A DNA stretch of 64,000 nucleotides from Tildeniella nuda ZEHNDER 1965/U140 (GTDB lineage Bacteria > Cyanobacteriota > Cyanobacteriia > Leptolyngbyales > Leptolyngbyaceae). The stretch's first letter is position 1. Each line of letters starts with the position of its first letter. The notes below the pieces were generated by a model that searched no databases, was not told the origin of the DNA, and worked only from the letters and a program-made list of their open reading frames with translations. The stretch is taken from NCBI GenBank assembly GCA_019358895.1, contig JAHHIG010000024.1, positions 1 to 64,000 of the forward strand. Reading direction: 5' to 3'. Shown here piece by piece: positions 1 through 64,000 of this stretch. The translations under genes were made by a program, and so were the position numbers.

Positions 1-1
1 T

Positions 2-127
<126 letters not shown>

Positions 128-177
128 GGTTTAGCGTTTCACTGAATTAACGTTCAACTTGTTTTAGTCGGGTAGCT

Positions 178-206
178 GCCCTCGCGATCGTGCGAGGGCT
201 TTTTAT
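178..206 (+). terminator. Rho-independent terminator of psbD
   Basis: An 8-bp perfect stem (GCCCTCGC / GCGAGGGC) with a GATCGT loop is followed at once by a run of five T. It sits 51 bases after the psbD stop and is the clear end of that transcript. Confidence 0.85.
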
Positions 207-288
207 TGAGACTCGTTTCTTGTTGGGACTCACAAAATTGCGCCTCACGCTCCCCAGTTCCAATGAGCATGTGTTATCTTTACTACAG

Positions 289-316
289 GTGGAAAACCAC
301 TTGGAGCGTGCTCCAA
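289..316. promoter_or_regulatory. Two adjacent palindromes, operator-like
   Basis: GTGGAAAACCAC (289-300) abuts TTGGAGCGTGCTCCAA (301-316), a 7-bp perfect dyad with a 2-base centre. They lie about 45 bases before the start of a small ORF that has a strong ribosome binding site. Their position suits an operator or 5' leader hairpins. No transcription factor can be named from the sequence alone. Confidence 0.4.
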
Positions 317-358
317 TCTTTTGAAACTACACCGTTCAGGATTAAGGAGGTGATGCCC

Positions 359-430
359 ATGCCAGATAGTAGTAAATGCCTGGGTCATCAAGCTGAAGTT
401 AGCCGGCTGCGTGCCGGGGCTGTGCTCTAA
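359..430 (+). CDS. Candidate 23-residue small protein
   Basis: An ATG at 359 follows an unusually strong Shine-Dalgarno sequence (AAGGAGGTGAT, 344-354) at a spacing of four bases. The ORF encodes 23 residues beginning MPDSSKCLGHQ and ending in TAA. It is preceded by two palindromes and followed, about 100 bases later, by a hairpin with a T-run, so it lies inside what looks like its own transcription unit. I do not recognise the peptide. It could be a real small protein, a leader peptide, or a dual-function small RNA. The longer overlapping frame from 206 has no ribosome binding site and looks spurious. Confidence 0.4.
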   Translation: MPDSSKCLGHQAEVSRLRAGAVL

Positions 431-530
431 CAGTCAACCTGGATTCTGAGTGGAATTAAGTACACGAAGATCAACTGGCTGATTCGGAGTTCCTTCCGGC
501 AGTCTGGTTTCAGTTTGAAGACCCGCTACA

Positions 531-590
531 CCGCTCCCACCGAAGCTGTTCTACTAATTTGAACGCCGGGTGGGAGCGGATAGTTTTTTA
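531..590 (+). terminator. Hairpin terminator of the small-ORF unit
   Basis: CCGCTCCCACC (531-541) pairs perfectly with GGTGGGAGCGG (569-579) across a loop of about 27 bases, and a T-run follows at 584-589. This is a plausible intrinsic terminator closing the unit that starts near 289. Confidence 0.6.
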
Positions 591-949
591 AAGGGGTACT
601 TTTATTGGTTGTTTAAAGCTCTTGGGCACCTTCATCTAGTTTTTTATATTTAAAGCTTCAATTAAATAGAGATTTGATTAAGTCTTGCGATTGGTTTCTA
701 TAAATATTTTTGCTCAGATTATTCTATTCACTAGACCACTTGTCAAGCACGCTCGCTCAGACAGTCTTTCGGTAATGCTGACGTTGCTTGTTGAGTTGAT
801 GTTTGTTAATTATGAGGAAGTTAGCCACCTTACTGCCTAATGGAGCAATTGCCTTGCTTCGTTAAGCTTAAAAGTGCTTAATTGAAGCAGATCGACCTGC
901 CTTCTTGAAACACTCAGGATGAGTATCGTTTGTCCCTCTGAGGTTGGAT
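591..949. other. Gap before the HD-GYP gene
   Basis: About 360 bases, AT-rich at 600-730. I see no credible ORF, tRNA or repeat here. A GAGG ribosome binding site lies at 940-943, just before the next start. Confidence 0.5.
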
Positions 950-2569
950 ATGACTGATAGCCGGGATCAGTCCAATGAATCGACTGAGCGCTCTGGATTA
1001 ATTGAACAACTTCTGGCGATCGGTACGGCGCTTTCAAGCACACATGACCTGGGAGCGTTGCTCACTTTAATTTTGGCGAAGAGCCGTGAAATTACCTGTA
1101 GCGATGCAGGGAGTGTTTACTTGGTCGATCGCAGTGGACAGGAGCCGCTGCTATGGTTCAAAGTGGCACAAAACTTTTCGCAGCCCGCCGCATCATTTCA
1201 AGAATTTGCGATGCCCATGACCCCAAAAAGTCTGGCGGGTTATGTGGCACTGACGGGTGAGAGCTTAAATATACCAGATGCGTATAATTTGCCGGAAGGG
1301 GTGCCGTATCAGCTCGATCGCAGCTTCGATCGCAGCATTTCCTACCGAACACGTTCTGTACTTGTGCTGCCGATGCAGAATCAGGAGCGCGAGATGATTG
1401 GTGTGCTTCAGTTGATTAACCGCAAGCGTAAGCCAGATACCAAAATTACGGCTGAGAATGCTCTTGACGTAACCCAACCTTACTTGGATTGGGAAAAGCG
1501 AGTCCTGCAATCACTTGCCAGTCAAGCCGCCATCTGCATCGAGCGGAACCAGTTGCAGGAGAGCATTGAAAACCTGTTTGAGGGCTTTGTCAAAGCATCA
1601 GTGCAGATTATTGAAACCCGCGATCCTTGCACCTCTGGTCACTCAGAGCGCGTCGCAGACTTGACCGTGCGGCTGAGCCAGGAAGCAAGTGCGGTGACGA
1701 TCGGTAAACTCCAGCCGATCTACTTCAACGATCGACAAACTCAAGAGATTCGTTATGCAGCGTTATTGCACGACTTCGGTAAGGTAGGTGTGCCAGAAGC
1801 CATTTTGGGCAAGCAGAAGAAGCTGTTTCCGATGCAGCTTGAGGTCGTGCGAAATCGGTTTGCCCTGGCTCAACGAACCTTAGAAATGGAGTGCGCTCAG
1901 TCAAAGTTTAGGCATTTAATTGAGCATCCGAGCCATCAGGGTAGGCATCATGGTGAAGCCGCTTGTTCTCATTGCCAGCAACTCAAACGATTGGATGAAA
2001 AATTGGCGCAGGCGATCGCCCAGCTTGATCACTACTGGACGGTGCTGCTGGAAACAAACGAACCGCGTATTCTAGCTGAAGCACCCCTGGCACAGTTGCG
2101 CGAACTGGCACAGTATACCTACCGGGACATTGACGGTACGCTGAAGCCGCTGCTGTCGGAAGCGGAAATGACGCAGCTTTCAGTCCAACGTGGCACGCTT
2201 ACGCTAGCGGAACGGGAAGTGATTCAATCGCACGTCACCCATACCTATGAGTTTTTGAAGCAGATTCCCTGGACGAAACAGCTTCAGAATGTGCCCGCGA
2301 TCGCCTACGGACATCACGAAAAGCTAGACGGTAGCGGTTACCCACTCGGCTTAAAGCAGGCAGATATTCCCATTCAGTCACAGATGATGGCGATCGCAGA
2401 TATTTACGATGCGTTGACAGCTGGCGATCGTCCGTATAAACGCAGTCTTTCTCTGCCCATGGCGCTCAAAATCTTGAAGCAAGAAGCGGCACAATCTAAA
2501 CTAAATGGCGATTTGGTGGAGTTGTTTGAGCAGCGTCAGGTTTTTGCCGTGTTAGGGCACAGCGGTTGA
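950..2569 (+). CDS. GAF domain / HD-GYP phosphodiesterase
   Basis: A predicted cytosolic signalling enzyme of about 539 residues. An N-terminal GAF domain (about residues 20-200) is followed by an HD-GYP domain with GHSERV, LLHDFGKVGVPEAIL, GHHEKLDGSGYP and ADIYDALTAGDRPY. The HD-GYP family hydrolyses cyclic di-GMP, so that is the probable reaction; substrate preference cannot be seen. The HD and GYP signatures are about 187 residues apart, far more than in a minimal HD-GYP domain. The extra segment carries a His/Cys-rich stretch (HQGRHHGEAACSHC). The ATG at 950 has GAGG six bases upstream and is preferred over the in-frame TTG at 944. It is monocistronic as far as visible. Confidence 0.9.
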   Translation: MTDSRDQSNESTERSGLIEQLLAIGTALSSTHDLGALLTLILAKSREITCSDAGSVYLVDRSGQEPLLWFKVAQNFSQPAASFQEFAMPMTPKSLAGYVALTGESLNIPDAYNLPEGVPYQLDRSFDRSISYRTRSVLVLPMQNQEREMIGVLQLINRKRKPDTKITAENALDVTQPYLDWEKRVLQSLASQAAICIERNQLQESIENLFEGFVKASVQIIETRDPCTSGHSERVADLTVRLSQEASAVTIGKLQPIYFNDRQTQEIRYAALLHDFGKVGVPEAILGKQKKLFPMQLEVVRNRFALAQRTLEMECAQSKFRHLIEHPSHQGRHHGEAACSHCQQLKRLDEKLAQAIAQLDHYWTVLLETNEPRILAEAPLAQLRELAQYTYRDIDGTLKPLLSEAEMTQLSVQRGTLTLAEREVIQSHVTHTYEFLKQIPWTKQLQNVPAIAYGHHEKLDGSGYPLGLKQADIPIQSQMMAIADIYDALTAGDRPYKRSLSLPMALKILKQEAAQSKLNGDLVELFEQRQVFAVLGHSG

Positions 2570-2747
2570 GGCAAGGAGAGACGGGTGAGGAGGGAGCAAA
2601 CTGACTGGCATCGCCTGAACTCTACAGCAGAGGCGAATCATACATGAAGCAGGATGCAGTTATTGAGGCTGTATCTGGTAATGTTCTTTTGGGCACAGAT
2701 ATCTTCTAGATGACAGTACTCCGTCGATTCAGTGATCATTCCCCTTT

Positions 2748-3674
2748 ATGGCTGATGCGTCCGTTTGTGAGTTTGACACTCTTACGGTTGATGTATATGG
2801 GCAGACCTACGAGCAACGCCGCCAGTCGGTTGAGCATCGTCTTGAAGACTTGGGACACGGGCTTACTTTAGAGTTGGTCGCCATTCCAGGCGGCACGTTT
2901 GTGATGGGAGCGCCCAAAACGGAGGAAGGGTGGCATCCGAGCCAAAGCCCGCAACATACGGTCGCGATCGCCCCCTTCTGGATGGGCAAATATCCCGTCA
3001 CTCAGGCGCAATGGAGCGTGGTGGCTGCCTTGCCAAACGTCAAGCATCCTCTACCACCGAAGCCATCCTGCTTTACAGGTGCAAATCGCCCGGTGGAGCA
3101 GGTTTCCTGGCAGGATGCGATCGAGTTTTGCGCTCGTCTTTCTATCCATACACATCGCCGCTACCGACTGCCCAGCGAAGCGGAGTGGGAATACGCCTGC
3201 CGTGCCCCGATTCTGACCAGCGGAACGCTAGAGCGCGGGAAAGTGCAGAGTGCGACAACGACAACGCCGTTCTGGTGTGGTGAGACGATCACTACTGAGC
3301 TAGCGAACTATTCTGGCGTTGACTGGGAGTACGAAGGTAGAGTGTGCAGCAAAGGCTCCTATGGCAAAGGCGCAACGGGGAGCGATCGCCGCGAGACAAC
3401 CGACGTGGGCAGTTTTGCGATCGCCAACGCGTTTGGACTCTATGACATGCATGGACTAGTGCGCGAATGGTGCGTCGATCGCTGGCATGACAGCTACGAC
3501 GGCGCACCAGACGATGGGTCTGCCTGGATAGAAAACGGCACGACTGACCAGCGCGTGTTACGCGGCGGCTCCTGGAACGGTAGTCCAAAGGTCTGTCGCT
3601 CTGCCTTTCGCAGCAAACTCAACCCGGAAACGCATTTGTATGACATTGGGTTTCGGGTGGTGGGAGAGGGATAA
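2748..3674 (+). CDS. SUMF1 / formylglycine-generating-enzyme-domain protein
   Basis: A 308-residue protein with the SUMF1 (FGE-sulfatase) fold. Visible landmarks are IPGGTFVMGA near residue 48, PVTQAQW, RPVEQVSWQDAIEFCARL, YRLPSEAEWEYACR, and the C-terminal VLRGGSW...GFRVV. True formylglycine-generating enzymes carry a cysteine pair near the C-terminus. Here only the second cysteine (in KVCRSAF) is present and the first is replaced by glycine, so the oxidase activity is doubtful. In cyanobacteria such domains often act as partner or substrate-recognition modules of kinases and TIR/STAND-type proteins, but no kinase is adjacent. The function beyond the fold is unknown. Confidence 0.85.
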   Translation: MADASVCEFDTLTVDVYGQTYEQRRQSVEHRLEDLGHGLTLELVAIPGGTFVMGAPKTEEGWHPSQSPQHTVAIAPFWMGKYPVTQAQWSVVAALPNVKHPLPPKPSCFTGANRPVEQVSWQDAIEFCARLSIHTHRRYRLPSEAEWEYACRAPILTSGTLERGKVQSATTTTPFWCGETITTELANYSGVDWEYEGRVCSKGSYGKGATGSDRRETTDVGSFAIANAFGLYDMHGLVREWCVDRWHDSYDGAPDDGSAWIENGTTDQRVLRGGSWNGSPKVCRSAFRSKLNPETHLYDIGFRVVGEG

Positions 3675-3675
3675 A

Positions 3676-3812
<137 letters not shown>

Positions 3813-3856
3813 ACCCGATCGTGAGAAAATGAGTTGTTCTACACTGTGGCGCATTC

Positions 3857-4792
3857 GTGACGACTGTTACTGTTACCGTTCCAGCGACGACAGCAAATTT
3901 AGGACCAGGATTTGATTGCTTGGGAGCGGCACTGACGCTCTCAAATCGGTTTCGCTTTTCGCGGCTGCGGTTGGGTGAGAGGGATGTGAGCATTACAGCG
4001 ATCGGTGCTGAAGCGGAGCAAGTCACCACGGGTGCTGACAACCTGGTATATCAAGCGTTTGTCAAGGTTTACGAACAACTGAAGCAGGTGCCTCCGCCCG
4101 TGCAGATTGAGATTCAATTAGGTGTACCGCTGTCACGTGGGTTGGGCAGTTCGGCAACGGCGATCGTCGGTGGACTGGTGGGAGCAAATGCGTTGGCAGG
4201 GTCGCCGCTGACGATAGATGAGGTGATGCGATTGGCGATCGCGATCGAAGGACATCCCGATAATGTCGTGCCAGCACTCATCGGTGGATGTCACCTTGCT
4301 GCTAACAGTATTGACACGGGCTGGGAGATTTGCGAGATCCCCTGGGATGTGAATGTGATACCGATCGTCGCCATTCCTGCCTTTGAGCTTTCCACAAAAA
4401 TCGCTCGACAAGTGCTACCTAAAACGTATAGCCGCGCCGATGCGATCTTCAACGTGGCGCATCTGGGGTTGTTGCTACGTGGATTAGAAACGGGAAGGGG
4501 TGAGTGGCTCAAGGCGGCAATGCAAGATCGTCTGCATCAACCCTATCGACAGGTATTGATTCCAGGGTATGAAACGGTACAAGCCGCCGCTATACAAGCT
4601 GGAGCGTATGGCATGGTCATTAGTGGTGCAGGACCAACACTTTTGGCATTAGCAGCGCCACAAACGGCAACGGCTGTGAAAGAGGCGATCGCCACTGCCT
4701 GGGCAAACCAGGACTTTTTAGTGCAGGTACAGGCGCTTCAGATTAATCAAAAGGGTGCGATCGCGCAGGTTGTGGTAGACGAAGCACCGTAA
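3857..4792 (+). CDS. thrB: Homoserine kinase
   Basis: A cytosolic GHMP kinase of 311 residues that phosphorylates L-homoserine in threonine synthesis. The N-terminus ([18 protein letters not shown]) is typical, and the ATP-binding GHMP motif [16 protein letters not shown] sits near residue 95. A C-terminal [11 protein letters not shown] stretch also fits. The start is a GTG at 3857 that begins right at the conserved N-terminus; there is no obvious strong ribosome binding site. Length is normal for the family. The neighbours are not other threonine genes. Confidence 0.95.
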
Positions 4793-4946
4793 ACATTTGC
4801 TCCTTCACCATCAGAGTAATGTGTGCAACTGTAAAGAATCGCGCTTTGGAAACTGTTAAGGCATTCGGCTACGCTCAACCCGCTATGACTGAAGGTTGAG
4901 CGCCGTCGAAACCTGGTTCATTGGTCGGTTATTAAACCGCAAAGCC

Positions 4947-5093
4947 CTAGGGCGTGTTTTAAAACCCTCGAAAGCCCCCAACCCCCAAACTTGGGGGCTT
5001 ACAAACCAGCTTCAAAGTCCCCCAGAATTGGGGGATTGAGGGGGCAGAAGTTCTCGGTAACAAAGCAATTAGGAGTTTTAAAACACTGCCTAG
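4947..5093. mobile_element. MITE-like element with 19-nt terminal inverted repeats
   Basis: The left end CTAGGGCGTGTTTTAAAAC and the reverse complement of the right end, CTAGGCAGTGTTTTAAAAC, match at 17 of 19 positions. The 147-bp interior holds C-run/G-run hairpins (CCCCCAA...TTGGGGG) and no coding capacity. It looks like a non-autonomous transposable repeat. A related element lies at 18438-18612. Confidence 0.7.
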
Positions 5094-5228
5094 CGGCTGA
5101 TGATCGCATACATAGATACCTTCAAGAGCAACCATTAAAACTCCCGTCATCTTTTTAAGTAGTGGGCTGTGTACTATTGTTAGAAGGCGATCGCCGCTAG
5201 ACTTTTCGTTGCAGTAGGTATGTGAAGC

Positions 5229-7445
5229 ATGACCGCAGTTACTCCCAACCCCCCATCCGTTAGCGCTCCAGCCTTTTGTGAAGGCATCCAATATTTCAGC
5301 GATTCTGTCTCCGGTTTTGATGTCTACGGCAAAGCTCCGGTGATTGGAGAGGGAAAAACCGCGATCGCCGATGTTGCCGATCCCACTGCTGCGTATCAGA
5401 CGCTGCTGTATGCGGATGCTTTACGCTACTTGATTCTACAGGTGACAGCCAGCAAGGCATCTGGGCATCCAGGCGGCTTTGCGAGTCAGGCAGAAGCCTA
5501 CGCTGCACTGGTCATGCTGGGCTACAAAAACATCATTACCGAAGTGGGGCATCATGCTCCTGGCTTCTACAGCGCGATGTTTCTGGATCGCTCGTTGGAA
5601 GACATGGGCATCACTACGGTGCAGCAGTTGCGCGATCGCTTCCGCGAACAGCATGGGTTACTGGGACATCTTTCCGGCTTTATCCCCGGCATTCTTGCGC
5701 CTGCTGGACCGTTAGGGCAAGGACAGCATTTTGCGATGGCAGCGGCACTTTTGCACCCTGACAAACTGTTCCCTTTCACCGTTGGCGACGGCGGCTTGGG
5801 TGAACCGTACATTGTGAGCGCGATCGCCCACTTCCACACCGCCTACCCCAAGGCGACCAACTTTTTACCTGTTCTCGTTTGGAACGGCTTCTCTCAAGAA
5901 CACCACAGCATGGTGTCGCTCAAAACCAACGAGCAGATGGAGTCATACTGGCGCGGCAACGGGTTTGAGCAGGTTGTACTCATTGATGCGAAAGACTTTG
6001 ACGACCAGAATCAGCCTGGGGCATACGTAGACAACACAGCCTTTTCCTTTGAACAACGACTTGCCTTTGGTCAGGCAGTGCTAGCAAAAACTCATGAAGC
6101 AGCGCGCTCTGCACTCGCTGGCAAACTCACGGTGCTCATCATCAAGCAACTCAAGGGCGCTGGCGTTCATGCTCGTGGCGCAAAATCCCACAACCTTTAC
6201 GCTCAGCACACGTTGGAGAACCCCGACATTATTGCGGCGCTACACACCCGCGCGCTTTCTCCTGCTGCCTGGTCGCTCGTGCGAACCAACTGCGAACGTG
6301 CAGGTGGTGGACCTGCCAGCAAAACAGCCGTTACGGAGTCCGTTCTCCCGCTGATGGATTTAGGTCAATTGCCGTTAGAGGAATTTACCGTTGGTGGCGA
6401 TGCAAAAGTGTCTACAACCGCAATGGGTAAGCTCGTTGCTGCTGTAGGGCAAGCTGACTCTAGCTACGTCGTTACCAACGCGGACGGCAACGAAGCCTCT
6501 GGCATCGCCAACATCAATCAGGCGCTCAAAATTATTCACCCCACCGACGATCCGCTTTACTACCAAAAACCGGGCGGTCAGGTGTATGAGCCGCTGAGCG
6601 AAGATGCTTGTGCAGGCTTGGCAGCCGGGTTAGCGCTGATGGGATCTCGATCGCTCTGGTGTTCCTACGAATCCTTTGCCATTAACGGGTTACCCATCTG
6701 GCAAACCGTGACGCAAGCAATGGCAGAACTTCGCCGCCCTACACCCGCTACTGTCACACTCTTCACCGCTGGCGCGCTAGAGCAAGGACGCAACGGTTGG
6801 ACGCATCAACGTCCAGAAATTGAGGCATATTTCGCCGCCATGATGCGAAACGGCAACGTCTTTCCCCTCTTTCCACCCGATGCCAACAGCATTCAGGTTT
6901 GCTACGACTGGGCACTGACTCAGAAAAATAAGGGCGTTGTGATCACAGCCAGTAAATCGCCGTTACCGATTCGGACAACGTTTGCACAGACGCAACAGGC
7001 GATCGCTAACGGAGCCATTACCCTCCATGAAGCCAGCGGTAGAAAAACCGTTGTGTTTGCTGTCATCGGCGACATGCCTCTCATCCCAGTGTTTGAAGCT
7101 GCCACACGCCTGACAGCAGAAGGAGTCGGCGTTCGTATTGTTTCTGTGATTAACCCGCGTCGCCTGTACCGCTCGTCGGACGTTGCCTGGAAACTTTGCT
7201 CTGAACCCGACGAGCGCTTCCTCAGCGACACCGAGTTTGAGCGGTACTTCAGCGGTGATGCACTCATTGGTGTTACAGGCGGTGCCAGCGGGATGTTAGA
7301 ACCCATCATGCTGCGGAGTAACGCAAAACGAGATACGTTCGCCTGGAAGCGGGGCGAGACGACTGCCAGCCCTAGCGAACTCATGGCAGTGAACGGCATC
7401 ACTGCCGCGACACTGGTGGAACGTGCCGTCTCGTTGATCCATTAA
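5229..7445 (+). CDS. Phosphoketolase/transketolase-like thiamine-diphosphate enzyme
   Basis: A cytosolic enzyme of 738 residues of the transketolase superfamily. The N-terminal half has SKASGHPGGF, GHHAPGFYS and the thiamine-diphosphate motif VGDGGLGEP...N. The C-terminal half has QVYEPLSEDACAGLAAGL, EQGRNGWTHQRPE, LFPPDANSIQVCYDWAL and GVVITASKSPLP, closer to phosphoketolases (family XFP) than to plain transketolases. Phosphoketolases cleave xylulose 5-phosphate or fructose 6-phosphate with phosphate to give acetyl phosphate. I infer this type of reaction, but the protein differs from canonical XFP enzymes in many motifs, so a specialised substrate is possible. It stands alone, with a MITE upstream. 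Confidence 0.85.
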   Translation: MTAVTPNPPSVSAPAFCEGIQYFSDSVSGFDVYGKAPVIGEGKTAIADVADPTAAYQTLLYADALRYLILQVTASKASGHPGGFASQAEAYAALVMLGYKNIITEVGHHAPGFYSAMFLDRSLEDMGITTVQQLRDRFREQHGLLGHLSGFIPGILAPAGPLGQGQHFAMAAALLHPDKLFPFTVGDGGLGEPYIVSAIAHFHTAYPKATNFLPVLVWNGFSQEHHSMVSLKTNEQMESYWRGNGFEQVVLIDAKDFDDQNQPGAYVDNTAFSFEQRLAFGQAVLAKTHEAARSALAGKLTVLIIKQLKGAGVHARGAKSHNLYAQHTLENPDIIAALHTRALSPAAWSLVRTNCERAGGGPASKTAVTESVLPLMDLGQLPLEEFTVGGDAKVSTTAMGKLVAAVGQADSSYVVTNADGNEASGIANINQALKIIHPTDDPLYYQKPGGQVYEPLSEDACAGLAAGLALMGSRSLWCSYESFAINGLPIWQTVTQAMAELRRPTPATVTLFTAGALEQGRNGWTHQRPEIEAYFAAMMRNGNVFPLFPPDANSIQVCYDWALTQKNKGVVITASKSPLPIRTTFAQTQQAIANGAITLHEASGRKTVVFAVIGDMPLIPVFEAATRLTAEGVGVRIVSVINPRRLYRSSDVAWKLCSEPDERFLSDTEFERYFSGDALIGVTGGASGMLEPIMLRSNAKRDTFAWKRGETTASPSELMAVNGITAATLVERAVSLIH

Positions 7446-7695
7446 GTGATAACCGCTTTGAATGCACGATCGCGCTTACCGTGTTCGCCTACGTACCATT
7501 GTGGTGGTTGGAACCCTTAAGCTATGGTAATGTGCATAGGGTTTACCTACCACATGAGCAATCTTTTAAGCTTTATCCCGTTGGAGGGATGAACAACGAT
7601 GAGTCAGTAGCTGTATAAGTTACAGAGATGTCAACTTGATTGTTGATTGCTCAGAAGAAGTCAACCATCACAAACTCACTGAGGAGAAGTCCGCT

Positions 7696-8094
7696 ATGTT
7701 GAAACGATTTGCTGCCGCTGCCATTATTACGCTTTCGATGGGTCATGCTGTGGTTGCATCAGCAGCGCCATTGGCAGTCACTAACTCTCCAGATAAGGAG
7801 ACCATTGTGGGTGGTCGATCGGTCGATCTGCCAACACCACCTGTTACACCTATTTACTTCACTCTACCAATTGAATTGGCGATCGTGAAAGATCCCGCAG
7901 TCTCTACAAACACGCCTATTACTGATAGCCTAACCAGTGACTACGCAGCCTGGGGCGCTAAGATCAAAGAGTGCTCGCTTCAGAAGCCAATCTTCGTCAG
8001 AAAAGTTGGCGATGAGCAGGTGCCTTTCATCGTTGGCGGCTCAGAAGGTACGATCAAGCTCAACGCAAACGACAAGCCTGTTTGTAGCCTCTAA
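7696..8094 (+). CDS. Small secreted protein of unknown function
   Basis: An unrecognised protein of 132 residues. The ATG at 7696 is preferred because GAGGAG lies nine bases upstream and the product begins with a signal peptide (MLKRFAAAAIITLSMGH...VASAAP, predicted cut near residue 24). The mature part has no motif I know; it contains two cysteines (KECSL and PVCSL), which could form a disulfide. A periplasmic or extracellular location is inferred. It is monocistronic, and a long inverted repeat follows it. Confidence 0.6.
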   Translation: MLKRFAAAAIITLSMGHAVVASAAPLAVTNSPDKETIVGGRSVDLPTPPVTPIYFTLPIELAIVKDPAVSTNTPITDSLTSDYAAWGAKIKECSLQKPIFVRKVGDEQVPFIVGGSEGTIKLNANDKPVCSL

Positions 8095-8121
8095 GCCTCT
8101 AGTTCCTGATACTCTAAAGCG

Positions 8122-8178
8122 AGCGTAGTAAAGCAAGCAGCAGTGGCTATATTCTGGTTCAACTGGCTTTACTACGCT
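8122..8178. terminator. Long inverted repeat after the secreted-protein gene
   Basis: AGCGTAGTAAAGC (8122-8134) pairs perfectly with GCTTTACTACGCT (8166-8178), with a loop of 31 bases. There is no T-run, so it may be an RNA-stabilising hairpin or a two-way terminator between convergent genes. Confidence 0.4.
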
Positions 8179-8284
8179 TATGCTTTGACACTTCAAAAAC
8201 GCCTAAGGCGCGTCATCATCGCCAAACGGTTGCTTGCATTGCATCAAAGTGGAAATCATACGCCCAAATGGCAAGTTTTAATCG

Positions 8285-8728
8285 TTAAGTTATTGCAGTT
8301 GTTGTTGCATCGAAGAAAGTAATTGCCTGGTCTGAATAGTGCTGAATCAGTTGGGTAGCATCTTGATCGTCGGCGATCGTCGGTTGAAGGAAAGTTGCAC
8401 CAGCAGCGATCGCTTGAGTGTACCGAAAGCTGATCAAGGTTCCCAACCGTACCGGAATCAGCGTTCGATGCTTCCCGGTTGGGTCTTGGGCAAAGGCTGC
8501 TGCCCATTCCGGTGCTGTAAATTCAGACTTCAAGTAGGTGTCTGATAAAACTGCGATCGTGCGTTTTGCCTCACTTGCCGCCTTTTGCCTCTCCAGCACA
8601 AAATTTTCACCCGCCCGGAAGCCCCATGCCTGAATGACCACCGTAGATCCCGCTGCTTCCAGCGTCCAGGCGATCCATTCTGCCCAAGCGCGATCGTGGC
8701 GGTTGTAGCTCACAAAAAAATCATTCAT
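8285..8728 (-). CDS. Stand-alone TIR-domain protein
   Basis: A protein of 147 residues that is almost entirely one TIR domain: MNDFFVSYNRHDRAWAEW at the N-terminus, RAGENFV in the BB-loop region, and a SDTYLKSEFTAPEW segment in which Glu74 matches the catalytic glutamate of NAD-cleaving TIR domains. Bacterial TIR proteins typically hydrolyse NAD+ or make signalling nucleotides in anti-phage defence; this role is inferred. No partner gene follows, and no in-frame NB-ARC or TPR region continues after the stop. The start MNDFF is preferred over an upstream in-frame ATG five codons earlier because it begins the domain. A 21-bp repeat array lies upstream. Confidence 0.85.
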   Translation of the reverse strand: MNDFFVSYNRHDRAWAEWIAWTLEAAGSTVVIQAWGFRAGENFVLERQKAASEAKRTIAVLSDTYLKSEFTAPEWAAAFAQDPTGKHRTLIPVRLGTLISFRYTQAIAAGATFLQPTIADDQDATQLIQHYSDQAITFFDATTTAIT

Positions 8729-8815
8729 GATGCAGGGCTGCAACGCTTAAGGTCTGGGATGGAACGGGATCTGAGTCTCTGGTTGTACAACGATCACACG
8801 GTAAGCTCCGCCCTA

Positions 8816-8866
8816 AATCCCCCTGCCTGCGGCTTCCCCCTTCTAAAGGGGGACTGAGGGGGATCA
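8816..8866. repeat. G/C-run palindromic repeat
   Basis: AATCCCCCTGCC...CCCCCTTCTAAAGGGGG...AGGGGGATC forms nested hairpins of the same type as the interiors of the MITE-like elements at 4947 and 18438, but terminal inverted repeats are not evident. It sits between the TIR gene and the 21-bp repeat array. Confidence 0.6.
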
Positions 8867-9007
8867 CAATCTATACCGTCTGCAAAAGTGTCTTGTCTGA
8901 GTGATCTCAACCATCAAGCGGCTGCCGCAAAATTTCGGGGTTCCGGCAAAAATCAGCAGACATGAAGGTTAGGGCAAGACCATTCACCGTTTAGACACCA
9001 CCATTTT

Positions 9008-9322
9008 TACTTCAAATGAGAGCAATGTCATTTGAAACGGGAGTGTTTCTATTTGAGACAGGAACGATCGCACTTCAAACAGGAATGTTGCTACTTGAAA
9101 CAAGACCATTGCTGTTTTGACCTGCATTGTTCTCACTTCAAACAGGAACGATCGCACTTCAAACAGGAACGATCGCACTTTAAACAAGAATGTTTCTACT
9201 TGAAACAAGACCATTGCTGTTTCGACCTGCATTGTTCCTATTTCAAACAAGAATCGTCCTACTTGAAACAGGAGTCATCCTACTTGAAACAGAAACGTTC
9301 TCATTTCACGCTAAAAGTGCCC
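9008..9322. repeat. 21-bp tandem repeat array, about 15 units
   Basis: Fifteen consecutive 21-base units can be cut without gaps, each close to yAyTTsAAACAGGAmygwtss. The best-conserved pair is the two identical copies beginning CACTTCAAACAGGAACGATC at 9134 and 9155. A longer-period order is visible, since units ending CCATTGC are twice followed by TGTTT-GACCTGCATTGTT. Because 21 is divisible by three, translation stays open on both strands and gives heptad patterns, but neither strand has a convincing start site. The same family recurs at 46041-46313, also upstream of a TIR gene. Confidence 0.9.
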
Positions 9323-9459
9323 CGTTGAAGCTTACGCTGCTGATGGCGGCGGCTTGATCGTTTTCGGTTGTGGTCAGATCGATCGCGCCCCGATTAATCA
9401 CAACGTCACTCAGGCATTGCCCGATCGCTGCTAAGAATCAACCAGCCTGCTGATTAGCG

Positions 9460-10734
9460 TCATTTCACCTGCGTCACGCGCCAGCTTAGCTTCAAATTAA
9501 TCCAGAAGTTCCAGAGCGTCACTGCGACGATCGCCAAAAAGTTCGCCAGATACGCGTTGAGATGCAGCCCGTTGAAGAGCACATTTAAGATCAGAATGTT
9601 GAGAATCAGCCCCATCAGGCAAATCAGGTTGAACTTGGCAAACCGCCTGATGACTTGATGCCGCGCTTGCTGTCGTTGCGACAGATCGCCAAACGTCCAG
9701 CGATCGTTCCACAAAAAGTTATTGATGATTGCCAGTTCTCCAGCCACGATCGCGCTACGGGTCAGCCCTAAGCCCAACGTGCCGTGCAGGAGATAGAGCA
9801 ACCCCATATTCACGACCAGTCCACTTAACCCCACGAAGGCAAAGCGGACAAACCGCCCCAATAGGAAGTTAAACCGCTGGCTGATACGACCCAGCCGCCC
9901 TAACGACACTCGCAAGCGCACCAGATGATGGATGTAGTCGCGGTACTGCTTCCAGGTGACCTTGCTCTCGCCAGCCTCACGCTCCTGAAACACATAGCCC
10001 ACTTCCGCAATCTGATCAATCTCGCCCCGTCCCAGCACTTCCAGCAAGATCTTGTAACCGAGTGGATGGAGTGATCGTCCCGCGATCGCACAACGGCGTA
10101 CCAAAAAATAGCCGCTCATTGGATCAGACACCCGACTCACGACACCCGGCAGCAAAACAAGCCCCAGCAGTTGAGCACCCCGCGACAAAAAGCGTCGCAT
10201 CGCACTCCAGGTACTGACACCACCGCCATCCGCATTACGACTGGCAACCGCTAAATCGGCACCCTGCGCGATCGCCAGAAGTAGTTGCTGCAACACTTCC
10301 GGTGGATGCTGCAAATCACCGTCAATCACTCCCAAAAGCTCGCCTCGCGCCACCTGCCAGCCGCGAATGACCGCTGTTGAAAGCCCCCGCTCCTGCTGAC
10401 GGCGCATCACACGCAGGCAAGGATAGCTCGGCATCAGCGCCTGCGCCAATTGCCAGGTGCCGTCTGGACTATCGTCGTCAACCACAATAATTTCGTAGTT
10501 GTGAGGCAGCACGGCATCCAACTGCTGGCTCAAGAGCGCCACAATACGCTCAATGTTACGGCTCTCGTTGTAGGTTGGCACCACCAGAGAGAAGCGTACT
10601 GCCACAATCGAGCCTGCCTGCTCCTCTGGGGTACCGTCAAATGCCTGCACCAATGATAGCGATCGCGGCGGCACCTGCAAGAGACCTGAAAATTCAGGCA
10701 GAAGCTGATTGTAGCCAGTCGTCACCATAGACAT
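9460..10734 (-). CDS. Family 2 glycosyltransferase fused to a GtrA membrane domain
   Basis: A protein of 424 residues. The N-terminal half is a dolichol-phosphate-mannose-synthase-like GT2 domain (SLVVPTYNESRNI, VVDDDSPDGT, and the metal-binding GVIDGDLQHPPE). The C-terminal half from about residue 285 holds four hydrophobic segments of the GtrA family. Such fusions transfer a sugar to a polyprenyl phosphate carrier at the cytoplasmic membrane and move it across for glycan modification. The donor sugar cannot be read. It begins with ATG at 10734. It is monocistronic; the gap upstream is repeat-rich. Confidence 0.9.
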   Translation of the reverse strand: MSMVTTGYNQLLPEFSGLLQVPPRSLSLVQAFDGTPEEQAGSIVAVRFSLVVPTYNESRNIERIVALLSQQLDAVLPHNYEIIVVDDDSPDGTWQLAQALMPSYPCLRVMRRQQERGLSTAVIRGWQVARGELLGVIDGDLQHPPEVLQQLLLAIAQGADLAVASRNADGGGVSTWSAMRRFLSRGAQLLGLVLLPGVVSRVSDPMSGYFLVRRCAIAGRSLHPLGYKILLEVLGRGEIDQIAEVGYVFQEREAGESKVTWKQYRDYIHHLVRLRVSLGRLGRISQRFNFLLGRFVRFAFVGLSGLVVNMGLLYLLHGTLGLGLTRSAIVAGELAIINNFLWNDRWTFGDLSQRQQARHQVIRRFAKFNLICLMGLILNILILNVLFNGLHLNAYLANFLAIVAVTLWNFWINLKLSWRVTQVK

Positions 10735-11239
10735 TTGGGGTTAGGGAGTCGATGCCAGCACTAAAGCCGCGATCGTGTTAGGAACTGCCGTCATTACGAA
10801 GACAAACACAAAACAGCCGCAGCGAGCGGTTGCCCAGCAAACCATCTTGCTTAGAGAAAATTGCTGCCGTTCTTGCCTTTCATCAGGTTTACACAGAGAG
10901 ACCATTGTGTAAATCGTTCCTAACGCTGGCACCGTTGTCCCTAAACGCAAAACGGTTGGGAATGTGCCTGATGGCGATCGTGTGACTGCAAAACTTGGCG
11001 GAGCTTTCAGCGTTCAGCGTTCAGCTTTTAGCGTTCAGCGTTGAGCTTTTAGCGTTCAGACCAAGGTTGGCTGCTGATGGCTGACCGCTGATGGCTGATG
11101 GCTGACCGCTGTTTAAAAGTGCTATTCAGACCCGTTTCCAGCACGATAGCGTAGGTCTAAAAACGGTTGGTGCATGTGCTAGCGTTGGCGTACTAACCCG
11201 CCTTAAACGTGCAACCTCGTGGCAATGGAGACACTCGCA
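10735..11239. repeat. Divergent gap with short tandem repeats
   Basis: This 505-base gap separates two divergent genes. At 11004-11115 it holds GTTCAGC/TTTAGC units and then TGGCTGA/CCGCTGA units. The rest, 10735-11003, shows no gene I would defend; a weak ORF on the minus strand (10741-10950) has no ribosome binding site or recognisable domain. Confidence 0.6.
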
Positions 11240-12880
11240 ATGTCCGATGCAACCGTGCCTGACGCAACTGTCATTTCTTTAGAAACTCGCATTGTCGCTG
11301 TGACGGTCTACACCGATCAGGCGCTTATTACACGGCGCGGGAACGTCACGCTGACCGGGCAAGAGCAAGCGCTAACGCTAACCCATCTGCCCCTGACACT
11401 CAAACCTGAATCGGTGCGCGCTGGTGGAGTCGGCAATGTTGCTGTGCAGCTACGGGATGTGCAGGCAGAACGGGTGTTTGCGACCGAGCCTGTCGTCGAT
11501 CGTATCGCTCAACTAACCGCACAACTTGAGCAACTGACCAACGAGCAGCAAGCCATCGACGACAGCATTGCTGCCGATACAATTCAACGCAAATTTATCG
11601 AGAGCTTGAGTGAAAAAGCGGTCGATCGCTTCTCGCGCAGTCTCGCCCAACAACAGGTGAGTCTTGCCGAAACCCGCAATCTGCTGAACTTTGTGGGACA
11701 GCGCTATAGCGACTTATCAGCTGCGATCGCCCAGCATAAGCGTGAACAGACGCAGCTTCAAAAACAGATGCAGGCGCTCCGCCAACAGTTGCAGCAAGTT
11801 CAAACACCACGTCCGAAGGAGAGCTACAGTTTAACCGTTGGCATTGTGCCCGCAGGCGCTGGAAACTTTGAACTGGAGGTGTCCTATGTGTGCGATCGAG
11901 CCAGTTGGAAACCCCTCTACGATTTGCGAGTCAACAGCACGGACAACCGCGTTCATCTGACCTATCTCGCAGACGTAACCCAAACCACTGGCGAAGACTG
12001 GAGCGCTGTTGCCCTGACGCTCTCAACTGCCAAACCAGGACTGGGCACTCTACCTCCCAAACTAACTCCGTGGTACGTAGACATCTTTCATCCCTTACCC
12101 TACACACCAGCACCGATGATGGCTCGCAAGCGGTCTGCCTCAGCCGTGCCCGAAGACGATGACGATGACAACGACTCAATACTGCTAGCAGGCAGTGATG
12201 CGTTTGAGTCAACGCAGCCAATGGTAATGGCTGAAGCACCAGCCGCGCAGATCACAAATGAAGGTGGCGTTGTCACGTTTGCGATCGACGGCAACAACCA
12301 CATTCCTGGCGATGGTGCCTTTCATAAAATTACGATCTTCAACGACGATTACCCATCGCACTTGGAATATCTCTCTATTCCTAAGCTCGTCAGTTTCGCT
12401 TATTTACAGGCTGTCATTACAAATCCCACAGACGGTGCAACGCTGTTACCAGGGCAGGCAAATATCTTTCGTGACAACCGCTTTGTTGGCACCACGCCCC
12501 TAGAAAACGTCGCTCCTGGTCAAGAATTCAAGCTCAACCTGGGTATTGATGAAGGCTTGAAACTGACCCGCGATTTGGTTGAACGCAAAGTGGATAAGCA
12601 ACTCATTGGTGGTCAGCGACGCATCACCTACGCCTACCGCTTGAGCGTGACCAATCTGCGCGATCGGGAAGCCACACTAAACCTGACTGAACAACTGCCA
12701 GTCAGCCGCAACGAGAAAATCAAAGTGCGTCTGAACCGCACGAGTCCACAAATTCTGCCCAGCGACATGGGGCTTTTAGAATGGTCGCTCTACCTAAAAC
12801 CGAAAGAGCAGCAGGACATTTCGTATCAATTCACTGTGGAACATGCGCCCACGCTGAACGTCACAGGTTTAGATATTTGA
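11240..12880 (+). CDS. MuiA-family protein (DUF4139/DUF4140)
   Basis: A protein of about 546 residues of the mucoidy-inhibitor MuiA family. The N-terminal DUF4140 region (TRIVAVTVYTDQALITRRG) is followed by a coiled coil (about 90-200), and then the DUF4139 beta-rich region with ASWKPLYDLRV, LTYLADVTQTTGEDWS and LSTAKPG. A low-complexity acidic run (EDDDDDND) interrupts the middle. The biochemical role of the family is not established. The ATG at 11240 has GGAG nine bases upstream; GTG at 11219 and ATG at 11225 are in-frame alternatives. No signal peptide is visible. Confidence 0.85.
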   Translation: MSDATVPDATVISLETRIVAVTVYTDQALITRRGNVTLTGQEQALTLTHLPLTLKPESVRAGGVGNVAVQLRDVQAERVFATEPVVDRIAQLTAQLEQLTNEQQAIDDSIAADTIQRKFIESLSEKAVDRFSRSLAQQQVSLAETRNLLNFVGQRYSDLSAAIAQHKREQTQLQKQMQALRQQLQQVQTPRPKESYSLTVGIVPAGAGNFELEVSYVCDRASWKPLYDLRVNSTDNRVHLTYLADVTQTTGEDWSAVALTLSTAKPGLGTLPPKLTPWYVDIFHPLPYTPAPMMARKRSASAVPEDDDDDNDSILLAGSDAFESTQPMVMAEAPAAQITNEGGVVTFAIDGNNHIPGDGAFHKITIFNDDYPSHLEYLSIPKLVSFAYLQAVITNPTDGATLLPGQANIFRDNRFVGTTPLENVAPGQEFKLNLGIDEGLKLTRDLVERKVDKQLIGGQRRITYAYRLSVTNLRDREATLNLTEQLPVSRNEKIKVRLNRTSPQILPSDMGLLEWSLYLKPKEQQDISYQFTVEHAPTLNVTGLDI

Positions 12881-13050
12881 GCTTTTAGCAGTCAGCTTTC
12901 AGCGGTCAGCAGTCAGCAGTCAGCAGTCAGCTTTCAGCGGTCAGCTTTCAGCGGTCAGCAGTCAGCGGTCAGCAGTCAGCAGTCAGCAGTCAGCTCAAAA
13001 TTTCTAGCTGATAGCTGATAGCTGATAGCTGATAGCTGATAGCTTCTTAG
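12881..13050. repeat. Dense short tandem repeats (GTCAGCA and AGCTGAT types)
   Basis: Directly after the MuiA-family stop codon the sequence consists of many GTCAGCA/GTCAGCG/CTTTCAGC units, followed by at least five AGCTGATA octamers. No coding role is seen. This is the longest such array in the window. Confidence 0.85.
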
Positions 13051-13224
13051 GACTGCTATATCTAGTGGTATCGTTTGAACGCGATCGCGCTTAAACATGA
13101 AGTTCATCTGGCTTGGGGGTTGGTTTTGTGCTCCTTCCTGTAGAATAGCGTCAACCTTTGCCTACTCCACATTTGTTGGGTAACACAGGCAAAGGGCAAT
13201 CAGCAGACATTGGGCAATGAATCG

Positions 13225-14130
13225 ATGCAAACACAGCGGCAGTGGTACATGAATGGGTTTGTTGGGTTGATGGTTTGCGGCAGTAGTTTGCTGCTAGCTC
13301 CAGCGATCGTCATAGCGCTACCAGCCATTCAGGTGGCTCAGGCTGCTCAAACTGCGGAAAGCGCTATCAATCAAGGGATTCAGTACATCCAGCAAGGTAA
13401 GCTAAGTGATGCGATCGCCGCCTTTCGCCGTGCCACTCAGCTCGATCCCCGTCTGCCTGCCGCTCATTACAACCTGGGTCTCGCGCTGCGTCAGCAAGGA
13501 CAATTGCAGCCCGCTGCTACTGCTTTCTACCAGGCGACACAAACCGATCCCACCTTTGCCCTTGCCTACGCCAACCTCGGAGCGGCGCTACTTGAGGGAA
13601 ACAACTTGCCCCAAGCAAAAGATTATCTGCAACGTGCCGTTGAACTTAATCCCAAGCTAGGGCTGGCTCACTACAACTTAGGGCTAGTGCTAGAACGGCA
13701 GGGTAGCTTTGATCCAGCGATCGGTGCTTACAGAAGGGCGATCGCACTCAGTCCCACTGCTCCCGAACCTGCTTATCATCTGGGGCTAGTTTATACTCAG
13801 CAGCGCAAAGCGAAAGAAGCCCGCACTGCCTTTGAGCAAGCGATCAAAATCGATCCCAATTATGCCGAAGCTCACTATAACCTTGGGTCGCTGCTTTTTG
13901 CTCAGGGTGATTTAACCGGAGCTTTAAATGCTTTTCGGCGATCGGCGCAGGCAAACTCCAACTACGCCAACGCCTATTATGCTGCTGGATTAGTCTTCAT
14001 CCGTCAGAACAAATTTACCGACGCGCAAAAAGTCTTAACCTACGCCAAAGATTTATACGCCAAACAAGGCAATAGCCCTTGGGCAACGAAGGCAGAGCAG
14101 CAGTTGCAGAAGGCTAAGTTGGGGAGGTGA
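13225..14130 (+). CDS. TPR-repeat protein, exported
   Basis: A protein of about 301 residues. After a hydrophobic N-terminal segment (VGLMVCGSSLLLAPAIVIAL) that looks like a signal peptide, it consists of about seven tetratricopeptide repeats with the usual spacing, for example AHYNLGLALRQQGQL, AYANLGAALLEGNNL and AHYNLGSLLFAQGDL. TPRs make protein-binding scaffolds; a periplasmic or membrane-anchored adaptor role is inferred and the partner is unknown. The start is uncertain: TTG 13210, ATG 13225 and ATG 13249 are in frame and none has a strong ribosome binding site. Confidence 0.8.
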   Translation: MQTQRQWYMNGFVGLMVCGSSLLLAPAIVIALPAIQVAQAAQTAESAINQGIQYIQQGKLSDAIAAFRRATQLDPRLPAAHYNLGLALRQQGQLQPAATAFYQATQTDPTFALAYANLGAALLEGNNLPQAKDYLQRAVELNPKLGLAHYNLGLVLERQGSFDPAIGAYRRAIALSPTAPEPAYHLGLVYTQQRKAKEARTAFEQAIKIDPNYAEAHYNLGSLLFAQGDLTGALNAFRRSAQANSNYANAYYAAGLVFIRQNKFTDAQKVLTYAKDLYAKQGNSPWATKAEQQLQKAKLGR

Positions 14131-14332
14131 GATGTGGGGAGGGGAAGGAGTATGGGAGCGGAGGGGAAGGAAACGCAGAGGAAGTAAGGGAGAAGGTTTG
14201 CGGTTTGGGTTCATGCTGATGGCTGCAAGCTGACCGCTGAAGGCTAAAAGCGGAGGTTTTGAGTCTAGGTTTTTAGCTGCTTCCCCTGCTCCACATGCTT
14301 CCTCTGCTTCCCATTCCCCCACTCCCCACTCC
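14131..14332. repeat. Repeat-filled convergent gap
   Basis: About 200 bases between two convergent genes made of GGGGAGG/GGAAGG runs, TGGCTGC/GACCGCTGA units, and CCCCACTCC/CCTACTC heptamers that run up to the stop codon of the minus-strand gene. Confidence 0.7.
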
Positions 14333-17300
14333 CTACTCCCTCCCCCCTTTCCGACTATGCAAACTCGGCTCTGGGGTAACAGAAAAGGTCAGAACGGTTT
14401 CGTCTATCCCTCTCAGTTGCAGGGGGCTGAACTTGGTGATTTCATCCTGCTCTAGATAGTCAGCGACAGCGGCTGACACAAGGATGCAGTCAGGTTCGGC
14501 GGCTTCTTGAATGCGAGAGGCAATGTTGACGCTGGGACCGATCGCCGTGTAGTCCGATCGCTCGGCACCGCCAAACATCCCCACCACAGCCGTACCTTGA
14601 TGAATGCCACAGCGAAACTGCACCTGACTGATGCCTTGCGCTTGCCAGCGTTCGTTGAGTCGGTGGAGCGATCGTTGCATCTGTCGGGCAGCGGCGATCG
14701 CGCGTCGTACCTGTTCGTTCGGTGTCATCTCTTCGGGTGAGCCAAACAGCGCCAGAATCGCATCACCCATAAATTTATCCACCGTGCCGCCATTGTCGAA
14801 AACAGCGCGGGTCATTTCTGCCAAATATTCGTTCAAAAGCTCGGCGACACGGCGCGATCGCAGCGTGTTAGACAGTTGTGTAAAGCCGATAATATCGCTA
14901 AACAACACGGTCACCAGACGTGGCTCAGGACGCAGATCGAGAATCAGATCACCGCGTGCAGCACGTTGTACCAGCGACGGGGGCAAAAAGCGTTTGAGCA
15001 CCGATTCAGTTAAGTAGGTGTTGAGTTCTGCAACCCGCTGTTCGTTTGCTTTCAGTGCCAGTAGGTTGCGGACTTCTGCCAGCAGTTCGCGATCGCTAAA
15101 CGGTTTGGATAGGTAGGCATCGGCTCCCCGCTCAACGCCTTCAATGCGCGTATCCTCGTCGGCTTTTGCCGTTAGAAGAATAATGGGAATGCCCTTGAGA
15201 TCGTCATCCTCTCGAATCATCCGAATCATATCCAGTCCCGATACCAGCGGCATCATCAAATCGCTCACAATGAGCTGTGGACGATTCGTTTGTGCGCTCT
15301 GAAAGCCTTCAGCCCCATTACGAGCCGTCCAAATCCGATAGCCTTGTTCACGCAAAATGGTTGAGACGTAGGTGCGTAAATCAGGATTGTCATCCACGAT
15401 GAGGATGCGTGCAGCACCCGACTGCGTGGGAATGCCAGCCAACAGCTCATTCTCGCCACTCTGATCTTCGTGCAGCTCCATTTCTACGTCGGCTAACTCT
15501 ACAGAAGCACGACTAGGCTGGGCTTCTGCTTGCACTTCGATCAGTTGCTGAGGCGGCAAGTGCGTCATCCCCGTTTGCAGCCAAACCGTAAAGGTGGTAC
15601 CTGAGCCATAGACAGACTCAACTGAAATCTGCCCACCGTGCAGATCGACCAGTTCTTTCACCAGTGCCAACCCCAGTCCACTACCCTCATAGCTCCGGTT
15701 GGCTGATCCCTCTGCCTGTCGAAACCGCTCAAACAGGTGAGGCATTTGGTCAGGACGAATGCCGATGCCTGTGTCGGTCACTTTGAGCAGGCAGTGATCG
15801 CCAGCGGGCTGAAGCGTCACGGTAATTGTGCCACCCTCCGGTGTGAACTTCATGGCGTTTGACAAGAGGTTGTATAGCACTTTGTCAAACTTTTCCAGAT
15901 CCAGGTAAACCTGTGGGCAGGAGGTGAGGCGCGTAGTGAGCGCAATGCCCTTTTTCTCGCAGTAGGGGCGGAAGGAGTCAACCGTCTGACTGACAAAATC
16001 GACCAGATCGCACGGACGAAAACTGGGCTGCATCCGTCCAGCGTCCAGCCGCTGAAGGTCAAGGAGTTGGTTGACTAACCGCAGCAAGCGGCGAGAGTTT
16101 CGTAGCGCCACGGTTGCCTGATCGTGAGACAAGCCCTGATGTTGAGCGATCGCCGACTCCAGCGGACCAATCATCAGCGTGAGCGGCGTGCGAAATTCGT
16201 GCGAGATATTTTGAAAGAACTCCGTTTTTTGCTGGTCTAGCTCTAAAAGCTGCTCTGCTTGCTGACGGGTTTTCTGATACAGGCGAGACTGATGCACCGC
16301 GATCGCCGCCTGCACCGCCACTGCCTGCGCCAGCTCAATCTCTGAAGGCTGCCAGCGACGCGATTGGCGGTTCTGCCGCAGCGAAATGCTGCCAATGATC
16401 TGACCGTCTAGAATCAACGGCACCACCAGCAACGCCCGCGCTGGATTGCGAAACGGCTGTTCGGAAACCGTCATCATTGGATCTTGTTCTAAATCACTAA
16501 TGACGACAGGCTGTTGGGTTAGCAGGAGTTGCTTCAGTACCGGGTTGCCCTCGATCGGCACCGTCGATTGAGGTAACGGGCGTGGTATCCCATCTCCTTC
16601 TGTCGGCGGCGTAGTGGCAGGCAAGGCTTCTGTGGCAACGTTGATGTCTCTGAGACCATGAGAGTCGTGAGACACCGTGGTTGTTGACCAGCCGCTATGA
16701 GCCGCATCATGCAATCCAACCAGCTGCACAAACTCATCTTCCTGCGTCCACAGGGACAAGGCACACCCATCGGCATGGAGTGCTTGCCCAAGCTGCTGCG
16801 TAATTGCCGCAAAAATTTCCTGGGGATCAAGGCTAGAACGAATGGCTGTGGTAATCGTGTTAATTAATGCTTCTCGTTTCGCCAGTGCACGTATCTGTTC
16901 GTAAGTACGTGCCTGAAAGAGTGCTAACGCTGCCTGATCGGCTACCAGCGTCAGCAGTTGCACTTCGTCTTCCTGCCAGAGGCGCACTTCTCCGCACTGA
17001 TGGAGCGCCAGTACTGCCATCAACTCCTGCTGACACACCAGCGGCACAATGAGGCTAGAGCGAATCCCTGCGCTTGCATAGGCTTTCCATCGTTGTTGGA
17101 GTGCGGGAGTATCGTCTCGCCACCGATCGTCCGTCTCAACGTCCTGAATCATCTCAATGTGATGTGTTTCCCACACGGTTTGTGCCAGCGTTGCTTTGAG
17201 TTTGGCTAACGCACACGTATCAGTTGCTGCTGCCTGTTCGTTAACATAAACAAACCAATCATCACTCAGCCGTCCATCCTGTAAAGGGCGCACAACACAG

Positions 17301-17839
17301 CTACTGACTTCGAGAATGTGACCCACGGTTTCGCCGATCGTGTGCAGGATTTGCCGATAACTGAGATCGCTCCGAATCGTGCTGGTGACTGCATTGAGAA
17401 GCGACTCTTGACGCAGCGATCGCCGCAGCTCCCGCGTCCGTGTTTTGAGGACGCTATGCGTGTCTGCCGCCTGCCGTACGACCCCTTTCAGCTCATCGTC
17501 ATCCCAGGGTTTGGTGACGTATTTGAAGACTTTACCGGAGTTAATGGCTTCTACCAGATCCTCAACGTCGGTATACCCCGTGAGGATGATCCGCATAATG
17601 TCGGGATACTGCGTCGCCGTCAGGCTCAGAAACTCGGTTCCGCTCATGAGCGGCATCCGCTGATCCGAAATAATCACCGCAATATCACCCTCCTTCGCCA
17701 GCAGATCGAGGGCGATCGGCCCGTTCTCGGCTCTCAGAACTTTGAACTCGCGGTGGAATGTGCGATAGAGCAGATCCAGATTGTCTGGTTCGTCATCGAC
17801 AACGAGCAGTTTTGGCTTGTGATCGGAAGGAGTTTTCAT
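14333..17839 (-). CDS. Hybrid sensor kinase with two receiver domains and a C-terminal nucleotide cyclase
   Basis: A signalling protein of about 1168 residues without membrane segments. The domain order is receiver (LLVVDDEPDNL, phospho-Asp in IISDQRMP), GAF, GAF, HisKA with the phospho-His box FFQNISHEFRTPLTLM, HATPase (LLSNAMKF, DTGIGI, GSGLGLAL), a second receiver (ILIVDDNPDLR, LIVSDLMMP), and a class III cyclase (TVLFSDIIGFTQLSN, DKFMGDAILALFG, SVNIASR). Both metal-binding aspartates of the cyclase and the adenine-selective lysine (DKFMGD) are present, so an active adenylate cyclase is likely. The ATG at 17839 has GGAGAG eight bases upstream and is preferred over an upstream ATG. The C-terminal RKGGRE is encoded by repeat sequence. 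Confidence 0.92.
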   Translation of the reverse strand: MKTPSDHKPKLLVVDDEPDNLDLLYRTFHREFKVLRAENGPIALDLLAKEGDIAVIISDQRMPLMSGTEFLSLTATQYPDIMRIILTGYTDVEDLVEAINSGKVFKYVTKPWDDDELKGVVRQAADTHSVLKTRTRELRRSLRQESLLNAVTSTIRSDLSYRQILHTIGETVGHILEVSSCVVRPLQDGRLSDDWFVYVNEQAAATDTCALAKLKATLAQTVWETHHIEMIQDVETDDRWRDDTPALQQRWKAYASAGIRSSLIVPLVCQQELMAVLALHQCGEVRLWQEDEVQLLTLVADQAALALFQARTYEQIRALAKREALINTITTAIRSSLDPQEIFAAITQQLGQALHADGCALSLWTQEDEFVQLVGLHDAAHSGWSTTTVSHDSHGLRDINVATEALPATTPPTEGDGIPRPLPQSTVPIEGNPVLKQLLLTQQPVVISDLEQDPMMTVSEQPFRNPARALLVVPLILDGQIIGSISLRQNRQSRRWQPSEIELAQAVAVQAAIAVHQSRLYQKTRQQAEQLLELDQQKTEFFQNISHEFRTPLTLMIGPLESAIAQHQGLSHDQATVALRNSRRLLRLVNQLLDLQRLDAGRMQPSFRPCDLVDFVSQTVDSFRPYCEKKGIALTTRLTSCPQVYLDLEKFDKVLYNLLSNAMKFTPEGGTITVTLQPAGDHCLLKVTDTGIGIRPDQMPHLFERFRQAEGSANRSYEGSGLGLALVKELVDLHGGQISVESVYGSGTTFTVWLQTGMTHLPPQQLIEVQAEAQPSRASVELADVEMELHEDQSGENELLAGIPTQSGAARILIVDDNPDLRTYVSTILREQGYRIWTARNGAEGFQSAQTNRPQLIVSDLMMPLVSGLDMIRMIREDDDLKGIPIILLTAKADEDTRIEGVERGADAYLSKPFSDRELLAEVRNLLALKANEQRVAELNTYLTESVLKRFLPPSLVQRAARGDLILDLRPEPRLVTVLFSDIIGFTQLSNTLRSRRVAELLNEYLAEMTRAVFDNGGTVDKFMGDAILALFGSPEEMTPNEQVRRAIAAARQMQRSLHRLNERWQAQGISQVQFRCGIHQGTAVVGMFGGAERSDYTAIGPSVNIASRIQEAAEPDCILVSAAVADYLEQDEITKFSPLQLRGIDETVLTFSVTPEPSLHSRKGGRE

Positions 17840-18437
17840 ACGCCGCTCTCCAAAGGCGAGGGCAGTTGGACGCACCGCCGTTGGTTAACACAAACGTTTG
17901 TCAACGTGGGCGCTGGGCACTCCTGATCAACGCGATCGTCTCGCTGTACTGTCTGCCGTCTCGCTGTTGCCTGCATGTGATTACTACATTCAAAGAGCTG
18001 CACGCAAAGCCCCTTACGTACACAGTGGTTTCCAGGGCTTAAAATTTGAGTGCCAAATTTGCTCAACCAACGTTTCAACGTGATGGAAGTATGCCGAAAA
18101 CCACACAGTCTGAGGCAAAAAGCGCTCAAAATCATCCTCTGAAAACGGTAGCAGTACAAAGGCAACCAATTACTCCGATGGGATTCGAACTCAAAGTCAG
18201 CAAAATCCATTAACGAATCCTCACTCAGGTTGCCCCAGGAGACACGTTCTCTAACGTCCGATCGCAAACCTAGCCGCCAGCAACCTGCACACGCCGAAGG
18301 AACGTTGAAGAAATACTATTAGCACGAAGCAATGGCGTAAATCTTAACTCAGCACCTAAACTTAAACGGCAGTAACGCTTGCAACCCCTAAGAGCTGGGG
18401 CGTGCTGAAAGGCAACTGTCCTACCTTCCGCTGACTG
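17840..18437. other. Gap, no gene seen
   Basis: About 600 bases between divergent genes. I see no ORF with a ribosome binding site. The GGGATTCGAACTC at 18180-18192 resembles a minus-strand tRNA T-loop, but the arms do not pair. No other structure was found. Confidence 0.4.
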
Positions 18438-18612
18438 CCTCTTAGAGGATGTTTTAAAAGTCCTTCTGTTAGTAGCGAAAAGCTAGATCCCCCTCAATCC
18501 CCCTTCAAAAGGGGGACGACCAAAGCTTTCCCCCCCCTTTTGAAGGGGGGCTAGGGGGGATTGCTGAGTGCTTAACGTTACAGACCATACCTTTTCAAAC
18601 ACCCTCTTAAGG
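18438..18612. mobile_element. MITE-like element with imperfect terminal inverted repeats
   Basis: The left end CCTCTTAGAGGATGTTTTAAAAG is mirrored by the right end, whose reverse complement is CCTTAAGAGGGTGTTTGAAAAG. Inside are two strong G/C-run hairpins (CCCCCTTCAAAAGGGGG and CCCCCCTTTTGAAGGGGGG). It carries no ORF. The TGTTTTAAAA ends relate it to the element at 4947-5093. Confidence 0.7.
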
Positions 18613-18988
18613 TCATCCGTCACCCGTTGCATGGTTCAGATTAATTGAATCAATCCTGCTGTGATACAGCGAACTCCTGTTCTGACGCGTAGATGCACTT
18701 CCCACATGCTAGTTTCTCTAGCAATCTTTTTGTATGCCCTGGTAGTGATTTCTGGTTAAGCCGCCCTTGTCACCCCGTACGATTCTCATGTCTCTGTCAA
18801 ATGCAGGCATAATAGTGTAGTCGCATACTCTTTAAAGTAGCCCAACTGCATCTAATACTGACTCGCCAAACACTCTGGTTAAATTTTAGCCTGTTAGATT
18901 TGTGTCATTTCAGCGGTTGGCGTTTATAACGGTATCGCATACGCTTACAGCAAAGCACTATTCTTTCCGCTTGGAGTTTCCCCTAGTC
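18613..18988. other. Gap upstream of nrdR
   Basis: About 375 bases. There is no recognisable gene; psbB/psbT, which precede nrdR in some cyanobacteria, are not here. It probably holds the nrdR promoter, but no consensus is clear enough to call. Confidence 0.4.
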
Positions 18989-19510
18989 ATGCGGTGTCCC
19001 TTCTGCCAATATACTGATAACCGTGTTCTTGAATCGCGCTCAGCAGAAGCGGGTCAGAGTGTGCGGCGGCGGCGGGAGTGTCTTCGCTGTGAACGTCGCT
19101 TCACGACGTATGAGCGCATCGAATATGTCCCCATCACCGTCATCAAGCGGGATGGCGATCGTGAATCCTTCGATCGCTTCAAGCTTTTGCGCGGCATCGT
19201 ACGAGCGTGTGAAAAGACGGGCATCTCTTCTGTACAGCTCGAAAATTTAGTGGATGAAATCGAGGCAGAATTGCAGCAGCGGGCAGTCCGCGAAGTCAAC
19301 AGCTACGAGATCGGTGAATTGGTGCTCCAAAGTTTGCGAAACCTGAATGAAGTTGCTTACATTCGGTTCGCCTCGGTCTATCGCAAATTCCAGGGTATCC
19401 GTGATTTTGTTGACACCCTTAATCATCTCCGTAGCGACACAAGTCCGATGTTGGCAGACGCGAACCCGCTTGAAAGCACTGATGATGCGTCCGTGCTCGC
19501 TTCGTCATAA
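18989..19510 (+). CDS. nrdR: Transcriptional repressor NrdR
   Basis: A protein of 173 residues that represses ribonucleotide reductase genes by binding NrdR boxes in response to ATP/dATP. The N-terminal zinc ribbon is clear ([17 protein letters not shown] and [13 protein letters not shown]), followed by the ATP-cone ([20 protein letters not shown]). The ATG at 18989 starts exactly at the conserved MRCPFC. The C-terminal 20 residues extend beyond the usual end. No ribonucleotide reductase gene is nearby. It precedes rpsA in the same direction, 468 bases away. Confidence 0.96.
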
Positions 19511-19978
19511 ACATTTACACTATGCCGCCCGATCGCTGACGACCGCAGGCTATGCCATTTCTGTTTGCTGTGGAAAGCTATGGACAGTCGGTTGAAACGT
19601 GCTTGCTGCTCATGCAACCCTTGCTCTGATTCGCTATGCTTAAGACGATTAACTAAACACTATCGACTTTTTTTAGTTGGGTTACGCTTGGCACAGTCAA
19701 GCGATGCAACGCATCTAGTCCACGACCCTATGAAGCGGATGCTGTTCGGCGCTCCATCTTTTTGCCCCGCATCTGCAGCAAGGTTGCATCAATTAGCAAA
19801 GAGTACGTGAAGTAACCTGACATGAGTTATTATGGTTCTTCTGAGCTACTAATTTGTCCAAATTTAGCTCTCCTACCATTTACTGGAGGAGACGTGGGTG
19901 TAGGCAGCACAATCCAATGTGCGTATACATCGACAGGAGGCAAAATTTTACGGAGATAACTACCAGGAAACGATTCGC
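19511..19978. other. Gap before rpsA
   Basis: About 470 bases. No domain-bearing ORF is seen. The region near 19880-19960 has several GGAG/AGGAGG stretches ahead of the rpsA start, so it is probably an rpsA leader. I see no canonical regulatory RNA fold. Confidence 0.4.
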
Positions 19979-20947
19979 ATGGTCAATCAGGAAACGACAG
20001 AAATAGATGTTGGCTTTACCCACGAGGATTTTGCTGCCCTACTCGATAAGTACGACTATCACTTCAGCCCAGGTGATGTGGTCGCTGGCACGGTGTTTAG
20101 TCTTGAGCCAAGGGGCGCACTGATTGACATTGGCGCAAAAACGGCTGCCTATATCCCCATTCAGGAGATGTCAATCAATCGAATTGATGGTCCTGAAGAG
20201 GTATTACAGTCCAACGAAACGCGCGAGTTTTTCATCCTTGCTGACGAGAACGAGGATGGACAGCTTACTCTATCGATCCGACGCATTGAGTACATGCGTG
20301 CTTGGGAGCGGGTACGCCAGCTTCAGGCAGAAGATGCGACGGTTCGCTCTGGTGTCTTTGCTACCAATCGTGGTGGTGCATTGGTGCGGATTGAGGGCTT
20401 GCGTGGCTTTATTCCTGGCTCCCACATTAGCACCCGCAAACCGAAGGAAGATTTGGTTGGCGAAGATCTGCCACTGAAGTTTCTGGAAGTCGATGAAGAA
20501 CGGAATCGACTGGTACTGAGCCACCGTCGAGCGCTGGTTGAGCGTAAGATGAACCGCCTGGAAGTCGGCGAAGTGGTGATTGGTACTGTTCGCGGGATCA
20601 AGCCTTATGGTGCCTTTATCGATATTGGGGGAGTCAGTGGTCTGCTTCACATCTCTGAAATTTCTCACGATCACATTGATACGCCTCACAGCGTGTTCAA
20701 CGTGAATGATGAGGTAAAAGTGATGATCATTGATTTGGACGCAGAACGTGGTCGAATTTCACTGTCTACCAAGCAACTGGAACCCGAACCTGGTGACATG
20801 GTGAAGAATCCTCAGGTTGTCTATGACAAGGCAGAGGAGATGGCGGCTAAATACCGCGAGCAGGTGCTTGCAGCTCAACAGCAGCAGGCGATCGCTGTGA
20901 CGATTCCAGAAGCCGAATTAGAGGAATTGCCGTCTGCTGCTGAATGA
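19979..20947 (+). CDS. rpsA: 30S ribosomal protein S1
   Basis: A ribosomal protein of 322 residues that binds mRNA on the small subunit. It has the short cyanobacterial/plastid form with three S1 domains: FSPGDVVAGTVFSLEPRGALIDIGAKTAAYIP, VRSGVFATNRGGALVRIEGLRGFIPGS, and VGEVVIGTVRGIKPYGAFIDIGGVSGLLHIS (each abbreviated in sense here by its start). The C-terminal tail is Glu/Gln-rich. The ATG at 19979 (MVNQETTEIDVG) matches the usual family N-terminus and has AGGAAA upstream. An in-frame extension to 19919 is possible but is not supported by family length. Confidence 0.95.
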   Translation: MVNQETTEIDVGFTHEDFAALLDKYDYHFSPGDVVAGTVFSLEPRGALIDIGAKTAAYIPIQEMSINRIDGPEEVLQSNETREFFILADENEDGQLTLSIRRIEYMRAWERVRQLQAEDATVRSGVFATNRGGALVRIEGLRGFIPGSHISTRKPKEDLVGEDLPLKFLEVDEERNRLVLSHRRALVERKMNRLEVGEVVIGTVRGIKPYGAFIDIGGVSGLLHISEISHDHIDTPHSVFNVNDEVKVMIIDLDAERGRISLSTKQLEPEPGDMVKNPQVVYDKAEEMAAKYREQVLAAQQQQAIAVTIPEAELEELPSAAE

Positions 20948-20978
20948 TTCAGAGTGCGGCGTTCCAGGTAAATTGCAG

Positions 20979-21034
20979 GTGACAGGCAGCGGTGCCTGTC
21001 ACTACCAGAGAGGAGGGTAACCCCCTCTTTTTTT
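20979..21034 (+). terminator. Double hairpin terminator after rpsA
   Basis: GTGACAGGCA/TGCCTGTCAC forms a perfect 10-bp stem with a GCGG loop (20979-21002). It is followed by a second hairpin (AGAGGAGGG...CCCCTCT) that ends in seven T. This separates rpsA from the HAD hydrolase. Confidence 0.85.
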
Positions 21035-21072
21035 GTACCCCTCTTCTTTGTTCTCTTACATGGAGTATTCCT

Positions 21073-21816
21073 TTGGCGACCATTCAGTGCGGCAAAATTC
21101 AATTCCAGTTAATTCAGGGAGTACTGTTCGACAAAGACGGTACACTGGCAGATTCTCAGGCATTCTTGCGGCACCTGGGGCAGAGACGATCGCGCTTGAT
21201 TGATGCCCAAGTTCCCGGAGTGCAAGAGCCACTGCTGATGGCATTTGGGCTGGATGGGGATCAACTGAATCCAGCAGGGCTATTGGCACTGGGAACTCGG
21301 TATGAAAACGAAATCGCAGCGGCAGCGTATGTGGCAGAGACAGGGCGCGATTGGGTCACGTCGCTGAGCCTGGTGCGATCGTCCTTTGCAGAAGCAGACA
21401 AAGTGTTTCAGCGCAAAGCAGACAACACACCGTTGTTTGAGGGCGCACGCGAAGTCCTACAATCGCTTGTAGCGGCTGGCATTAAAGTGGGCATTGTGTC
21501 TGCTGATACAACCGCCAATGTCGAGGATTTTGTGGCACGCTATGAGCTTGAAGCGTGTATTCAGGTCGCCCTGGGGATCGATCGTGGACCTGGCAAACCC
21601 GACCCAACGATCTTTCAGCAGGCTTGCGTAGCCTTGGGGGTTGCACCCGAACGGGTGCTGGCGATCGGTGATTCTGTAGCTGATATTGAAATGGCAAAAG
21701 CGGCAAACGCAGCAGGCTGCGTAGCGGTTACATGGGGATGGACACAGCCTCCGCAGCTCGCTCAAGCAGATGCCTTAATCGCACACTTTGCAGAAATGCA
21801 GATCCTCGATCGCTAG
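21073..21816 (+). CDS. HAD-family hydrolase (phosphoglycolate-phosphatase type)
   Basis: A cytosolic phosphatase-like protein of about 247 residues. HAD motif I is GVLFDKDGTLADS, motif II is VGIVSADTT, the motif III lysine is in GPGKPDP, and motif IV is VLAIGDSVADIEMA. The C1 cap lies between motifs I and II. The substrate is unknown; phosphoglycolate and other small phosphomonoesters are typical for relatives. The TTG at 21073 is chosen because GGAG lies seven bases upstream and the frame upstream runs into the rpsA terminator. Confidence 0.85.
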   Translation: MATIQCGKIQFQLIQGVLFDKDGTLADSQAFLRHLGQRRSRLIDAQVPGVQEPLLMAFGLDGDQLNPAGLLALGTRYENEIAAAAYVAETGRDWVTSLSLVRSSFAEADKVFQRKADNTPLFEGAREVLQSLVAAGIKVGIVSADTTANVEDFVARYELEACIQVALGIDRGPGKPDPTIFQQACVALGVAPERVLAIGDSVADIEMAKAANAAGCVAVTWGWTQPPQLAQADALIAHFAEMQILDR

Positions 21817-22078
21817 GTTCAATCACGATAGAACTTGCGTAGAAGCGATCCCCAACTCCGGTTGACGCACCCCTTCTCTAAAAAAGGGAGCTTTAAACGC
21901 ACTTTCACTCGTTGTTACAATTCCTACTTGACTGTGCGAGTTTTCCCCGTCAAGGACAGATGCTATAATCTGCTGAACTTACTGCAAACTTCACACGACT
22001 TAGCACAACTTCTACAAGTTGACTATCTATGGTCAGCTTATAGTCATCTTATAGTCGTTCGCCAGAGAGGATTGACGC

Positions 22079-23338
22079 TTGTCCCGACGCTATCTTTTTA
22101 CTTCTGAGTCCGTTACCGAAGGACACCCCGACAAGATTTGCGACCAGATTTCAGACACAATCTTAGATGCTCTTTTGGCACAAGACCCTAAAAGTCGGGT
22201 TGCGGCTGAAGTCGTTGTCAATACAGGTCTCGTGTTGATTACTGGCGAAATCAGCTCTAACGCTAAGGTAAATTACATTGACTTAGCTCGGCAAAAGATC
22301 GCTGAGATTGGCTATTCTGGCACTGATAGCGGCTTCTCAGCCAATAGCTGTGCTGTCTTGATCGCACTGGATGCCCAATCGCCCGATATTGCTCAAGGTG
22401 TTGATGCTGCTCACGAAACCCGCGAACAGGCAAGCGACGAAGATCTTGACCTGATTGGCGCTGGCGATCAGGGGATCATGTTTGGGTTTGCCTGCAACGA
22501 AACACCTGAGTTGATGCCGTTGCCGATTTCTTTAGCGCACCGGGTTTCACGTCGGTTGGCAACCGTTCGCAAAACGGGGCAACTTCCTTACCTCCGTCCT
22601 GATGGTAAAACTCAGGTAACCGTTTTATACGAAGACAACCAACCGATCGGCATTGATACGATTCTTGTCTCGACTCAGCACACAGCAACGATCGGCGACC
22701 TTACAGATGAAGCAGCCGTCCAAGCGAAGATTAAAGAGGATTTGTGGTCGTTGGTCGTGCAGCCTGTCTTTAGGGATATCGACTTGAAGCCCGATAGCAG
22801 CACTCGCTTTCTTGTCAATCCAACGGGTAAATTTGTCGTTGGCGGTCCTCAGGGTGATTCGGGGCTAACAGGACGAAAGATCATCGTCGATACGTACGGT
22901 GGGTATTCCCGACACGGTGGCGGTGCTTTTTCAGGCAAAGATCCGACAAAGGTCGATCGCAGCGCTGCCTATGCTAGCCGCTATGTCGCCAAAAATGTTG
23001 TCGCCGCTGGCTTGGCTGATCGCTGTGAAGTGCAGCTTAGCTATGCGATCGGGGTCGCACGTCCAGTCAGTATCATGATTGACACCTTTGGGACAGGTAG
23101 AATCAGCGACGATCGCTTGCTAGAGCTGGTCAAAGAGCATTTTGAGCTTCGCCCCGCTGGTATCATTCAAGCCTTCAATCTGTGCCATCTTCCAGGAGAA
23201 CGCAATGGTCGCTTCTACCAGGACGTTGCAGCCTATGGTCACATGGGTCGCACCGACCTGGATCTGCCCTGGGAACAGCTTGATAAAGCACCACTGTTGC
23301 AAGCCGCTCTATCAGAGTCACTGTCGCTGAAGCATTAA
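22079..23338 (+). CDS. metK: S-adenosylmethionine synthetase
   Basis: An enzyme of 419 residues making S-adenosylmethionine from methionine and ATP. Signature motifs are [17 protein letters not shown] near the N-terminus, [10 protein letters not shown] (residues about 128-137), and [19 protein letters not shown]. The start is a TTG at 22079 with AGAGAGGA upstream; it matches the conserved [12 protein letters not shown], so this non-ATG start is likely real. Upstream, AGCTTATAGTCATCTTATAGTCG contains a short direct repeat. Length is normal. Confidence 0.97.
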
Positions 23339-23382
23339 GCGTCATCGCTATGACGCGGTTGATTGTGAATAGGACTTTTTCT

Positions 23383-23411
23383 AGCGGCTGGCGGGATCAG
23401 CCGCTTTTTTG
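23383..23411 (+). terminator. Rho-independent terminator of metK
   Basis: AGCGGCTG/CAGCCGCT forms an 8-bp perfect stem with a GCGGGAT loop and is followed by six T, 45 bases after the metK stop. Confidence 0.9.
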
Positions 23412-23748
23412 ATGAACTGCCTTTGAGCTGAAGAGTGTTAGACAGAGGCATCAACTATTGGCGCATACAGTCTCGGCTGACTGAGAGCCGATCGTTGCGT
23501 CAGTAGCGGAAATACGTATACGCTTTATTTATAAGGTTTTCTTGGCACTGTGTACTACATTTGCAATGCACACCAGAGACTTTTTAAGCTGATCGGCATT
23601 CAAATCTGCATCATCCTTTTGCCTTCTGCCCTCTGCCCTCTGCCTTCTGCCTTAGAGCAATCGACTTAACTTAGAGGCTCATTAGCTTACTGCCTAATGG
23701 CTTTTCAGGTAGCCTTTCAGCACTGACCTTTTTTCTCTAACCGTTCTT
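23412..23748. repeat. Gap with CCTTCTG/CCCTCTG heptamers
   Basis: At 23620-23652 the sequence is a short array of CCTTCTG and CCCTCTG units. The remainder of the 337-base gap shows no gene. Confidence 0.6.
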
Positions 23749-24984
23749 ATGCCGTCTGATCCGTTATCTATTGTTGTGATTGGCGGTGGGGCTGCTGGCT
23801 TTTTTGGAGCGATCGCCTGTGCCAGTCGGTATCCTGACAGTCGGGTGACGCTGCTCGAAGCTGCCCGTCAGCCCCTTGCTAAAGTGCGTGTTTCGGGGGG
23901 TGGACGCTGCAATGTTACTCATGCCTGTTTTGATCCAGCGCTTTTGGTGCAGCATTACCCTAGAGGTGGCAAGGCGTTGCGGAGCGCCTTCAGTCGGTTT
24001 CAACCACGCGATACAGTGGGGTGGTTTGAGTCTTGCGGTGTCAAGCTCAAAACCGAGGCAGACGGGCGCATGTTTCCGGTCACTGATGACTCGGCAACGA
24101 TCGTTGATTGTTTGATGCAGACCGCGAAAGCTATGGGTGTCAAGCTTTGGCAGGGCGCGGCTGTGAAAGCAGTGTCCCGCAAGGAGGATCGCTTTTGTGT
24201 AGAGGTCAAAGCCTCAGATGTATTGACGTGCGATCGCCTCCTCCTTGCGACTGGCAGCAGCCCCCAGGGCTATGCGATCGCCCGCAGCTTCGGGCACACG
24301 ATCGAACCACCCGTGCCGTCTCTCTTTACCTTTAACATCAGTGATGAGCGCTTGCGGGATTTGGCGGGAGTCTCTGTGACGAGCGCCCATCTGCGCCTGC
24401 AAACAGGTGAAAAAAGTTACTTAGAGCAAACAGGTCCACTTTTAGTCACGCATTGGGGCATGAGCGGTCCATCTGTCCTCAAGCTTTCTGCCTGGGGAGC
24501 CAGAGCGTTGCATGACAGCCACTATCAAGCAACATTGATGGTTAACTGGTTGCCACAGTCCAATCCAGAAGCACTCCGCCAGCAGCTTTTAGCAGTGAAG
24601 TCGCAACTGCCCAGACGAGCGATCGCTACGAGTTGTCCGGTGCTCATCCCGCGTCGCCTTTGGGAGCACCTCACACGTTACGCTGGTATCGCTGCGGAAA
24701 CCCGTTGGGCAGAACTTTCCAACAAGACGCTGAACCAACTGATCCAGGAATTGACGCGTGGAGAGTACACCATCAGCGGCAAAAGTGCGTTTAAGGAAGA
24801 GTTTGTCACCTGTGGCGGGGTGAACCTCAAGGAAATAGACTTCAAAACGATGGAGAGCCGCTGCTGCACCGGACTACACCTTGCAGGCGAAATTCTGGAT
24901 ATCGACGGCGTGACGGGCGGCTTCAACTTCCAAAGCGCCTGGACAACGGGTTGGATCGCTGGGCAGGCGATGGGATCGCTTTAA
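23749..24984 (+). CDS. Flavoprotein of the HI0933/YhiN family
   Basis: A predicted FAD-dependent oxidoreductase of 411 residues. The dinucleotide-binding motif VVIGGGAAGFFGAIACA is at the N-terminus, followed by the family signature KVRVSGGGRCNVTH near residue 45. The C-terminal FAD-contacting block is HLAGEILDIDGVTGGFNFQ. The family has no firmly established substrate. It is convergent with a small DUF3096 gene, 11 bases apart. Confidence 0.9.
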   Translation: MPSDPLSIVVIGGGAAGFFGAIACASRYPDSRVTLLEAARQPLAKVRVSGGGRCNVTHACFDPALLVQHYPRGGKALRSAFSRFQPRDTVGWFESCGVKLKTEADGRMFPVTDDSATIVDCLMQTAKAMGVKLWQGAAVKAVSRKEDRFCVEVKASDVLTCDRLLLATGSSPQGYAIARSFGHTIEPPVPSLFTFNISDERLRDLAGVSVTSAHLRLQTGEKSYLEQTGPLLVTHWGMSGPSVLKLSAWGARALHDSHYQATLMVNWLPQSNPEALRQQLLAVKSQLPRRAIATSCPVLIPRRLWEHLTRYAGIAAETRWAELSNKTLNQLIQELTRGEYTISGKSAFKEEFVTCGGVNLKEIDFKTMESRCCTGLHLAGEILDIDGVTGGFNFQSAWTTGWIAGQAMGSL

Positions 24985-24995
24985 GTGGGATCACA

Positions 24996-25211
24996 TTAAA
25001 TCCTCAGATTGAACACTTGTACTAAACCAGTCAGGATGAGGTAGATCGCCACGATAAGGTTGAGCAGACGGGGAATTGCCAGGATCAGAATGCCTGCAAT
25101 GAGCGCAACGATACCACTGAGCCGAAAATTGATCTGCACATCAGCAGCTTGTTGAGCCAGAAAAAGGTGTTGATCTAAGAAGTGTTGCGCCAGAAAGAGG
25201 TAGTTGAACAC
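24996..25211 (-). CDS. DUF3096 small membrane protein
   Basis: A protein of 71 residues. The C-terminal 45 residues match the DUF3096 pattern: FRLSGIVALIAGILILAIPR followed by a second hydrophobic segment (LIVAIYLILTGLVQVF), so two membrane helices are predicted. The N-terminal 25 residues are unusual, with repeated FLAQ/FLDQ. The start is GTG at 25211 with AAGGAAA upstream. Function is unknown. Confidence 0.75.
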   Translation of the reverse strand: MFNYLFLAQHFLDQHLFLAQQAADVQINFRLSGIVALIAGILILAIPRLLNLIVAIYLILTGLVQVFNLRI

Positions 25212-25308
25212 GACAGTTTCCTTGCTGTAAGGGGGTTAGAGGCGAGCGTTGCACTTACAATACTGCGATGACAGCATGACAGGATGTATCCAAAGAAGGA
25301 AAGCGGTT

Positions 25309-26067
25309 TCAAAGAAACCATTCTCGTTCTAGTGCCTCAATGACTTGTAAACCGCGTGGGTCACCAACTTTGAGCAGAGCGGCTTTGGCATCTTCTCGCA
25401 CACCCAGTTCGCCATCTTCAGCAAACACTTCTAAGAGTGCGTCGATCGTCGTGCCATACACAACATTGGACGGCAACTCACGGCAAAGTTGTCCCAGTGC
25501 CCAGGCGCAATTGCTTCGCACAGCAGCAACCGGATCTTGCCGGACTGAACCAATCAACGGCGGAATGGCTGCAACGACCGCTTCGTAGCTCACAGATGCC
25601 ATTTGTGCAAGGGAACTCGCTGCCCACAGCCGCACTGCCGAAATATCCGTTTTGAGTGCCTCAATCAAGGTTGGCAAGGCACGTCGATCGCGACAATTGC
25701 CCAATGCCCACACAACGCCCTTACGAACATAGCCATTCCAGTCGTCGTTGAAGCGGGTGACTAATGGCTCGACGGCATCCCGACTCGGATTACGTCCCAG
25801 AGCGTAGGCAGCACTCACGCGCACCAGCGGACAGGGATCAGTCAAAAGTTGAATCAGGCGGGGCACCGCACGATCATCCTGAAGCTCACAAAATGCCCGT
25901 GTTGCCAGCATCCGCTGATTAGTATCGGTTGCCTCTAACAGCCGCAACATTTCGTCCGGATCAGGCTTTGGCTCTTCTGACCCAGCATCAACAGGTTCCA
26001 TATGATCCAGAGGACTCTCCAGATCACCCTCAAAGTCAAGGACACTCAGGTCATCGTCATCATACAT
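25309..26067 (-). CDS. HEAT-repeat protein
   Basis: A protein of 252 residues. An acidic N-terminus (MYDDDDLSVLDFEGDLE) is followed by about five HEAT/PBS-lyase-like repeats, for example RAVPRLIQLLTDPCPLVRVS and RRALPTLIEALKTDISAVRL. Related proteins include phycobilin lyases, but a lyase function cannot be claimed because the acidic form looks more like a general scaffold. Function is unknown. It starts with ATG at 26067. Confidence 0.8.
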   Translation of the reverse strand: MYDDDDLSVLDFEGDLESPLDHMEPVDAGSEEPKPDPDEMLRLLEATDTNQRMLATRAFCELQDDRAVPRLIQLLTDPCPLVRVSAAYALGRNPSRDAVEPLVTRFNDDWNGYVRKGVVWALGNCRDRRALPTLIEALKTDISAVRLWAASSLAQMASVSYEAVVAAIPPLIGSVRQDPVAAVRSNCAWALGQLCRELPSNVVYGTTIDALLEVFAEDGELGVREDAKAALLKVGDPRGLQVIEALEREWFL

Positions 26068-26204
26068 ATCTGTAACTTTACCCTACCAAGCGCACCTCGC
26101 TAAGGCACGATCGCTGACTTTTCCTGTCATGCCACAGCAGCAGCCACAAGCACCCCCATGCATAGCTGTCCCACGGAACTGAGGATATTAGGTCAAAGCA
26201 AGTA

Positions 26205-26296
26205 TGCGTATAGTACCTCTACTCCCCACTCCCCACTCCCGACTCCCTACTCCCGACTCCCTACTCTCCACTCCCTACTCTCCACTCCCCATACCC
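26205..26296. repeat. CTCCCCA/CTCCCGA/CTCCCTA heptamer array
   Basis: A dense array of ACTCCCC, ACTCCCG, ACTCCCT and ACTCTCC units lies just downstream of ppsA. It runs into the last codons of ppsA, so the ppsA C-terminus GMGSGE is partly encoded by repeat sequence. Confidence 0.8.
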
Positions 26297-28722
26297 CTCT
26301 CCGCCTCCGCGATCGCCAGTATTGTCTTCAGCACCGAATCGGGATTGAGGCTAATCGAGTCGATGCCCTGCTCGACCAGAAAGCTTGCGAAGTCGGGGTA
26401 ATCGCTGGGTGCTTGTCCGCAAATGCCGATTTTACGATCGCGTTTTTTGGCGATCGCAATGACATGCTCGATCATGCGTTTCACAGCGAGATTGCGTTCA
26501 TCAAACAGGTGGGCAACGAGGGCAGAATCGCGGTCTAAACCGAGTGTCAGTTGGGTCAGATCATTGGAGCCGATCGAAAAGCCGTCAAACACATCACAAA
26601 ACTCATCGGCGAGCCACACATTGCTGGGCAGTTCGCACATCACGTAGACCTGCAAGCCGTTTTCGCCCTGCACCAAGCCATGTTGCGCCATTTCAGCCAG
26701 CACCTTACGTCCTTCATCCGGTGTGCGGCAGAAGGGCACCATGAGAATCACGTTGGTCAAACCCATCTCATCACGGACGCGCTTCATTGCCTGACACTCA
26801 AGGGCAAACGCAGCCCGGTAGCGATCGTCGTAGTAGCGAGAGGCACCGCGCCAGCCCAGCATCGGATTGTCTTCTTTGGGTTCAAATTGACTACCACCCA
26901 AAAGATCGCTGTATTCGTTGGTCTTGAAATCTGACAGGCGAATGGTGACAGGTTTGGGATAAAAGGCAGCGGCGATCGCGCCAACACCCTGAGCCAACTG
27001 ATCGACAAAATACTCTGGTTTGCTACTGTAGAGCCGAGTTAACTGCTCTAACTCTGCTTTGACGGCTGCGTCTAACGTGTCGAAATGAAGCAACGCCAGC
27101 GGATGTGCTTGAATCTGGTTAGCAATGATGAACTCTTGACGTGCCAGCCCCACTCCATCATTGGGAATTGCCGCCAGTCGGAAGGCTTCCTCTGGATTGC
27201 CCACATTCATCATGACTTGTGTGCGGGTACGAGGGAGCGTATCAAGCGCCAGTTCGTTGACTTCGTAGGGCAGCAATCCGGCATAGACACGTCCTTCTTC
27301 GCCTTCGCAGCAGGAAACCGTGATCGCCTGCCCTGGTTTCAGCACGTCGGTTGCGTTAGTACAACCCACGATCGCCGGAATGCCCAACTCTCTAGCAATG
27401 ATGGCAGCGTGACAGGTACGACCACCCTGATTGGTGACGATCGCGCTGGCTCGTTTCATAATCGGCTCCCAGTCGGGATCGGTGCGGCTGGTGACAAGCA
27501 CTTCGCCTGCCTGAAACTCGTTGATGTCCTCTGGTTCCCAAATGACTCTGGCGCTACCCTGCCCGATCGCCTCACCCACACTGCGACCCGTGATCAAAAC
27601 CTCGCTGTGCTCTTGAAGATGATAGGTGCGAAGAATATTGCGCGTTTTCTGCGAATGAACGGTTTCAGGACGTGCCTGCACAATAAAGAGCTGATTGGTG
27701 AGACCATCCTTCGCCCACTCAATATCCATCGGTGTGTCTGTGCCGTGAAGCTGGGAGTAGTGATCTTCAATCAGGCACGCCCATTGTGCCAGTTGCAGCA
27801 CCTCGGTATCCGTAATGGCAAACCGCTGGCGATCGCTGGCTTTGACGGGCACGTTTTTGGTAAGTTTCGTACCGCCTTCGTCGTAAACCATCTTGATTTC
27901 TTTTGTGCCCACTCGCTTTTTCACGATCGGGCGAAAGCCTTGCTTCAACGTGGGCTTAAACACCAGAAACTCATCAGGATTGACCGCTCCCTGCACCACC
28001 GTTTCGCCCAATCCATAAGCAGCCGTAACCAACGCCACATCTTTGAAACCTGTTTCGGTGTCGATCGAAAACATCACACCCGATGCTGCCAGATCCGATC
28101 GCACCATTTTCTGGACACCAACTGACAACGCCACTTCAAAGTGATCAAAGCCTTTGGTTTGACGGTAAGAAATCGCGCGATCGGTGAAAACAGAGGCAAA
28201 GCACTTGTGGCACGACTCAATGACACCCCGTAACCCGTGAACATTGAGATAGGTTTCTTGCTGTCCGGCAAAGCTGGCATCGGGAAGATCTTCGGCTGTA
28301 GCGCTGGAACGCACGGCAACATCGGTATCCGCACCGTATTCCTGGCAGAGGGTTGCGTAGGCTGTGGCGATCGCATCTTGAAAAGCTTGAGGAAATGGCG
28401 TTTGCAGGATCAAACGGCGAGCTTGCTTGCCCACTTTCTGCAAGCTGTCCATGTCATCTACGTCTAGCGTTGCGAACAGCGATCGTAACTGTGCTTCCAA
28501 TCCTGCTGCGGCAATAAAGTGACGGTAAGCAAAAGCAGTCGTCGCAAAGCCATTCGGCACGTGAATACCCTGCCTGACAAGCTGTTGTAGCATTTCGCCC
28601 AGAGAGGCATTCTTACCACCCACTACCGACACGTCACCCATGCCCACCTGATCCAAGCGACACACGAACGCATGGTCATTTTTCGGCTGCTGACTTCTTT
28701 CGAGATGAATCGTGGTGCTCAT
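26275..28722 (-). CDS. ppsA: Phosphoenolpyruvate synthase
   Basis: An enzyme of 815 residues that converts pyruvate and ATP to phosphoenolpyruvate, AMP and phosphate. The N-terminal ATP-grasp-like domain starts at VGGKNASLGEMLQQL and contains VRSSATAEDLPDASFAGQQE. The swivelling domain has the phospho-histidine loop GGRTCHAAIIARELGIPAIV. The C-terminal TIM-barrel has MVPFCRTPDEG, SNDLTQLTLGLDRDS and GICGQAPSDYPDF. The ATG at 28722 has AAGGGA upstream. Heptamer repeats touch both ends of the gene. Confidence 0.95.
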   Translation of the reverse strand: MSTTIHLERSQQPKNDHAFVCRLDQVGMGDVSVVGGKNASLGEMLQQLVRQGIHVPNGFATTAFAYRHFIAAAGLEAQLRSLFATLDVDDMDSLQKVGKQARRLILQTPFPQAFQDAIATAYATLCQEYGADTDVAVRSSATAEDLPDASFAGQQETYLNVHGLRGVIESCHKCFASVFTDRAISYRQTKGFDHFEVALSVGVQKMVRSDLAASGVMFSIDTETGFKDVALVTAAYGLGETVVQGAVNPDEFLVFKPTLKQGFRPIVKKRVGTKEIKMVYDEGGTKLTKNVPVKASDRQRFAITDTEVLQLAQWACLIEDHYSQLHGTDTPMDIEWAKDGLTNQLFIVQARPETVHSQKTRNILRTYHLQEHSEVLITGRSVGEAIGQGSARVIWEPEDINEFQAGEVLVTSRTDPDWEPIMKRASAIVTNQGGRTCHAAIIARELGIPAIVGCTNATDVLKPGQAITVSCCEGEEGRVYAGLLPYEVNELALDTLPRTRTQVMMNVGNPEEAFRLAAIPNDGVGLARQEFIIANQIQAHPLALLHFDTLDAAVKAELEQLTRLYSSKPEYFVDQLAQGVGAIAAAFYPKPVTIRLSDFKTNEYSDLLGGSQFEPKEDNPMLGWRGASRYYDDRYRAAFALECQAMKRVRDEMGLTNVILMVPFCRTPDEGRKVLAEMAQHGLVQGENGLQVYVMCELPSNVWLADEFCDVFDGFSIGSNDLTQLTLGLDRDSALVAHLFDERNLAVKRMIEHVIAIAKKRDRKIGICGQAPSDYPDFASFLVEQGIDSISLNPDSVLKTILAIAEAERGMGSGE

Positions 28723-28745
28723 GATAGAGATTCCCTTTAAGAATT

Positions 28746-28789
<44 letters not shown>

Positions 28790-29001
28790 GAGAAAAGCTG
28801 ATAGCCCATACCAGGATGTTTCTCATAATGCAACGATCGTTGCCCTCTCTCTGTTGTAGACACACGATCGAGAAATGTGTGCTCAGAACAACATTTTGTA
28901 AGATTGGATACTTTTTGCCATCACCCTTCAGTTGTGACCAGGTAATGTTCTAACGCTGTTGTGTCTTCTCGTAGAAGCGTCACCTGTAGTGCTTCTACAG
29001 G

Positions 29002-30723
29002 TCAACTCATACCGTTAACCTCAAAGTGCCGATCGGTCAGCAGGAGCGCTTGAAGGTCAGTTGCTGACAGCGGGGCACCAAATAAAGCGCCTTGAGTAGC
29101 GTAGCAGCCACTTTGGCGCAGAAAGTTAACTTGTGCGGCTGTTGCCACACCCTCAGCCATCACTTTGAGCTGTAAGCTTTGCCCAATTGCGATAATTGTT
29201 TTTACGATCGCGGCATCGTTGGTGTCGGTGAGCATACTTTGAATCAGCGACGGGTCGATTTTGAGCAGACTGAGCGGAAAGCGCTTGAGATAGTTCAGCG
29301 ATGAGAAGCCTGTGCCAAATTCAGCGATCGCAAGCTGCACCCCGATCGCTTTTAGTGCCGTTAATTTCACAACTGCCGTATCCACTGCTGCCATCGCGCA
29401 CGTTTCAGTCAGCTCCAGCATGAGGATCTCTGGATCAAGCTCTGCCTGTTGCAAAATGTGCGCTACCGTTGCGACCACATTTTCCTGTTGGAACTGACGT
29501 GCAAACACGGGCACTGCCAACCGAATCGGTAGAGACGCTACAGACTGCCAGACTTTTGCTTGCTTGCAGGCAGTTTCTAACGTCCACTGATTGATCGTGC
29601 ACACAAGTTCGTCGTCTGCAACGGCAATCAAAGCACGGGGATTGACCAAGCCACGATCGGCATGGTGCCAAAGCAGCACGGCTTCAGCACCAATCATTCG
29701 CCCCGTGATCAAATTAACCTGAGGCTGATACTGGATTTGCAATTCGCCGCGACTGATTGCAACGCTCAATTGACATTGCATGAGCTGACGTTCTGTTGCT
29801 AAGGCAGCCATAGCAGGCGTATAAAGCTGATACTGAGTGCCATGTGCAGCATCGTGCAGGGCAGTTTCGGTGCGGCTGAGGAGTTCTCCAGGACTGGTAC
29901 CGTGATCTGGATAGAACGCTACACCCACTCTTAACGGTAGCTGAACGCTTTGTCCATCAATCAAATAAGGTGCTGCTAAAGTTGCTAGAACGCGTTGCGT
30001 AACGTCAACGATCGCCTGTTCGCTAGTAATGTCATCGAGCAACATGCCAAAATCGTTGGCAGCCAACCGTGCGATCGGATAGTTTGCAGCAGCTTGTTTG
30101 AGGCGTTCTGCTACTGCCTGTAAAAGGCGATCGTCATCGAAACCCGATGTCATACTGATTGTTCCGATCGCTTGAAAATTGAAGCGCAAAACAGCAACTA
30201 ATTGCTGCGCTTGCTGTGCCTGCCTGATCGCTTTTTGGCACTGGGCATGAAACGAAATGCGATTGGGGAGATTGGTCAGGGGATCGACGTATGCCATTTG
30301 CCCCAACGTTTGGGCTGCCCGCTTCATTTCGTCGATGTAAGGCTGAGTGAGAGCGGCGCGTTTAGCTAAACGGGCAGCAATGGCAGCTAACAGTTCTGCT
30401 CGTTTCACTGGCTTCGTCAGGTAGTCGTCGGCACCCAACTCCATACCCTGGCGTAAATCTATGTGATCGGCTTTGGCACTTAAGAAAATGAACGGAATTG
30501 CTGCCGTTGCGGGATGGTTACGAAGCGCCTGCAAGACCTCGTAACCATCAAACTCAGGCATCATGATGTCGCAGATGATTAAGTCAGGTTCATAGATCTG
30601 TGCTAGCTGCACACCCGTCGAACCGTCATTGGCAATCAACACGTCAAACGCTTCCGCTCTCAGCAGCTTCAGCATCGGAGTGCAAACAACAACATCATCC
30701 TCAATCACCAATATCTGGGTCAT
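29002..30723 (-). CDS. Receiver-GGDEF-EAL protein with degenerate output domains
   Basis: A protein of 573 residues. The receiver domain at the N-terminus is intact (LVIEDDVVV, IICDIMMPEFDG, TKPVKRAELL). The GGDEF domain (from YVDPLTNLPNRISFHAQ) has LAANDFGML at the active site instead of GGDEF. The EAL domain has GAEAVLLWHH, LELTET and IAEFGTGFSSLNYL, where the usual catalytic Asp pair of DDFGTG is replaced by AE. I infer it neither makes nor degrades cyclic di-GMP efficiently and may act as a sensor or adaptor. The start ATG at 30723 begins the receiver domain, with AAGGAAA directly upstream. Confidence 0.88.
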   Translation of the reverse strand: MTQILVIEDDVVVCTPMLKLLRAEAFDVLIANDGSTGVQLAQIYEPDLIICDIMMPEFDGYEVLQALRNHPATAAIPFIFLSAKADHIDLRQGMELGADDYLTKPVKRAELLAAIAARLAKRAALTQPYIDEMKRAAQTLGQMAYVDPLTNLPNRISFHAQCQKAIRQAQQAQQLVAVLRFNFQAIGTISMTSGFDDDRLLQAVAERLKQAAANYPIARLAANDFGMLLDDITSEQAIVDVTQRVLATLAAPYLIDGQSVQLPLRVGVAFYPDHGTSPGELLSRTETALHDAAHGTQYQLYTPAMAALATERQLMQCQLSVAISRGELQIQYQPQVNLITGRMIGAEAVLLWHHADRGLVNPRALIAVADDELVCTINQWTLETACKQAKVWQSVASLPIRLAVPVFARQFQQENVVATVAHILQQAELDPEILMLELTETCAMAAVDTAVVKLTALKAIGVQLAIAEFGTGFSSLNYLKRFPLSLLKIDPSLIQSMLTDTNDAAIVKTIIAIGQSLQLKVMAEGVATAAQVNFLRQSGCYATQGALFGAPLSATDLQALLLTDRHFEVNGMS

Positions 30724-31566
30724 TTTCCTTGCTCTTCGTGGACAGGCACGGTTGGGAGATCGTGGATGTTGGCTTAGATTGTGCCTCTGGCGAAACAATA
30801 CTGCTGTAGAACGTTCAAACAGCAACAGGCGATCGCTGGACAAACAAAGAGCCATCGATCGAAGCAAGCCATTGGTGGCAGAACTTACGGCAATCGCTCA
30901 GCCGATAAGCGTATACAGCGGTTTGCAGCTAGATGAAGTACACCATCTCAGCCTGAAAGCCAGATGCGAGGCTCTGTTCACTGCTGACTTCTGGCTTCTG
31001 ACTCCTGGGCGTTGCTGAAAAGCAGTATGAATCGAAACGAAGTTTCGAGCATACAGCACTTATTTCATACCCAAGATCAGCACCGCCGACTCCTGAATTC
31101 TGCTGTAAGTTCTTCATGAAATGGCACCGCGATGTTGAGCACGAGCTATAGCAATGCCAAACCTGAACCTTAGCGTTCCCGCATTGAAAAGTAAATTAAC
31201 TTGCGGCTGACACATTGACGTGGGTTCTCTAACGTGAGTAGCGCCAAAGAAAACGGTCAGTTCTGAACTTTAGCGATATAAATGACAGATATATGCCAGC
31301 GTTTCTAGCAAGCTCCCATATCTGAGAGCAGTCATTGCAGATAAATTGCGATCGCTTGCGGCTAAAATCAGCAGCAGTTGGCTGGCTATACCGTTGGCTA
31401 ACTTGCTGGAGTTAAAGACACTCTTGCTTAATCTGTCTTACTAATGATAAAACCTGACTTTAAGGTTGTTAGTGTAGAAAAGCTGTCAGACTAGATCTGT
31501 GATTTTGTTGCTGGGCTGCTCTGTTGACCCAGCATTGCCCAGGTAGTTAATTCCAGGTTGTTGAGT
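30724..31566. other. Long gap between divergent genes
   Basis: About 840 bases with no credible gene. Around 30981-31010 there are TGACTTCTGGCTTCTGACTCC-like repeats. A hairpin CGAAACGAAGTTTCG lies at 31035-31049. The rest is unremarkable. Confidence 0.4.
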
Positions 31567-32034
31567 ATGAGCCCCGACGTTAGAGAATCCGAGTTTCCCG
31601 ATACAAGCGCTTCAGGCTTTGTGCCTGAGACCGATTTGCCAATCACAGATTTGCCCCCAGAGGATCCGCTCTTACTGCCGCCCGCCTCTGAATCAGAAAC
31701 GAGCCAGCAATTGAAGCAAGTCGGCGATCGCATTTATGCCTTTTTGGCTGGTTTGCCCGACTACTTATCAGACTTTTTTGGCGAGTATAAGCGCCCTATT
31801 GTGACGCTTGGTCTCATTTTTGGGTCGATCGTGTCTGTGAAGCTGACGCTTGCGCTGTTGGATGCTATTAATGACATCCCGCTGCTTGCACCAACCTTTG
31901 AACTCATTGGCTTTTCCTACACTGCTTGGTTTATCTACCGCTATTTGTGGAGAGCCTCTAATCGAGAAGAGTTGTCTGGAAGCTTTAATGCTCTGAAAGA
32001 TCAGGTTTTAGGCAGAGGCACACCCAAAGTCTAG
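31567..32034 (+). CDS. CAAD-domain membrane protein
   Basis: A protein of about 155 residues. A Pro/Glu/Ser-rich N-terminal part is followed by a CAAD (CURT1-like) module: an amphipathic stretch, then two hydrophobic helices (VTLGLIFGSIVSVKLTLALL and LAPTFELIGFSYTAWFIY) ending in YRYLWRASNREEL. CAAD domains anchor proteins to thylakoid membranes and stand-alone versions relate to membrane curvature. The ATG at 31567 has CAGG about nine bases upstream. It is monocistronic. Confidence 0.85.
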   Translation: MSPDVRESEFPDTSASGFVPETDLPITDLPPEDPLLLPPASESETSQQLKQVGDRIYAFLAGLPDYLSDFFGEYKRPIVTLGLIFGSIVSVKLTLALLDAINDIPLLAPTFELIGFSYTAWFIYRYLWRASNREELSGSFNALKDQVLGRGTPKV

Positions 32035-32330
32035 GGGCTGTCATCAATGATAACTACACATGACTCGCAGCAAGGGTGCCAGCCCCCAGCCTGGTGTGTT
32101 GGGGCGGGCGCGATCAGGCTGATACCGCAAGGTTTTGGAGCTAATTGACGACGCGCCCTAGCGATCGCTTCAAGCAAGCGTTGAACGATTTGCCCTCACT
32201 CCGCCTGCACTTTTTACGCGGCTATGCAGGCTGATGGCATGAGGGTAAGGGCGTATTGTGTTGCTTTAAGTGAAGACGGATAAGTCGACGAGACTGGCAC
32301 TTTGCGTAATGGCAAGTCGCCTCGGTTGCT

Positions 32331-32891
32331 TCAATCTTGTGTCCCCTGTGGAAACTGTTCGTCAACGAGTACGGCAACATCACGGGCAGACACACGCCTG
32401 TAGTGAGCTTTTTCAGGCATAAAAACAATGTTAGGTCCTGCTTTGCACTGCTTCATGCAGCCTGTGCCGCGAATGGTCACTTGATCGGTGAGGTCGCGAT
32501 CGCTCAAAGCCGCTTCTAACGCCTGACAAACGGCTTTGCCGCCCCGCTTCATGCAGTCCGACTTTTGACAGACCAAAATGGTGGCACTCGCTGGACGCTT
32601 CGTTGCTGGCAGCATCTCTGTTTGTCCAGGTGGCGCGGTGCTGATCCTATACGCTTTCAATTTTGCTGCGTCGGCTTTATGGCTCATTTTCTTTTCGCCC
32701 CAAAGCTGAACCCAGGTGCCAGGAAGTAGGTTGGCATCAACTGAAGTGCGCAATTCTTTCGCCAGCTTGACATGGTACTCGCCATCAGCTGTCATTAGCC
32801 TCACGCGCTTAAGCTTGCCTTCTTCCAAGACAAAGCCTAAAAAACGCCCTTCAAGATGCCACGCTGATGCTTGTTGTGCTGTTTTACTCAT
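32331..32891 (-). CDS. Thioredoxin-like [2Fe-2S] ferredoxin-domain protein
   Basis: A protein of 186 residues. The N-terminal 100 residues have no name I recognise. The C-terminal domain is a thioredoxin-fold ferredoxin with the cysteine pattern ILVCQKSDCMKRGGKAVC and GTGCMKQCKAGPNIVFMP, as in the (2Fe-2S) domains of hydrogenase and respiratory complex subunits. An electron-transfer or cluster-carrying role is inferred. The ATG at 32891 begins MSKTAQQ and is preferred to an upstream in-frame start at 32942. Confidence 0.85.
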   Translation of the reverse strand: MSKTAQQASAWHLEGRFLGFVLEEGKLKRVRLMTADGEYHVKLAKELRTSVDANLLPGTWVQLWGEKKMSHKADAAKLKAYRISTAPPGQTEMLPATKRPASATILVCQKSDCMKRGGKAVCQALEAALSDRDLTDQVTIRGTGCMKQCKAGPNIVFMPEKAHYRRVSARDVAVLVDEQFPQGTQD

Positions 32892-33080
32892 GATGTCTTC
32901 GTCATAAATGCCACGACAGACTCTATTGATAAAAATATTCAATAAGTCTTGACTTCTAGACTACAACAAAAAGCCGCCCTTGCCAGCCGTTCCAGTAAGC
33001 TTTTCAAGCCAAAGTTTCTACTCAACCCGATCGCGCGAACCATGAATGCTAGGCTGATGGAGTGAACGCTGCTTTAACTT

Positions 33081-33497
33081 ATGCCATCGCTCGACTCTGA
33101 AAATCTCACCCTGGACTCAGCGCAAGCTGTTCTAAAGCAGTTCATTTGTGTTGAGCGATCGACGGCGGCAGTACCCGAAGCGGCGTTAGTGCGTCAGGCG
33201 CTTCTGCTCGTCGCCGCTCATTCTGATTACCAAATCTTGGGTATCTGCGCTGATACGATCGCCGAAGCAACCGCTGCTCTCACTGCCTATTTGTTAGCGC
33301 TGGGCTACGAAGCAAAGCCGGATGTGCCAACGTTGGAGGGTTCTGTCTACGTTAAGTTCAATCCCAAGAGCGATCGCTGTCACGTTGCTCCCTACAATGG
33401 CACCCATCGCGGCGTTCTCGTTTCTTGCCAATCTGCCTATGATAGCGACGTGAACGAAACGTTTGGGCATTTGCCGCTAGAGTTATTTAGTTCTTAG
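33081..33497 (+). CDS. DUF1824 family protein
   Basis: A protein of 138 residues matching the cyanobacterial DUF1824 family, with landmarks YQILGICAD, GYEAKPD, EGSVYVKFNPK and YNGTHRGVLVSCQS. Function is not established. It begins at ATG 33081 and is followed 115 bases later by another small gene in the same direction. Confidence 0.85.
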   Translation: MPSLDSENLTLDSAQAVLKQFICVERSTAAVPEAALVRQALLLVAAHSDYQILGICADTIAEATAALTAYLLALGYEAKPDVPTLEGSVYVKFNPKSDRCHVAPYNGTHRGVLVSCQSAYDSDVNETFGHLPLELFSS

Positions 33498-33611
33498 TGT
33501 TCATTATTGGCGTTGCTGGGTACAACCACTTATACAGCGCATGGAAGCTGCCGTAGATGTTTGAGAGCAGAAGACGCTGGGCACATTAGGCTAACTTCAC
33601 TGAAGGTTTCT

Positions 33612-33920
33612 ATGCGCCCTCAATTTTTACAAGGACAGCTTCGTCCCCAGATCAGCACAATGCCTCGCAAAAACACTGAGGCAGCCGCTTATCTAGAAAT
33701 TTACAAGCTGGTGAATGAGCGTACGCGCTTGCAAAAGGAATTGGATTCACTTGATGAGCGGCGCGATCGGCTTGAAAAGCGCCTGGAAGTAATCAATGGC
33801 GATGTGGCAAAGCTGGAAGTATCTGCTCATCAGCTACGCGTTGTTCCGTTGGACAAAGCGATCGCTCAGCCACAAGCCGCAAAAGCAAATGACTTCAATA
33901 CCTTTCAGTTTGAGTACTAA
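33612..33920 (+). CDS. Small coiled-coil protein, possibly GvpV-like
   Basis: A protein of 102 residues starting at ATG 33612, with GAAGG upstream. The central part is a strong coiled coil (AAAYLEIYKLVNERTRLQKE, then LDERRDRLEKRLEVI). The pattern recalls the gas-vesicle accessory protein GvpV of cyanobacteria, but no gvpA or other gas-vesicle gene is in the window, so this label is tentative. It is convergent with the large membrane protein gene, 18 bases apart. Confidence 0.55.
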   Translation: MRPQFLQGQLRPQISTMPRKNTEAAAYLEIYKLVNERTRLQKELDSLDERRDRLEKRLEVINGDVAKLEVSAHQLRVVPLDKAIAQPQAAKANDFNTFQFEY

Positions 33921-33938
33921 AGCAATAGACTGACAGCG

Positions 33939-36900
33939 CTATACCACCAAAGAGACGAACCATTGCTCAAACCACTGGATGCCTCCAACCGCTAGAGTCC
34001 CTGCGATCGCAGAGGTTAGCGCTGAAGAAAAGGCAGTGATAAACAGCCACCAGGCAGCGATCGCTACTGCTTTGCGCGTGTCTTCGGCTTGCTGTTGGGT
34101 TTGTTGTTTCAGGTCTTCAAACCGACGCTGTGCCCCCTGCTGGAGAGTGTCGATTTGGGCAAGTGCTGCCAGACGTACTGTGTCGATGCGATCGGTGACT
34201 TGCTCGGTAAAAACGGTAGAAAGATCATCACGGGTATTGATGAGTGCAGCAAGCGAATCACGGTTTAACGTACTCAACTGATCACGCAGTGTGTCTCCCA
34301 GCGAAGTGCTAAGACTTTCTAGCCCGGCACGAGGATCGACGAACACCTGCTGAAGATCATCTTTAAGGCGATCGTAGTCCAGTTCCGGTAGCGGCAGCGA
34401 TGTCACCACATGACGCAGTTTGTCCAAGGTGGTAGTCAGTGTCTCCTGCACTTGCTGTTGCAGCACTTGGGCTTGCGCGATCGCCTGTTGTAGAGCCGTT
34501 TCCACCTGTTCCACAATCTGGTCGATATCGGCTGTAGTCATGTCGCCCCGCTCAGAAAGTAGCGCCACCAAACTGTCTCGGCTCAGCGTTGGCATGTGCT
34601 GCAACGTCTCCAACCATTGAGCGCCTGACATTGTTTGAGCGTTGGTCAAAAGGTGTTGAACCGACTGTAGAAGCCGATCAGGGCTGAGATCGTCTCGGTC
34701 AGCATGGCGCAGATAGTCGCTCAACCGATCTTGCCATTTCTGCACCTGCCGTTTGCTGCGGAGTGCTAGACGACGTGGAAACTTGCCCAACGTGTAGAGC
34801 GATCGCTGCACGTGCTGCTGTAGCTGCTGCTGTTGCTCTGCGGTCAAATCCTGGCGTTGCTTTACCTGCTCCATAATGGGTCTCCAGTCAGTTTGAGTCA
34901 GTTCACCCAACAGATCTATACCTACATTCTGCTGCTGGAGGCGGTGGAGTAAAGCCTGCGGTAGGTCAGCCACATTAAAGGTTGCAGGATCAAGGTGCTG
35001 CACGTAGTCCGTGAGCAACGTTAAAACCTGGTTGCTGCCTGATTTGTCGGCAGTTTGCGAGTCCTTACAAAGGCTATTCCAGGCTTTTTCTAGCTGAGAG
35101 AGGATGCGCTGCCGTTGCTTCTCGGTCAAATCTTGATGTGCGCTTAACCACTGCTCAGCCGTCGCACGATCGAACGACGGTAAGTACTTGCACAAGCTAT
35201 TAAGGTCAGTTTTGGCAGCTTTGGTGAGAGTTTTGAGCTGCCGTTGCATAGTACGCGCAGTCAACTTTTGGTCACGATCGCCCACATACTTACCGAACGA
35301 CTGCCAGAGCGATATCGCCTCCGCTTTAGCGTCTTCTTGGCGCTGTTGCACGTCTGTCAGCAGGCGATCGCGCGCCGTTTCAAGTTGGGTCGTCACCGTT
35401 TCTACTTCTTTGTGACTCAGATCGTGTCGATCGCTCAGCATCGCTGCAAGTCTGGTGTGGTTGAGATAGTGCAAGCGATCGCTCCACTGCTCAACGCTTA
35501 CGTCTTTGAGGTGAGTTTGCCACTGTTGCTGGAAGTTTTGTCGCTGCAACTCTGCTTTTGGGGCTGCTTGTAACGCAGCGGCAACCTTCTGGCTAAAGGC
35601 GTGTGAAGGTGCATCAGCAATGAGTGTATCCAACGTTTGCAGTACGTCTTGTCGCACACTTTCCAGGCGATCGGCGATTTTGTCCACTTTATCGGGTGAC
35701 AGATCGCCCCGTTGCTCAAGGAGTGTGACAAATGTGTCTCGATCGAGGGGCAAAAGCTGGTTTTTTACAGCGACTGGGTTTGCATCTGGGTCATAAATCA
35801 CATCGTTGAATTCTGCCTGCACCGTTTTGCGCGTCAGATTCCAGGAATAGGCGTTCAGCAAATAGGCTTCGACATCGGCTTTGATGGTGGCGTTGAGTGG
35901 ATCAATGCGATCGTCCTCCGATGAATCAGATGAGGACATCAACGCCTGAAGTTGCTGCAAAATACTGCCAACATCCAGATCAGAGAGGTCTACGCGATCG
36001 CGCACTGTTTGCATCAGTTGCTTGAGCAATTGCTTTGGTTCTAGCGGTGAAACGCTTGCCTGGGTGCTTTCCTCACTCGCTGGTTGGGATCGGGCAGTCG
36101 CAAGAAGTTGCTGAAGGCGATCGTTCGCTGTGGTCGATGTGAGCGTCTCCGGGCTGGCGGTCTGGAAGAAGGTGGTGGCATCGACGATCGGGTCTGGTGT
36201 CTGTACAACCTCCTGCCATGCGCTTTCAAGCTGATCCACAATTTCAGCAACATCATGTTTGGAAAAATCTGTGCGGTGGCTGACCAGATCGACAAATGCC
36301 TGACGATCAATGTGACTCAATCTCGCCTTCGCCACGGCTGGCACTGCACTAGCCAGCACAGCCGACACTTCCTGCCGTATGCCTTGAAGATCGGGTTTTG
36401 GCGGTTGCAGTGTCTGCACGTATTCTCGGAGAGTGGCTTCAATGTTTCGATGATTCGCGTCTAGCTGCTCTTGCAGGTTAACTTCCGTCGTTGCCATACG
36501 TTTTTGTAGCGCTTCTGGCAACGCCGCATCTGTAGTGCTCTCTGATCCTTTATTGCGCCCTAATGCTGCCGTTACGGTAGTCATCAATCCCCGTGCACCA
36601 GCGTTGAAGGCACCGAGCAGCACCCCAAGCACCGATCCTGCTGCCTTCGAGCTGAGCCACGTAAGCACCAGAAAATAGCCTGACCAGATGACGATTCCTA
36701 GCACCGCGCCTAGAGTCACACTGCTGACGACGCTAAGTTTCACAGCGAGAAAGCAAGCGGTGAACAACACTGCGTTCACAGTTAGAAGTGTGCCAGCCCC
36801 GATCGCAAAGCCGATTTTGCCTGCCGTACCAGAGCTTGTGGCAGCGGATGATTCTTCTGCTGCTTGAGCACCGGGCAAATAGCCGAGAGCCGTAATGCCA

Positions 36901-37022
36901 GCAGCGACACCAAATGTCGTCATTAAAAGCTGCACCGCAAAAGCAATTAGCAGTCCAGTAAACAGCGTCACAAGAACAGGAGGGCTAACCACTGCGGGAA
37001 GAAGTTCAGATGGCATCGTCAT
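33939..37022 (-). CDS. Large repeat-containing membrane protein
   Basis: A protein of 1027 residues. The N-terminal 150 residues contain about four hydrophobic segments (PVLVTLFTGLLIAFAVQLLM and others), and a last one lies near the C-terminus (AIAAWWLFITAFSSALTSAI). Between them is a helical region with a recurring motif of the form L..R..LV.LL..R.DLS......I...LE, for example RQAFVDLVSHRTDFSKHDV, RDTFVTLLEQRGDLSPDKV and RDSLVALLSERGDMTTADI, at least six times. It looks like a membrane-tethered helical repeat scaffold. I do not recognise a named family; a transporter label would not be justified by the sequence. Confidence 0.65.
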   Translation of the reverse strand: MTMPSELLPAVVSPPVLVTLFTGLLIAFAVQLLMTTFGVAAGITALGYLPGAQAAEESSAATSSGTAGKIGFAIGAGTLLTVNAVLFTACFLAVKLSVVSSVTLGAVLGIVIWSGYFLVLTWLSSKAAGSVLGVLLGAFNAGARGLMTTVTAALGRNKGSESTTDAALPEALQKRMATTEVNLQEQLDANHRNIEATLREYVQTLQPPKPDLQGIRQEVSAVLASAVPAVAKARLSHIDRQAFVDLVSHRTDFSKHDVAEIVDQLESAWQEVVQTPDPIVDATTFFQTASPETLTSTTANDRLQQLLATARSQPASEESTQASVSPLEPKQLLKQLMQTVRDRVDLSDLDVGSILQQLQALMSSSDSSEDDRIDPLNATIKADVEAYLLNAYSWNLTRKTVQAEFNDVIYDPDANPVAVKNQLLPLDRDTFVTLLEQRGDLSPDKVDKIADRLESVRQDVLQTLDTLIADAPSHAFSQKVAAALQAAPKAELQRQNFQQQWQTHLKDVSVEQWSDRLHYLNHTRLAAMLSDRHDLSHKEVETVTTQLETARDRLLTDVQQRQEDAKAEAISLWQSFGKYVGDRDQKLTARTMQRQLKTLTKAAKTDLNSLCKYLPSFDRATAEQWLSAHQDLTEKQRQRILSQLEKAWNSLCKDSQTADKSGSNQVLTLLTDYVQHLDPATFNVADLPQALLHRLQQQNVGIDLLGELTQTDWRPIMEQVKQRQDLTAEQQQQLQQHVQRSLYTLGKFPRRLALRSKRQVQKWQDRLSDYLRHADRDDLSPDRLLQSVQHLLTNAQTMSGAQWLETLQHMPTLSRDSLVALLSERGDMTTADIDQIVEQVETALQQAIAQAQVLQQQVQETLTTTLDKLRHVVTSLPLPELDYDRLKDDLQQVFVDPRAGLESLSTSLGDTLRDQLSTLNRDSLAALINTRDDLSTVFTEQVTDRIDTVRLAALAQIDTLQQGAQRRFEDLKQQTQQQAEDTRKAVAIAAWWLFITAFSSALTSAIAGTLAVGGIQWFEQWFVSLVV

Positions 37023-37185
37023 TGTGGCTGCACAGCGCTAAAGCACGACAGCCTGGACAGCACTCGATCGCATACCTGGCGATCGCGAACAATTCAGGCT
37101 GTCGTAGATGCTCTCAAATTAGCAACTGCGTGCCGCTCAGCGCGCCTTTCTAAGGTGGGACATTACCCAGGCGCAGCGATAACCG

Positions 37186-37446
37186 CTAGAGGATGCCTGC
37201 GTTGCTCAAACCCAGGATGATACCAGCGCCGATAATGTGCCCAAAGCTGGTGGTTGCCAGCAGTTCAGGAACGCCGAACCCTTCAAACAGCCCAGGCACC
37301 TGTACGGGAAGCGCAGGACCCACTCCGCGCCGTTGAATGGCGTAGCGACCGATCGCGATCGCGACCAGGTTTGCGGCGATCATGATGATAGCAATATTGG
37401 GCGACCACTCATTGGTTCGTGCAACCGCTAGAGATGTGTAAAGCAT
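37186..37446 (-). CDS. psaK: Photosystem I subunit PsaK
   Basis: A photosystem I subunit of 86 residues with two predicted membrane helices (IAIIMIAANLVAIAIGRYAI and SFGHIIGAGIILGL) joined by a short positively charged loop (QRRGVGPALP). The C-terminal GLSNAGIL is typical. The ribosome binding site is excellent (AGGAGG seven bases before ATG). It is divergent from trpF, sharing a 129-base intergenic region. Confidence 0.95.
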   Translation of the reverse strand: MLYTSLAVARTNEWSPNIAIIMIAANLVAIAIGRYAIQRRGVGPALPVQVPGLFEGFGVPELLATTSFGHIIGAGIILGLSNAGIL

Positions 37447-37575
37447 TTTTCCGCCTCCTAAACATTGGTAAACTTATAAACAAGAAGGATTATAAAAATA
37501 CATCGGGAGCGAACCTGTAAAAAGGCTGAATTTGTTTTAAGAGTTAACGAAAATCGTCATCTTTCGATACATGCA

Positions 37576-38274
37576 ATGGAACTGCGAGTCAAAATTTGTG
37601 GGATTACAAAACCTGAGCAGGGACGCTCGATCGTCCAACTAGGCGCAACTGCACTAGGGTTTATTTGCGCTCCAGCCTCACCGCGCTATGTCTCTCCAGA
37701 ACAAATTGCGACGATCGTGTCCGCTTTACCGCTTGCAGTCACCGGGGAACCAATAAGCGATCGTATCGGTGTCTTTGTCAACGCCAATTTGGAAGATATT
37801 TGCCAAACGGTCGCGATCGGTCAACTCAATGGAGTGCAACTCCACGGAGAAGAATCAACTGAATTTTGCGCTCGGTTGCGTCAAAGGCTGCCTGCGATCG
37901 AAATTATCAAAGCGCTGCGAATCCGTTCCGAATCCGATCTCAGTCAGGTTGATGCCTATACAGAATGGGTTGATGCACTGCTGTTGGATGCTTACGATCC
38001 TAAATTGGCTGGCGGAACCGGAAAGACGCTCGATTGGCGATCGCTCCAGAAGTTTCAGCCAGGTTGCCCCTGGTTTCTGGCAGGCGGACTCACGCCCGCT
38101 AATGTTCTAACCGCATTGCGTCAAACCAAGCCCCACGGTATCGACCTTTCCAGCGGAGTAGAACACGCACCTGGAGATAAGGATTTGCAGCAGGTGGCGC
38201 AACTGTTTAAGCAACTTCAAACGCGTCACATAGACAGCGGCGGTCAGCGGTCAACGGTCGGCAGTCAGCCATGA
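37576..38274 (+). CDS. trpF: Phosphoribosylanthranilate isomerase
   Basis: An enzyme of 232 residues in tryptophan synthesis that isomerises N-(5-phosphoribosyl)anthranilate. The TIM-barrel motifs are clear: VKICGITKPEQGRS with the catalytic Cys, GVQLHGEES, LLLDAYDPKLAGGTGKTLDW with the catalytic Asp, FLAGGLTPANV and IDLSSGVEHAPGDKD. The last 14 residues (from HIDSGGQRS) are beyond the normal end and are encoded by GTCAGCG-type repeats at 38237-38271. Confidence 0.95.
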   Translation: MELRVKICGITKPEQGRSIVQLGATALGFICAPASPRYVSPEQIATIVSALPLAVTGEPISDRIGVFVNANLEDICQTVAIGQLNGVQLHGEESTEFCARLRQRLPAIEIIKALRIRSESDLSQVDAYTEWVDALLLDAYDPKLAGGTGKTLDWRSLQKFQPGCPWFLAGGLTPANVLTALRQTKPHGIDLSSGVEHAPGDKDLQQVAQLFKQLQTRHIDSGGQRSTVGSQP

Positions 38275-38466
38275 AGAAGGCTTAAACGATCGCGCGATCG
38301 CATCGCCCTCTTAACCTTCATCGATGCTACTCTCCAACACATTCTGCACCGTCTCCGGTATGGCTGATAAAAGTCACAGCCTGTCAGTGTTCGATCGCCT
38401 TCAATAGAAACGCACTCCGTGTAGCTATTGAAGGTTCATACAACGTGCGATCAGCCGCTTCAGATC

Positions 38467-39534
38467 CTAGCTAAAGCGCTGCAACACCTCAGCCGTCGCT
38501 TGCCCAGTCTTTGCCCAACTAAACTGGCTTGCTCTAGCAAGGCTGGCAATGCGGAGTTGAGCGCGCAAACCCGCATCTGTTGCCAGGTTGTGCATGGCAT
38601 GGGCGATCGCACCCACGTCATACGGGTCAACTAACAGCGCCGCATCATCCGTTACTTCTGGCAAGGATGACAGGTTAGAAGTGATGACAGGCGTTCCACA
38701 CGCCATTGCTTCCAGCGCGGGCAAGCCAAAGCCTTCCCACAAGCTAGGAAAAATTAGCCCGATCGCCTGATTGATCAGCCTTGGCAATTCATCATAACCA
38801 ACGTAGTTCAAAAACTTGACCTGTTTAGTTAATTGTAAGTCTTCAATTTGCGCTTTTAAAAGTGGCAGTTGACGCGGATCGGGTGGTCCCGCCAGCCAAA
38901 ATTCATAGTTTGAATGATTTGGTAAAGTAGCAAACGCAGCGATCGCACGTTGGACATTTTTATATGGTGCAAAACGACCGAGATAGAGAAAATAGTTTTG
39001 CATTGGTAAATCTAAAAACCGAAAATTTTTAGCATCATAGGCAAGGGGAATCGGCGTAATTTGACTGGCTGAAACGCCACAAAACTGCACAATATCCTGA
39101 GCCGTTGCGTTGGAGTTACAGATAATATGATTCGCCTGTTTCAATACTTGAGGAATGTAATGTTGATTGTAGAGAGTTGCTGGAGAAAAGCGCTTGGGAA
39201 AGTGGAGTGGAATGAGATCATGCACCATCACAATGAAGCGACAAGTTGACACCAATGGCGCTTCTGTCAACACTGAAAAGAGCAGCGTTGAGCCTAATTT
39301 CTGATAAAGCTTAGGAAGCTCAAACTGTGTCCAGATTAATCGCTTTAAGTGACCTTTCAAACCATGTGCAGCCGTCAAATTAGTGGGCGATCGATGCCAT
39401 GTATAGCCCTCAATTTCAAACGAACTGACAACTTTGGGCTTGAGCGATCGCAACTCCTGAATAATGTTGAGACTATAAGTAGAAATGCCTGTTGGCTGAG
39501 ACAAAACAGGAGATAAATTCACTAAAATTGTCAT
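38467..39534 (-). CDS. Family 1/4 glycosyltransferase
   Basis: A GT-B glycosyltransferase of about 355 residues. Landmarks are GISTYSLNI near the N-terminus, FVLYLGRFAPYKNV-like YFLYLGRFAPYKNVQRAI, and the nucleotide-sugar site FPSLWEGFGLPALEAMACGTPVI. It is the last of four genes read in the same direction (42114 down to 38467), probably for surface polysaccharide. The ATG at 39534 begins the conserved MTILVNLSPV; a GTG at 39555 that overlaps the previous stop is an alternative. Acceptor and donor are unknown. Confidence 0.9.
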   Translation of the reverse strand: MTILVNLSPVLSQPTGISTYSLNIIQELRSLKPKVVSSFEIEGYTWHRSPTNLTAAHGLKGHLKRLIWTQFELPKLYQKLGSTLLFSVLTEAPLVSTCRFIVMVHDLIPLHFPKRFSPATLYNQHYIPQVLKQANHIICNSNATAQDIVQFCGVSASQITPIPLAYDAKNFRFLDLPMQNYFLYLGRFAPYKNVQRAIAAFATLPNHSNYEFWLAGPPDPRQLPLLKAQIEDLQLTKQVKFLNYVGYDELPRLINQAIGLIFPSLWEGFGLPALEAMACGTPVITSNLSSLPEVTDDAALLVDPYDVGAIAHAMHNLATDAGLRAQLRIASLARASQFSWAKTGQATAEVLQRFS

Positions 39535-39551
39535 AACGGATGAACCATGCG

Positions 39552-40166
39552 TCACTTTACCGCTGTGTTGAGTGGTGCCGTCATCATCATCAATATACCT
39601 AACAGGCGCTCTACAGGCACGATATCGTATTCGGTCACGTCAATGGTCAGTTGCTGCGCTTGGAGTTTGACAAATTTCCACTTGCTCCCATCCGTGACAC
39701 TGCCATAAACCAGTGGAATTTCAAGCTTGTGCTTTTGGTTAAACTGTTGAGCAGCAACCATACCTGCAACACACTGCCCCAAGCCATTTTCCAGGATGCC
39801 CCGTTTGGCTTCCGCCACGATCGCTACAGGTGCCTGTATGACTGACTGCACTGGACTAAGGCTCACCAGAAAGTCACAGTAACCATTCAGTTTTTGTACT
39901 GGGTTAACGTTAAATTCTTTCCCAGCAAACACACTAATTTGCTGCTGTCTCAGGGCACGAACTTCTAAGAGCACCTGGGCAATGATGCCGCTATACCGAG
40001 CAATTTCAGAACCCACAGCGATCGCCCACGGCAGTTCTCGCTCCAGGATCTGCACCAAAAGTGCGCTGGGAGTGACAGGTTGGCTCTCAATAATGGGTTG
40101 CTGTTCCTGCACGTCTAACTCAAACTGTTCAATTACTTGCTCGATTGTAAAGTCACTGTAAGCCAT
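39552..40166 (-). CDS. Conserved cyanobacterial protein with possible nuclease-like fold
   Basis: A protein of 204 residues, starting at ATG 40166 (MAYSDFTIEQ). The middle has GYCDFLVSLSP, then IVAEAKRGILENGLGQCVAG, followed by QFN. The D...E.K spacing resembles a PD-(D/E)XK core, but this is only a pattern match. It sits inside a glycosyltransferase cluster, which may be chance; such proteins are scattered widely in cyanobacteria. Function is unknown. Confidence 0.6.
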   Translation of the reverse strand: MAYSDFTIEQVIEQFELDVQEQQPIIESQPVTPSALLVQILERELPWAIAVGSEIARYSGIIAQVLLEVRALRQQQISVFAGKEFNVNPVQKLNGYCDFLVSLSPVQSVIQAPVAIVAEAKRGILENGLGQCVAGMVAAQQFNQKHKLEIPLVYGSVTDGSKWKFVKLQAQQLTIDVTEYDIVPVERLLGILMMMTAPLNTAVK

Positions 40167-40217
40167 AGTTTTATTTCTACTGTAATGCTTAGGTTTGGTG
40201 TTGTGATATCTGATCAA

Positions 40218-41168
40218 TTACATTAAAGAATTTTCACCCGTAGCAACGCTGGGATGTGCCCGATTCAATGTAAGGGGATAATGGTAAAGGTTTAGAAGTA
40301 AGTGGAGTATTTTAAGATTGGTTGAGTTAAACGACTTTAAAGTGGCGATCGTAAACTTAGTCAGTAGATAGAATCGGAGAATAACTTGTTCCCAAAACGG
40401 ACGATGCTTTTGATAATAGTAAAGCTGACTTCGACGATACTCTAATTGCATCCGATCCGAAACTTTGTCAACGGAATAACCGCCCAGGTGAATGATTTCC
40501 ACTTCTGGTGTGTAAAGGATTCGCCAACCTCGATCGCGCGATCGTTGACACAGATCAGATTCTTCAAAGTACATAAAAAAGGTTTCATCGAACCCACCTA
40601 ATGTTTCAAAGAGCGATCGACGCATAAAAAAAGCAGCACCAATAACGATAGCAACTGTTTGAACCTGTGTAAATTTTTGTTCAATGGCTGCTCGCTGATT
40701 AGAAGCGGTATATCGCTTCAATTGTTTGAGCGTTTGATACTCTCCAGCGATGCTAATTTCTGCCGCGATCGAAAGCTGAAGAGTACCATCAGCATTTAAT
40801 AGTTTTGTACCAATAATACCGACTTCAGGGTGAGTTTCCATCAACATCACCAAATGAGATAACACATTACTAACGAGTAATGTGTCTGTATTCAAGAAAA
40901 AAAGAAATTCTCCCTTTGCTTGTTTTGCACCAACATTATTACCAGCACCAAAGCCATAATTTTGATCTTGCTGAAGCAACTGTACGGTTGGAAACGTTTC
41001 GGCAATGAAAGCAGCGCTACCATCTGTAGAGGCATTATCAACAACGATAATTTCGTAGGGAATCGAGTGGAGAAATTGAAAGAGCGATCGCAAACAATCC
41101 AGCACAACCTCTGCACCGTTGTAGTTGACTAGAATGATTGAAACTAAAAGAGCGCGATCGTCGTTCAT
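40218..41168 (-). CDS. Family 2 glycosyltransferase
   Basis: A GT-A enzyme of 316 residues. Motifs are SIILVNYNGAEVVLDCLRSL, IIVVDNASTDGS, the metal-binding FLNTDTLLV, and FDETFFMYFEESDLCQRSRD. These match rhamnosyltransferase-type GT2 enzymes of surface polysaccharide assembly; sugar specificity is inferred only loosely. It begins four bases after the upstream glycosyltransferase stop, so they are co-transcribed. Confidence 0.9.
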   Translation of the reverse strand: MNDDRALLVSIILVNYNGAEVVLDCLRSLFQFLHSIPYEIIVVDNASTDGSAAFIAETFPTVQLLQQDQNYGFGAGNNVGAKQAKGEFLFFLNTDTLLVSNVLSHLVMLMETHPEVGIIGTKLLNADGTLQLSIAAEISIAGEYQTLKQLKRYTASNQRAAIEQKFTQVQTVAIVIGAAFFMRRSLFETLGGFDETFFMYFEESDLCQRSRDRGWRILYTPEVEIIHLGGYSVDKVSDRMQLEYRRSQLYYYQKHRPFWEQVILRFYLLTKFTIATLKSFNSTNLKILHLLLNLYHYPLTLNRAHPSVATGENSLM

Positions 41169-41172
41169 TTTC

Positions 41173-42114
41173 CTACCAGGTTTTGCCCAGTTTGCCTAAA
41201 AAGCCATGATAGGTGCCGACGACACACGCGATCGCTTTCTGAGGCTTTGAGCCATTATCAAACGCTAAAATTTTGAGTACGGTCAACAGCAAGAATTTCA
41301 TGCGTCTCAAGCAACAGGTGAACCGATACCATCCTTCTGAGTGGCGTAATTCAAGGTAGGTATGATTGCGACAAATATAGTAATAGCGCAATGGCGAATA
41401 AAGCTGAAACACTTTTTTTCGACCCAAAACCTCAGCCTGAAACGGGACTCCGAAACGATGATACATGGCTGCACCAGGAACCACCAAATTGTGAAAGCCT
41501 GCCTGCCGCAACCGTAGCCCATAGTCCAAATCAATGCCATCAATGAACAGTCCCACGTCTGGAGGCTCTACGCGATCGACCGTCTTCAGCCACACCAATG
41601 CACCGGACGTAATGGGCGCATCACATTCGTAAGGTGTGATGACATTGGCTGGCTCAAAGCCACGAAACCGATCGCCCAAAAACAGACTCGGCTTCACGGT
41701 TTGCCCTGTTCGAGCATCGATCGCCGTTGGAGCCATCATGCCGATCGCATAAGTGTCCGTAGCACACTTTGTATAAGCTGCTAATAACGTCTCCAGGCAA
41801 TGAGAAGCCGGAGCGCTGTCCTGATCAAACGTCCACAAAAAATCATACTCGTGCTGCACAGCCCACTGAATCGCCAGCGCTAGACCTCCGGCAATACCCA
41901 TGTTTTCGGGATGATGCCAGGTGATGATGCGTTCGTCAGCACGATGCTCTTCTGTAAGGTGAAGCGATCGCGGCGAGTTGTCAACAATAAGAATTTGTTC
42001 GATGGGGTAGGACTGCGATCGTAGTGCTGTAACGCACTCATTGAGAGCGATCGCGTCTTCATAGGCAGTAATATAGGCAGCGATTTTGTAAGTCGTTTGG
42101 CGATCGCAACCCAT
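41173..42114 (-). CDS. Family 2 glycosyltransferase, rhamnosyltransferase-like
   Basis: A GT-A enzyme of 313 residues with AAYITAYEDAIALNECV, ILIVDNSPRS, FLWTFDQDSAP (metal-binding) and FIDGIDLDYGLRLRQAG. The last motif is typical of dTDP-rhamnosyltransferases. It is the first gene of the four-gene polysaccharide cluster. No dTDP-rhamnose genes are in the window. Confidence 0.88.
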   Translation of the reverse strand: MGCDRQTTYKIAAYITAYEDAIALNECVTALRSQSYPIEQILIVDNSPRSLHLTEEHRADERIITWHHPENMGIAGGLALAIQWAVQHEYDFLWTFDQDSAPASHCLETLLAAYTKCATDTYAIGMMAPTAIDARTGQTVKPSLFLGDRFRGFEPANVITPYECDAPITSGALVWLKTVDRVEPPDVGLFIDGIDLDYGLRLRQAGFHNLVVPGAAMYHRFGVPFQAEVLGRKKVFQLYSPLRYYYICRNHTYLELRHSEGWYRFTCCLRRMKFLLLTVLKILAFDNGSKPQKAIACVVGTYHGFLGKLGKTW

Positions 42115-42191
42115 ATCGTTAGTCTCCGCTGATTTCTACTGCTCTCCCCTCTTACCCAATCGTCCCCTATTTATCCTTCATCCTTCATCCT

Positions 42192-42255
42192 TTCTCCCCA
42201 CTCCCGTAACACCAATCGCGTCACCGAATCATCCGAGCGTTCATCCGTGCGCTGC
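42192..42255 (-). pseudogene. Relic of the 3' end of a second TPR/NB-ARC gene
   Basis: On the minus strand this stretch reads AQRTDERSDDSVTRLVLREW, which aligns with AQRLDELSDDPATQDLLREL at the C-terminus of the NB-ARC-TPR protein encoded at 43288. The nucleotide match is also obvious (for example ATCATCCGA and CGCTGCGC in the same spacing). Only about 20 codons remain, with no start. Confidence 0.6.
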
Positions 42256-42266
42256 GCTTACCGCTC

Positions 42267-42545
42267 TTACTGTATGACGATTCTAGAATACGTTGGGATA
42301 GGAGTTCCAGAAACAACGGCGTACAGTACATCGGGGTCAAGGTCAGTGCTATTTTGCCAAATCAGCGTGCCTATCTCTGGGTGAATCTGGACTTGGGCAA
42401 AGGCTGCCTTATTTTGCAGGGGCGCAAAGATGTCGGAAAACTCAATCAACTGGCTGATGTCAACAATCTCCTCGATGCCATCTTCAAAGGTTAACCAGAG
42501 TTGATAGTCTGTTAAGGGCTTGACTGCCACGATGTCTTTGAGCAT
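42267..42545 (-). CDS. DUF2442 family protein
   Basis: A protein of 92 residues with the DUF2442 pattern (VKPLTDYQLWLTFEDGIEE, VDISQL, and a C-terminal WQNSTDLDPDVLY). DUF2442 genes are often found beside DUF4160 genes in toxin-antitoxin-like pairs; no DUF4160 partner is present here. It starts at ATG 42545. Confidence 0.8.
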   Translation of the reverse strand: MLKDIVAVKPLTDYQLWLTFEDGIEEIVDISQLIEFSDIFAPLQNKAAFAQVQIHPEIGTLIWQNSTDLDPDVLYAVVSGTPIPTYSRIVIQ

Positions 42546-42701
42546 GACGTTACTCTAGGGGTTGAACGGATGCGAGTGGCTCCTGCTGTCTGGCTAGCTC
42601 CCAGTTTTGCAGCAGTTCGGCTTCATGGAACGGTATAACATCGCTATGACACTGGTTATGATGATGTTGGGGACTGGATTAATGTTCTGGAGTGATGCGA
42701 G

Positions 42702-42983
42702 ATGACGAAGGTCGAGGCGAACCAGGTTCAGGCGCAATTTGTAGAGTTGCTTAGTCGAGTGGAAGATCATCAAGAGCGGATTGTGATTGAGCAGGCGGGG
42801 CAAGCAGTTGCCGCTGTCATTAGCTATGCCGATTTGCAGCGGTTTGAGGCGCTAGAAGATGCATTGGATGCTGAATTTGTGCGGCGGGCTAAGGCTGAAA
42901 ATCCAGAGTTTGTTAATTTGGAGACGGTTGTTAAGGGCTACAACCAGCGACATGGAACGAACCTCACGCTTGAGAGTTTGTGA
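42702..42983 (+). CDS. Phd/YefM-family antitoxin
   Basis: A protein of 93 residues. The N-terminal half has the Phd/YefM fold (VEANQVQAQFVELLSRV, IVIEQAGQAVAAVISYADLQ). It binds DNA and neutralises the downstream toxin. The stop codon at 42981-42983 is directly followed by the toxin ATG, with no gap, so the two are translationally coupled. Conditional DNA binding to its own promoter is expected for the family. Confidence 0.9.
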   Translation: MTKVEANQVQAQFVELLSRVEDHQERIVIEQAGQAVAAVISYADLQRFEALEDALDAEFVRRAKAENPEFVNLETVVKGYNQRHGTNLTLESL

Positions 42984-43253
42984 ATGGCTAATCGCTATGC
43001 GCTGCGGTTGACGAAGGCGGCGGAGAAGGAACTGTACGGACTACAGTTGAAGCAGTTCAGGCAGATTGTGAGAAAGATTTTTTCGCTTCAAGCTGAACCC
43101 AGACCGCAGGACTGTAAGGAATTGAAAGGTAATCCAGGCATTTATCGGGTTGATCAAGGGGAGTATCGCATTCTTTATACGATCGAGCACGATGCGGTGA
43201 ACGTCTTTCGGGTGGGGAAACGAAACGATGATGAAGTCTACGAGAATCTCTAG
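42984..43253 (+). CDS. RelE/ParE-family toxin
   Basis: A protein of 89 residues with the RelE fold: YALRLTKAAEKELYGL, DCKELKGNPGIYRVDQGEYRILYTIEHD and VFRVGKRNDDEVYENL. Members of this fold usually cleave mRNA on the ribosome; ParE-type gyrase poisoning is less likely given the basic RVDQGEYRILY segment. It forms a pair with the upstream antitoxin. Confidence 0.9.
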   Translation: MANRYALRLTKAAEKELYGLQLKQFRQIVRKIFSLQAEPRPQDCKELKGNPGIYRVDQGEYRILYTIEHDAVNVFRVGKRNDDEVYENL

Positions 43254-43287
43254 CAATCATCATCCTTCATCCCCCACACCCCACACC

Positions 43288-45333
43288 CTACCCTCCACAC
43301 CCCTCCTGCAACTCCCGCAACAGGTCTTGCGTCGCCGGATCATCCGAAAGTTCGTCAAGCCGCTGCGCCCGCACCACCGCTTGCAGGAACAGTCGAAAAT
43401 TTTGCCCAACGGTCTTTGTGTTGGGATGGTTTGCTCCCAGTTTTTCAAACAGAATTGGCAATGCTTGCAGGTAAAACCGTTCTGCCTCCCCGTAGCGTCC
43501 CTGCTCATAGTAGAGGTTTGCCAGATTGTTGAGCCAGATTGCCACAGCCGGGTGGTCGCTGCCTAACTGCTGTGCCCCGATCGCTAGCGCTCTTTGGTAC
43601 AGCGGCTCTGCCTCCCCGTAGCGTCCCTGCGCCTGGTAGAGGCTTGCCAGATTGTTGAGCCTGGTTGCCACAGCCGGGTGGTCGCTGCCTAACTGCCGTT
43701 CCCCGATTGCCAGCGCTCGTTGGTACAGCGGCTCTGCCTCCTCGTAGCGTCCCTGTGCACGGTAGAGGCTTGCCAGATTGTTGAGCCTGGTTGCCACAGC
43801 CGGGTGGTCGCTGCCTAACTGCCGTTCCCCGATTGCCAGCGCTCGTTGGTACAGCGGCTCTGCCTCCCCGTAGCGTCCCTGCGCCTGGTAGAGTAATGCC
43901 AGATTGTTGAGCCAGGTTGCCACAACTGGGTGGTCGCTGCCTAACTGCTGCTCCCCGATTACCAGCGCTCGTTGGAACAGCGGCTCTGCCTCCCCGTAGC
44001 GTCCCTGCGCACGGTAGAAGTCTGCCAGGTTGTTCAGCGTGGTTGCCACGTCCGGGTGGTCTGCGCCGAGGCGTTGGGTGGCGATCGCTCGACATTGCTT
44101 CTTCCACTCCTCCGCTTCGGCATACGCCGCCTGTCCTTCGTAGAACCAACCGATATGAGTTGAAGGCATAATCAAAGCTGCATCGGTCAACCAGGGTGCG
44201 AACGTTGTGGCTGCTTCTTTGAGGTGCGGGATGGCAGGCGTGATCTGCTCAATCAACGACAGGGTTGGCGTTTGTGGAATGTGTTCTGCCACTGCCACCA
44301 TTGCCTGACAGAATGTCTGCTTCACCTCGTCCACGTCTGCCCGTTGCTCTCGCTTTGCCGCAAAAAACGATCGCAGCAGGGGATGCAGTTGATACAGTGC
44401 TTGCTCCGTGCGCTGGAGTAGATGCAAACCCAACAGGCGATCGTCCCGCACATCTTCTAAGTCTTCTTCATCCCAGTCGGGCAAGCACGCTTTGACCAAC
44501 TCCCAGGGGATCGGCGCTGCCGCGAACAGGCTTAGCAGTCCCGCTAGTTGTTGCGCTGGCTCATTCAGGTCTTGCCAACTCAACTCAAAGGCAGCAGCAA
44601 CGCCCAACGGTGCCGTCATACCCGGTTCAGTTTGCTGAAATGCCCTCGCCTCTAGCTGCTGTGCCTGCAACCGTTCCCACAAAACAGGCAACGAGACATC
44701 CTGCTTTTTCGCTAAATACCGCGCGACCAGTTCCAGTCCCAGGGGCAAATAGCCTAGCCACTGGCAAAGCTGCTTTTCCAGATCTCCGACTTCTTCAAGA
44801 AGTCGGGGATCTCTAGACTCTCTACCCTGATTCACGATCGACCGCAGCAGATCCAACGCCGCTGCCTCTGACAGCACCTCCAGATGCAGTTCTCGGAAGG
44901 AGCGTCCTAACCGTAAGCGCGTGGTCAGCAACACTTTAAAGCGCGATCGCCCAGGCGGCAGCGAATCTCTAATCTCGTCGTACTGCTGCACGTCATCAAA
45001 AATAATCAGCGTCTCACCCTCTCGCCAGTCTTGCCAGCATTGCCGCACCTTTGCATCCAGCTCCAGGTCGAGCGGCAGATCTAATCCCAGGCGCGATCGG
45101 GCAAACTCCACCAGTTGCGTTTTAATCTCCTGTCGTGCGCGCAGCCAGCAGATACCACCGGGATAGGTGCCCAGGTCTCGATGCTTCAGCGCATATTGCA
45201 GCGCCAGTTCCGTCTTGCCAATGCCGCCCATCCCCGACACGGCACAAATTGCCACGGGCGTTTCCTGCTGTAACAGGTCGTGCAGGCGATCGAGTGCGGC
45301 ATCTCGCCCCACAAAAGCGATCGCGCCGTGCAA
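43288..45333 (-). CDS. NB-ARC / TPR part of a STAND NTPase (separated from TIR by a stop codon)
   Basis: A protein of 681 residues if read from the TTG at 45333. The NB-ARC ATPase has the P-loop VSGMGGIGKTELALQ (residues 33-47), Walker B LIIFDDV (109-115), LLTTRLR and GYLPLGLEL. The C-terminal third is five to six kinesin-light-chain-type TPRs (SDHPAVATRLNNLASLYRAQ and similar). Such STAND proteins sense phage or stress molecules and signal through an N-terminal effector. The frame continues without a shift into the upstream TIR gene, interrupted only by TGA at 45388-45390. The TTG has no ribosome binding site, so separate translation is doubtful. It could be a pseudogene half or a read-through product. 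Confidence 0.85.
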   Translation of the reverse strand: MHGAIAFVGRDAALDRLHDLLQQETPVAICAVSGMGGIGKTELALQYALKHRDLGTYPGGICWLRARQEIKTQLVEFARSRLGLDLPLDLELDAKVRQCWQDWREGETLIIFDDVQQYDEIRDSLPPGRSRFKVLLTTRLRLGRSFRELHLEVLSEAAALDLLRSIVNQGRESRDPRLLEEVGDLEKQLCQWLGYLPLGLELVARYLAKKQDVSLPVLWERLQAQQLEARAFQQTEPGMTAPLGVAAAFELSWQDLNEPAQQLAGLLSLFAAAPIPWELVKACLPDWDEEDLEDVRDDRLLGLHLLQRTEQALYQLHPLLRSFFAAKREQRADVDEVKQTFCQAMVAVAEHIPQTPTLSLIEQITPAIPHLKEAATTFAPWLTDAALIMPSTHIGWFYEGQAAYAEAEEWKKQCRAIATQRLGADHPDVATTLNNLADFYRAQGRYGEAEPLFQRALVIGEQQLGSDHPVVATWLNNLALLYQAQGRYGEAEPLYQRALAIGERQLGSDHPAVATRLNNLASLYRAQGRYEEAEPLYQRALAIGERQLGSDHPAVATRLNNLASLYQAQGRYGEAEPLYQRALAIGAQQLGSDHPAVAIWLNNLANLYYEQGRYGEAERFYLQALPILFEKLGANHPNTKTVGQNFRLFLQAVVRAQRLDELSDDPATQDLLRELQEGCGG
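43499..44074. repeat. 126-bp TPR-coding repeats, about five units
   Basis: The landmark ACAGCCGGG (ACAACTGGG, ACGTCCGGG in variants) recurs at 43544, 43670, 43796, 43922 and 44048, exactly 126 bases apart (42 codons). The units at 43670 and 43796 differ at only about a dozen positions. Such near-identity at the DNA level implies recent expansion or gene conversion within the TPR region. Confidence 0.9.
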
Positions 45334-45387
45334 ATCCAGGTTATTTGGGGTGCTTTGCGTTGACGGTGCCCATCCCGGCGGCTTCAG

Positions 45388-45924
45388 TCAGGTATCGGGC
45401 GGGTGACTGTCCTCCGACTGCACCAGGTGCCAGAGATAATCCGCCACTCGTCTGAAAATTTTATCCTGCTCGTGTTCCGTCAAACTGTTCAACGGCTTGC
45501 TGGGCGGGTTTGCTGTCTGAAAAACACTCAGCGATAGTGCCTCTGGTCCCGTTTGTGGGTCAGGATACTTGAACCGAATCGTATCAATCTGGCAGTCTCG
45601 CACGACGATCGACACAATCCGCACGCCGTCATCCTGCGCCCGCTTCAGCAGTACGGGCAGTTCAGTATTTTTGACGTATTTTGACCCCAGCAACGCCTGA
45701 CTGACCAACAGCACCGCTGCTTTCACGTGATGCAGTTGATCTTTAATTTCTCGATCCCAGGTATCGCCAATCTCTAGCTGTTGATCCGACCAAAGTTGGA
45801 GTTCACCCTGTTGCTCCAGCGGTCTTAAGTAAACCAGAAGGCGATCGAGCCACCGTTTATCTGGATCAGTGCTTTCATTATCCTGATGGGCATAACAAAT
45901 AAAGATTTGAGGGACGTTTGCCAT
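45388..45924 (-). CDS. TIR-domain effector, N-terminal part of a TIR-NB-ARC-TPR gene
   Basis: A protein of 178 residues. The TIR domain starts at PQIFICYAHQDNES; LQLWSDQQLEIGDTWDREI and VSQALLGSKYVKNTELP follow, with Glu88 in the position of the catalytic NADase glutamate. The domain ends near residue 120 and is followed by a linker. The stop is TGA, and the codons after it (LKPPGWAPSTQSTPNN) remain open and join the NB-ARC frame. It is probably the effector of a STAND-type immune protein. A 21-bp repeat array lies 117 bases upstream. Confidence 0.88.
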   Translation of the reverse strand: MANVPQIFICYAHQDNESTDPDKRWLDRLLVYLRPLEQQGELQLWSDQQLEIGDTWDREIKDQLHHVKAAVLLVSQALLGSKYVKNTELPVLLKRAQDDGVRIVSIVVRDCQIDTIRFKYPDPQTGPEALSLSVFQTANPPSKPLNSLTEHEQDKIFRRVADYLWHLVQSEDSHPPDT

Positions 45925-46040
45925 TGCTCTGATGTGCCTACCGTTCCTCTTTGTTCTACACCGAGTGGCTCGCTTTCACGGAAAAATTTAATGGTTTATA
46001 GCGAAAGCCTGACCGTTCACACAAAAAGCACGATCGTTCC

Positions 46041-46313
46041 GATCTCAAACAGAATTATTGCTGTTCAGAACACGATCGTTCCGATCTCAAACAGAATTAT
46101 TGCTGTTCAGAACACGATCGTTCCGATCTCAAACAGGATTGTTTCTATTTCAAGTGCGATCGTTCCGATCTCAAACAGGATCATTGCCGTTTCAAGTGCG
46201 ATCGTTTTGATGTCAAACAGGATCATTGCCGTTTCAAGTGCGATCGTTCTAACTTGAAACAGAAAATACCTCACTTGAAACAAAACCATTGTCGTTTCAA
46301 ACTACATCGACGT
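46041..46313. repeat. 21-bp tandem repeat array, about 13 units
   Basis: Thirteen consecutive 21-base units, of the same family as the array at 9008-9322. Typical units begin GATCTCAAACAGGATCATTG and CGTTTCAAGTGCGATCGTT, and they alternate, so the longer period is 42 bases. The core TTnAAACAGGA is shared with the first array. Translated on the minus strand they give heptads such as EIGTIAL, but a TGA interrupts the frame near 46100. Confidence 0.9.
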
Positions 46314-46370
46314 TGCTTTGACGATCGCTCAAATCGATGAATATGAGGGTCGCAAAGTCGTTGAAGAAAG

Positions 46371-46712
46371 CTATGAATCCTGGGGCTTGAGCATTCGCCA
46401 AATTTCGGCATCAATTTGAGCAAGATACTCCATCTCTAGCTCACCAAGCTTGCGGATAATGCGCTTTTTATCAATTGCTCGTAACTGAAAAACCATCGCT
46501 ACTGAAGACAGGGTTAAGCCATTGGTGGCTGAGGGTTCAATCTGCACTGTAAAGGGAAATCGTAACGCTCGCAACGAAGACGTAACAGGTACAACCATCA
46601 ACATAGGAGAATTAGCGACATCAGCTTGAACCGCGATCGCAGGGCGGTTTCCTTTTTCTTCCCGTTTGTCTGACTCTGGCAAGCCCACCACCAAAATGTC
46701 GCCTCTTGCCAC
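46371..46712 (-). CDS. MazF/PemK-family toxin
   Basis: A protein of 113 residues with the MazF fold: RGDILVVGLPESDKREEKGNRPAIAVQ, VVPVTSSLRALRFPFTVQI and TNGLTLSSVAMVFQLRAI (each a typical strand pattern). MazF proteins cleave single-stranded RNA at short sequences. It starts at GTG 46712, directly after the antitoxin stop codon, so translation is coupled. Confidence 0.88.
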   Translation of the reverse strand: MARGDILVVGLPESDKREEKGNRPAIAVQADVANSPMLMVVPVTSSLRALRFPFTVQIEPSATNGLTLSSVAMVFQLRAIDKKRIIRKLGELEMEYLAQIDAEIWRMLKPQDS

Positions 46713-46949
46713 TTAAGATTTCTCCGTTGCCAGCACAGTCTCCATTTGGAGCCAATCCTCATCACTGGCAGCTTCCCAGGCATCAATTTCGTGCTTCAGT
46801 GCATCTGCTTCGTCGGTCAACAAGGTCTTTAACAACGCAACAATTTCGTCATTCACCGAGCAGCCACGTACTCTAGCACGCTCCTTGATCGCGTGATACG
46901 TTTCTTCAGGCAGCACAATCTGCGTTCCAATTGTTTTGCTTGCATCCAT
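46713..46949 (-). CDS. Ribbon-helix-helix type antitoxin
   Basis: A protein of 78 residues. The N-terminus TIGTQIVLPEETYHAIKE is a ribbon-helix-helix-like DNA-binding segment, with RGCSVNDEIVALLKTLL after it. The acidic C-terminus probably binds the MazF-like toxin encoded just downstream. It is the first gene of the pair. Confidence 0.8.
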   Translation of the reverse strand: MDASKTIGTQIVLPEETYHAIKERARVRGCSVNDEIVALLKTLLTDEADALKHEIDAWEAASDEDWLQMETVLATEKS

Positions 46950-47014
46950 TTGAATCGTTGAAGTGACTGCTAATCCTCATTGTACCGAACGTCATTTGGA
47001 GCGCGATCGCCCAT

Positions 47015-47413
47015 TTACGAAACAACCTTCTTTTGCTGCTTCTGTCGCAGAAATTCAGCGAAGTCACGGACTTCTGCTACTAGATCGTCTGGAAGCTCAT
47101 TCAGAGCAGCGGTTAATTGTCCTCGTATCCCCGTCGTTTCTTGTGCTGCTTTTACTAACTGCAACTGTTGAGGATATGCCAGTTCTACGCCCAGCGTTTC
47201 TACAAAAGCGTCTGGTTCGTCTGGGGTCGCCGGGATGAAATTTCCCTCTTCATTGCTTTTCACCCAGCCACCAAAAAGCTCTACTAAGTAGGCTTCGCCA
47301 TCTTTTAGCACCTCAACAATGGCTCCTGGTGAACCTTTGGGTAAAAGCTCTCCGTCAGCCAGCGCGATCGCTTCCGTTAATTTCACGGAATCAAAGAGTT
47401 GAAACTGAGCCAT
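47015..47413 (-). CDS. DUF4926 protein with DUF2281-like tail
   Basis: A protein of 132 residues starting at ATG 47413, with GGGAGGTAGGG upstream. The N-terminal part is DUF4926 (FDSVKLTEAIALADGELLPKG, SPGAIVEVL, YLVELF). The C-terminal LNELPDDLVAEVRDFAEFLR resembles the DUF2281 helix of antitoxin-like proteins. It sits two bases after a DUF6883 gene; such DUF6883/DUF4926 pairs look like toxin-antitoxin or toxin-immunity modules, but the activity is not established. Confidence 0.7.
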   Translation of the reverse strand: MAQFQLFDSVKLTEAIALADGELLPKGSPGAIVEVLKDGEAYLVELFGGWVKSNEEGNFIPATPDEPDAFVETLGVELAYPQQLQLVKAAQETTGIRGQLTAALNELPDDLVAEVRDFAEFLRQKQQKKVVS

Positions 47414-47415
47414 CC

Positions 47416-47751
47416 CTACCTCCCTAATCGCTCTGGAACGGCGGTAACGAACCTTGCTACATTTTCGCCAGTAAGCACAATCCAACCTGTGCGAATACGT
47501 CGCAATACACCTGATGAGTCTGTGATTGTGACCGTCATTTGATAGCGATCGCCATATTCATTCTGTCCTTGCAACTGTAACAAGTCTACTGAAACCGCTG
47601 CCAGAATTGTGGCTCGAATCTGTTCGGGTGACTCAAACCCCATGATCGCTCGCCAGAACTTCTGTTTGTCACCGCCAGTACCTGCTTCTGTGGCATAGCT
47701 AAAAAGGTACTCGGCTTTTCGCAGCGGAAATTCTAGCTGAGTCGGTGTCAT
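47416..47751 (-). CDS. DUF6883 family protein
   Basis: A protein of 111 residues with the DUF6883 pattern: EFPLRKAEYLFSYATEAGTG, KFWRAIMGF, YQMTVTITDSSG and RIRTGWIVL. The ATG overlaps the recG stop by four bases (ATGA), so it is translated as part of the recG transcript. Function is unknown; relatives occur in toxin modules. Confidence 0.75.
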   Translation of the reverse strand: MTPTQLEFPLRKAEYLFSYATEAGTGGDKQKFWRAIMGFESPEQIRATILAAVSVDLLQLQGQNEYGDRYQMTVTITDSSGVLRRIRTGWIVLTGENVARFVTAVPERLGR

Positions 47752-50300
47752 GTCAAAATCGCACCACCCATCAGGCGACGATAGCGGTAGTCTAGCTCTT
47801 GCTGCATGAGTGTCCAGCGGCTCAGGGTTTCGTCTTTTGCCATCACTTTTTCGGCTGCCTGTCGTGCCAATTCCAGCACGTCTTGATCTTCTACCAGACT
47901 TGCCAACGCAAAATCGGGTAAGCCCGACTGACGGGTACCCAGTACTGCACCAGGACCGCGAAAGCGCATATCCATCTCAGAGATAAAGAAGCCATCCTGC
48001 GACTGTTCCAGCACTTTAAGGCGCTGTCGTGCCGTCTCAGCTTTGGAGCTGCTCATCAGCAGACAGAATGATTGCGAACCACCGCGTCCAACCCGTCCTC
48101 GTAGTTGGTGGAGTTGGGAGAGTCCAAAGCGATCGGCGTGTTCAATCAGCATTACCGTTGCGTTGGGGACATCAACACCGACTTCTACTACTGTTGTCGA
48201 GACGAGAATTTGCGTTTCGTTGTCGCGGAACCGGGTGATGGCATCATCCTTCTCTGACGAGGTCATGCGTCCGTGCAGCAGCCCCACCGTAAATTCGGGG
48301 AAAACGCTTTCTTGCAGGGCGTGGTGTTCATCGATCGCCGACTTCAAATCCAGCTTTTCCGATTCTTCCACCAGCGGCAGCACCACATACACCTGCCGAC
48401 CCTGAGCAATCTCGCGGCGAATCAGGTCATATGCCTGCATCCGCTCTTTGCCTGTCAGAACAGTCGTTTGAATTGCCTTGCGTCCGGGCGGTAGCTCATC
48501 AATTTGGCTGACATCTAAATCACCGTGCAGGGTCAGCGCTAGAGTGCGAGGAATGGGAGTCGCCGTCATCGTCAGCACATGAGGATGTTCGCCTTTTTGC
48601 TGGAGTTGTGCCCGTTGTTGGACACCAAAGCGGTGCTGTTCGTCGATCGCCACCAGTCCCAACCGCTGGAAGTTCACCGTACCTTGAATCAGTGCGTGAG
48701 TACCGACTAACAGCGGCAATGCTCCCGTTTCAAGCTGGGCATGAATTTCGCGCCGTTTTGCCGCTTTTGTGGAACCCGTCAGCAGTTCGACAGGCAAATG
48801 CAACAGGTTAAACCAGCCGACGAACTTGCGATAGTGTTGCTCTGCCAGCACTTCTGTAGGAGCCATCATCGCGGCTTGGTAGCCCGCTTGAATAGCTGCA
48901 AGTAGGGCAACGACAGCAACCACTGTTTTACCAGAGCCAACATCGCCCTGCACGAGACGATTCATGGGCGATGGCTTTTGCAAATCGTTGAGAATGTCGT
49001 TGATAACCCGTTGCTGAGCGTTGGTCATGGCAAACGGCAACATTTCGTAGAACTGGTCGATGAGTTGTCCGGTGGGAGCCATGATTGCGCTTGCCTGAAT
49101 CTGGCGCTGTGCCTGACGACGTTTGAGCAAGCCCAGTTGCAGGTAAAAGAATTCATCAAACACCAGACGACGACGAGCGGTGTCCAAAGCCGCACCATCG
49201 GGTGGAAAGTGGATGTGGGCGATCGCGTCCTGAATCCCTACCAGTCCATACTGCTCCCGTAGATTCTCCGGTAATGCCTCTTGGATTTGCTTTACAGCCG
49301 GAAGTGCGGCAATTACGGCTCGTCTTACCAGGGCTGCATCTACGCCTTCGGTGAGTGGGTAAATGGGCACAACGCGTCCTACCGTGAGGGAGTCGATCGC
49401 ATCACCAGAATGCTGTAACACCTCGATATCGGGATTATCCAGCGTCATGCCAAATTTGCTCTTTTTGACCAGACCAGAGGCAGCGATCGTGGCTCCTGGT
49501 GGATATTGGCGCTTCTGCTGCTCTTGCCAACCCCGATTGCTATAGCGACTGCCCGCAAAAAAGCGACCGAGCTTGATCTGTCCGGTACGATCGCTGACAA
49601 GCAGTTCTAAAATCGTTAGCTTGGTATTGCGTGGGCTTGAGAAGCACGTACAGCGTTTGACTGTACCCACTAACGTAACGGTTTCACCCTCCGTCAAATC
49701 ACGAATTTTGACCTGACGCGCATAGTCAATGTGGTCACGCGGATAGTAAAAAAGCACATCCCGCACCGTAATCAGCCCCAACTTGGCTAACTTCTCAGCA
49801 TTCTTAGGACCAATCCCTGTTAGATACGTCACCGCTTGATCAAGAGTAACGGCACGATTTGCCTCAACTAACGAAGTCGTTTTCGGAGCCTTCGCAGGCA
49901 CCTTAGCGGCTTCTTCACCCCTACTCCCCACTCCCGACTCCCCACTCCCCTTCTCCTCCCACGTTTGCCGCACCTGGTGCAAAAACCGCCGTGTATCAGC
50001 CACGAGATGCTGACGCTGCGAGAACGTTAGCTCCGAGTAGGTGGTGAACTGGTTGCCAAGTTCCTGCCAGCGATGTTGATCGATCGCAGGCAAGCCAGCA
50101 GGCGGTTCACTCAATGTCTGGCTGATAAAGGCGCTGAAGCGGTGCTTTTTGCCTTCTACATCATCAAAACCACTTTGAGCTTCAAACGAAAGCGCTTTTT
50201 GTAGACGAATCCAGTCGGGGAGTGGGGTGTGGGGTGTGGGGTGTGGGGTGTGGGGTGTCGCTGGTTCTGAAGGCACTGGCTCTTGTTCTGAATGACTCAT
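47748..50300 (-). CDS. recG: ATP-dependent DNA helicase RecG
   Basis: A helicase of 850 residues that remodels stalled replication forks and recombination intermediates. After an N-terminal extension comes the wedge OB domain (EGETVTLVGTVKRC), then the helicase core: QGDVGSGKTVVAVVALL (Walker A), VAIDEQHRFGVQQR (DEQH), TMTATPIPRTLALTLHGDLD, and RGRVGRGGSQSFC. Two intergenic-type heptamer arrays are translated in the N-terminal extension (49915-49955 encoding EKGSGESGVGSRG, and 50219-50260 encoding TPHTPHPTPHTPLP). The gene overlaps DUF6883 by four bases at its 3' end. Confidence 0.95.
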   Translation of the reverse strand: MSHSEQEPVPSEPATPHTPHPTPHTPLPDWIRLQKALSFEAQSGFDDVEGKKHRFSAFISQTLSEPPAGLPAIDQHRWQELGNQFTTYSELTFSQRQHLVADTRRFLHQVRQTWEEKGSGESGVGSRGEEAAKVPAKAPKTTSLVEANRAVTLDQAVTYLTGIGPKNAEKLAKLGLITVRDVLFYYPRDHIDYARQVKIRDLTEGETVTLVGTVKRCTCFSSPRNTKLTILELLVSDRTGQIKLGRFFAGSRYSNRGWQEQQKRQYPPGATIAASGLVKKSKFGMTLDNPDIEVLQHSGDAIDSLTVGRVVPIYPLTEGVDAALVRRAVIAALPAVKQIQEALPENLREQYGLVGIQDAIAHIHFPPDGAALDTARRRLVFDEFFYLQLGLLKRRQAQRQIQASAIMAPTGQLIDQFYEMLPFAMTNAQQRVINDILNDLQKPSPMNRLVQGDVGSGKTVVAVVALLAAIQAGYQAAMMAPTEVLAEQHYRKFVGWFNLLHLPVELLTGSTKAAKRREIHAQLETGALPLLVGTHALIQGTVNFQRLGLVAIDEQHRFGVQQRAQLQQKGEHPHVLTMTATPIPRTLALTLHGDLDVSQIDELPPGRKAIQTTVLTGKERMQAYDLIRREIAQGRQVYVVLPLVEESEKLDLKSAIDEHHALQESVFPEFTVGLLHGRMTSSEKDDAITRFRDNETQILVSTTVVEVGVDVPNATVMLIEHADRFGLSQLHQLRGRVGRGGSQSFCLLMSSSKAETARQRLKVLEQSQDGFFISEMDMRFRGPGAVLGTRQSGLPDFALASLVEDQDVLELARQAAEKVMAKDETLSRWTLMQQELDYRYRRLMGGAILT

Positions 50301-50372
50301 TTCCCTACTCCCTACTCCCCACTCCCTACTCCCTACTCCTACTCCCTACTCCTACTCCCTACTCCCTACTCC
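50301..50372. repeat. ACTCCCT/ACTCCTA heptamer array
   Basis: A tandem array of CCCTACT/CCTACTC units fills the gap between recG and the next minus-strand gene, and runs into the end of that gene. Confidence 0.85.
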
Positions 50373-51241
50373 TCTGTCCAACTCGATCGCCATGCTGCCT
50401 GTGCCTCCGCGATCGACTGCTCATGCTGCTTTTTATGATAGTCACGTCCCAGTGCTTTAAGTTGCGCGAACAAACTGCGAAGCTTGCTGCGTGAGGCTGC
50501 GACTGTAGGGTCAGCAAATTCGATTTCAGAGCGGCGCAGGCAAATTGCAACGATCGGCATCATAGAGCGCTCATTTGATTCATCCGATGGATCGGTGCCA
50601 GTCGAGTCATCGCCTGTTTCAACCAATAGATTCAGCACGTTGGGGGTGCCTGCTCTTGGGTCTGACATTTCGGCATCGGTGGCTGCCTCTAGAACAGGCT
50701 CAGGTAGGGTTCGGGGCAGCATCTGAGCGTGTTGCAGCAGACGATTAGCCGCGTGAGAAGCCGTTCTCAGTTCAGCCACGATCGCCTGTTCCAATTCTTC
50801 GCGCCAGTGGGCAAGATCGGTTGGCGTGAGCGATCGAGGTTGCGTCTGGGTCGCCGCTACTGCAAGCGGTTCAGCGGGCGACCACGCTAAAGATGACTGC
50901 TCACTGTCAGCGGTGGGTTCTAACGCCAACCGATCGACATCGGCATTGTCCAGCAAGACGGGTTTGTGGAGTTGGGCTAAAATCTCTTCCTGCACGTGTT
51001 GTGCCAGAGTGCGCAACTGTTGCTGTAACTGCTGTCGTTGGCTGAAAGACAAACGCAAAAAAGCCCCTGGATAACCCTGCGTGCAGACGTGATAGCTGGC
51101 AAGAATCAACTGCTGGCGTACGGCTTGCCCCAGAAGCGTGAGATACGTTGAGTAAGCGTCGTAAAACTCTTCAGCGATCGCGCTGGTTGCCTTGTCTAAG
51201 GCTGCAATTTCCTGCACAATCCGCTCAACCGCTCCGACCAT
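50366..51241 (-). CDS. Conserved hypothetical protein
   Basis: A protein of 291 residues with no motif I recognise. The N-terminal 110 residues are helical (ERIVQEIAALDKATSAIAEE, FLRLSFSQRQQLQQQLRTL), and a second helical block lies at the C-terminus (ASRSKLRSLFAQLKALGRDY). No signal peptide or membrane segment is visible. It is upstream of recG in the same direction with a 66-base gap, so they may share a transcript. Confidence 0.6.
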   Translation of the reverse strand: MVGAVERIVQEIAALDKATSAIAEEFYDAYSTYLTLLGQAVRQQLILASYHVCTQGYPGAFLRLSFSQRQQLQQQLRTLAQHVQEEILAQLHKPVLLDNADVDRLALEPTADSEQSSLAWSPAEPLAVAATQTQPRSLTPTDLAHWREELEQAIVAELRTASHAANRLLQHAQMLPRTLPEPVLEAATDAEMSDPRAGTPNVLNLLVETGDDSTGTDPSDESNERSMMPIVAICLRRSEIEFADPTVAASRSKLRSLFAQLKALGRDYHKKQHEQSIAEAQAAWRSSWTEE

Positions 51242-51425
51242 TGCCGTTTCACCTTACTCTAAACCTGACACTATACCCCAGCATAGCGAGTCAATTTAAA
51301 CATCTGTACTCTCCAATTGAGACACGATCACCAAAGGCTTGAACTTCCAGCGCTCTCTGCCTTACTGTTTGAAAGCGGCTTTACTGTTTTAAGGCGTTCA
51401 TATTTAGCGTTCAGAGCGATCGAAC

Positions 51426-52661
51426 ATGGCAACCATCAACGACAACTACCTCAAACTCAAAGCGGGCTATCTGTTCCCTGAAATTGCGCGACGGGTAACC
51501 GCCTTTGCAGAAGCGAATCCTGGCGCGAAGGTGATTCGGCTAGGCATCGGCGATGTGACGGAACCGCTACCAGAAGCCTGTCGCACTGCCATGATTCGCG
51601 CTGTAGAAGACATGGGCGATCGCGCTAATTTCAAAGGCTACGGTCCAGAGCAGGGTTATGTATGGCTGCGGGAGAAAATTGCCCAGCACGATTTTCAATC
51701 ACGCGGTTGCAACATTGATGCATCCGAAATCTTTGTCTCCGATGGCTCCAAGTGCGACTGCGGCAACATTCTCGATATTTTTGGCAACAACAACAGCATT
51801 GCGGTTACCGATCCGGTCTATCCCGTCTATGTCGATACCAACGTCATGGCAGGCAATACAGGTGATGCCAATGAGAAGGGCGAATACGGTGGCTTAGTCT
51901 ATCTGCCAATTACCGCCGATAATCAGTTCACTGCTGCCATTCCGACTCAAAAAGTCGATTTAATTTATTTGTGCTTCCCTAACAATCCTACAGGCGCAAC
52001 TGCCAGTAAAGAACATCTGCAAGCCTGGGTGGATTACGCCCGATCGCACGGCTCCATCATTTTCTTTGATGCTGCCTACGAAGCATTCATCACCGATCCA
52101 GCGATTCCCCATTCGATCTATGAAATTGAAGGGGCGAGGGAGTGCGCGATCGAATTCCGCTCCTTTTCCAAAAACGCAGGCTTTACGGGCACCCGTTGCG
52201 CGTTAACAGTCGTGCCCAAAACCCTCACTGCCAAAGCCGCTGACGGCTCTAATGTCGAGCTTTGGAAACTGTGGAATCGTCGTCAATCCACCAAATTTAA
52301 TGGCGTTTCGTACATCGTGCAGCGCGGAGCCGAAGCGGTGTATACACCAGAAGGACAGGCGCAAATCAAAGCGCTGGTCAGCTTCTACATGGAGAATGCC
52401 AAAATTATTCGTGAACAATTGACCGCTGCTGGAATCGCTGTCTACGGCGGTGTGAACGCACCCTATGTGTGGGTACAAACGCCCAACGGACTCTCCAGTT
52501 GGGATTTCTTCGATAAGCTGCTGCAAACTTGCAATGTCGTCGGCACACCCGGTTCTGGTTTTGGCGCAGCGGGTGAAGGCTACTTCCGCATTTCAGCATT
52601 CAACAGCCGTGCCAATGTGGAAGAGGCAATGAAGCGAATTACGGAGACGTTTAAGATGTAA
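51426..52661 (+). CDS. dapL: LL-diaminopimelate aminotransferase
   Basis: An enzyme of 411 residues that converts tetrahydrodipicolinate to LL-diaminopimelate in lysine and cell-wall synthesis. It is a fold-type I PLP enzyme with [49 protein letters not shown], and the PLP lysine in [15 protein letters not shown]. Length is typical of the plant/cyanobacterial DapL. The ATG at 51426 begins [20 protein letters not shown]. It marks the left border of the AT-rich accessory segment. Confidence 0.96.
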
Positions 52662-52741
52662 GTAGTCATAATGATTAGAGGTGTTGATTACCTTTCAACG
52701 CTTCTAATTATTATCTAAATGAACATTTTGTGGAGAAGATT

Positions 52742-53800
52742 ATGCTAAGTAGCACTTTGAATATAATTGAAGCAAAAAAAGTCACCACAACTTTTGGTGA
52801 TATACCTGTTCATACTTTTCAAATTAAAGTTAAAGATGCTGTTTTTATTCAGTATGTTGCAGCAAGAGGTCGGGATGATGAGGAAGGTGCTGTTCAAAGA
52901 TTATTGAGTAAGAGGAGAATCTCTTCAATAAGAGATTATATTTTAGAGGGAAATAATTTTTTCAATACGTTTATCCTAAACTGGACGGACAAAAACCATA
53001 CACCTAGAATAGGAGATGATCTAATTGAGCTACCGATCATCTCTGCTGCTGCTCAAGTTATAGACGGTCAACATAGACTTGCAGGGTTTGAGGCGGCTAT
53101 GCGTGATGATTCATCTGTAGGTGAACGGCACATACTGGCATCGCTTTGCATGAAGTTGACAACTAAAGAAGCCGCTAGAATATTTTTAAACATAAATTCT
53201 GAGCAGAAGCCTGCTCCCAAGAGCTTAATCTATGATCTCTTTGGCGAAGTTATCGAAGATAAGCAGTATGCGATTAATAGAGCGAATGATATTGCAGAAA
53301 GCTTAAACACAAATCCTGACTCACCATACTATAGCTCAATCAGATATCCCGGAAAACCAATCAATAGAGGGAGCCTTGAATTATCGACTATTGTATCAGC
53401 CCTAAAGCCACATTTAGAAGCTGAGGGAGTATTCAACAAGCTAAATCTAAAACACTTAGACTACCAGAAAAGTACTGTCACCAATTATTTTGCAGCAATA
53501 AAGTATTTCTATGATCGGGAAAAGCTCTGGACGGTTAAGACTAAAAATCCTTTCTTAAAGAGTTCGGGATTTAATGGAGCGATTGACCACTTAACAGAAA
53601 AACTCTTGTATAAGTGTGCCGAAAGAAGATCGTTCAGTGTTGACACAATGATACAGTTTCTTGCCTTGGATAAAGATCAGCTGTTAATTCTAGATATGAT
53701 AAAATCTCTTGATGGTAAAACTGCAAGGAAGAAAGTAAAAGAATATTTTGATAATCACCTGATGGGTGAACTGCCAGGACAAGACGATTATGAGTTTTAA
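52742..53800 (+). CDS. DGQHR-domain protein (DndB/DpdB-like)
   Basis: A protein of 352 residues. The DGQHR signature sits at residues 108-112 (AQVIDGQHRLAGFEAAM), with RRISSIRDYI upstream and IFLNINSEQKPAP downstream, as in the DGQHR superfamily. Known members are DndB, which regulates DNA phosphorothioation, and DpdB of the 7-deazaguanine DNA-modification system. No dnd or dpd genes accompany it. The ATG at 52742 has GGAG six bases upstream. The base composition is markedly AT-rich compared with flanking genes, and HIP1 sites are absent, indicating recent transfer. A DNA-modification or defence role is inferred. Confidence 0.85.
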   Translation: MLSSTLNIIEAKKVTTTFGDIPVHTFQIKVKDAVFIQYVAARGRDDEEGAVQRLLSKRRISSIRDYILEGNNFFNTFILNWTDKNHTPRIGDDLIELPIISAAAQVIDGQHRLAGFEAAMRDDSSVGERHILASLCMKLTTKEAARIFLNINSEQKPAPKSLIYDLFGEVIEDKQYAINRANDIAESLNTNPDSPYYSSIRYPGKPINRGSLELSTIVSALKPHLEAEGVFNKLNLKHLDYQKSTVTNYFAAIKYFYDREKLWTVKTKNPFLKSSGFNGAIDHLTEKLLYKCAERRSFSVDTMIQFLALDKDQLLILDMIKSLDGKTARKKVKEYFDNHLMGELPGQDDYEF

Positions 53801-54602
53801 CCGTTCACAAGCTCAAATAGCATGTGAGTTAATATTTTCTTGCTCAAACAATGAGCAATTCATCTCTAAAAAAGACACATTTGAAGCCCACGTCTTTAGC
53901 GAAAAAGAGATCGAAAATATTTTGAGCGGTCTGAAGATTGATGTATTCCATTTGTATGTAAAAGGCATACATAGCCTTTTTGAAGCAATTTTGTCTATTA
54001 AAAACAAGTATTATTCGTGGGCAGTAATAAAGCTTTACTATTCTAACTATTATTTTCTAAAGAGTAGTTTGGGAATCAACGGACACACTGTTTTAAGGTG
54101 CAAAACTCTATATCTACTGAAGATCTTGAAAGGAGAATCTGCTGTAAAGAAGAGTGGGCAAAGATACAAGGGCGATCATAAATTTGTAATTAGTATTTAC
54201 GAAGATATTTTCAGTCAGACAGATATTTTGCAATCTAACCAAATTGATGAACGGAATCCATCCACCTGGTTGATGGACAAAAGAGAGCAAATAAATTACA
54301 AAGAGCTTGAATTTCACGACCCAGTATGCACTGAGATTATGCAAGTAGTGGACGACTATGTAAATAGAAAAAAATTACATGAATTGCTTAGACTGTATTT
54401 TGATGACGAGAGCTATCTATACTGTTTTCAGCCTGATCACGCCTGTTTAGCGTTACCTCTCAAGAGAGCATCTTTAACATATGAAGAACTAAGCCGTGCT
54501 GGACTCGGCACGGAATTAGCAAAAGAAAAACGAGATTTATTGCTCAGCATAGTTCGGAGAATTGATAAATCAAAATATCTCTTTACACAGCTATTAGCGT
54601 AG
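53790..54602 (+). CDS. HEPN-like partner protein of the DGQHR gene
   Basis: A protein of 270 residues, unrecognised by name. Residues about 58-92 (KGIHSLFEAILSIKNKYYSW then KLYYSNYYFLKSSL) have the helical pattern of HEPN/MAE_28990-like domains, including the YYS.Y motif, though a clear Rx4-6H catalytic motif is not seen. The start ATG at 53790 overlaps the DGQHR gene by 11 bases, so the two are translationally coupled. It shares the AT-rich composition. Together they look like a two-gene system of unknown type; the HEPN label is inference. Confidence 0.55.
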   Translation: MSFNRSQAQIACELIFSCSNNEQFISKKDTFEAHVFSEKEIENILSGLKIDVFHLYVKGIHSLFEAILSIKNKYYSWAVIKLYYSNYYFLKSSLGINGHTVLRCKTLYLLKILKGESAVKKSGQRYKGDHKFVISIYEDIFSQTDILQSNQIDERNPSTWLMDKREQINYKELEFHDPVCTEIMQVVDDYVNRKKLHELLRLYFDDESYLYCFQPDHACLALPLKRASLTYEELSRAGLGTELAKEKRDLLLSIVRRIDKSKYLFTQLLA

Positions 54603-54717
54603 CGGGAAAGCTTCCATTGACTTATAGGGAAGAGGTTATGTATTAAGCTACCAGCGATTACGTTCAGAACAACTTTTGTGAAATTCTTGATCGCGCTAAA
54701 TAGGCGCTATAAGTGAG

Positions 54718-55053
54718 TTATTTGTTTCGCAATTGACGTTGAGCGAGAAGACGATCGCGTAATCCTTTAGACGGAAACCGACGCTCATTTTCAGCACGAA
54801 CTTCTTGAGCCAATTCTTGACGCTGCTGTAAATAAACCTCGACATCACTTTGGTGCCGTAAGTAATAGCTAATAACAGCATAGACATCCGCCAAATCAAG
54901 TGAGGAATATTGTTCTACAATACCCTCGGCTGTCGCTCCTTGCTTAAATTCAAACACAATTGTATCCAGAGGTACCCGCGTACCACGGACAAGGATGACG
55001 TTATCGGGGTTGACTATAAGCGGTGTTGGTTCGGTAGTGATTGTTAAATTCAT
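54718..55053 (-). CDS. DUF433 antitoxin-like protein
   Basis: A protein of 111 residues. The DUF433 domain is seen in NVILVRGTRVPLDTIVFEFK and QYSSLDLADVYAVISYYLRH, a winged-helix DNA-binding fold typical of antitoxins paired with DUF5615 PIN-like toxins. The C-terminal RFPSKGLRDRLLAQRQLR is basic. Here the toxin gene is divergent rather than downstream. Confidence 0.8.
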   Translation of the reverse strand: MNLTITTEPTPLIVNPDNVILVRGTRVPLDTIVFEFKQGATAEGIVEQYSSLDLADVYAVISYYLRHQSDVEVYLQQRQELAQEVRAENERRFPSKGLRDRLLAQRQLRNK

Positions 55054-55116
55054 AGTCCTAGATGGTGCTCTTTAAAGCTTAGTTTATGTTCGCCAATCAG
55101 CAAGGAGCTTTGTGCG

Positions 55117-55461
55117 GTGCCCGTTAAATTTCTGATTGACGAAAACTTTAAGAGCGCTATTGTGCGAGGGTTGCTTCAGCAACCAGGACTTGATCTTATC
55201 CGGGTGCAAGATGTCGGTTTGCTTGGAGCGAGCGATGCAATTATTCTAGAGTGGGCAGCAAAAGAAGGACGAGTTCTACTTACTCACGACGTTAACACGA
55301 TTACCAAATATGCGTATGAGCGCTTGGTTGGAGGGCTAGTGATGCCCGGTGTGATTGAGGTTAAACAAGATGCATCAGTTGGTCGAATAATCCACGACAT
55401 CTTACTCTTAGCGGAATTTGAAGAAGACTGTCAAGGGCAGGTTCTTTACTTACCGTTATGA
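55117..55461 (+). CDS. DUF5615 PIN-like toxin
   Basis: A protein of 114 residues with the DUF5615 (PIN-like, Mut7-C-related) pattern: KFLIDENFKSAIVRGLL, VQDVGLLGASDAIILEWA and VLLTHDVNTITKYAYERL, with conserved acidic residues of a PIN active site. The start is GTG 55117, with AAGGAG nine bases upstream. It lies divergent to the DUF433 gene, with a 63-base shared promoter region. Confidence 0.8.
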   Translation: MPVKFLIDENFKSAIVRGLLQQPGLDLIRVQDVGLLGASDAIILEWAAKEGRVLLTHDVNTITKYAYERLVGGLVMPGVIEVKQDASVGRIIHDILLLAEFEEDCQGQVLYLPL

Positions 55462-55588
55462 TCCAGCAGTTGATCCCAATCGGTGGAGCAGACACTCTTA
55501 ATTGCAGGAACGTGAGTTAACGTTCAATTTATTGGTATGGCACATTCGGGATGATGGCTTAAGCGGTACAGCAAAGTGTTAAGACAAT

Positions 55589-56269
55589 TTAGAAACCGCA
55601 GCGCTTGAGCGCACCGTCGAGCGACACGTCAAAATTGTAGCCGCGTTCGACCGTGGGAAAATGCCCTGGCGGTGGATCGGCAAAATTGGGTGATTTTCCA
55701 GGCTTGTAGTCCATACGTTTGGTCTGGGGATTGTACGTCCATTCGATCAACCATTCGCCAGACAGCTTTTGCCATCCTACCTGGTCATACAGTTTGCGAT
55801 AATCGCCCAACGCTCTCAAGATGCCCTGCTGAGCCGCGAAGCCAAACTTGCCGTCGCTTGCCACGCTCCAAAGTGCATCCACTGTTTTTAGATCGGTACA
55901 GGGGAAGTTATTCATCTCGTCTTGTGGCGTAAAGCCTAGTGCTTGTGCTTTCGGTCCGGCAGCATCCAGGAGGCGAAGGTAAGTTTCTCGATCGGCGGCT
56001 TTCCAGTCCTTCTTCTGGAGGTCAGCCTTCAACTGGCTGTAGTTTACGTTGCGATCGCTGGCAAGAGCAGGTTGCTTGCTCCCCTCCAGCGTCACAGACG
56101 CTGGAGGGGAGGTGGAAGGGTTCCCTGGTGTACCAGAGCTGGTTGGCTTTGCATCACTGAGTTGGCTGCCCGTTCCATTTTGGCGGAACCACCAAACGCC
56201 ACTACCGATTAAACCTGCCGTAATTAAAAAGGTGATGACGAGAGCCGGAGTTTCACTTTTTTGAGGCAT
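55589..56269 (-). CDS. Membrane-anchored GUN4-domain protein
   Basis: A protein of 226 residues. It has an N-terminal membrane helix (LVITFLITAGLIGSGVWWF), a Ser/Pro/Thr-rich linker, and a GUN4 domain starting at VNYSQLKADLQKKDWKAADR, with FPCTDLKTVDALWSVASDGKFGF and LSGEWLIEWTYN. GUN4 binds tetrapyrroles and stimulates magnesium chelatase. Proteins with only the GUN4 fold often have other, unknown functions in cyanobacteria, so a chlorophyll role is not certain. Confidence 0.85.
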   Translation of the reverse strand: MPQKSETPALVITFLITAGLIGSGVWWFRQNGTGSQLSDAKPTSSGTPGNPSTSPPASVTLEGSKQPALASDRNVNYSQLKADLQKKDWKAADRETYLRLLDAAGPKAQALGFTPQDEMNNFPCTDLKTVDALWSVASDGKFGFAAQQGILRALGDYRKLYDQVGWQKLSGEWLIEWTYNPQTKRMDYKPGKSPNFADPPPGHFPTVERGYNFDVSLDGALKRCGF

Positions 56270-56830
56270 ACGATCGACTGATCTGTGACATGACTACCAT
56301 CAAAAGTTTTGCTATCGAGTGCAGAATGCATCTATTCATAAAAAACTGTCTCATTCAATTAAGACAGTCTTTGAGTTGTTTAGATGACATTTATATATTG
56401 AGATATAGATGTCTTCAAATGAACTAAACACTTCTAGTCATACAGAGATAAGGCAAGAAGCATAGAGGCTCAAAGGACATAAAATATACTTGTAGTTTTT
56501 TGAAAGATCTTCGATGATTGAGATCGAAACTTTCTCCAGGCACCTATTTGTGGTCAGTAGAAACCGCCTATGCAGTCACAGATTTCAAGCAACTGAGGAA
56601 GCCTTGGCAGACTCAAGGGCAAGACTCAGAGTTTCTGACGTTGTTCTCTGCTGAAATGACTGAGTACCAGTGGATGAGATTTCAGCTACTTGATGCCGTT
56701 GGTCTTTAGATTTTTTTCTCACACAGACCGACCTTCAGGAGCTGGTATGTCTCTATACACACCACTAAATTAGCGATCGAACCTTGGTTAAAAGTTTACA
56801 TTCAACGTTCAATTGGAGTTCAGCGAACCC
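56270..56830. other. Gap upstream of the kdp operon
   Basis: This 561-base region separates the GUN4-domain gene and kdpA. A hairpin ACTGTCTCATTCAATTAAGACAGT lies at 56345-56368. A 63-codon TTG-started frame (56518-56709) ends just before ATTTTTTTCTC, but has no recognisable domain or ribosome binding site, so I do not call it. The kdp promoter should lie here; no c-di-AMP riboswitch consensus is recognised. Confidence 0.4.
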
Positions 56831-58579
56831 ATGCTTCAAGGGTGGATTCAAATTGCCTTAACGCTACTCATTATTGTGGCGATCACTCCCTTCTTTGGGA
56901 GGTATATTGCTCGTGTCTTTCAGGAGCAGCGCACTCTGCTCGACCCCCTTCTCAACCCGGTAGAGCGGTTGCTCTATGGCTTAGTGGGTGTGCGAGGCAA
57001 AGAAGACATGACAGGCTGGCAATATGCGCGATCGATCCTGTACAGCAACATCGTAATGGGGCTGTTGATTTTTGGTATCATTGCGAGTCAGGGTTGGCTA
57101 CCGCTAAATCCCACAGGCGTAGCGGCTCCCACCTGGGATACAACGCTGCATACGACAATTTCATTTATTACTAACACCAACCAGCAGCACTATTCGGGTG
57201 AAACCTACTTGAGCTATGCCAGTCAGATGCTGGGGTTAGGCTACCACATGTTTACCTCAGCTGCGACCGGATTGGCGGTAGGCATTGTGTTTATCCGAGG
57301 CTTGACGGGGCGACCGCTCGGTAATTTTTATGTCGATTTGATTCGAGGGATTACGCGCATTCTGCTACCGATTACTATTGTGGGCGCGATCGTTCTGCTG
57401 GCGGCAGGCGTGCCAGAAACGCTAGCAGGTCCAGTTGTCGTTCCCACTCTAGAAGATCCAGCTATCAGTCAGGCGATCGCGCGTGGTCCGGTGGCTCATT
57501 TCGAGATCATTAAAGAGTTGGGTGAGAACGGTGGTGGCTTCTTTGCCATCAACTCGGCGCATCCGTTTGAAAACCCGAATGCGTTTGTGAATCTGCTTCA
57601 GCTTGTGGCAATTCTGAGTATTCCGTCCTCGCTGATTTATACCTATGGTATTTACGCCAACAACCTCAAGCAGGCGTGGTTGGTGTACTTGATTCCGTTC
57701 TCAATTCTGGTCGGTTTTATCGTTATTACAGCGATCGGAGAATATAACGGTAATCCGGCTGTGAATGGGCTGTTAGGAGTTGATCAGGCTCCGAATCTGG
57801 AAGGGAAAGAAGTCCGGTTTGGCTGGGCGCAATCTGCCCTGTATGCCGTGATTACAACTGCCAGTATGTGTGGTGCCGTCAATAGCTTTCACGACTCCTT
57901 CATGCCCAACGGTGGCTTCTCTACCCTGTCCAATATGTTTTTGCAAATTGTGTTTGGTGGACAGGGAACTGGCACTGCGTATCTGTTTGCCTACCTGCTG
58001 CTGACGGTGTTTGTCACCGGGTTGATGGTCGGGCGCACGCCAGAATTTTTGGGGCGCAAGATTGAAAAGCGTGAAGTGGTGCTGGCTAGCTTTTTGATTT
58101 TGCTGGTACATCCGATCGCCATTCTGATTCCGGGCGCGATTACCCTTGCCTTCCCCGATCAGCTCGCTGGGATCAGTAACCCTGAGTATCACGGCTTGTC
58201 TCAGGTGCTTTACGAGTATGCCTCGGCGGCTGCCAATAATGGCTCTGGCTTTGAGGGCTTAGGCGATTCCCAACCGTCTCCCTTTGCCATCGCGGGTGGC
58301 GCGACCACTACGACCAACGCCTTGTGGTGGAACCTGAGTACCTGCTTCAGCCTGCTAGCAGGGCGATACGTGCCGATCGTCGCGCTGCTGCTGCTAGCAG
58401 ATAGTATGGCGCGGAAGCAACCTGTCCCAGAAACGACAGGCACATTGCGAACGGATACGGGCTTATTTACCGGAGTCACCCTTGGTGTGATCTTGATTAT
58501 GGGCGCGCTGTCGTTCTTCCCAGTATTGGCACTGGGTCCGATCGCCGAAGCCTTCCAGATTGCTAAAGGCATTGGGTAG
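56831..58579 (+). CDS. kdpA: K+-transporting ATPase subunit A
   Basis: A potassium-channel-like subunit of 582 residues with about ten membrane helices. The four selectivity-filter-type segments are visible, including [14 protein letters not shown] and [21 protein letters not shown]. It works with KdpB, KdpC and KdpF as a high-affinity K+ pump. The ATG at 56831 begins [10 protein letters not shown]; an in-frame TTG at 56813 is less likely. It is the first gene of the operon. Confidence 0.95.
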
Positions 58580-58606
58580 CTGCATTCGTTTTGAGTTTTA
58601 AGTTCA

Positions 58607-58675
58607 TTCTGACTTCTGACTCCTGACTTCTGACTCCTCCCTCTCCCTCTTCACTCCTCACTCCTTACCTTTCAC
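58607..58675. repeat. Short repeats between kdpA and kdpB
   Basis: CTGACTT/CTGACTCC heptamer-type units followed by CTCCCTC/ACTCCTC units fill the 107-base gap inside the operon. Such repeats inside an operon could form RNA structure, but no terminator is seen. Confidence 0.7.
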
Positions 58676-58686
58676 TTCCGACATCT

Positions 58687-60816
58687 ATGCAAACCCCACA
58701 GGATTCTCTTGGTTCCCCTCGTCCTCCTCGTGTTCCTGGTAGTACGCGTGACTCTCGCAAACACACTCCGAAAGTGAATATGAGTGGGTTGTATCAACGG
58801 GCTGTACGCGAATCCTTTACCAAGCTCGATCCGCGCATTCAGGTGCGAAACCCAGTGATGTTCGTGGTCTGGGTCAGCACGATTATCACTTTACTGGTGA
58901 CGATCGACCCGAATCTGTTTGGCACGGTGCAGGCAGATGCAGGGCAACAACGTGTGCTCAATGGATTGATTACAGCCATTTTGTTTTTCACCATCGTATT
59001 TGCCAACTTTGCCGAAGCTGTTGCCGAAGGACGCGGTAAGGCGCAGGCAGACGCATTGCGATCAACGCGCTCGGATACAGTCGCGCGTAAGTTGATGGCG
59101 GATGGTTCTATTCAAGAGGTCAGTTCAACGGCACTACGGCGGGGCGATCGGGTCAAGGTCATTGCTGGTGACATGATTCCGGCGGATGGCGAAGTCATGG
59201 AAGGAGTCGCCTCGGTCGATGAAGCGGCGATTACGGGTGAATCGGCTCCGGTGCTGAAGCAACCTAACAGCGACATTGCGAGTTCTGTCACAGGTGGTAC
59301 GCGTATCCTTTCGGATGAATTGATCATCAGCGTCACGTCTGATCCTGGTCAGGGCTTTATCGATCGCATGATTGCCCTGGTCGAAGGTGCAGAACGTACC
59401 AAAACGCCCAACGAAATCGCTCTAACGGTACTGCTAGCAGTGCTAACGCTAGTGTTTCTGATTGTGGTTTCGACGATTCCACCATTGGCAAACTATGTGC
59501 AATCACCGACTACGATCGCCATTCTGATTTCGCTCCTCGTGGCGCTGATTCCCACCACGATCGGCGGTTTGTTGAGCGCGATCGGGATTGCTGGGATGGA
59601 TCGGGTCGCTCAATTCAACGTTATTGCTACCTCTGGTCGTGCAGTTGAAGCGTGTGGCGATATCAACACACTGGTATTGGACAAAACAGGCACAATCACA
59701 CTTGGCAATCGGCTGGCGGATGAGTTTATTCCTATCAACGGTCACACGGTTGAAGAAGTCGCTCAGATTGCTTTAGCCGCGAGTGTTTTTGATGAAACGC
59801 CAGAAGGTCGATCGATCATCAGCCTTGCAGAAAAGTATCGAGCTACCACCGACTTTAACCCGAAGGATGCAACGGGTGTTGAATTTTCTGCTCGTACCCG
59901 CATGAGTGGCACCGACTTGCCGAATGGAAAAGAAGTGCGAAAAGGGGCAGTCGATGCGATTAAAGGTTTCGTGCGTTCACGAAGTGGCTCCGCAGGAGCT
60001 TCGCGCAGTGGTTCCGTCCCAACTGACCTGGATGATGCTTATGAACGTGTGTCGCGTCTGGGAGGCACTCCGCTTGCCGTCTGCCAGGATAGCGAAATCT
60101 ACGGCGTAATTTACCTCAAAGATGTCGTCAAGGCGGGTTTGCGAGAACGGTTTGACCAACTTCGCCGCATGGGTGTCAAAACGATCATGCTCACAGGCGA
60201 TAACCAGATCACCGCGTCTGTCATTGCTAAAGAAGCAGGCGTAGACGACTTCATCGCCGAAGCCACACCCGAAGACAAGATTGATGTCATTCGCAGAGAG
60301 CAATCGGAAGGCAAGCTGGTTGCTATGACCGGAGACGGCACTAACGATGCACCCGCACTGGCTCAAGCAAACGTGGGTGTAGCGATGAACTCTGGCACTC
60401 AAGCCGCAAAGGAAGCCGCCAATATGGTGGATTTGGACTCTGATCCCACCAAGCTCATTGACCTGGTGACGATCGGCAAACAGCTTCTCATCACTCGTGG
60501 TGCGCTGACGACCTTCTCGATCGCCAACGATATCGCCAAATACTTTGCCATCATTCCCACGATCTTTGCCGCGGCAGGCATCGGCGCACTCAATGTGATG
60601 GGCTTAAAAAGTCCCCAATCGGCAATTATTTCAGCGCTCATTTACAATGCACTGATCATTCCTGCCTTGATTCCGCTGGCACTTAAAGGCGTACAGTTTC
60701 GTCCCCTGACGGCTGATCAACTCCTGCGCCGCAACATCCTGCTCTACGGTGTGGGCGGTGTGATTGCACCCTTCATCGCCATCAAAATCATCGACGTACT
60801 CATTCCCTTTTCGTAG
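58687..60816 (+). CDS. kdpB: K+-transporting ATPase subunit B
   Basis: A P-type ATPase of 709 residues, the energising subunit of the Kdp complex. Motifs are [12 protein letters not shown] (actuator), [13 protein letters not shown] (phosphorylated Asp), [11 protein letters not shown] in the nucleotide-binding domain, and [25 protein letters not shown]. Membrane helices lie as expected. The nucleotide-binding domain contains an extra Ser/Arg/Gly-rich segment ([17 protein letters not shown]) coded by a palindromic repeat at 59981-60015. Confidence 0.96.
59981..60015. repeat. Palindromic repeat inserted within kdpB
   Basis: GCTCCGCAGGAGC (59987-59999) is a 5-bp palindrome with a 3-base centre, flanked by near-direct repeats AGTGGCTCC and AGTGGTTCC. 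It encodes the additional [10 protein letters not shown] residues in the nucleotide-binding domain of KdpB, absent from the E. coli protein. It looks like an in-frame insertion of a dispersed repeat. Confidence 0.65.
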
Positions 60817-60923
60817 CTCTCCTGCTAGCGGTCAGCGGTCAGCTTTTTTAGCCTTTAGCCTACTGCTTTGCAGAAGCAAGCTACATCGTTCAGCTTTTAT
60901 CCTTAGCCTCCTGACTCCTAACT

Positions 60924-61205
60924 ATGAAACATCTCCCCGATCGACCCTCCCTTCTGTCCACTCAAAGTATCGCCCCAGCCGCCGAGACCCTGACCGAACT
61001 TTGGGCTGAGTGGCGCAGACAGAAACTGCCGCTCTATCTCTTTCTAGGACTGTGCTTCAATCTGGTGCTGGCACCTGCCGTGTTTGCTGCCACGGGTGGC
61101 GATTTGTCTCGCACTCAGTCGTACTGGCTAGGGGCACTTGGCTTAGTGACGATCGCCCTGGCGATTTACCTCTTTTTCGTCATGTTCGTACCGGAGAGAT
61201 TCTAA
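60924..61205 (+). CDS. kdpF: KdpF-like (KdpG) subunit
   Basis: A protein of 93 residues with two hydrophobic helices (LPLYLFLGLCFNLVLAPAVF and YWLGALGLVTIALAIYLFF) ending in FVPERF, the KdpF-type end. The cyanobacterial kdp operons have such a longer form, called KdpG, between kdpB and kdpC. It overlaps kdpC by one base (TAATG). It is expected to stabilise the KdpABC complex. Confidence 0.8.
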   Translation: MKHLPDRPSLLSTQSIAPAAETLTELWAEWRRQKLPLYLFLGLCFNLVLAPAVFAATGGDLSRTQSYWLGALGLVTIALAIYLFFVMFVPERF

Positions 61206-61867
61206 TGAGTTTTGCGCGTGAGGCAGGTAGAGCCGTTCGATCTACCCTGGTGCTATGGGTTCTAACCGCGATCATTTATCCGTTGATCATGATCGGGATT
61301 GGGCAGGTGATCTTTCCAGTGCAAGCAAATGGGAGCTTAGTTACCAGGACTGGAGCTTACACCAGTAATCCAAGTGAGGCAGTTGGCTCTGCCCTGATTG
61401 GGCAACCGTTTACCTCCGATCGCTACTTCAATAGTCGCCCCAGCACGACGAGCTACAGTACGGCTGATTCAAAAGCCGATGAAGCGGGCGTATTGAAAAC
61501 AGGTGTTTCTGGTGCTAGTAACTTAGCGCCCAGTAATCCAGCACTGCTCGATCGCATGAAAGGCAAAGCTGATCCTGACCCCGAAAAGGCGATCGAAGGC
61601 GACATTCCCCGACTGCAAAAAGCGGGTATCAAGCCAACGGCGGATCTGGTCTATACCTCTGGTTCCAGCCTTGACCCGCACATCACGCCAGGTGGTGCTG
61701 CTGCCCAAATTGCACGGGTTGCCAAAACACGAGGACTCCAACCCAATCAGTTGGAAGACTTGATCAAACAAAATACCGATGGTCGCTTCCTGGGCATTTT
61801 TGGCGAACCGGGTGTAAACGTGCTGAAGCTCAATCTGGCTTTGGATGCCTTGAAGCCTGCGAGTTAG
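61205..61867 (+). CDS. kdpC: K+-transporting ATPase subunit C
   Basis: A protein of 220 residues with one N-terminal membrane helix (TLVLWVLTAIIYPLIMIGIG) and a periplasmic domain containing GQPFTSDRYFNSRPS, SGSSLDPHITPGGA and GEPGVNVLKLNLALD. This matches KdpC, the assembly and affinity subunit. It overlaps the previous gene, so A-B-F-C is one operon. Confidence 0.95.
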   Translation: MSFAREAGRAVRSTLVLWVLTAIIYPLIMIGIGQVIFPVQANGSLVTRTGAYTSNPSEAVGSALIGQPFTSDRYFNSRPSTTSYSTADSKADEAGVLKTGVSGASNLAPSNPALLDRMKGKADPDPEKAIEGDIPRLQKAGIKPTADLVYTSGSSLDPHITPGGAAAQIARVAKTRGLQPNQLEDLIKQNTDGRFLGIFGEPGVNVLKLNLALDALKPAS

Positions 61868-61880
61868 TGAAGAACCGACC

Positions 61881-61902
61881 CCCCGACTTTTTCAAGTCGG
61901 GG
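61881..61902. terminator. Hairpin after kdpC
   Basis: CCCCGACTT/AAGTCGGGG forms a perfect 9-bp stem with a TTTC loop, just after kdpC. There is no T-run after it, so it may be a transcript-end stabiliser or a weak terminator. Confidence 0.45.
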
Positions 61903-61925
61903 AGCTAACCCCCAGATGTCTTGAT

Positions 61926-62420
61926 ATGTATAGCTTTCTTTCGAGCCGCGCCCATTTACCGCGTTCTCTAGCGAATGCTTTGTCCTCTGAGAGTCTGCAT
62001 CCTCGCCCTTTCAGCCTGTGTGATGGGGTCTTTCACGATCGCTACCGCATTCTCAAACCACTGACGGAGAGGGGGAATTCCTCCACGATCGCCAAAGCAT
62101 TCATCCTGACATCAAACCCACTAATATCATTCGTCGTAGAAGCAGCGGCTCTCAACCTCAAATGCATCAGTTAATGTTGGTTGATTTTGGTGCGGCAACG
62201 CAAGTTGTCTGTGCCAGGACATCGACAGAAACCATGATTGGAAGTGCTGAGTATGCTGCACCAGAGCAGATTCGCGATCGAGCCGTCTTTGCCATTCCTG
62301 ACTCTCGCTATGCCTTCACAGTCGAATGCTATTCCTTCAAACGTCAACTTCACAGGAGCGATTCGGTAAATTTCAACCGTGAGGATAACTGTTTAAATGA
62401 TTTTCCACAAAGCTGAAAAC
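61926..62420 (+). pseudogene. Decayed Ser/Thr protein kinase gene
   Basis: Three kinase landmarks remain but in different frames: FHDRYRILKPLTERG (P-loop region, 62031), HPDIKPTNIIRR (catalytic loop, 62102), and LVDFGAA then GSAEYAAPEQIRDRAVF (activation segment, from 62174). The roughly 100 codons normally between the P-loop and the catalytic loop are missing, and the frame shifts between them. After APEQ the reading degenerates. It is a remnant of a Hanks-type kinase. Confidence 0.75.
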
Positions 62421-62648
62421 CAGATTAACTTGATTCAGAAATTGCGGACTTATTTTCCAGACCTGTTCAAAACTGAGGCGAGAGAAGCGGCTGATGTTGT
62501 TTTTAGCGTGATGTTGATTTTCATGCTGACCTGCATTGGCTCAATGCTCCTCATTTGCTTTTTCTTTGAGATGGATCGGCGATCGCCCCCACCACAGCCA
62601 GCTATGCAGCAGTCACTGCTGTCCACTGCTAATACACCCATCCAATAA
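62397..62648 (+). CDS. Possible small membrane protein
   Basis: An ORF of 83 codons with one hydrophobic segment (VVFSVMLIFMLTCIGSMLLI) flanked by charged residues and a Pro/Gln-rich tail. I see no ribosome binding site of note and no known domain. It may be the residual C-terminus of the decayed kinase locus or a real small protein. Confidence 0.3.
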   Translation: MIFHKAENQINLIQKLRTYFPDLFKTEAREAADVVFSVMLIFMLTCIGSMLLICFFFEMDRRSPPPQPAMQQSLLSTANTPIQ

Positions 62649-62650
62649 AT

Positions 62651-62745
62651 AGAACTTACGTAAACCTCGGAGGTTTAACCTAGAATCAAGTATTGCAACC
62701 AAGTAACTTAAACCTCCGAGGTTTTAGTCAGAATGCGTAAGTTCT
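62651..62745. mobile_element. MITE of about 95 bp
   Basis: The left end AGAACTTACG and right end CGTAAGTTCT are perfect inverted repeats. A second inner inverted pair, AACCTCGGAGGTTTAA / TTAAACCTCCGAGGTT, makes the whole element hairpin-like. A TA dinucleotide flanks the left side, consistent with IS630-type MITEs common in cyanobacteria. There is no coding capacity. Confidence 0.75.
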
Positions 62746-62811
62746 GATAGCCAGATGATGGAAAAGATCACCAAATGATGGAAACATGGTCATTCCATCT
62801 CATCGATCGCT

Positions 62812-63759
62812 TTAGGTCGCGTGTTGCCGATACCATGCGATCGTCTGTTCTAACCCTTGCCGAAACTCCACAGCGGCAGTGAAGCCAAACGCTGTTTTAG
62901 CACGCTCTGTATCTAAGCAGCGACGCGGTTGACCGTTGGGTTTGTCGGCTTCCCAGACAATTTCGCCCTCGAAATCCATGAGTTCGCAAATAAGTTCAAT
63001 CAACGTCCGAATGGAAATTTCGTACCCTGTACCCAAATTCACGGGTTCGTGGCTGCTATAGTGCTGTGTTGCCATGACAATGCCCCGTGCAGCATCATCC
63101 GAGTAGAGAAACTCGCGGGTCGGACTGCCATCGCCCCACACAGGCAGTTGCATCTCACCACGCAGTTGCGCTTCATGCACTTTGCGAATGAGCGCTGGAA
63201 TCACATGTGAACTACGCGGATCAAAGTTATCTTCAGGACCGTACAAATTCACGGGCAGTAAGTAAATGCCATCAAAGTTGTACTGCTGCCGATAAGCTTC
63301 TAGCTGCACCAGCAGCGCTTTTTTGGCAATGCCATACGGGGCGTTGGTTTCCTCTGGATAACCATTCCACAGGTCATCTTCTTTAAAGGGAACGGGTGTA
63401 AATTTGGGATACGCGCAAATGGTGCCGACGCAGGTAAACTTCTCAATGCCTGCTTCATATGCCGCGTGGATGAGTTGGGTACCCATCATCAGATTATCGT
63501 AGAAGAGTTCAGCGGGTTTTTCCCGATTCAAGCCGATGCCGCCCACGTGTGCTGCAAGGTGAATCACCAGATCCTGCTGATCCACGATGCGTTTGCAGTG
63601 TTCCATTTGGCGCAGGTCACAGTCGTGCGATCGGGGCACCGTAATTTTCTGTGCATCGGCTCCGGCTTGGCACAATTGAGCGATCACCTGCCGTCCCAAG
63701 AAACCCGCGCCACCTGTAACAACAATGCGCTTATCTGTCAGATCCAATGCCGTTGTCAT
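62812..63759 (-). CDS. fcl: GDP-L-fucose synthase
   Basis: An enzyme of 315 residues of the short-chain dehydrogenase family that makes GDP-L-fucose from GDP-4-keto-6-deoxymannose. Motifs are [14 protein letters not shown] for NADP(H), [18 protein letters not shown], the catalytic Tyr-Lys in [11 protein letters not shown], and [15 protein letters not shown] gmd gene commonly precedes it; the upstream side runs out of the window, so this cannot be checked. It supplies fucose for surface glycans. It starts with ATG at 63759. Confidence 0.94.
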
Positions 63760-64000
63760 GGTTCACCTCATTCCTGTCCAAGCTGTTCATCATGGTATGA
63801 AACTCTCGCCTCTAGACTGAGCAGAGTGTTGCGAGCCGATTAGACCATACACTGAGCGAAACTCAAGCGTTGTTCCTTCCGGTCAGCGTGATTATGGCAC
63901 AGCTAATGCTTTCACCTGCTAGTCTAGAAGCAAAATATCTACAGTCTTGATCCCTCAAGCGATCGCTCTATCGCACTGTCGCCACATCTCGCACGTGGTG
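63760..64000. other. Window edge upstream of fcl
   Basis: About 240 bases with no gene visible. The upstream neighbour (possibly gmd) lies beyond the window. Confidence 0.4.

Follow-up and report, generated by a model that had tools for sequence, protein, structure and literature searches.

A DGQHR-domain gene and its HEPN-family partner form a linked, horizontally spread pair: a possible defence or toxin-antitoxin-like module

The gene pair and its composition

The window, here meaning the whole 64,000-nucleotide stretch of Tildeniella nuda ZEHNDER 1965/U140 DNA that was analysed, contains two consecutive genes (Table 1) that an earlier inspection of the letters alone, the sequence-only reading, had singled out as an AT-rich module of a DGQHR gene and a HEPN-like partner overlapping by 11 bases. 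The overlap is exactly 11 bp and suggests that translation of the two genes is coupled.

Table 1. Features of the gene pair and of the region immediately upstream
Feature	Position	Strand	Basis or remark
Inverted repeat of 20 bp, 7-nt loop	52668..52714	.	End is 27 bp before gene 1 start codon
GGAG, probable ribosome-binding site of gene 1, six bases 5' of ATG	52732..52735	+	Sequence; inferred
Gene 1, DGQHR-domain protein, 352 aa	52742..53800	+	ATG to stop, read from sequence
Overlap of 11 bp, gene 2 ATG inside gene 1 end	53790..53800	+	Sequence
Gene 2, HEPN-family partner, 270 aa, proposed RNase effector	53790..54602	+	ATG to stop, read from sequence

The pair is indeed more AT-rich than its surroundings, with 36.4% GC versus 51.5% for the remainder of the window, and the eight lowest-GC 1861-bp steps among those listed all overlap it. 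GC3 is 0.32 and 0.35 for the two genes versus 0.54–0.59 in three other window genes. The lack of HIP1 sites (GCGATCGC) had also been taken as a sign of recent arrival. No site falls within the pair, but at the density of the window this has a probability of approximately 0.10, and a longer HIP1-free gap (57473–62579) is occupied by genes of native GC content. As the absence is real but not significant, it was dropped as evidence of arrival.

The inverted repeat upstream of gene 1 could be a terminator of the upstream gene, an operator or a 5' hairpin. No common counterpart was found in the upstream regions of 29 relatives, and a conserved operator upstream of the pair was therefore rejected. 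Three relatives (L028, L003 and L025) have a repeat at a similar distance that no more than one shuffle in 40 equalled, which we grade as weak.

The DGQHR protein has a ParB/Srx fold

The motif read earlier in the product of gene 1, VIDGQHRLAG, is present, with DGQHR at residues 108–112, and the protein is a member of the TIGR03187 DGQHR domain family (96 bits, cut-off 58.85, E 3e-27). PF14072 is also matched over its cut-off (47 bits, cut-off 29.1). A ParB/sulfiredoxin (Srx)-fold domain spanning approximately residues 24–156 is followed by a helical C-terminal part. The ParB CTPase 7bnk aligns with the model (pLDDT 91) at Z 9.4 over 95 residues, and BrxU 7p9k at Z 4.6. Foldseek returned no significant match for this model, and the ParB assignment was made from VIA-align, sequence profiles and families rather than from Foldseek alone. 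PF03235 scored 13.5 bits, under its cut-off of 33.2. We propose that the protein is an NTP-driven sensor or regulator.

Alternatively, the DGQHR protein might itself nick modified invader DNA or degrade NTPs on it, with the HEPN protein as an accessory or backup. The ParB/Srx fold and a weak GmrSD_N match (E 0.081) are consistent with such restriction at the DNA level, as are the nickase/NTPase activity reported for ParB/Srx members and the nucleotide depletion proposed for DndB in the available parts of two papers (PMC10853773, PMC12839542). However, neither Pfam nor structural alignment recognised a separate nuclease domain in the protein, and related long DGQHR proteins add in front a stretch that by eye resembles a PD-(D/E)xK nuclease, suggesting that the core has no nuclease of its own. 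We consider this explanation distinctly unlikely.

The partner is a HEPN protein with a candidate non-canonical active site

The product of gene 2 had been called HEPN-like from its helical pattern. Pfam gives only a hint of this, as the window protein alone matches PF05168 at E 0.051 (14.2 bits, under the 22-bit cut-off), but fold and family profile confirm its HEPN identity. In VIA-align, the five structures that match its model (pLDDT 96.3, pTM 0.93) best are all HEPN: 2hsb (Z 12.2, rmsd 2.9, 124 aligned), 1wol (Z 10.2), 1ufb (Z 9.7), 4nqf (Z 9.5) and 3o10 (Z 9.1), and AbiV 9bj7 follows at Z 6.5. The same model had no significant Foldseek match (2hsb at rank 4, E 0.6), and the HEPN call was made from VIA-align, sequence profiles and families.

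The partner family profile matches the HEPN chains 9xbd and 9xbc in the PDB at E 1e-4. Among the 70 partners, 34 match PF05168 at E <= 0.1, the best at 1.6e-4. When run over 386 genomes from the phylum of the window, the family profile returned eight short matches in 6 genomes, with E values down to 4e-8. Each lies in a frame of 131–143 aa that adjoins a nucleotidyltransferase-like frame with a GS...SD(I/L)D motif (six by pattern and two by eye). No PADLOC or NCBIfam model matches the partner at E 1. Assignment to the MAE_28990 HEPN family (PF18737) was rejected: at E 0.1 the 70 partners matched 14 families, and this was not one of them.

Conservation was read from two 70-row alignments (A6 and A7), drawn from the 71 partner-bearing loci among L024–L124. 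Short or decayed copies (L064, L067 and L104), duplicates (L040, L106 and L108) the 433-aa L070, and L073, which matches more weakly than E 1e-20, were omitted, and the window, L003, L006, L014, L015, L020 and L023 were added. Among these relatives, which extend down to 12% identity, Arg165 and Tyr170 are invariant (70/70) and His130 is present in 69 of 70; Tyr83 and Trp77 are also conserved. Helix 2 carries a YY..FY signature, and Arg165, in helix 3, belongs to an R-x3-(D/N)-Y motif. His130 lies in the insert that joins helices 2 and 3, at the start of an extra helix (129–141) that the model places between helices 75–96 and 157–171.

The classical Rx4-6H motif is not present in the window protein, which has N169-Y170; position 169 is N, Q or H in 67 of 70. 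As the classical catalytic His is absent, the enzyme could be inactive. For AF0298 and AbiV, the available part of Anantharaman 2013 (PMC3710099) proposes an alternative RNase site made up of a second conserved His, from the helix 2–3 insert, and an Arg. By that definition the partner has both elements, a conserved insert His and the motif Arg. It belongs to the non-canonical HEPN branch, with R165 and H130 as the predicted active site, of the AF0298/AbiV type.

The two genes are linked and co-inherited

The sequence-only reading would have been refuted by an unrelated partner that does not recur next to DGQHR genes in other genomes, but the partner is a HEPN protein and does recur there. In 69 of the 70 loci with a strong partner match, it immediately follows the DGQHR gene on the same strand; with the 11-bp overlap, this is the two-gene operon arrangement of type II toxin-antitoxin systems. 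Distances in the DGQHR and partner trees are correlated (0.86, reached by 0 of 300 shuffles), and 36 of 67 splits are common to both trees. The pair is thus tightly linked and co-inherited.

The neighbourhood survey that had been suggested found the same partner at 58 of the 80 best DGQHR genome loci, in nine phyla, a figure biased by a query alignment built from partner-bearing DGQHR genes. Among viral DGQHR loci, 13 of 21 have it, the exceptions being L109, L111, L117, L119 and L121–L124. Searching from the partner instead, an intact partner adjoined a DGQHR gene in 7/7 cyanobacterial genomes and in 2/2 viral contigs, one of which is the source of L106.

The pair is found in 1 of 42 genomes of its own family and in 7 of the 386 genomes of the phylum sample, two of these copies being broken, and decayed copies occur in several genomes. 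In one (G471), the DGQHR frame is open and a transposase-like frame splits the HEPN gene into two pieces.

Horizontal spread and carriage by phages and plasmids

Tree placement and composition, more than the missing HIP1 sites, support the horizontal arrival that had been proposed, and the window copy probably has a source outside the cyanobacteria. The pair is carried by the Pf phage PfAC19, next to a repressor gene, by an Acinetobacter phage, near cI, and by plasmids. A DGQHR match was found in 37 plasmid and 3 phage records, of which 8 and 2, respectively, were examined in detail. The partner is not universal in these ten annotated records: it is present in four (L014, L015, L020 and L023) and was not found in six (L016–L019, L021 and L022). 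With the window partner alone as query, there was no match in viral contigs, nor any in plasmids by tblastn; despite these null direct searches, distant partners were later seen beside DGQHR genes.

In another member of the genus (G596), the same aminotransferase is followed by approximately 950 bp, beyond which the DUF433/DUF5615 region recurs with 80% identity. The 950 bp stretch holds a frame that looks by eye like a fragment of a repressor. Downstream of the aminotransferase, the other five genus members have nothing that matches the window. A clean empty site was rejected, as the slot is variable across the genus members and the insertion ends are unreadable.

The distribution bears on a reading in which the DGQHR protein regulates transcription or DNA modification, helped by a HEPN protein that binds nucleotides but has no catalytic activity. 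The missing classical His, the inverted repeat that precedes the pair in the window and the binding of DndB to its own promoter, as reported in the available part of PMC4507180, would fit this. Patchy occurrence, decay, carriage by phages and the strict conservation of R165, H130 and Y170 argue against it, and it appears very improbable.

Neighbouring genes and other DGQHR contexts

No methyltransferase adjoins the pair in the window. In related loci, pairs co-occur with DNA methyltransferases and sometimes with restriction enzymes. A methyltransferase precedes the pair in one largely phage-borne clade, Halomonas alimentaria (L077) has a methyltransferase-DGQHR-HEPN operon, and an N6_N4 methyltransferase is among the immediate neighbours of 10 of 124 proteins, a raw count with no matched control. 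A BglII-like endonuclease and a methyltransferase lie upstream of the pair in L101, and a DpnII-like endonuclease upstream in L095. Several immediate neighbours in the same uncontrolled survey are housekeeping genes (aconitase, ThiC and GcpE).

Another possibility is that the pair is a plain addiction module, in which a HEPN RNase toxin is neutralised by a DGQHR antitoxin that is also an autorepressor, with no specific sensing of an invader. The overlapping or adjacent genes, their mobility and their carriage by plasmids and phages are as expected of such a module. The nucleotidyltransferase-like neighbours of the short HEPN genes matched by profile, as in MNT-HEPN, and the open DGQHR frame beside the split HEPN gene in G471 point the same way. 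Against this, the fold of the DGQHR protein resembles nucleotide-binding ones, its family is associated with DNA modification, related loci add methyltransferase and restriction genes to the pair, and no operator shared by the relatives was found upstream. We regard simple addiction as unlikely, though less so than the other alternatives.

Related DGQHR genes are also linked to a small membrane protein gene upstream, to HNH or GIY-YIG genes, or to methyltransferase/restriction genes. Among the annotated phage and plasmid records, L016–L019 have other small genes upstream of DGQHR, L022 has a GIY-YIG gene and L021 encodes a long protein. In long DGQHR proteins (650 aa or more), Rx4H occurs in the C-terminal part in 17 of 19, versus 4.7 expected by shuffling. 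Weak HEPN_Swt1 matches were found in 3 of 5 long proteins examined, all under cut-off, and Mrr_cat in L088 was likewise under cut-off. A loose pattern for restriction-like stretches in the long proteins was kept out of the counts. Tentatively, the DGQHR ParB/Srx NTPase may be a general platform for sensing invaders to which different effectors can be attached, the pair being its RNase form.

A possible mechanism

We give roughly even odds to the pair being a module for defence, or one resembling toxin-antitoxin systems, whose DGQHR NTPase reads the DNA state and licenses the HEPN RNase. A role in conflict is suggested by carriage on PfAC19, the Acinetobacter phage and plasmids, and by the methyltransferase and endonuclease neighbours in related loci; the sensor role rests on the precedent of the related DGQQR domain in SspE. 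For the pair, we infer NTPase activity, DNA-state sensing, RNase activity, toxicity and its neutralisation, and phage defence. In a resting cell, the HEPN protein would be held inactive by the DGQHR protein. The latter would sense that DNA modification is absent or foreign, or some other sign of an invader, with NTP binding or hydrolysis as the switch, and would then release or activate the HEPN protein. Active HEPN protein would cut RNA, and the cell would stop or die before the phage multiplies.

DGQHR proteins that stand alone are common in annotations and largely lack an explanation, and one large group now has a fixed partner with a candidate site (R165/H130). If the DGQHR protein recognises DNA modification, the pair would act as the suicide arm of a modification-based immunity, with RNA rather than DNA as its target; in Pf and other temperate phages that carry it, it would serve as a weapon of phage against phage. 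If the platform reading is true, it would represent an undescribed, widespread and modular class of immunity that relies on one modification-sensing switch throughout.

Comparison with known systems

Our literature search, outside which subscription papers and preprints mostly lay, found no published description of a two-gene DGQHR–HEPN pair; HEPN-ParB fusions are already known.

The absence of known dnd/dpd genes near the pair extends to the whole genome (96% complete), in which DndC and DndD had only sub-cut-off matches and DpdA none. Gene 1 shares the DGQHR motif and domain with DndB and DpdB, with similarity over part of its length, but scores far under the equivalog cut-offs (22.1/328 and 47.3/300 bits), and reaches 77.5 bits against a cut-off of 450 for TIGR04172 (DGQHR_dnd_1). 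The available parts of the sources report DndB as an operon repressor and DpdB as an ATP-driven modification helper, and neither as a toxin regulator. The N-terminus of DndB has been tied to the HEPN-containing AbiU1/AIPR proteins of abortive infection (PMC3506569, in part).

MNT-HEPN is also a two-gene module, has a HEPN protein with the YY..FY helix 2 signature and R-x3-(D/N)-Y, and is found by the partner family profile. In MNT-HEPN, a PF05168 HEPN is paired with a nucleotidyltransferase, whereas the second member here is a ParB/Srx DGQHR protein, and the window HEPN is approximately double the length and has two strands and additional helices at both termini.

The pNL1 DGQHR protein, presumably Saro_3948 itself, also joins DGQHR to a HEPN-like region. 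Such fusions (Saro_3948-type ParB-HEPN; Anantharaman 2013, in part) differ in being one polypeptide with another type of HEPN, which has a classical Rx4H, and in the extra N-terminal PD-(D/E)xK-like stretch seen by eye. Table 1 of PMC3710099, available in part, also places the MAE_28990 HEPN in an operon with a ParB nuclease and a DNA methylase, and Ribo L-PSP-HEPN in an operon with ParB. The MAE_28990 model matches none of the 70 partners at E 0.1, and the window's pair is without the methyltransferase.

The AbiV/AF0298 type of HEPN gives a structural match to the partner (2hsb at Z 12.2; AbiV 9bj7 lower, at Z 6.5) and has the alternative site of insert His plus Arg. Sequence identity is 10–14%, and AbiV, according to its PDB title, works in a different two-component antiphage system. 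SspE, GmrSD and BrxU (DUF262, DGQQR) have a related nucleotide-binding motif and fold, but their effector is a fused HNH nuclease. In SspE, described in the available part of PMC13251355 as a modification-sensing NTPase switch, the DGQQR domain links the activation of the nuclease to the recognition of phosphorothioate and the hydrolysis of GTP.

Composition and surroundings of the pair

The reading frames of gene 1 and gene 2 have 11 bp in common (53790–53800), as the sequence-only reading had stated. That reading also described the pair as more AT-rich than its neighbours, and this holds: the GC content is 36.4% for the pair vs 51.5% for the rest of the window, and the lowest-GC steps of the pair's length all overlap it. 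Its use of HIP1 absence as a sign of arrival fared less well. The longest HIP1-free gap of the window (57473–62579, 5.1 kb) covers genes of native GC, which we take to be kdpA/kdpB, so the absence of HIP1 is by itself a poor marker of foreign DNA; the transfer itself is likely.

The inverted repeat listed below (z −3.84) has three mismatches. All are G-U in the + strand RNA, so a hairpin paired over all 20 bp is predicted in the transcript; it could either terminate the upstream gene or serve the pair as a 5' element. Adjoining the pair are divergently oriented DUF433 and DUF5615 (PIN-like) genes (54718–55461), probably a toxin-antitoxin pair. In G596, a member of the genus, DUF433/DUF5615 DNA that is ~80% identical follows the same aminotransferase.

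Features of the window and of related DGQHR loci
Feature	Coordinates	Strand	Description
Aminotransferase-like gene (presumed)	51426–52661		upstream of pair
Inverted repeat	52668–52714		20-bp
Gene 1, DGQHR protein	52742 (ATG)–53800 (stop)	+	352 aa
Gene 2, HEPN partner	53790 (ATG)–54602	+	270 aa
DUF433 gene	54718–55053	opposite to pair	downstream
DUF5615 PIN-like gene	55117–55461		downstream of pair
Membrane-protein-like small frames	L085:3501–4007, L096:3236–3853, L097:3385–3978, L099:2529–3131, L109:3363–3974		adjoin a different type of DGQHR gene on its upstream side
Single-chain members			L075, L076, L079–L081, L086–L089, L091–L094, L098, L102, L103, L111, L117, L121, L021

Identity of the two proteins

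The gene 1 product matched TIGR03187 with 96 bits (cut-off 58.85) and also PF14072, which confirms it as a DGQHR family protein, while it scored far below the equivalog cut-offs of DndB, DpdB and DGQHR_dnd_1. In the structure model (pLDDT 91.1, pTM 0.82), residues 24–156 fit ParB CTPase domains (7bnk, Z 9.4, rmsd 2.3, 95 aligned; 6sdk, Z 9.3), and sulfiredoxin 3cyi is a weaker match (Z 6.0). Residues I107 to R112, G115, F148, N152 and L162 are identical in 70/70 aligned relatives, the invariance of the DGQHR stretch and G115 being partly due to how the relatives were selected. The related DGQQR motif in GmrS and SspE has been assigned to NTP binding (PMC4619093; PMC13251355), and that of SspE is reported to be essential for GTP hydrolysis (PMC13251355).

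When the gene 2 product was used as a single query, the sole match was PF05168 (E 0.051); searches of NCBIfam, PADLOC and PHROGs at E 1 were empty. Its model, built with 64 sequences, was very confident (pLDDT 96.3, pTM 0.93). The top five structural matches were all HEPN proteins, namely 2hsb (Z 12.2), 1wol (10.2), 1ufb (9.7), 4nqf (9.5) and sacsin 3o10 (9.1), followed by the ROQ-domain chain 4qik (7.2) and AbiV (6.5). As helical models may reach Z 13 through a common arrangement alone, sequence evidence matters for this assignment. With the partner family profile, two HEPN proteins of known structure were hit at E 1e-4; of the 70 partners themselves, 34 are recognised by PF05168 at E <= 0.1, the strongest at 1.6e-4. 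When 386 genomes from the window's phylum were scanned, the partner profile matched 13 of them: seven with true partners, two of the copies broken, and six that together have eight short matches, with E values from 4e-8 to 8e-6 and in frames of 131–143 aa. All eight short frames adjoin a frame with a nucleotidyltransferase-like motif (six by pattern, two by eye); the name MNT-HEPN for such a module is taken from PMC3710099. Fold and family profile both bear out the earlier HEPN-like description, and we regard the identity of both parts, DGQHR and HEPN, as close to certain.

Three residues are invariant over the 70 partners (R165, Y170 and Y83); H130 occurs in 69 and W77 in 64. With N, Q or H at position 169 (67 of 70 aligned) and the invariant Y170 after R165, the classical HEPN Rx4-6H motif is absent. 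According to Anantharaman et al. 2013 (PMC3710099), AF0298 (2hsb) and AbiV typically lack the motif His; they have another conserved His, located in a helix 2–3 insert, and this residue could pair with the Arg to make an alternative site. In the gene 2 model, H130 lies at the start of helix 129–141, inside the same insert, and as AF0298 is the closest structural match, the predicted RNase activity of the partner is plausible.

Linkage of the two genes

An alignment of eight DGQHR proteins, run once against genome contigs, gave at least 499 relatives, of which 80 were kept. The partner (profile, E < 1e-3) was present at 58 of these 80 loci, a fraction that applies to this branch rather than to all DGQHR genes, as the query genes already had a partner; the 58 take in a duplicate (L040), a truncated locus (L064) and a decayed one (L067). 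The others were 16 with DGQHR proteins of at least 650 aa, called long here, five short ones without the partner (L084, L085, L096, L097 and L099) and L046, which is cut by a contig end. A partner was also found at 13/21 viral loci and in four of ten annotated phage and plasmid DGQHR records examined. Across the 70 loci with E < 1e-9, it lies directly downstream on the same strand in all except L067 (69/70).

Searching for the partner first is a less biased test, and covered overlapping sets of 217 genomes (the family of cyanobacterium G306), 42 (the window's family) and 386 (the phylum sample). All seven intact partners (in G000, G306, G391, G427, G087, G022 and G133) adjoin a DGQHR gene, as do both found in viral contigs, one of which (L106) was already known. 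An intact partner without a DGQHR gene was not seen in the cyanobacterial sets or viral contigs, which, in these small numbers, is as expected of a regulated toxin. The downstream position and the 7/7 adjacency go against the possibility, allowed for in the sequence-only reading, that the partner is not conserved beside DGQHR genes.

Patristic distances in the two protein trees (70 loci) correlate at 0.86, a value reached by 0/300 shuffles, and 36/67 splits are common to both. The three clades tested are present in both trees, with correlations of 0.57–0.77 inside them. We conclude, with a probability of about 0.93, that the pair is a functional unit.

Decayed copies were also encountered in the window's phylum. 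In G471 (L007/L011), the DGQHR frame is open, and a transposase-like frame separates the partner's two pieces. Both genes are broken in G048 (L004) and G328 (L152), and G534 (L009) has a fused remnant of both beside recG.

Spread and genomic context

The tree rows represent nine phyla (Pseudomonadota, Bacillota, Bacteroidota, Cyanobacteriota, Myxococcota, Nitrospirota, Acidobacteriota, Verrucomicrobiota and Thermodesulfobacteriota), to which a distant pair on a Leptospira weilii plasmid adds Spirochaetota. The window's DGQHR protein groups with Polaromonas, Ectothiorhodospira, Pelagicoccus, a Desulfobulbaceae bacterium, Colwellia, a Methylophilaceae bacterium and one further bacterium in a clade of eight rows (support 96/94), nested in a 22-row clade (100/100) where it is the sole cyanobacterium. 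Its identity to the Desulfobulbaceae protein is 56%, vs 35% to that of G306, which is from the window's own class. In the partner tree, the closest row by path is L030, from Bacteroidetes; the two trees therefore disagree on the nearest kin. As only 1/42 genomes of the window's family have the pair, and given the DGQHR tree placement, transfer between phyla is likely, in agreement with the earlier view of the pair as an arrival.

Further distant pairs adjoin a repressor gene in Pf phage PfAC19, follow a methyltransferase gene near cI in an Acinetobacter phage, and lie between umuD and umuC on a Providencia plasmid. The PfAC19 paper gives 'TA; PfsE' for this phage, with no mention of DGQHR (PMC11878078). 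Among the 124 immediate neighbours of 65 loci, N6_N4 methyltransferase was the top Pfam family (10 members); the best 25 of 88 families also included type I/III restriction-like families (2–3 each), phage integrase (2), phage portal (3), aconitase (3) and other housekeeping genes, counts made without a control set, so that no enrichment is claimed. By motif, a methyltransferase is directly upstream at nine loci (L070, L077, L108, L110 and L112–L116) and downstream at one (L095); two of these were confirmed individually. A ten-row clade recovered in both trees (support 100/99 in that of DGQHR) is viral in 7/10 rows and has a methyltransferase in 9/10 (exception L090). In L101:430–4080, with the order methyltransferase, BglII-like endonuclease, DGQHR, HEPN, the pair is appended to a restriction system, and at L095 a DpnII-like endonuclease is upstream of the pair, with one small frame in between. 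A role in conflict is, in our view, probable.

Other DGQHR architectures

Among L024–L124, the genome and viral loci surveyed, 19 DGQHR proteins are long (650 aa or more), and a C-terminal Rx4H is present in 17 of them vs 4.7 expected from shuffling. HEPN_Swt1 was found below cut-off in three of five long proteins tested (L021, L088 and L111; none in L075 and L098), and the N-terminal stretch is, by eye, nuclease-like. A large single-chain family, found in many phyla including archaeal MAGs, combines this stretch with a central DGQHR and a C-terminal Rx4H (Swt1-like HEPN) region. Upstream of DGQHR in four of the loci without a partner and in one viral locus (L109), a frame of 168–205 aa with 3–5 hydrophobic segments is possibly a membrane-effector counterpart of the HEPN pair. 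An HNH gene is upstream of DGQHR in L084 and a GIY-YIG gene downstream in L022. This variety (Rx4H fusions, membrane frames, HNH, GIY-YIG) suggests, as the boldest reading that we keep, that DGQHR is a sensing platform with exchangeable effectors.

Proposed mechanism and comparison with known systems

In the explanation that we favour, the DGQHR protein would sense DNA state by an NTP switch and control the predicted HEPN RNase, which, once active, would halt the cell. We give DNA-state sensing plus RNase activation by the pair an even chance. A precedent is SspE, where a related domain links sensing and hydrolysis to activation (PMC13251355). Alternative precedents are DndB, a repressor of its own operon (PMC4507180), and DpdB, an ATPase serving modification (PMC12839542).

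Our literature search found no description of stand-alone DGQHR genes paired with this HEPN family, of the partner's alternative active site or of the pair's methyltransferase form. HEPN-ParB fusions and operons are already listed in print (PMC3710099, Table 1), and a link between DndB and AIPR/HEPN abortive-infection proteins was proposed earlier (PMC3506569), so this kind of system is already known.
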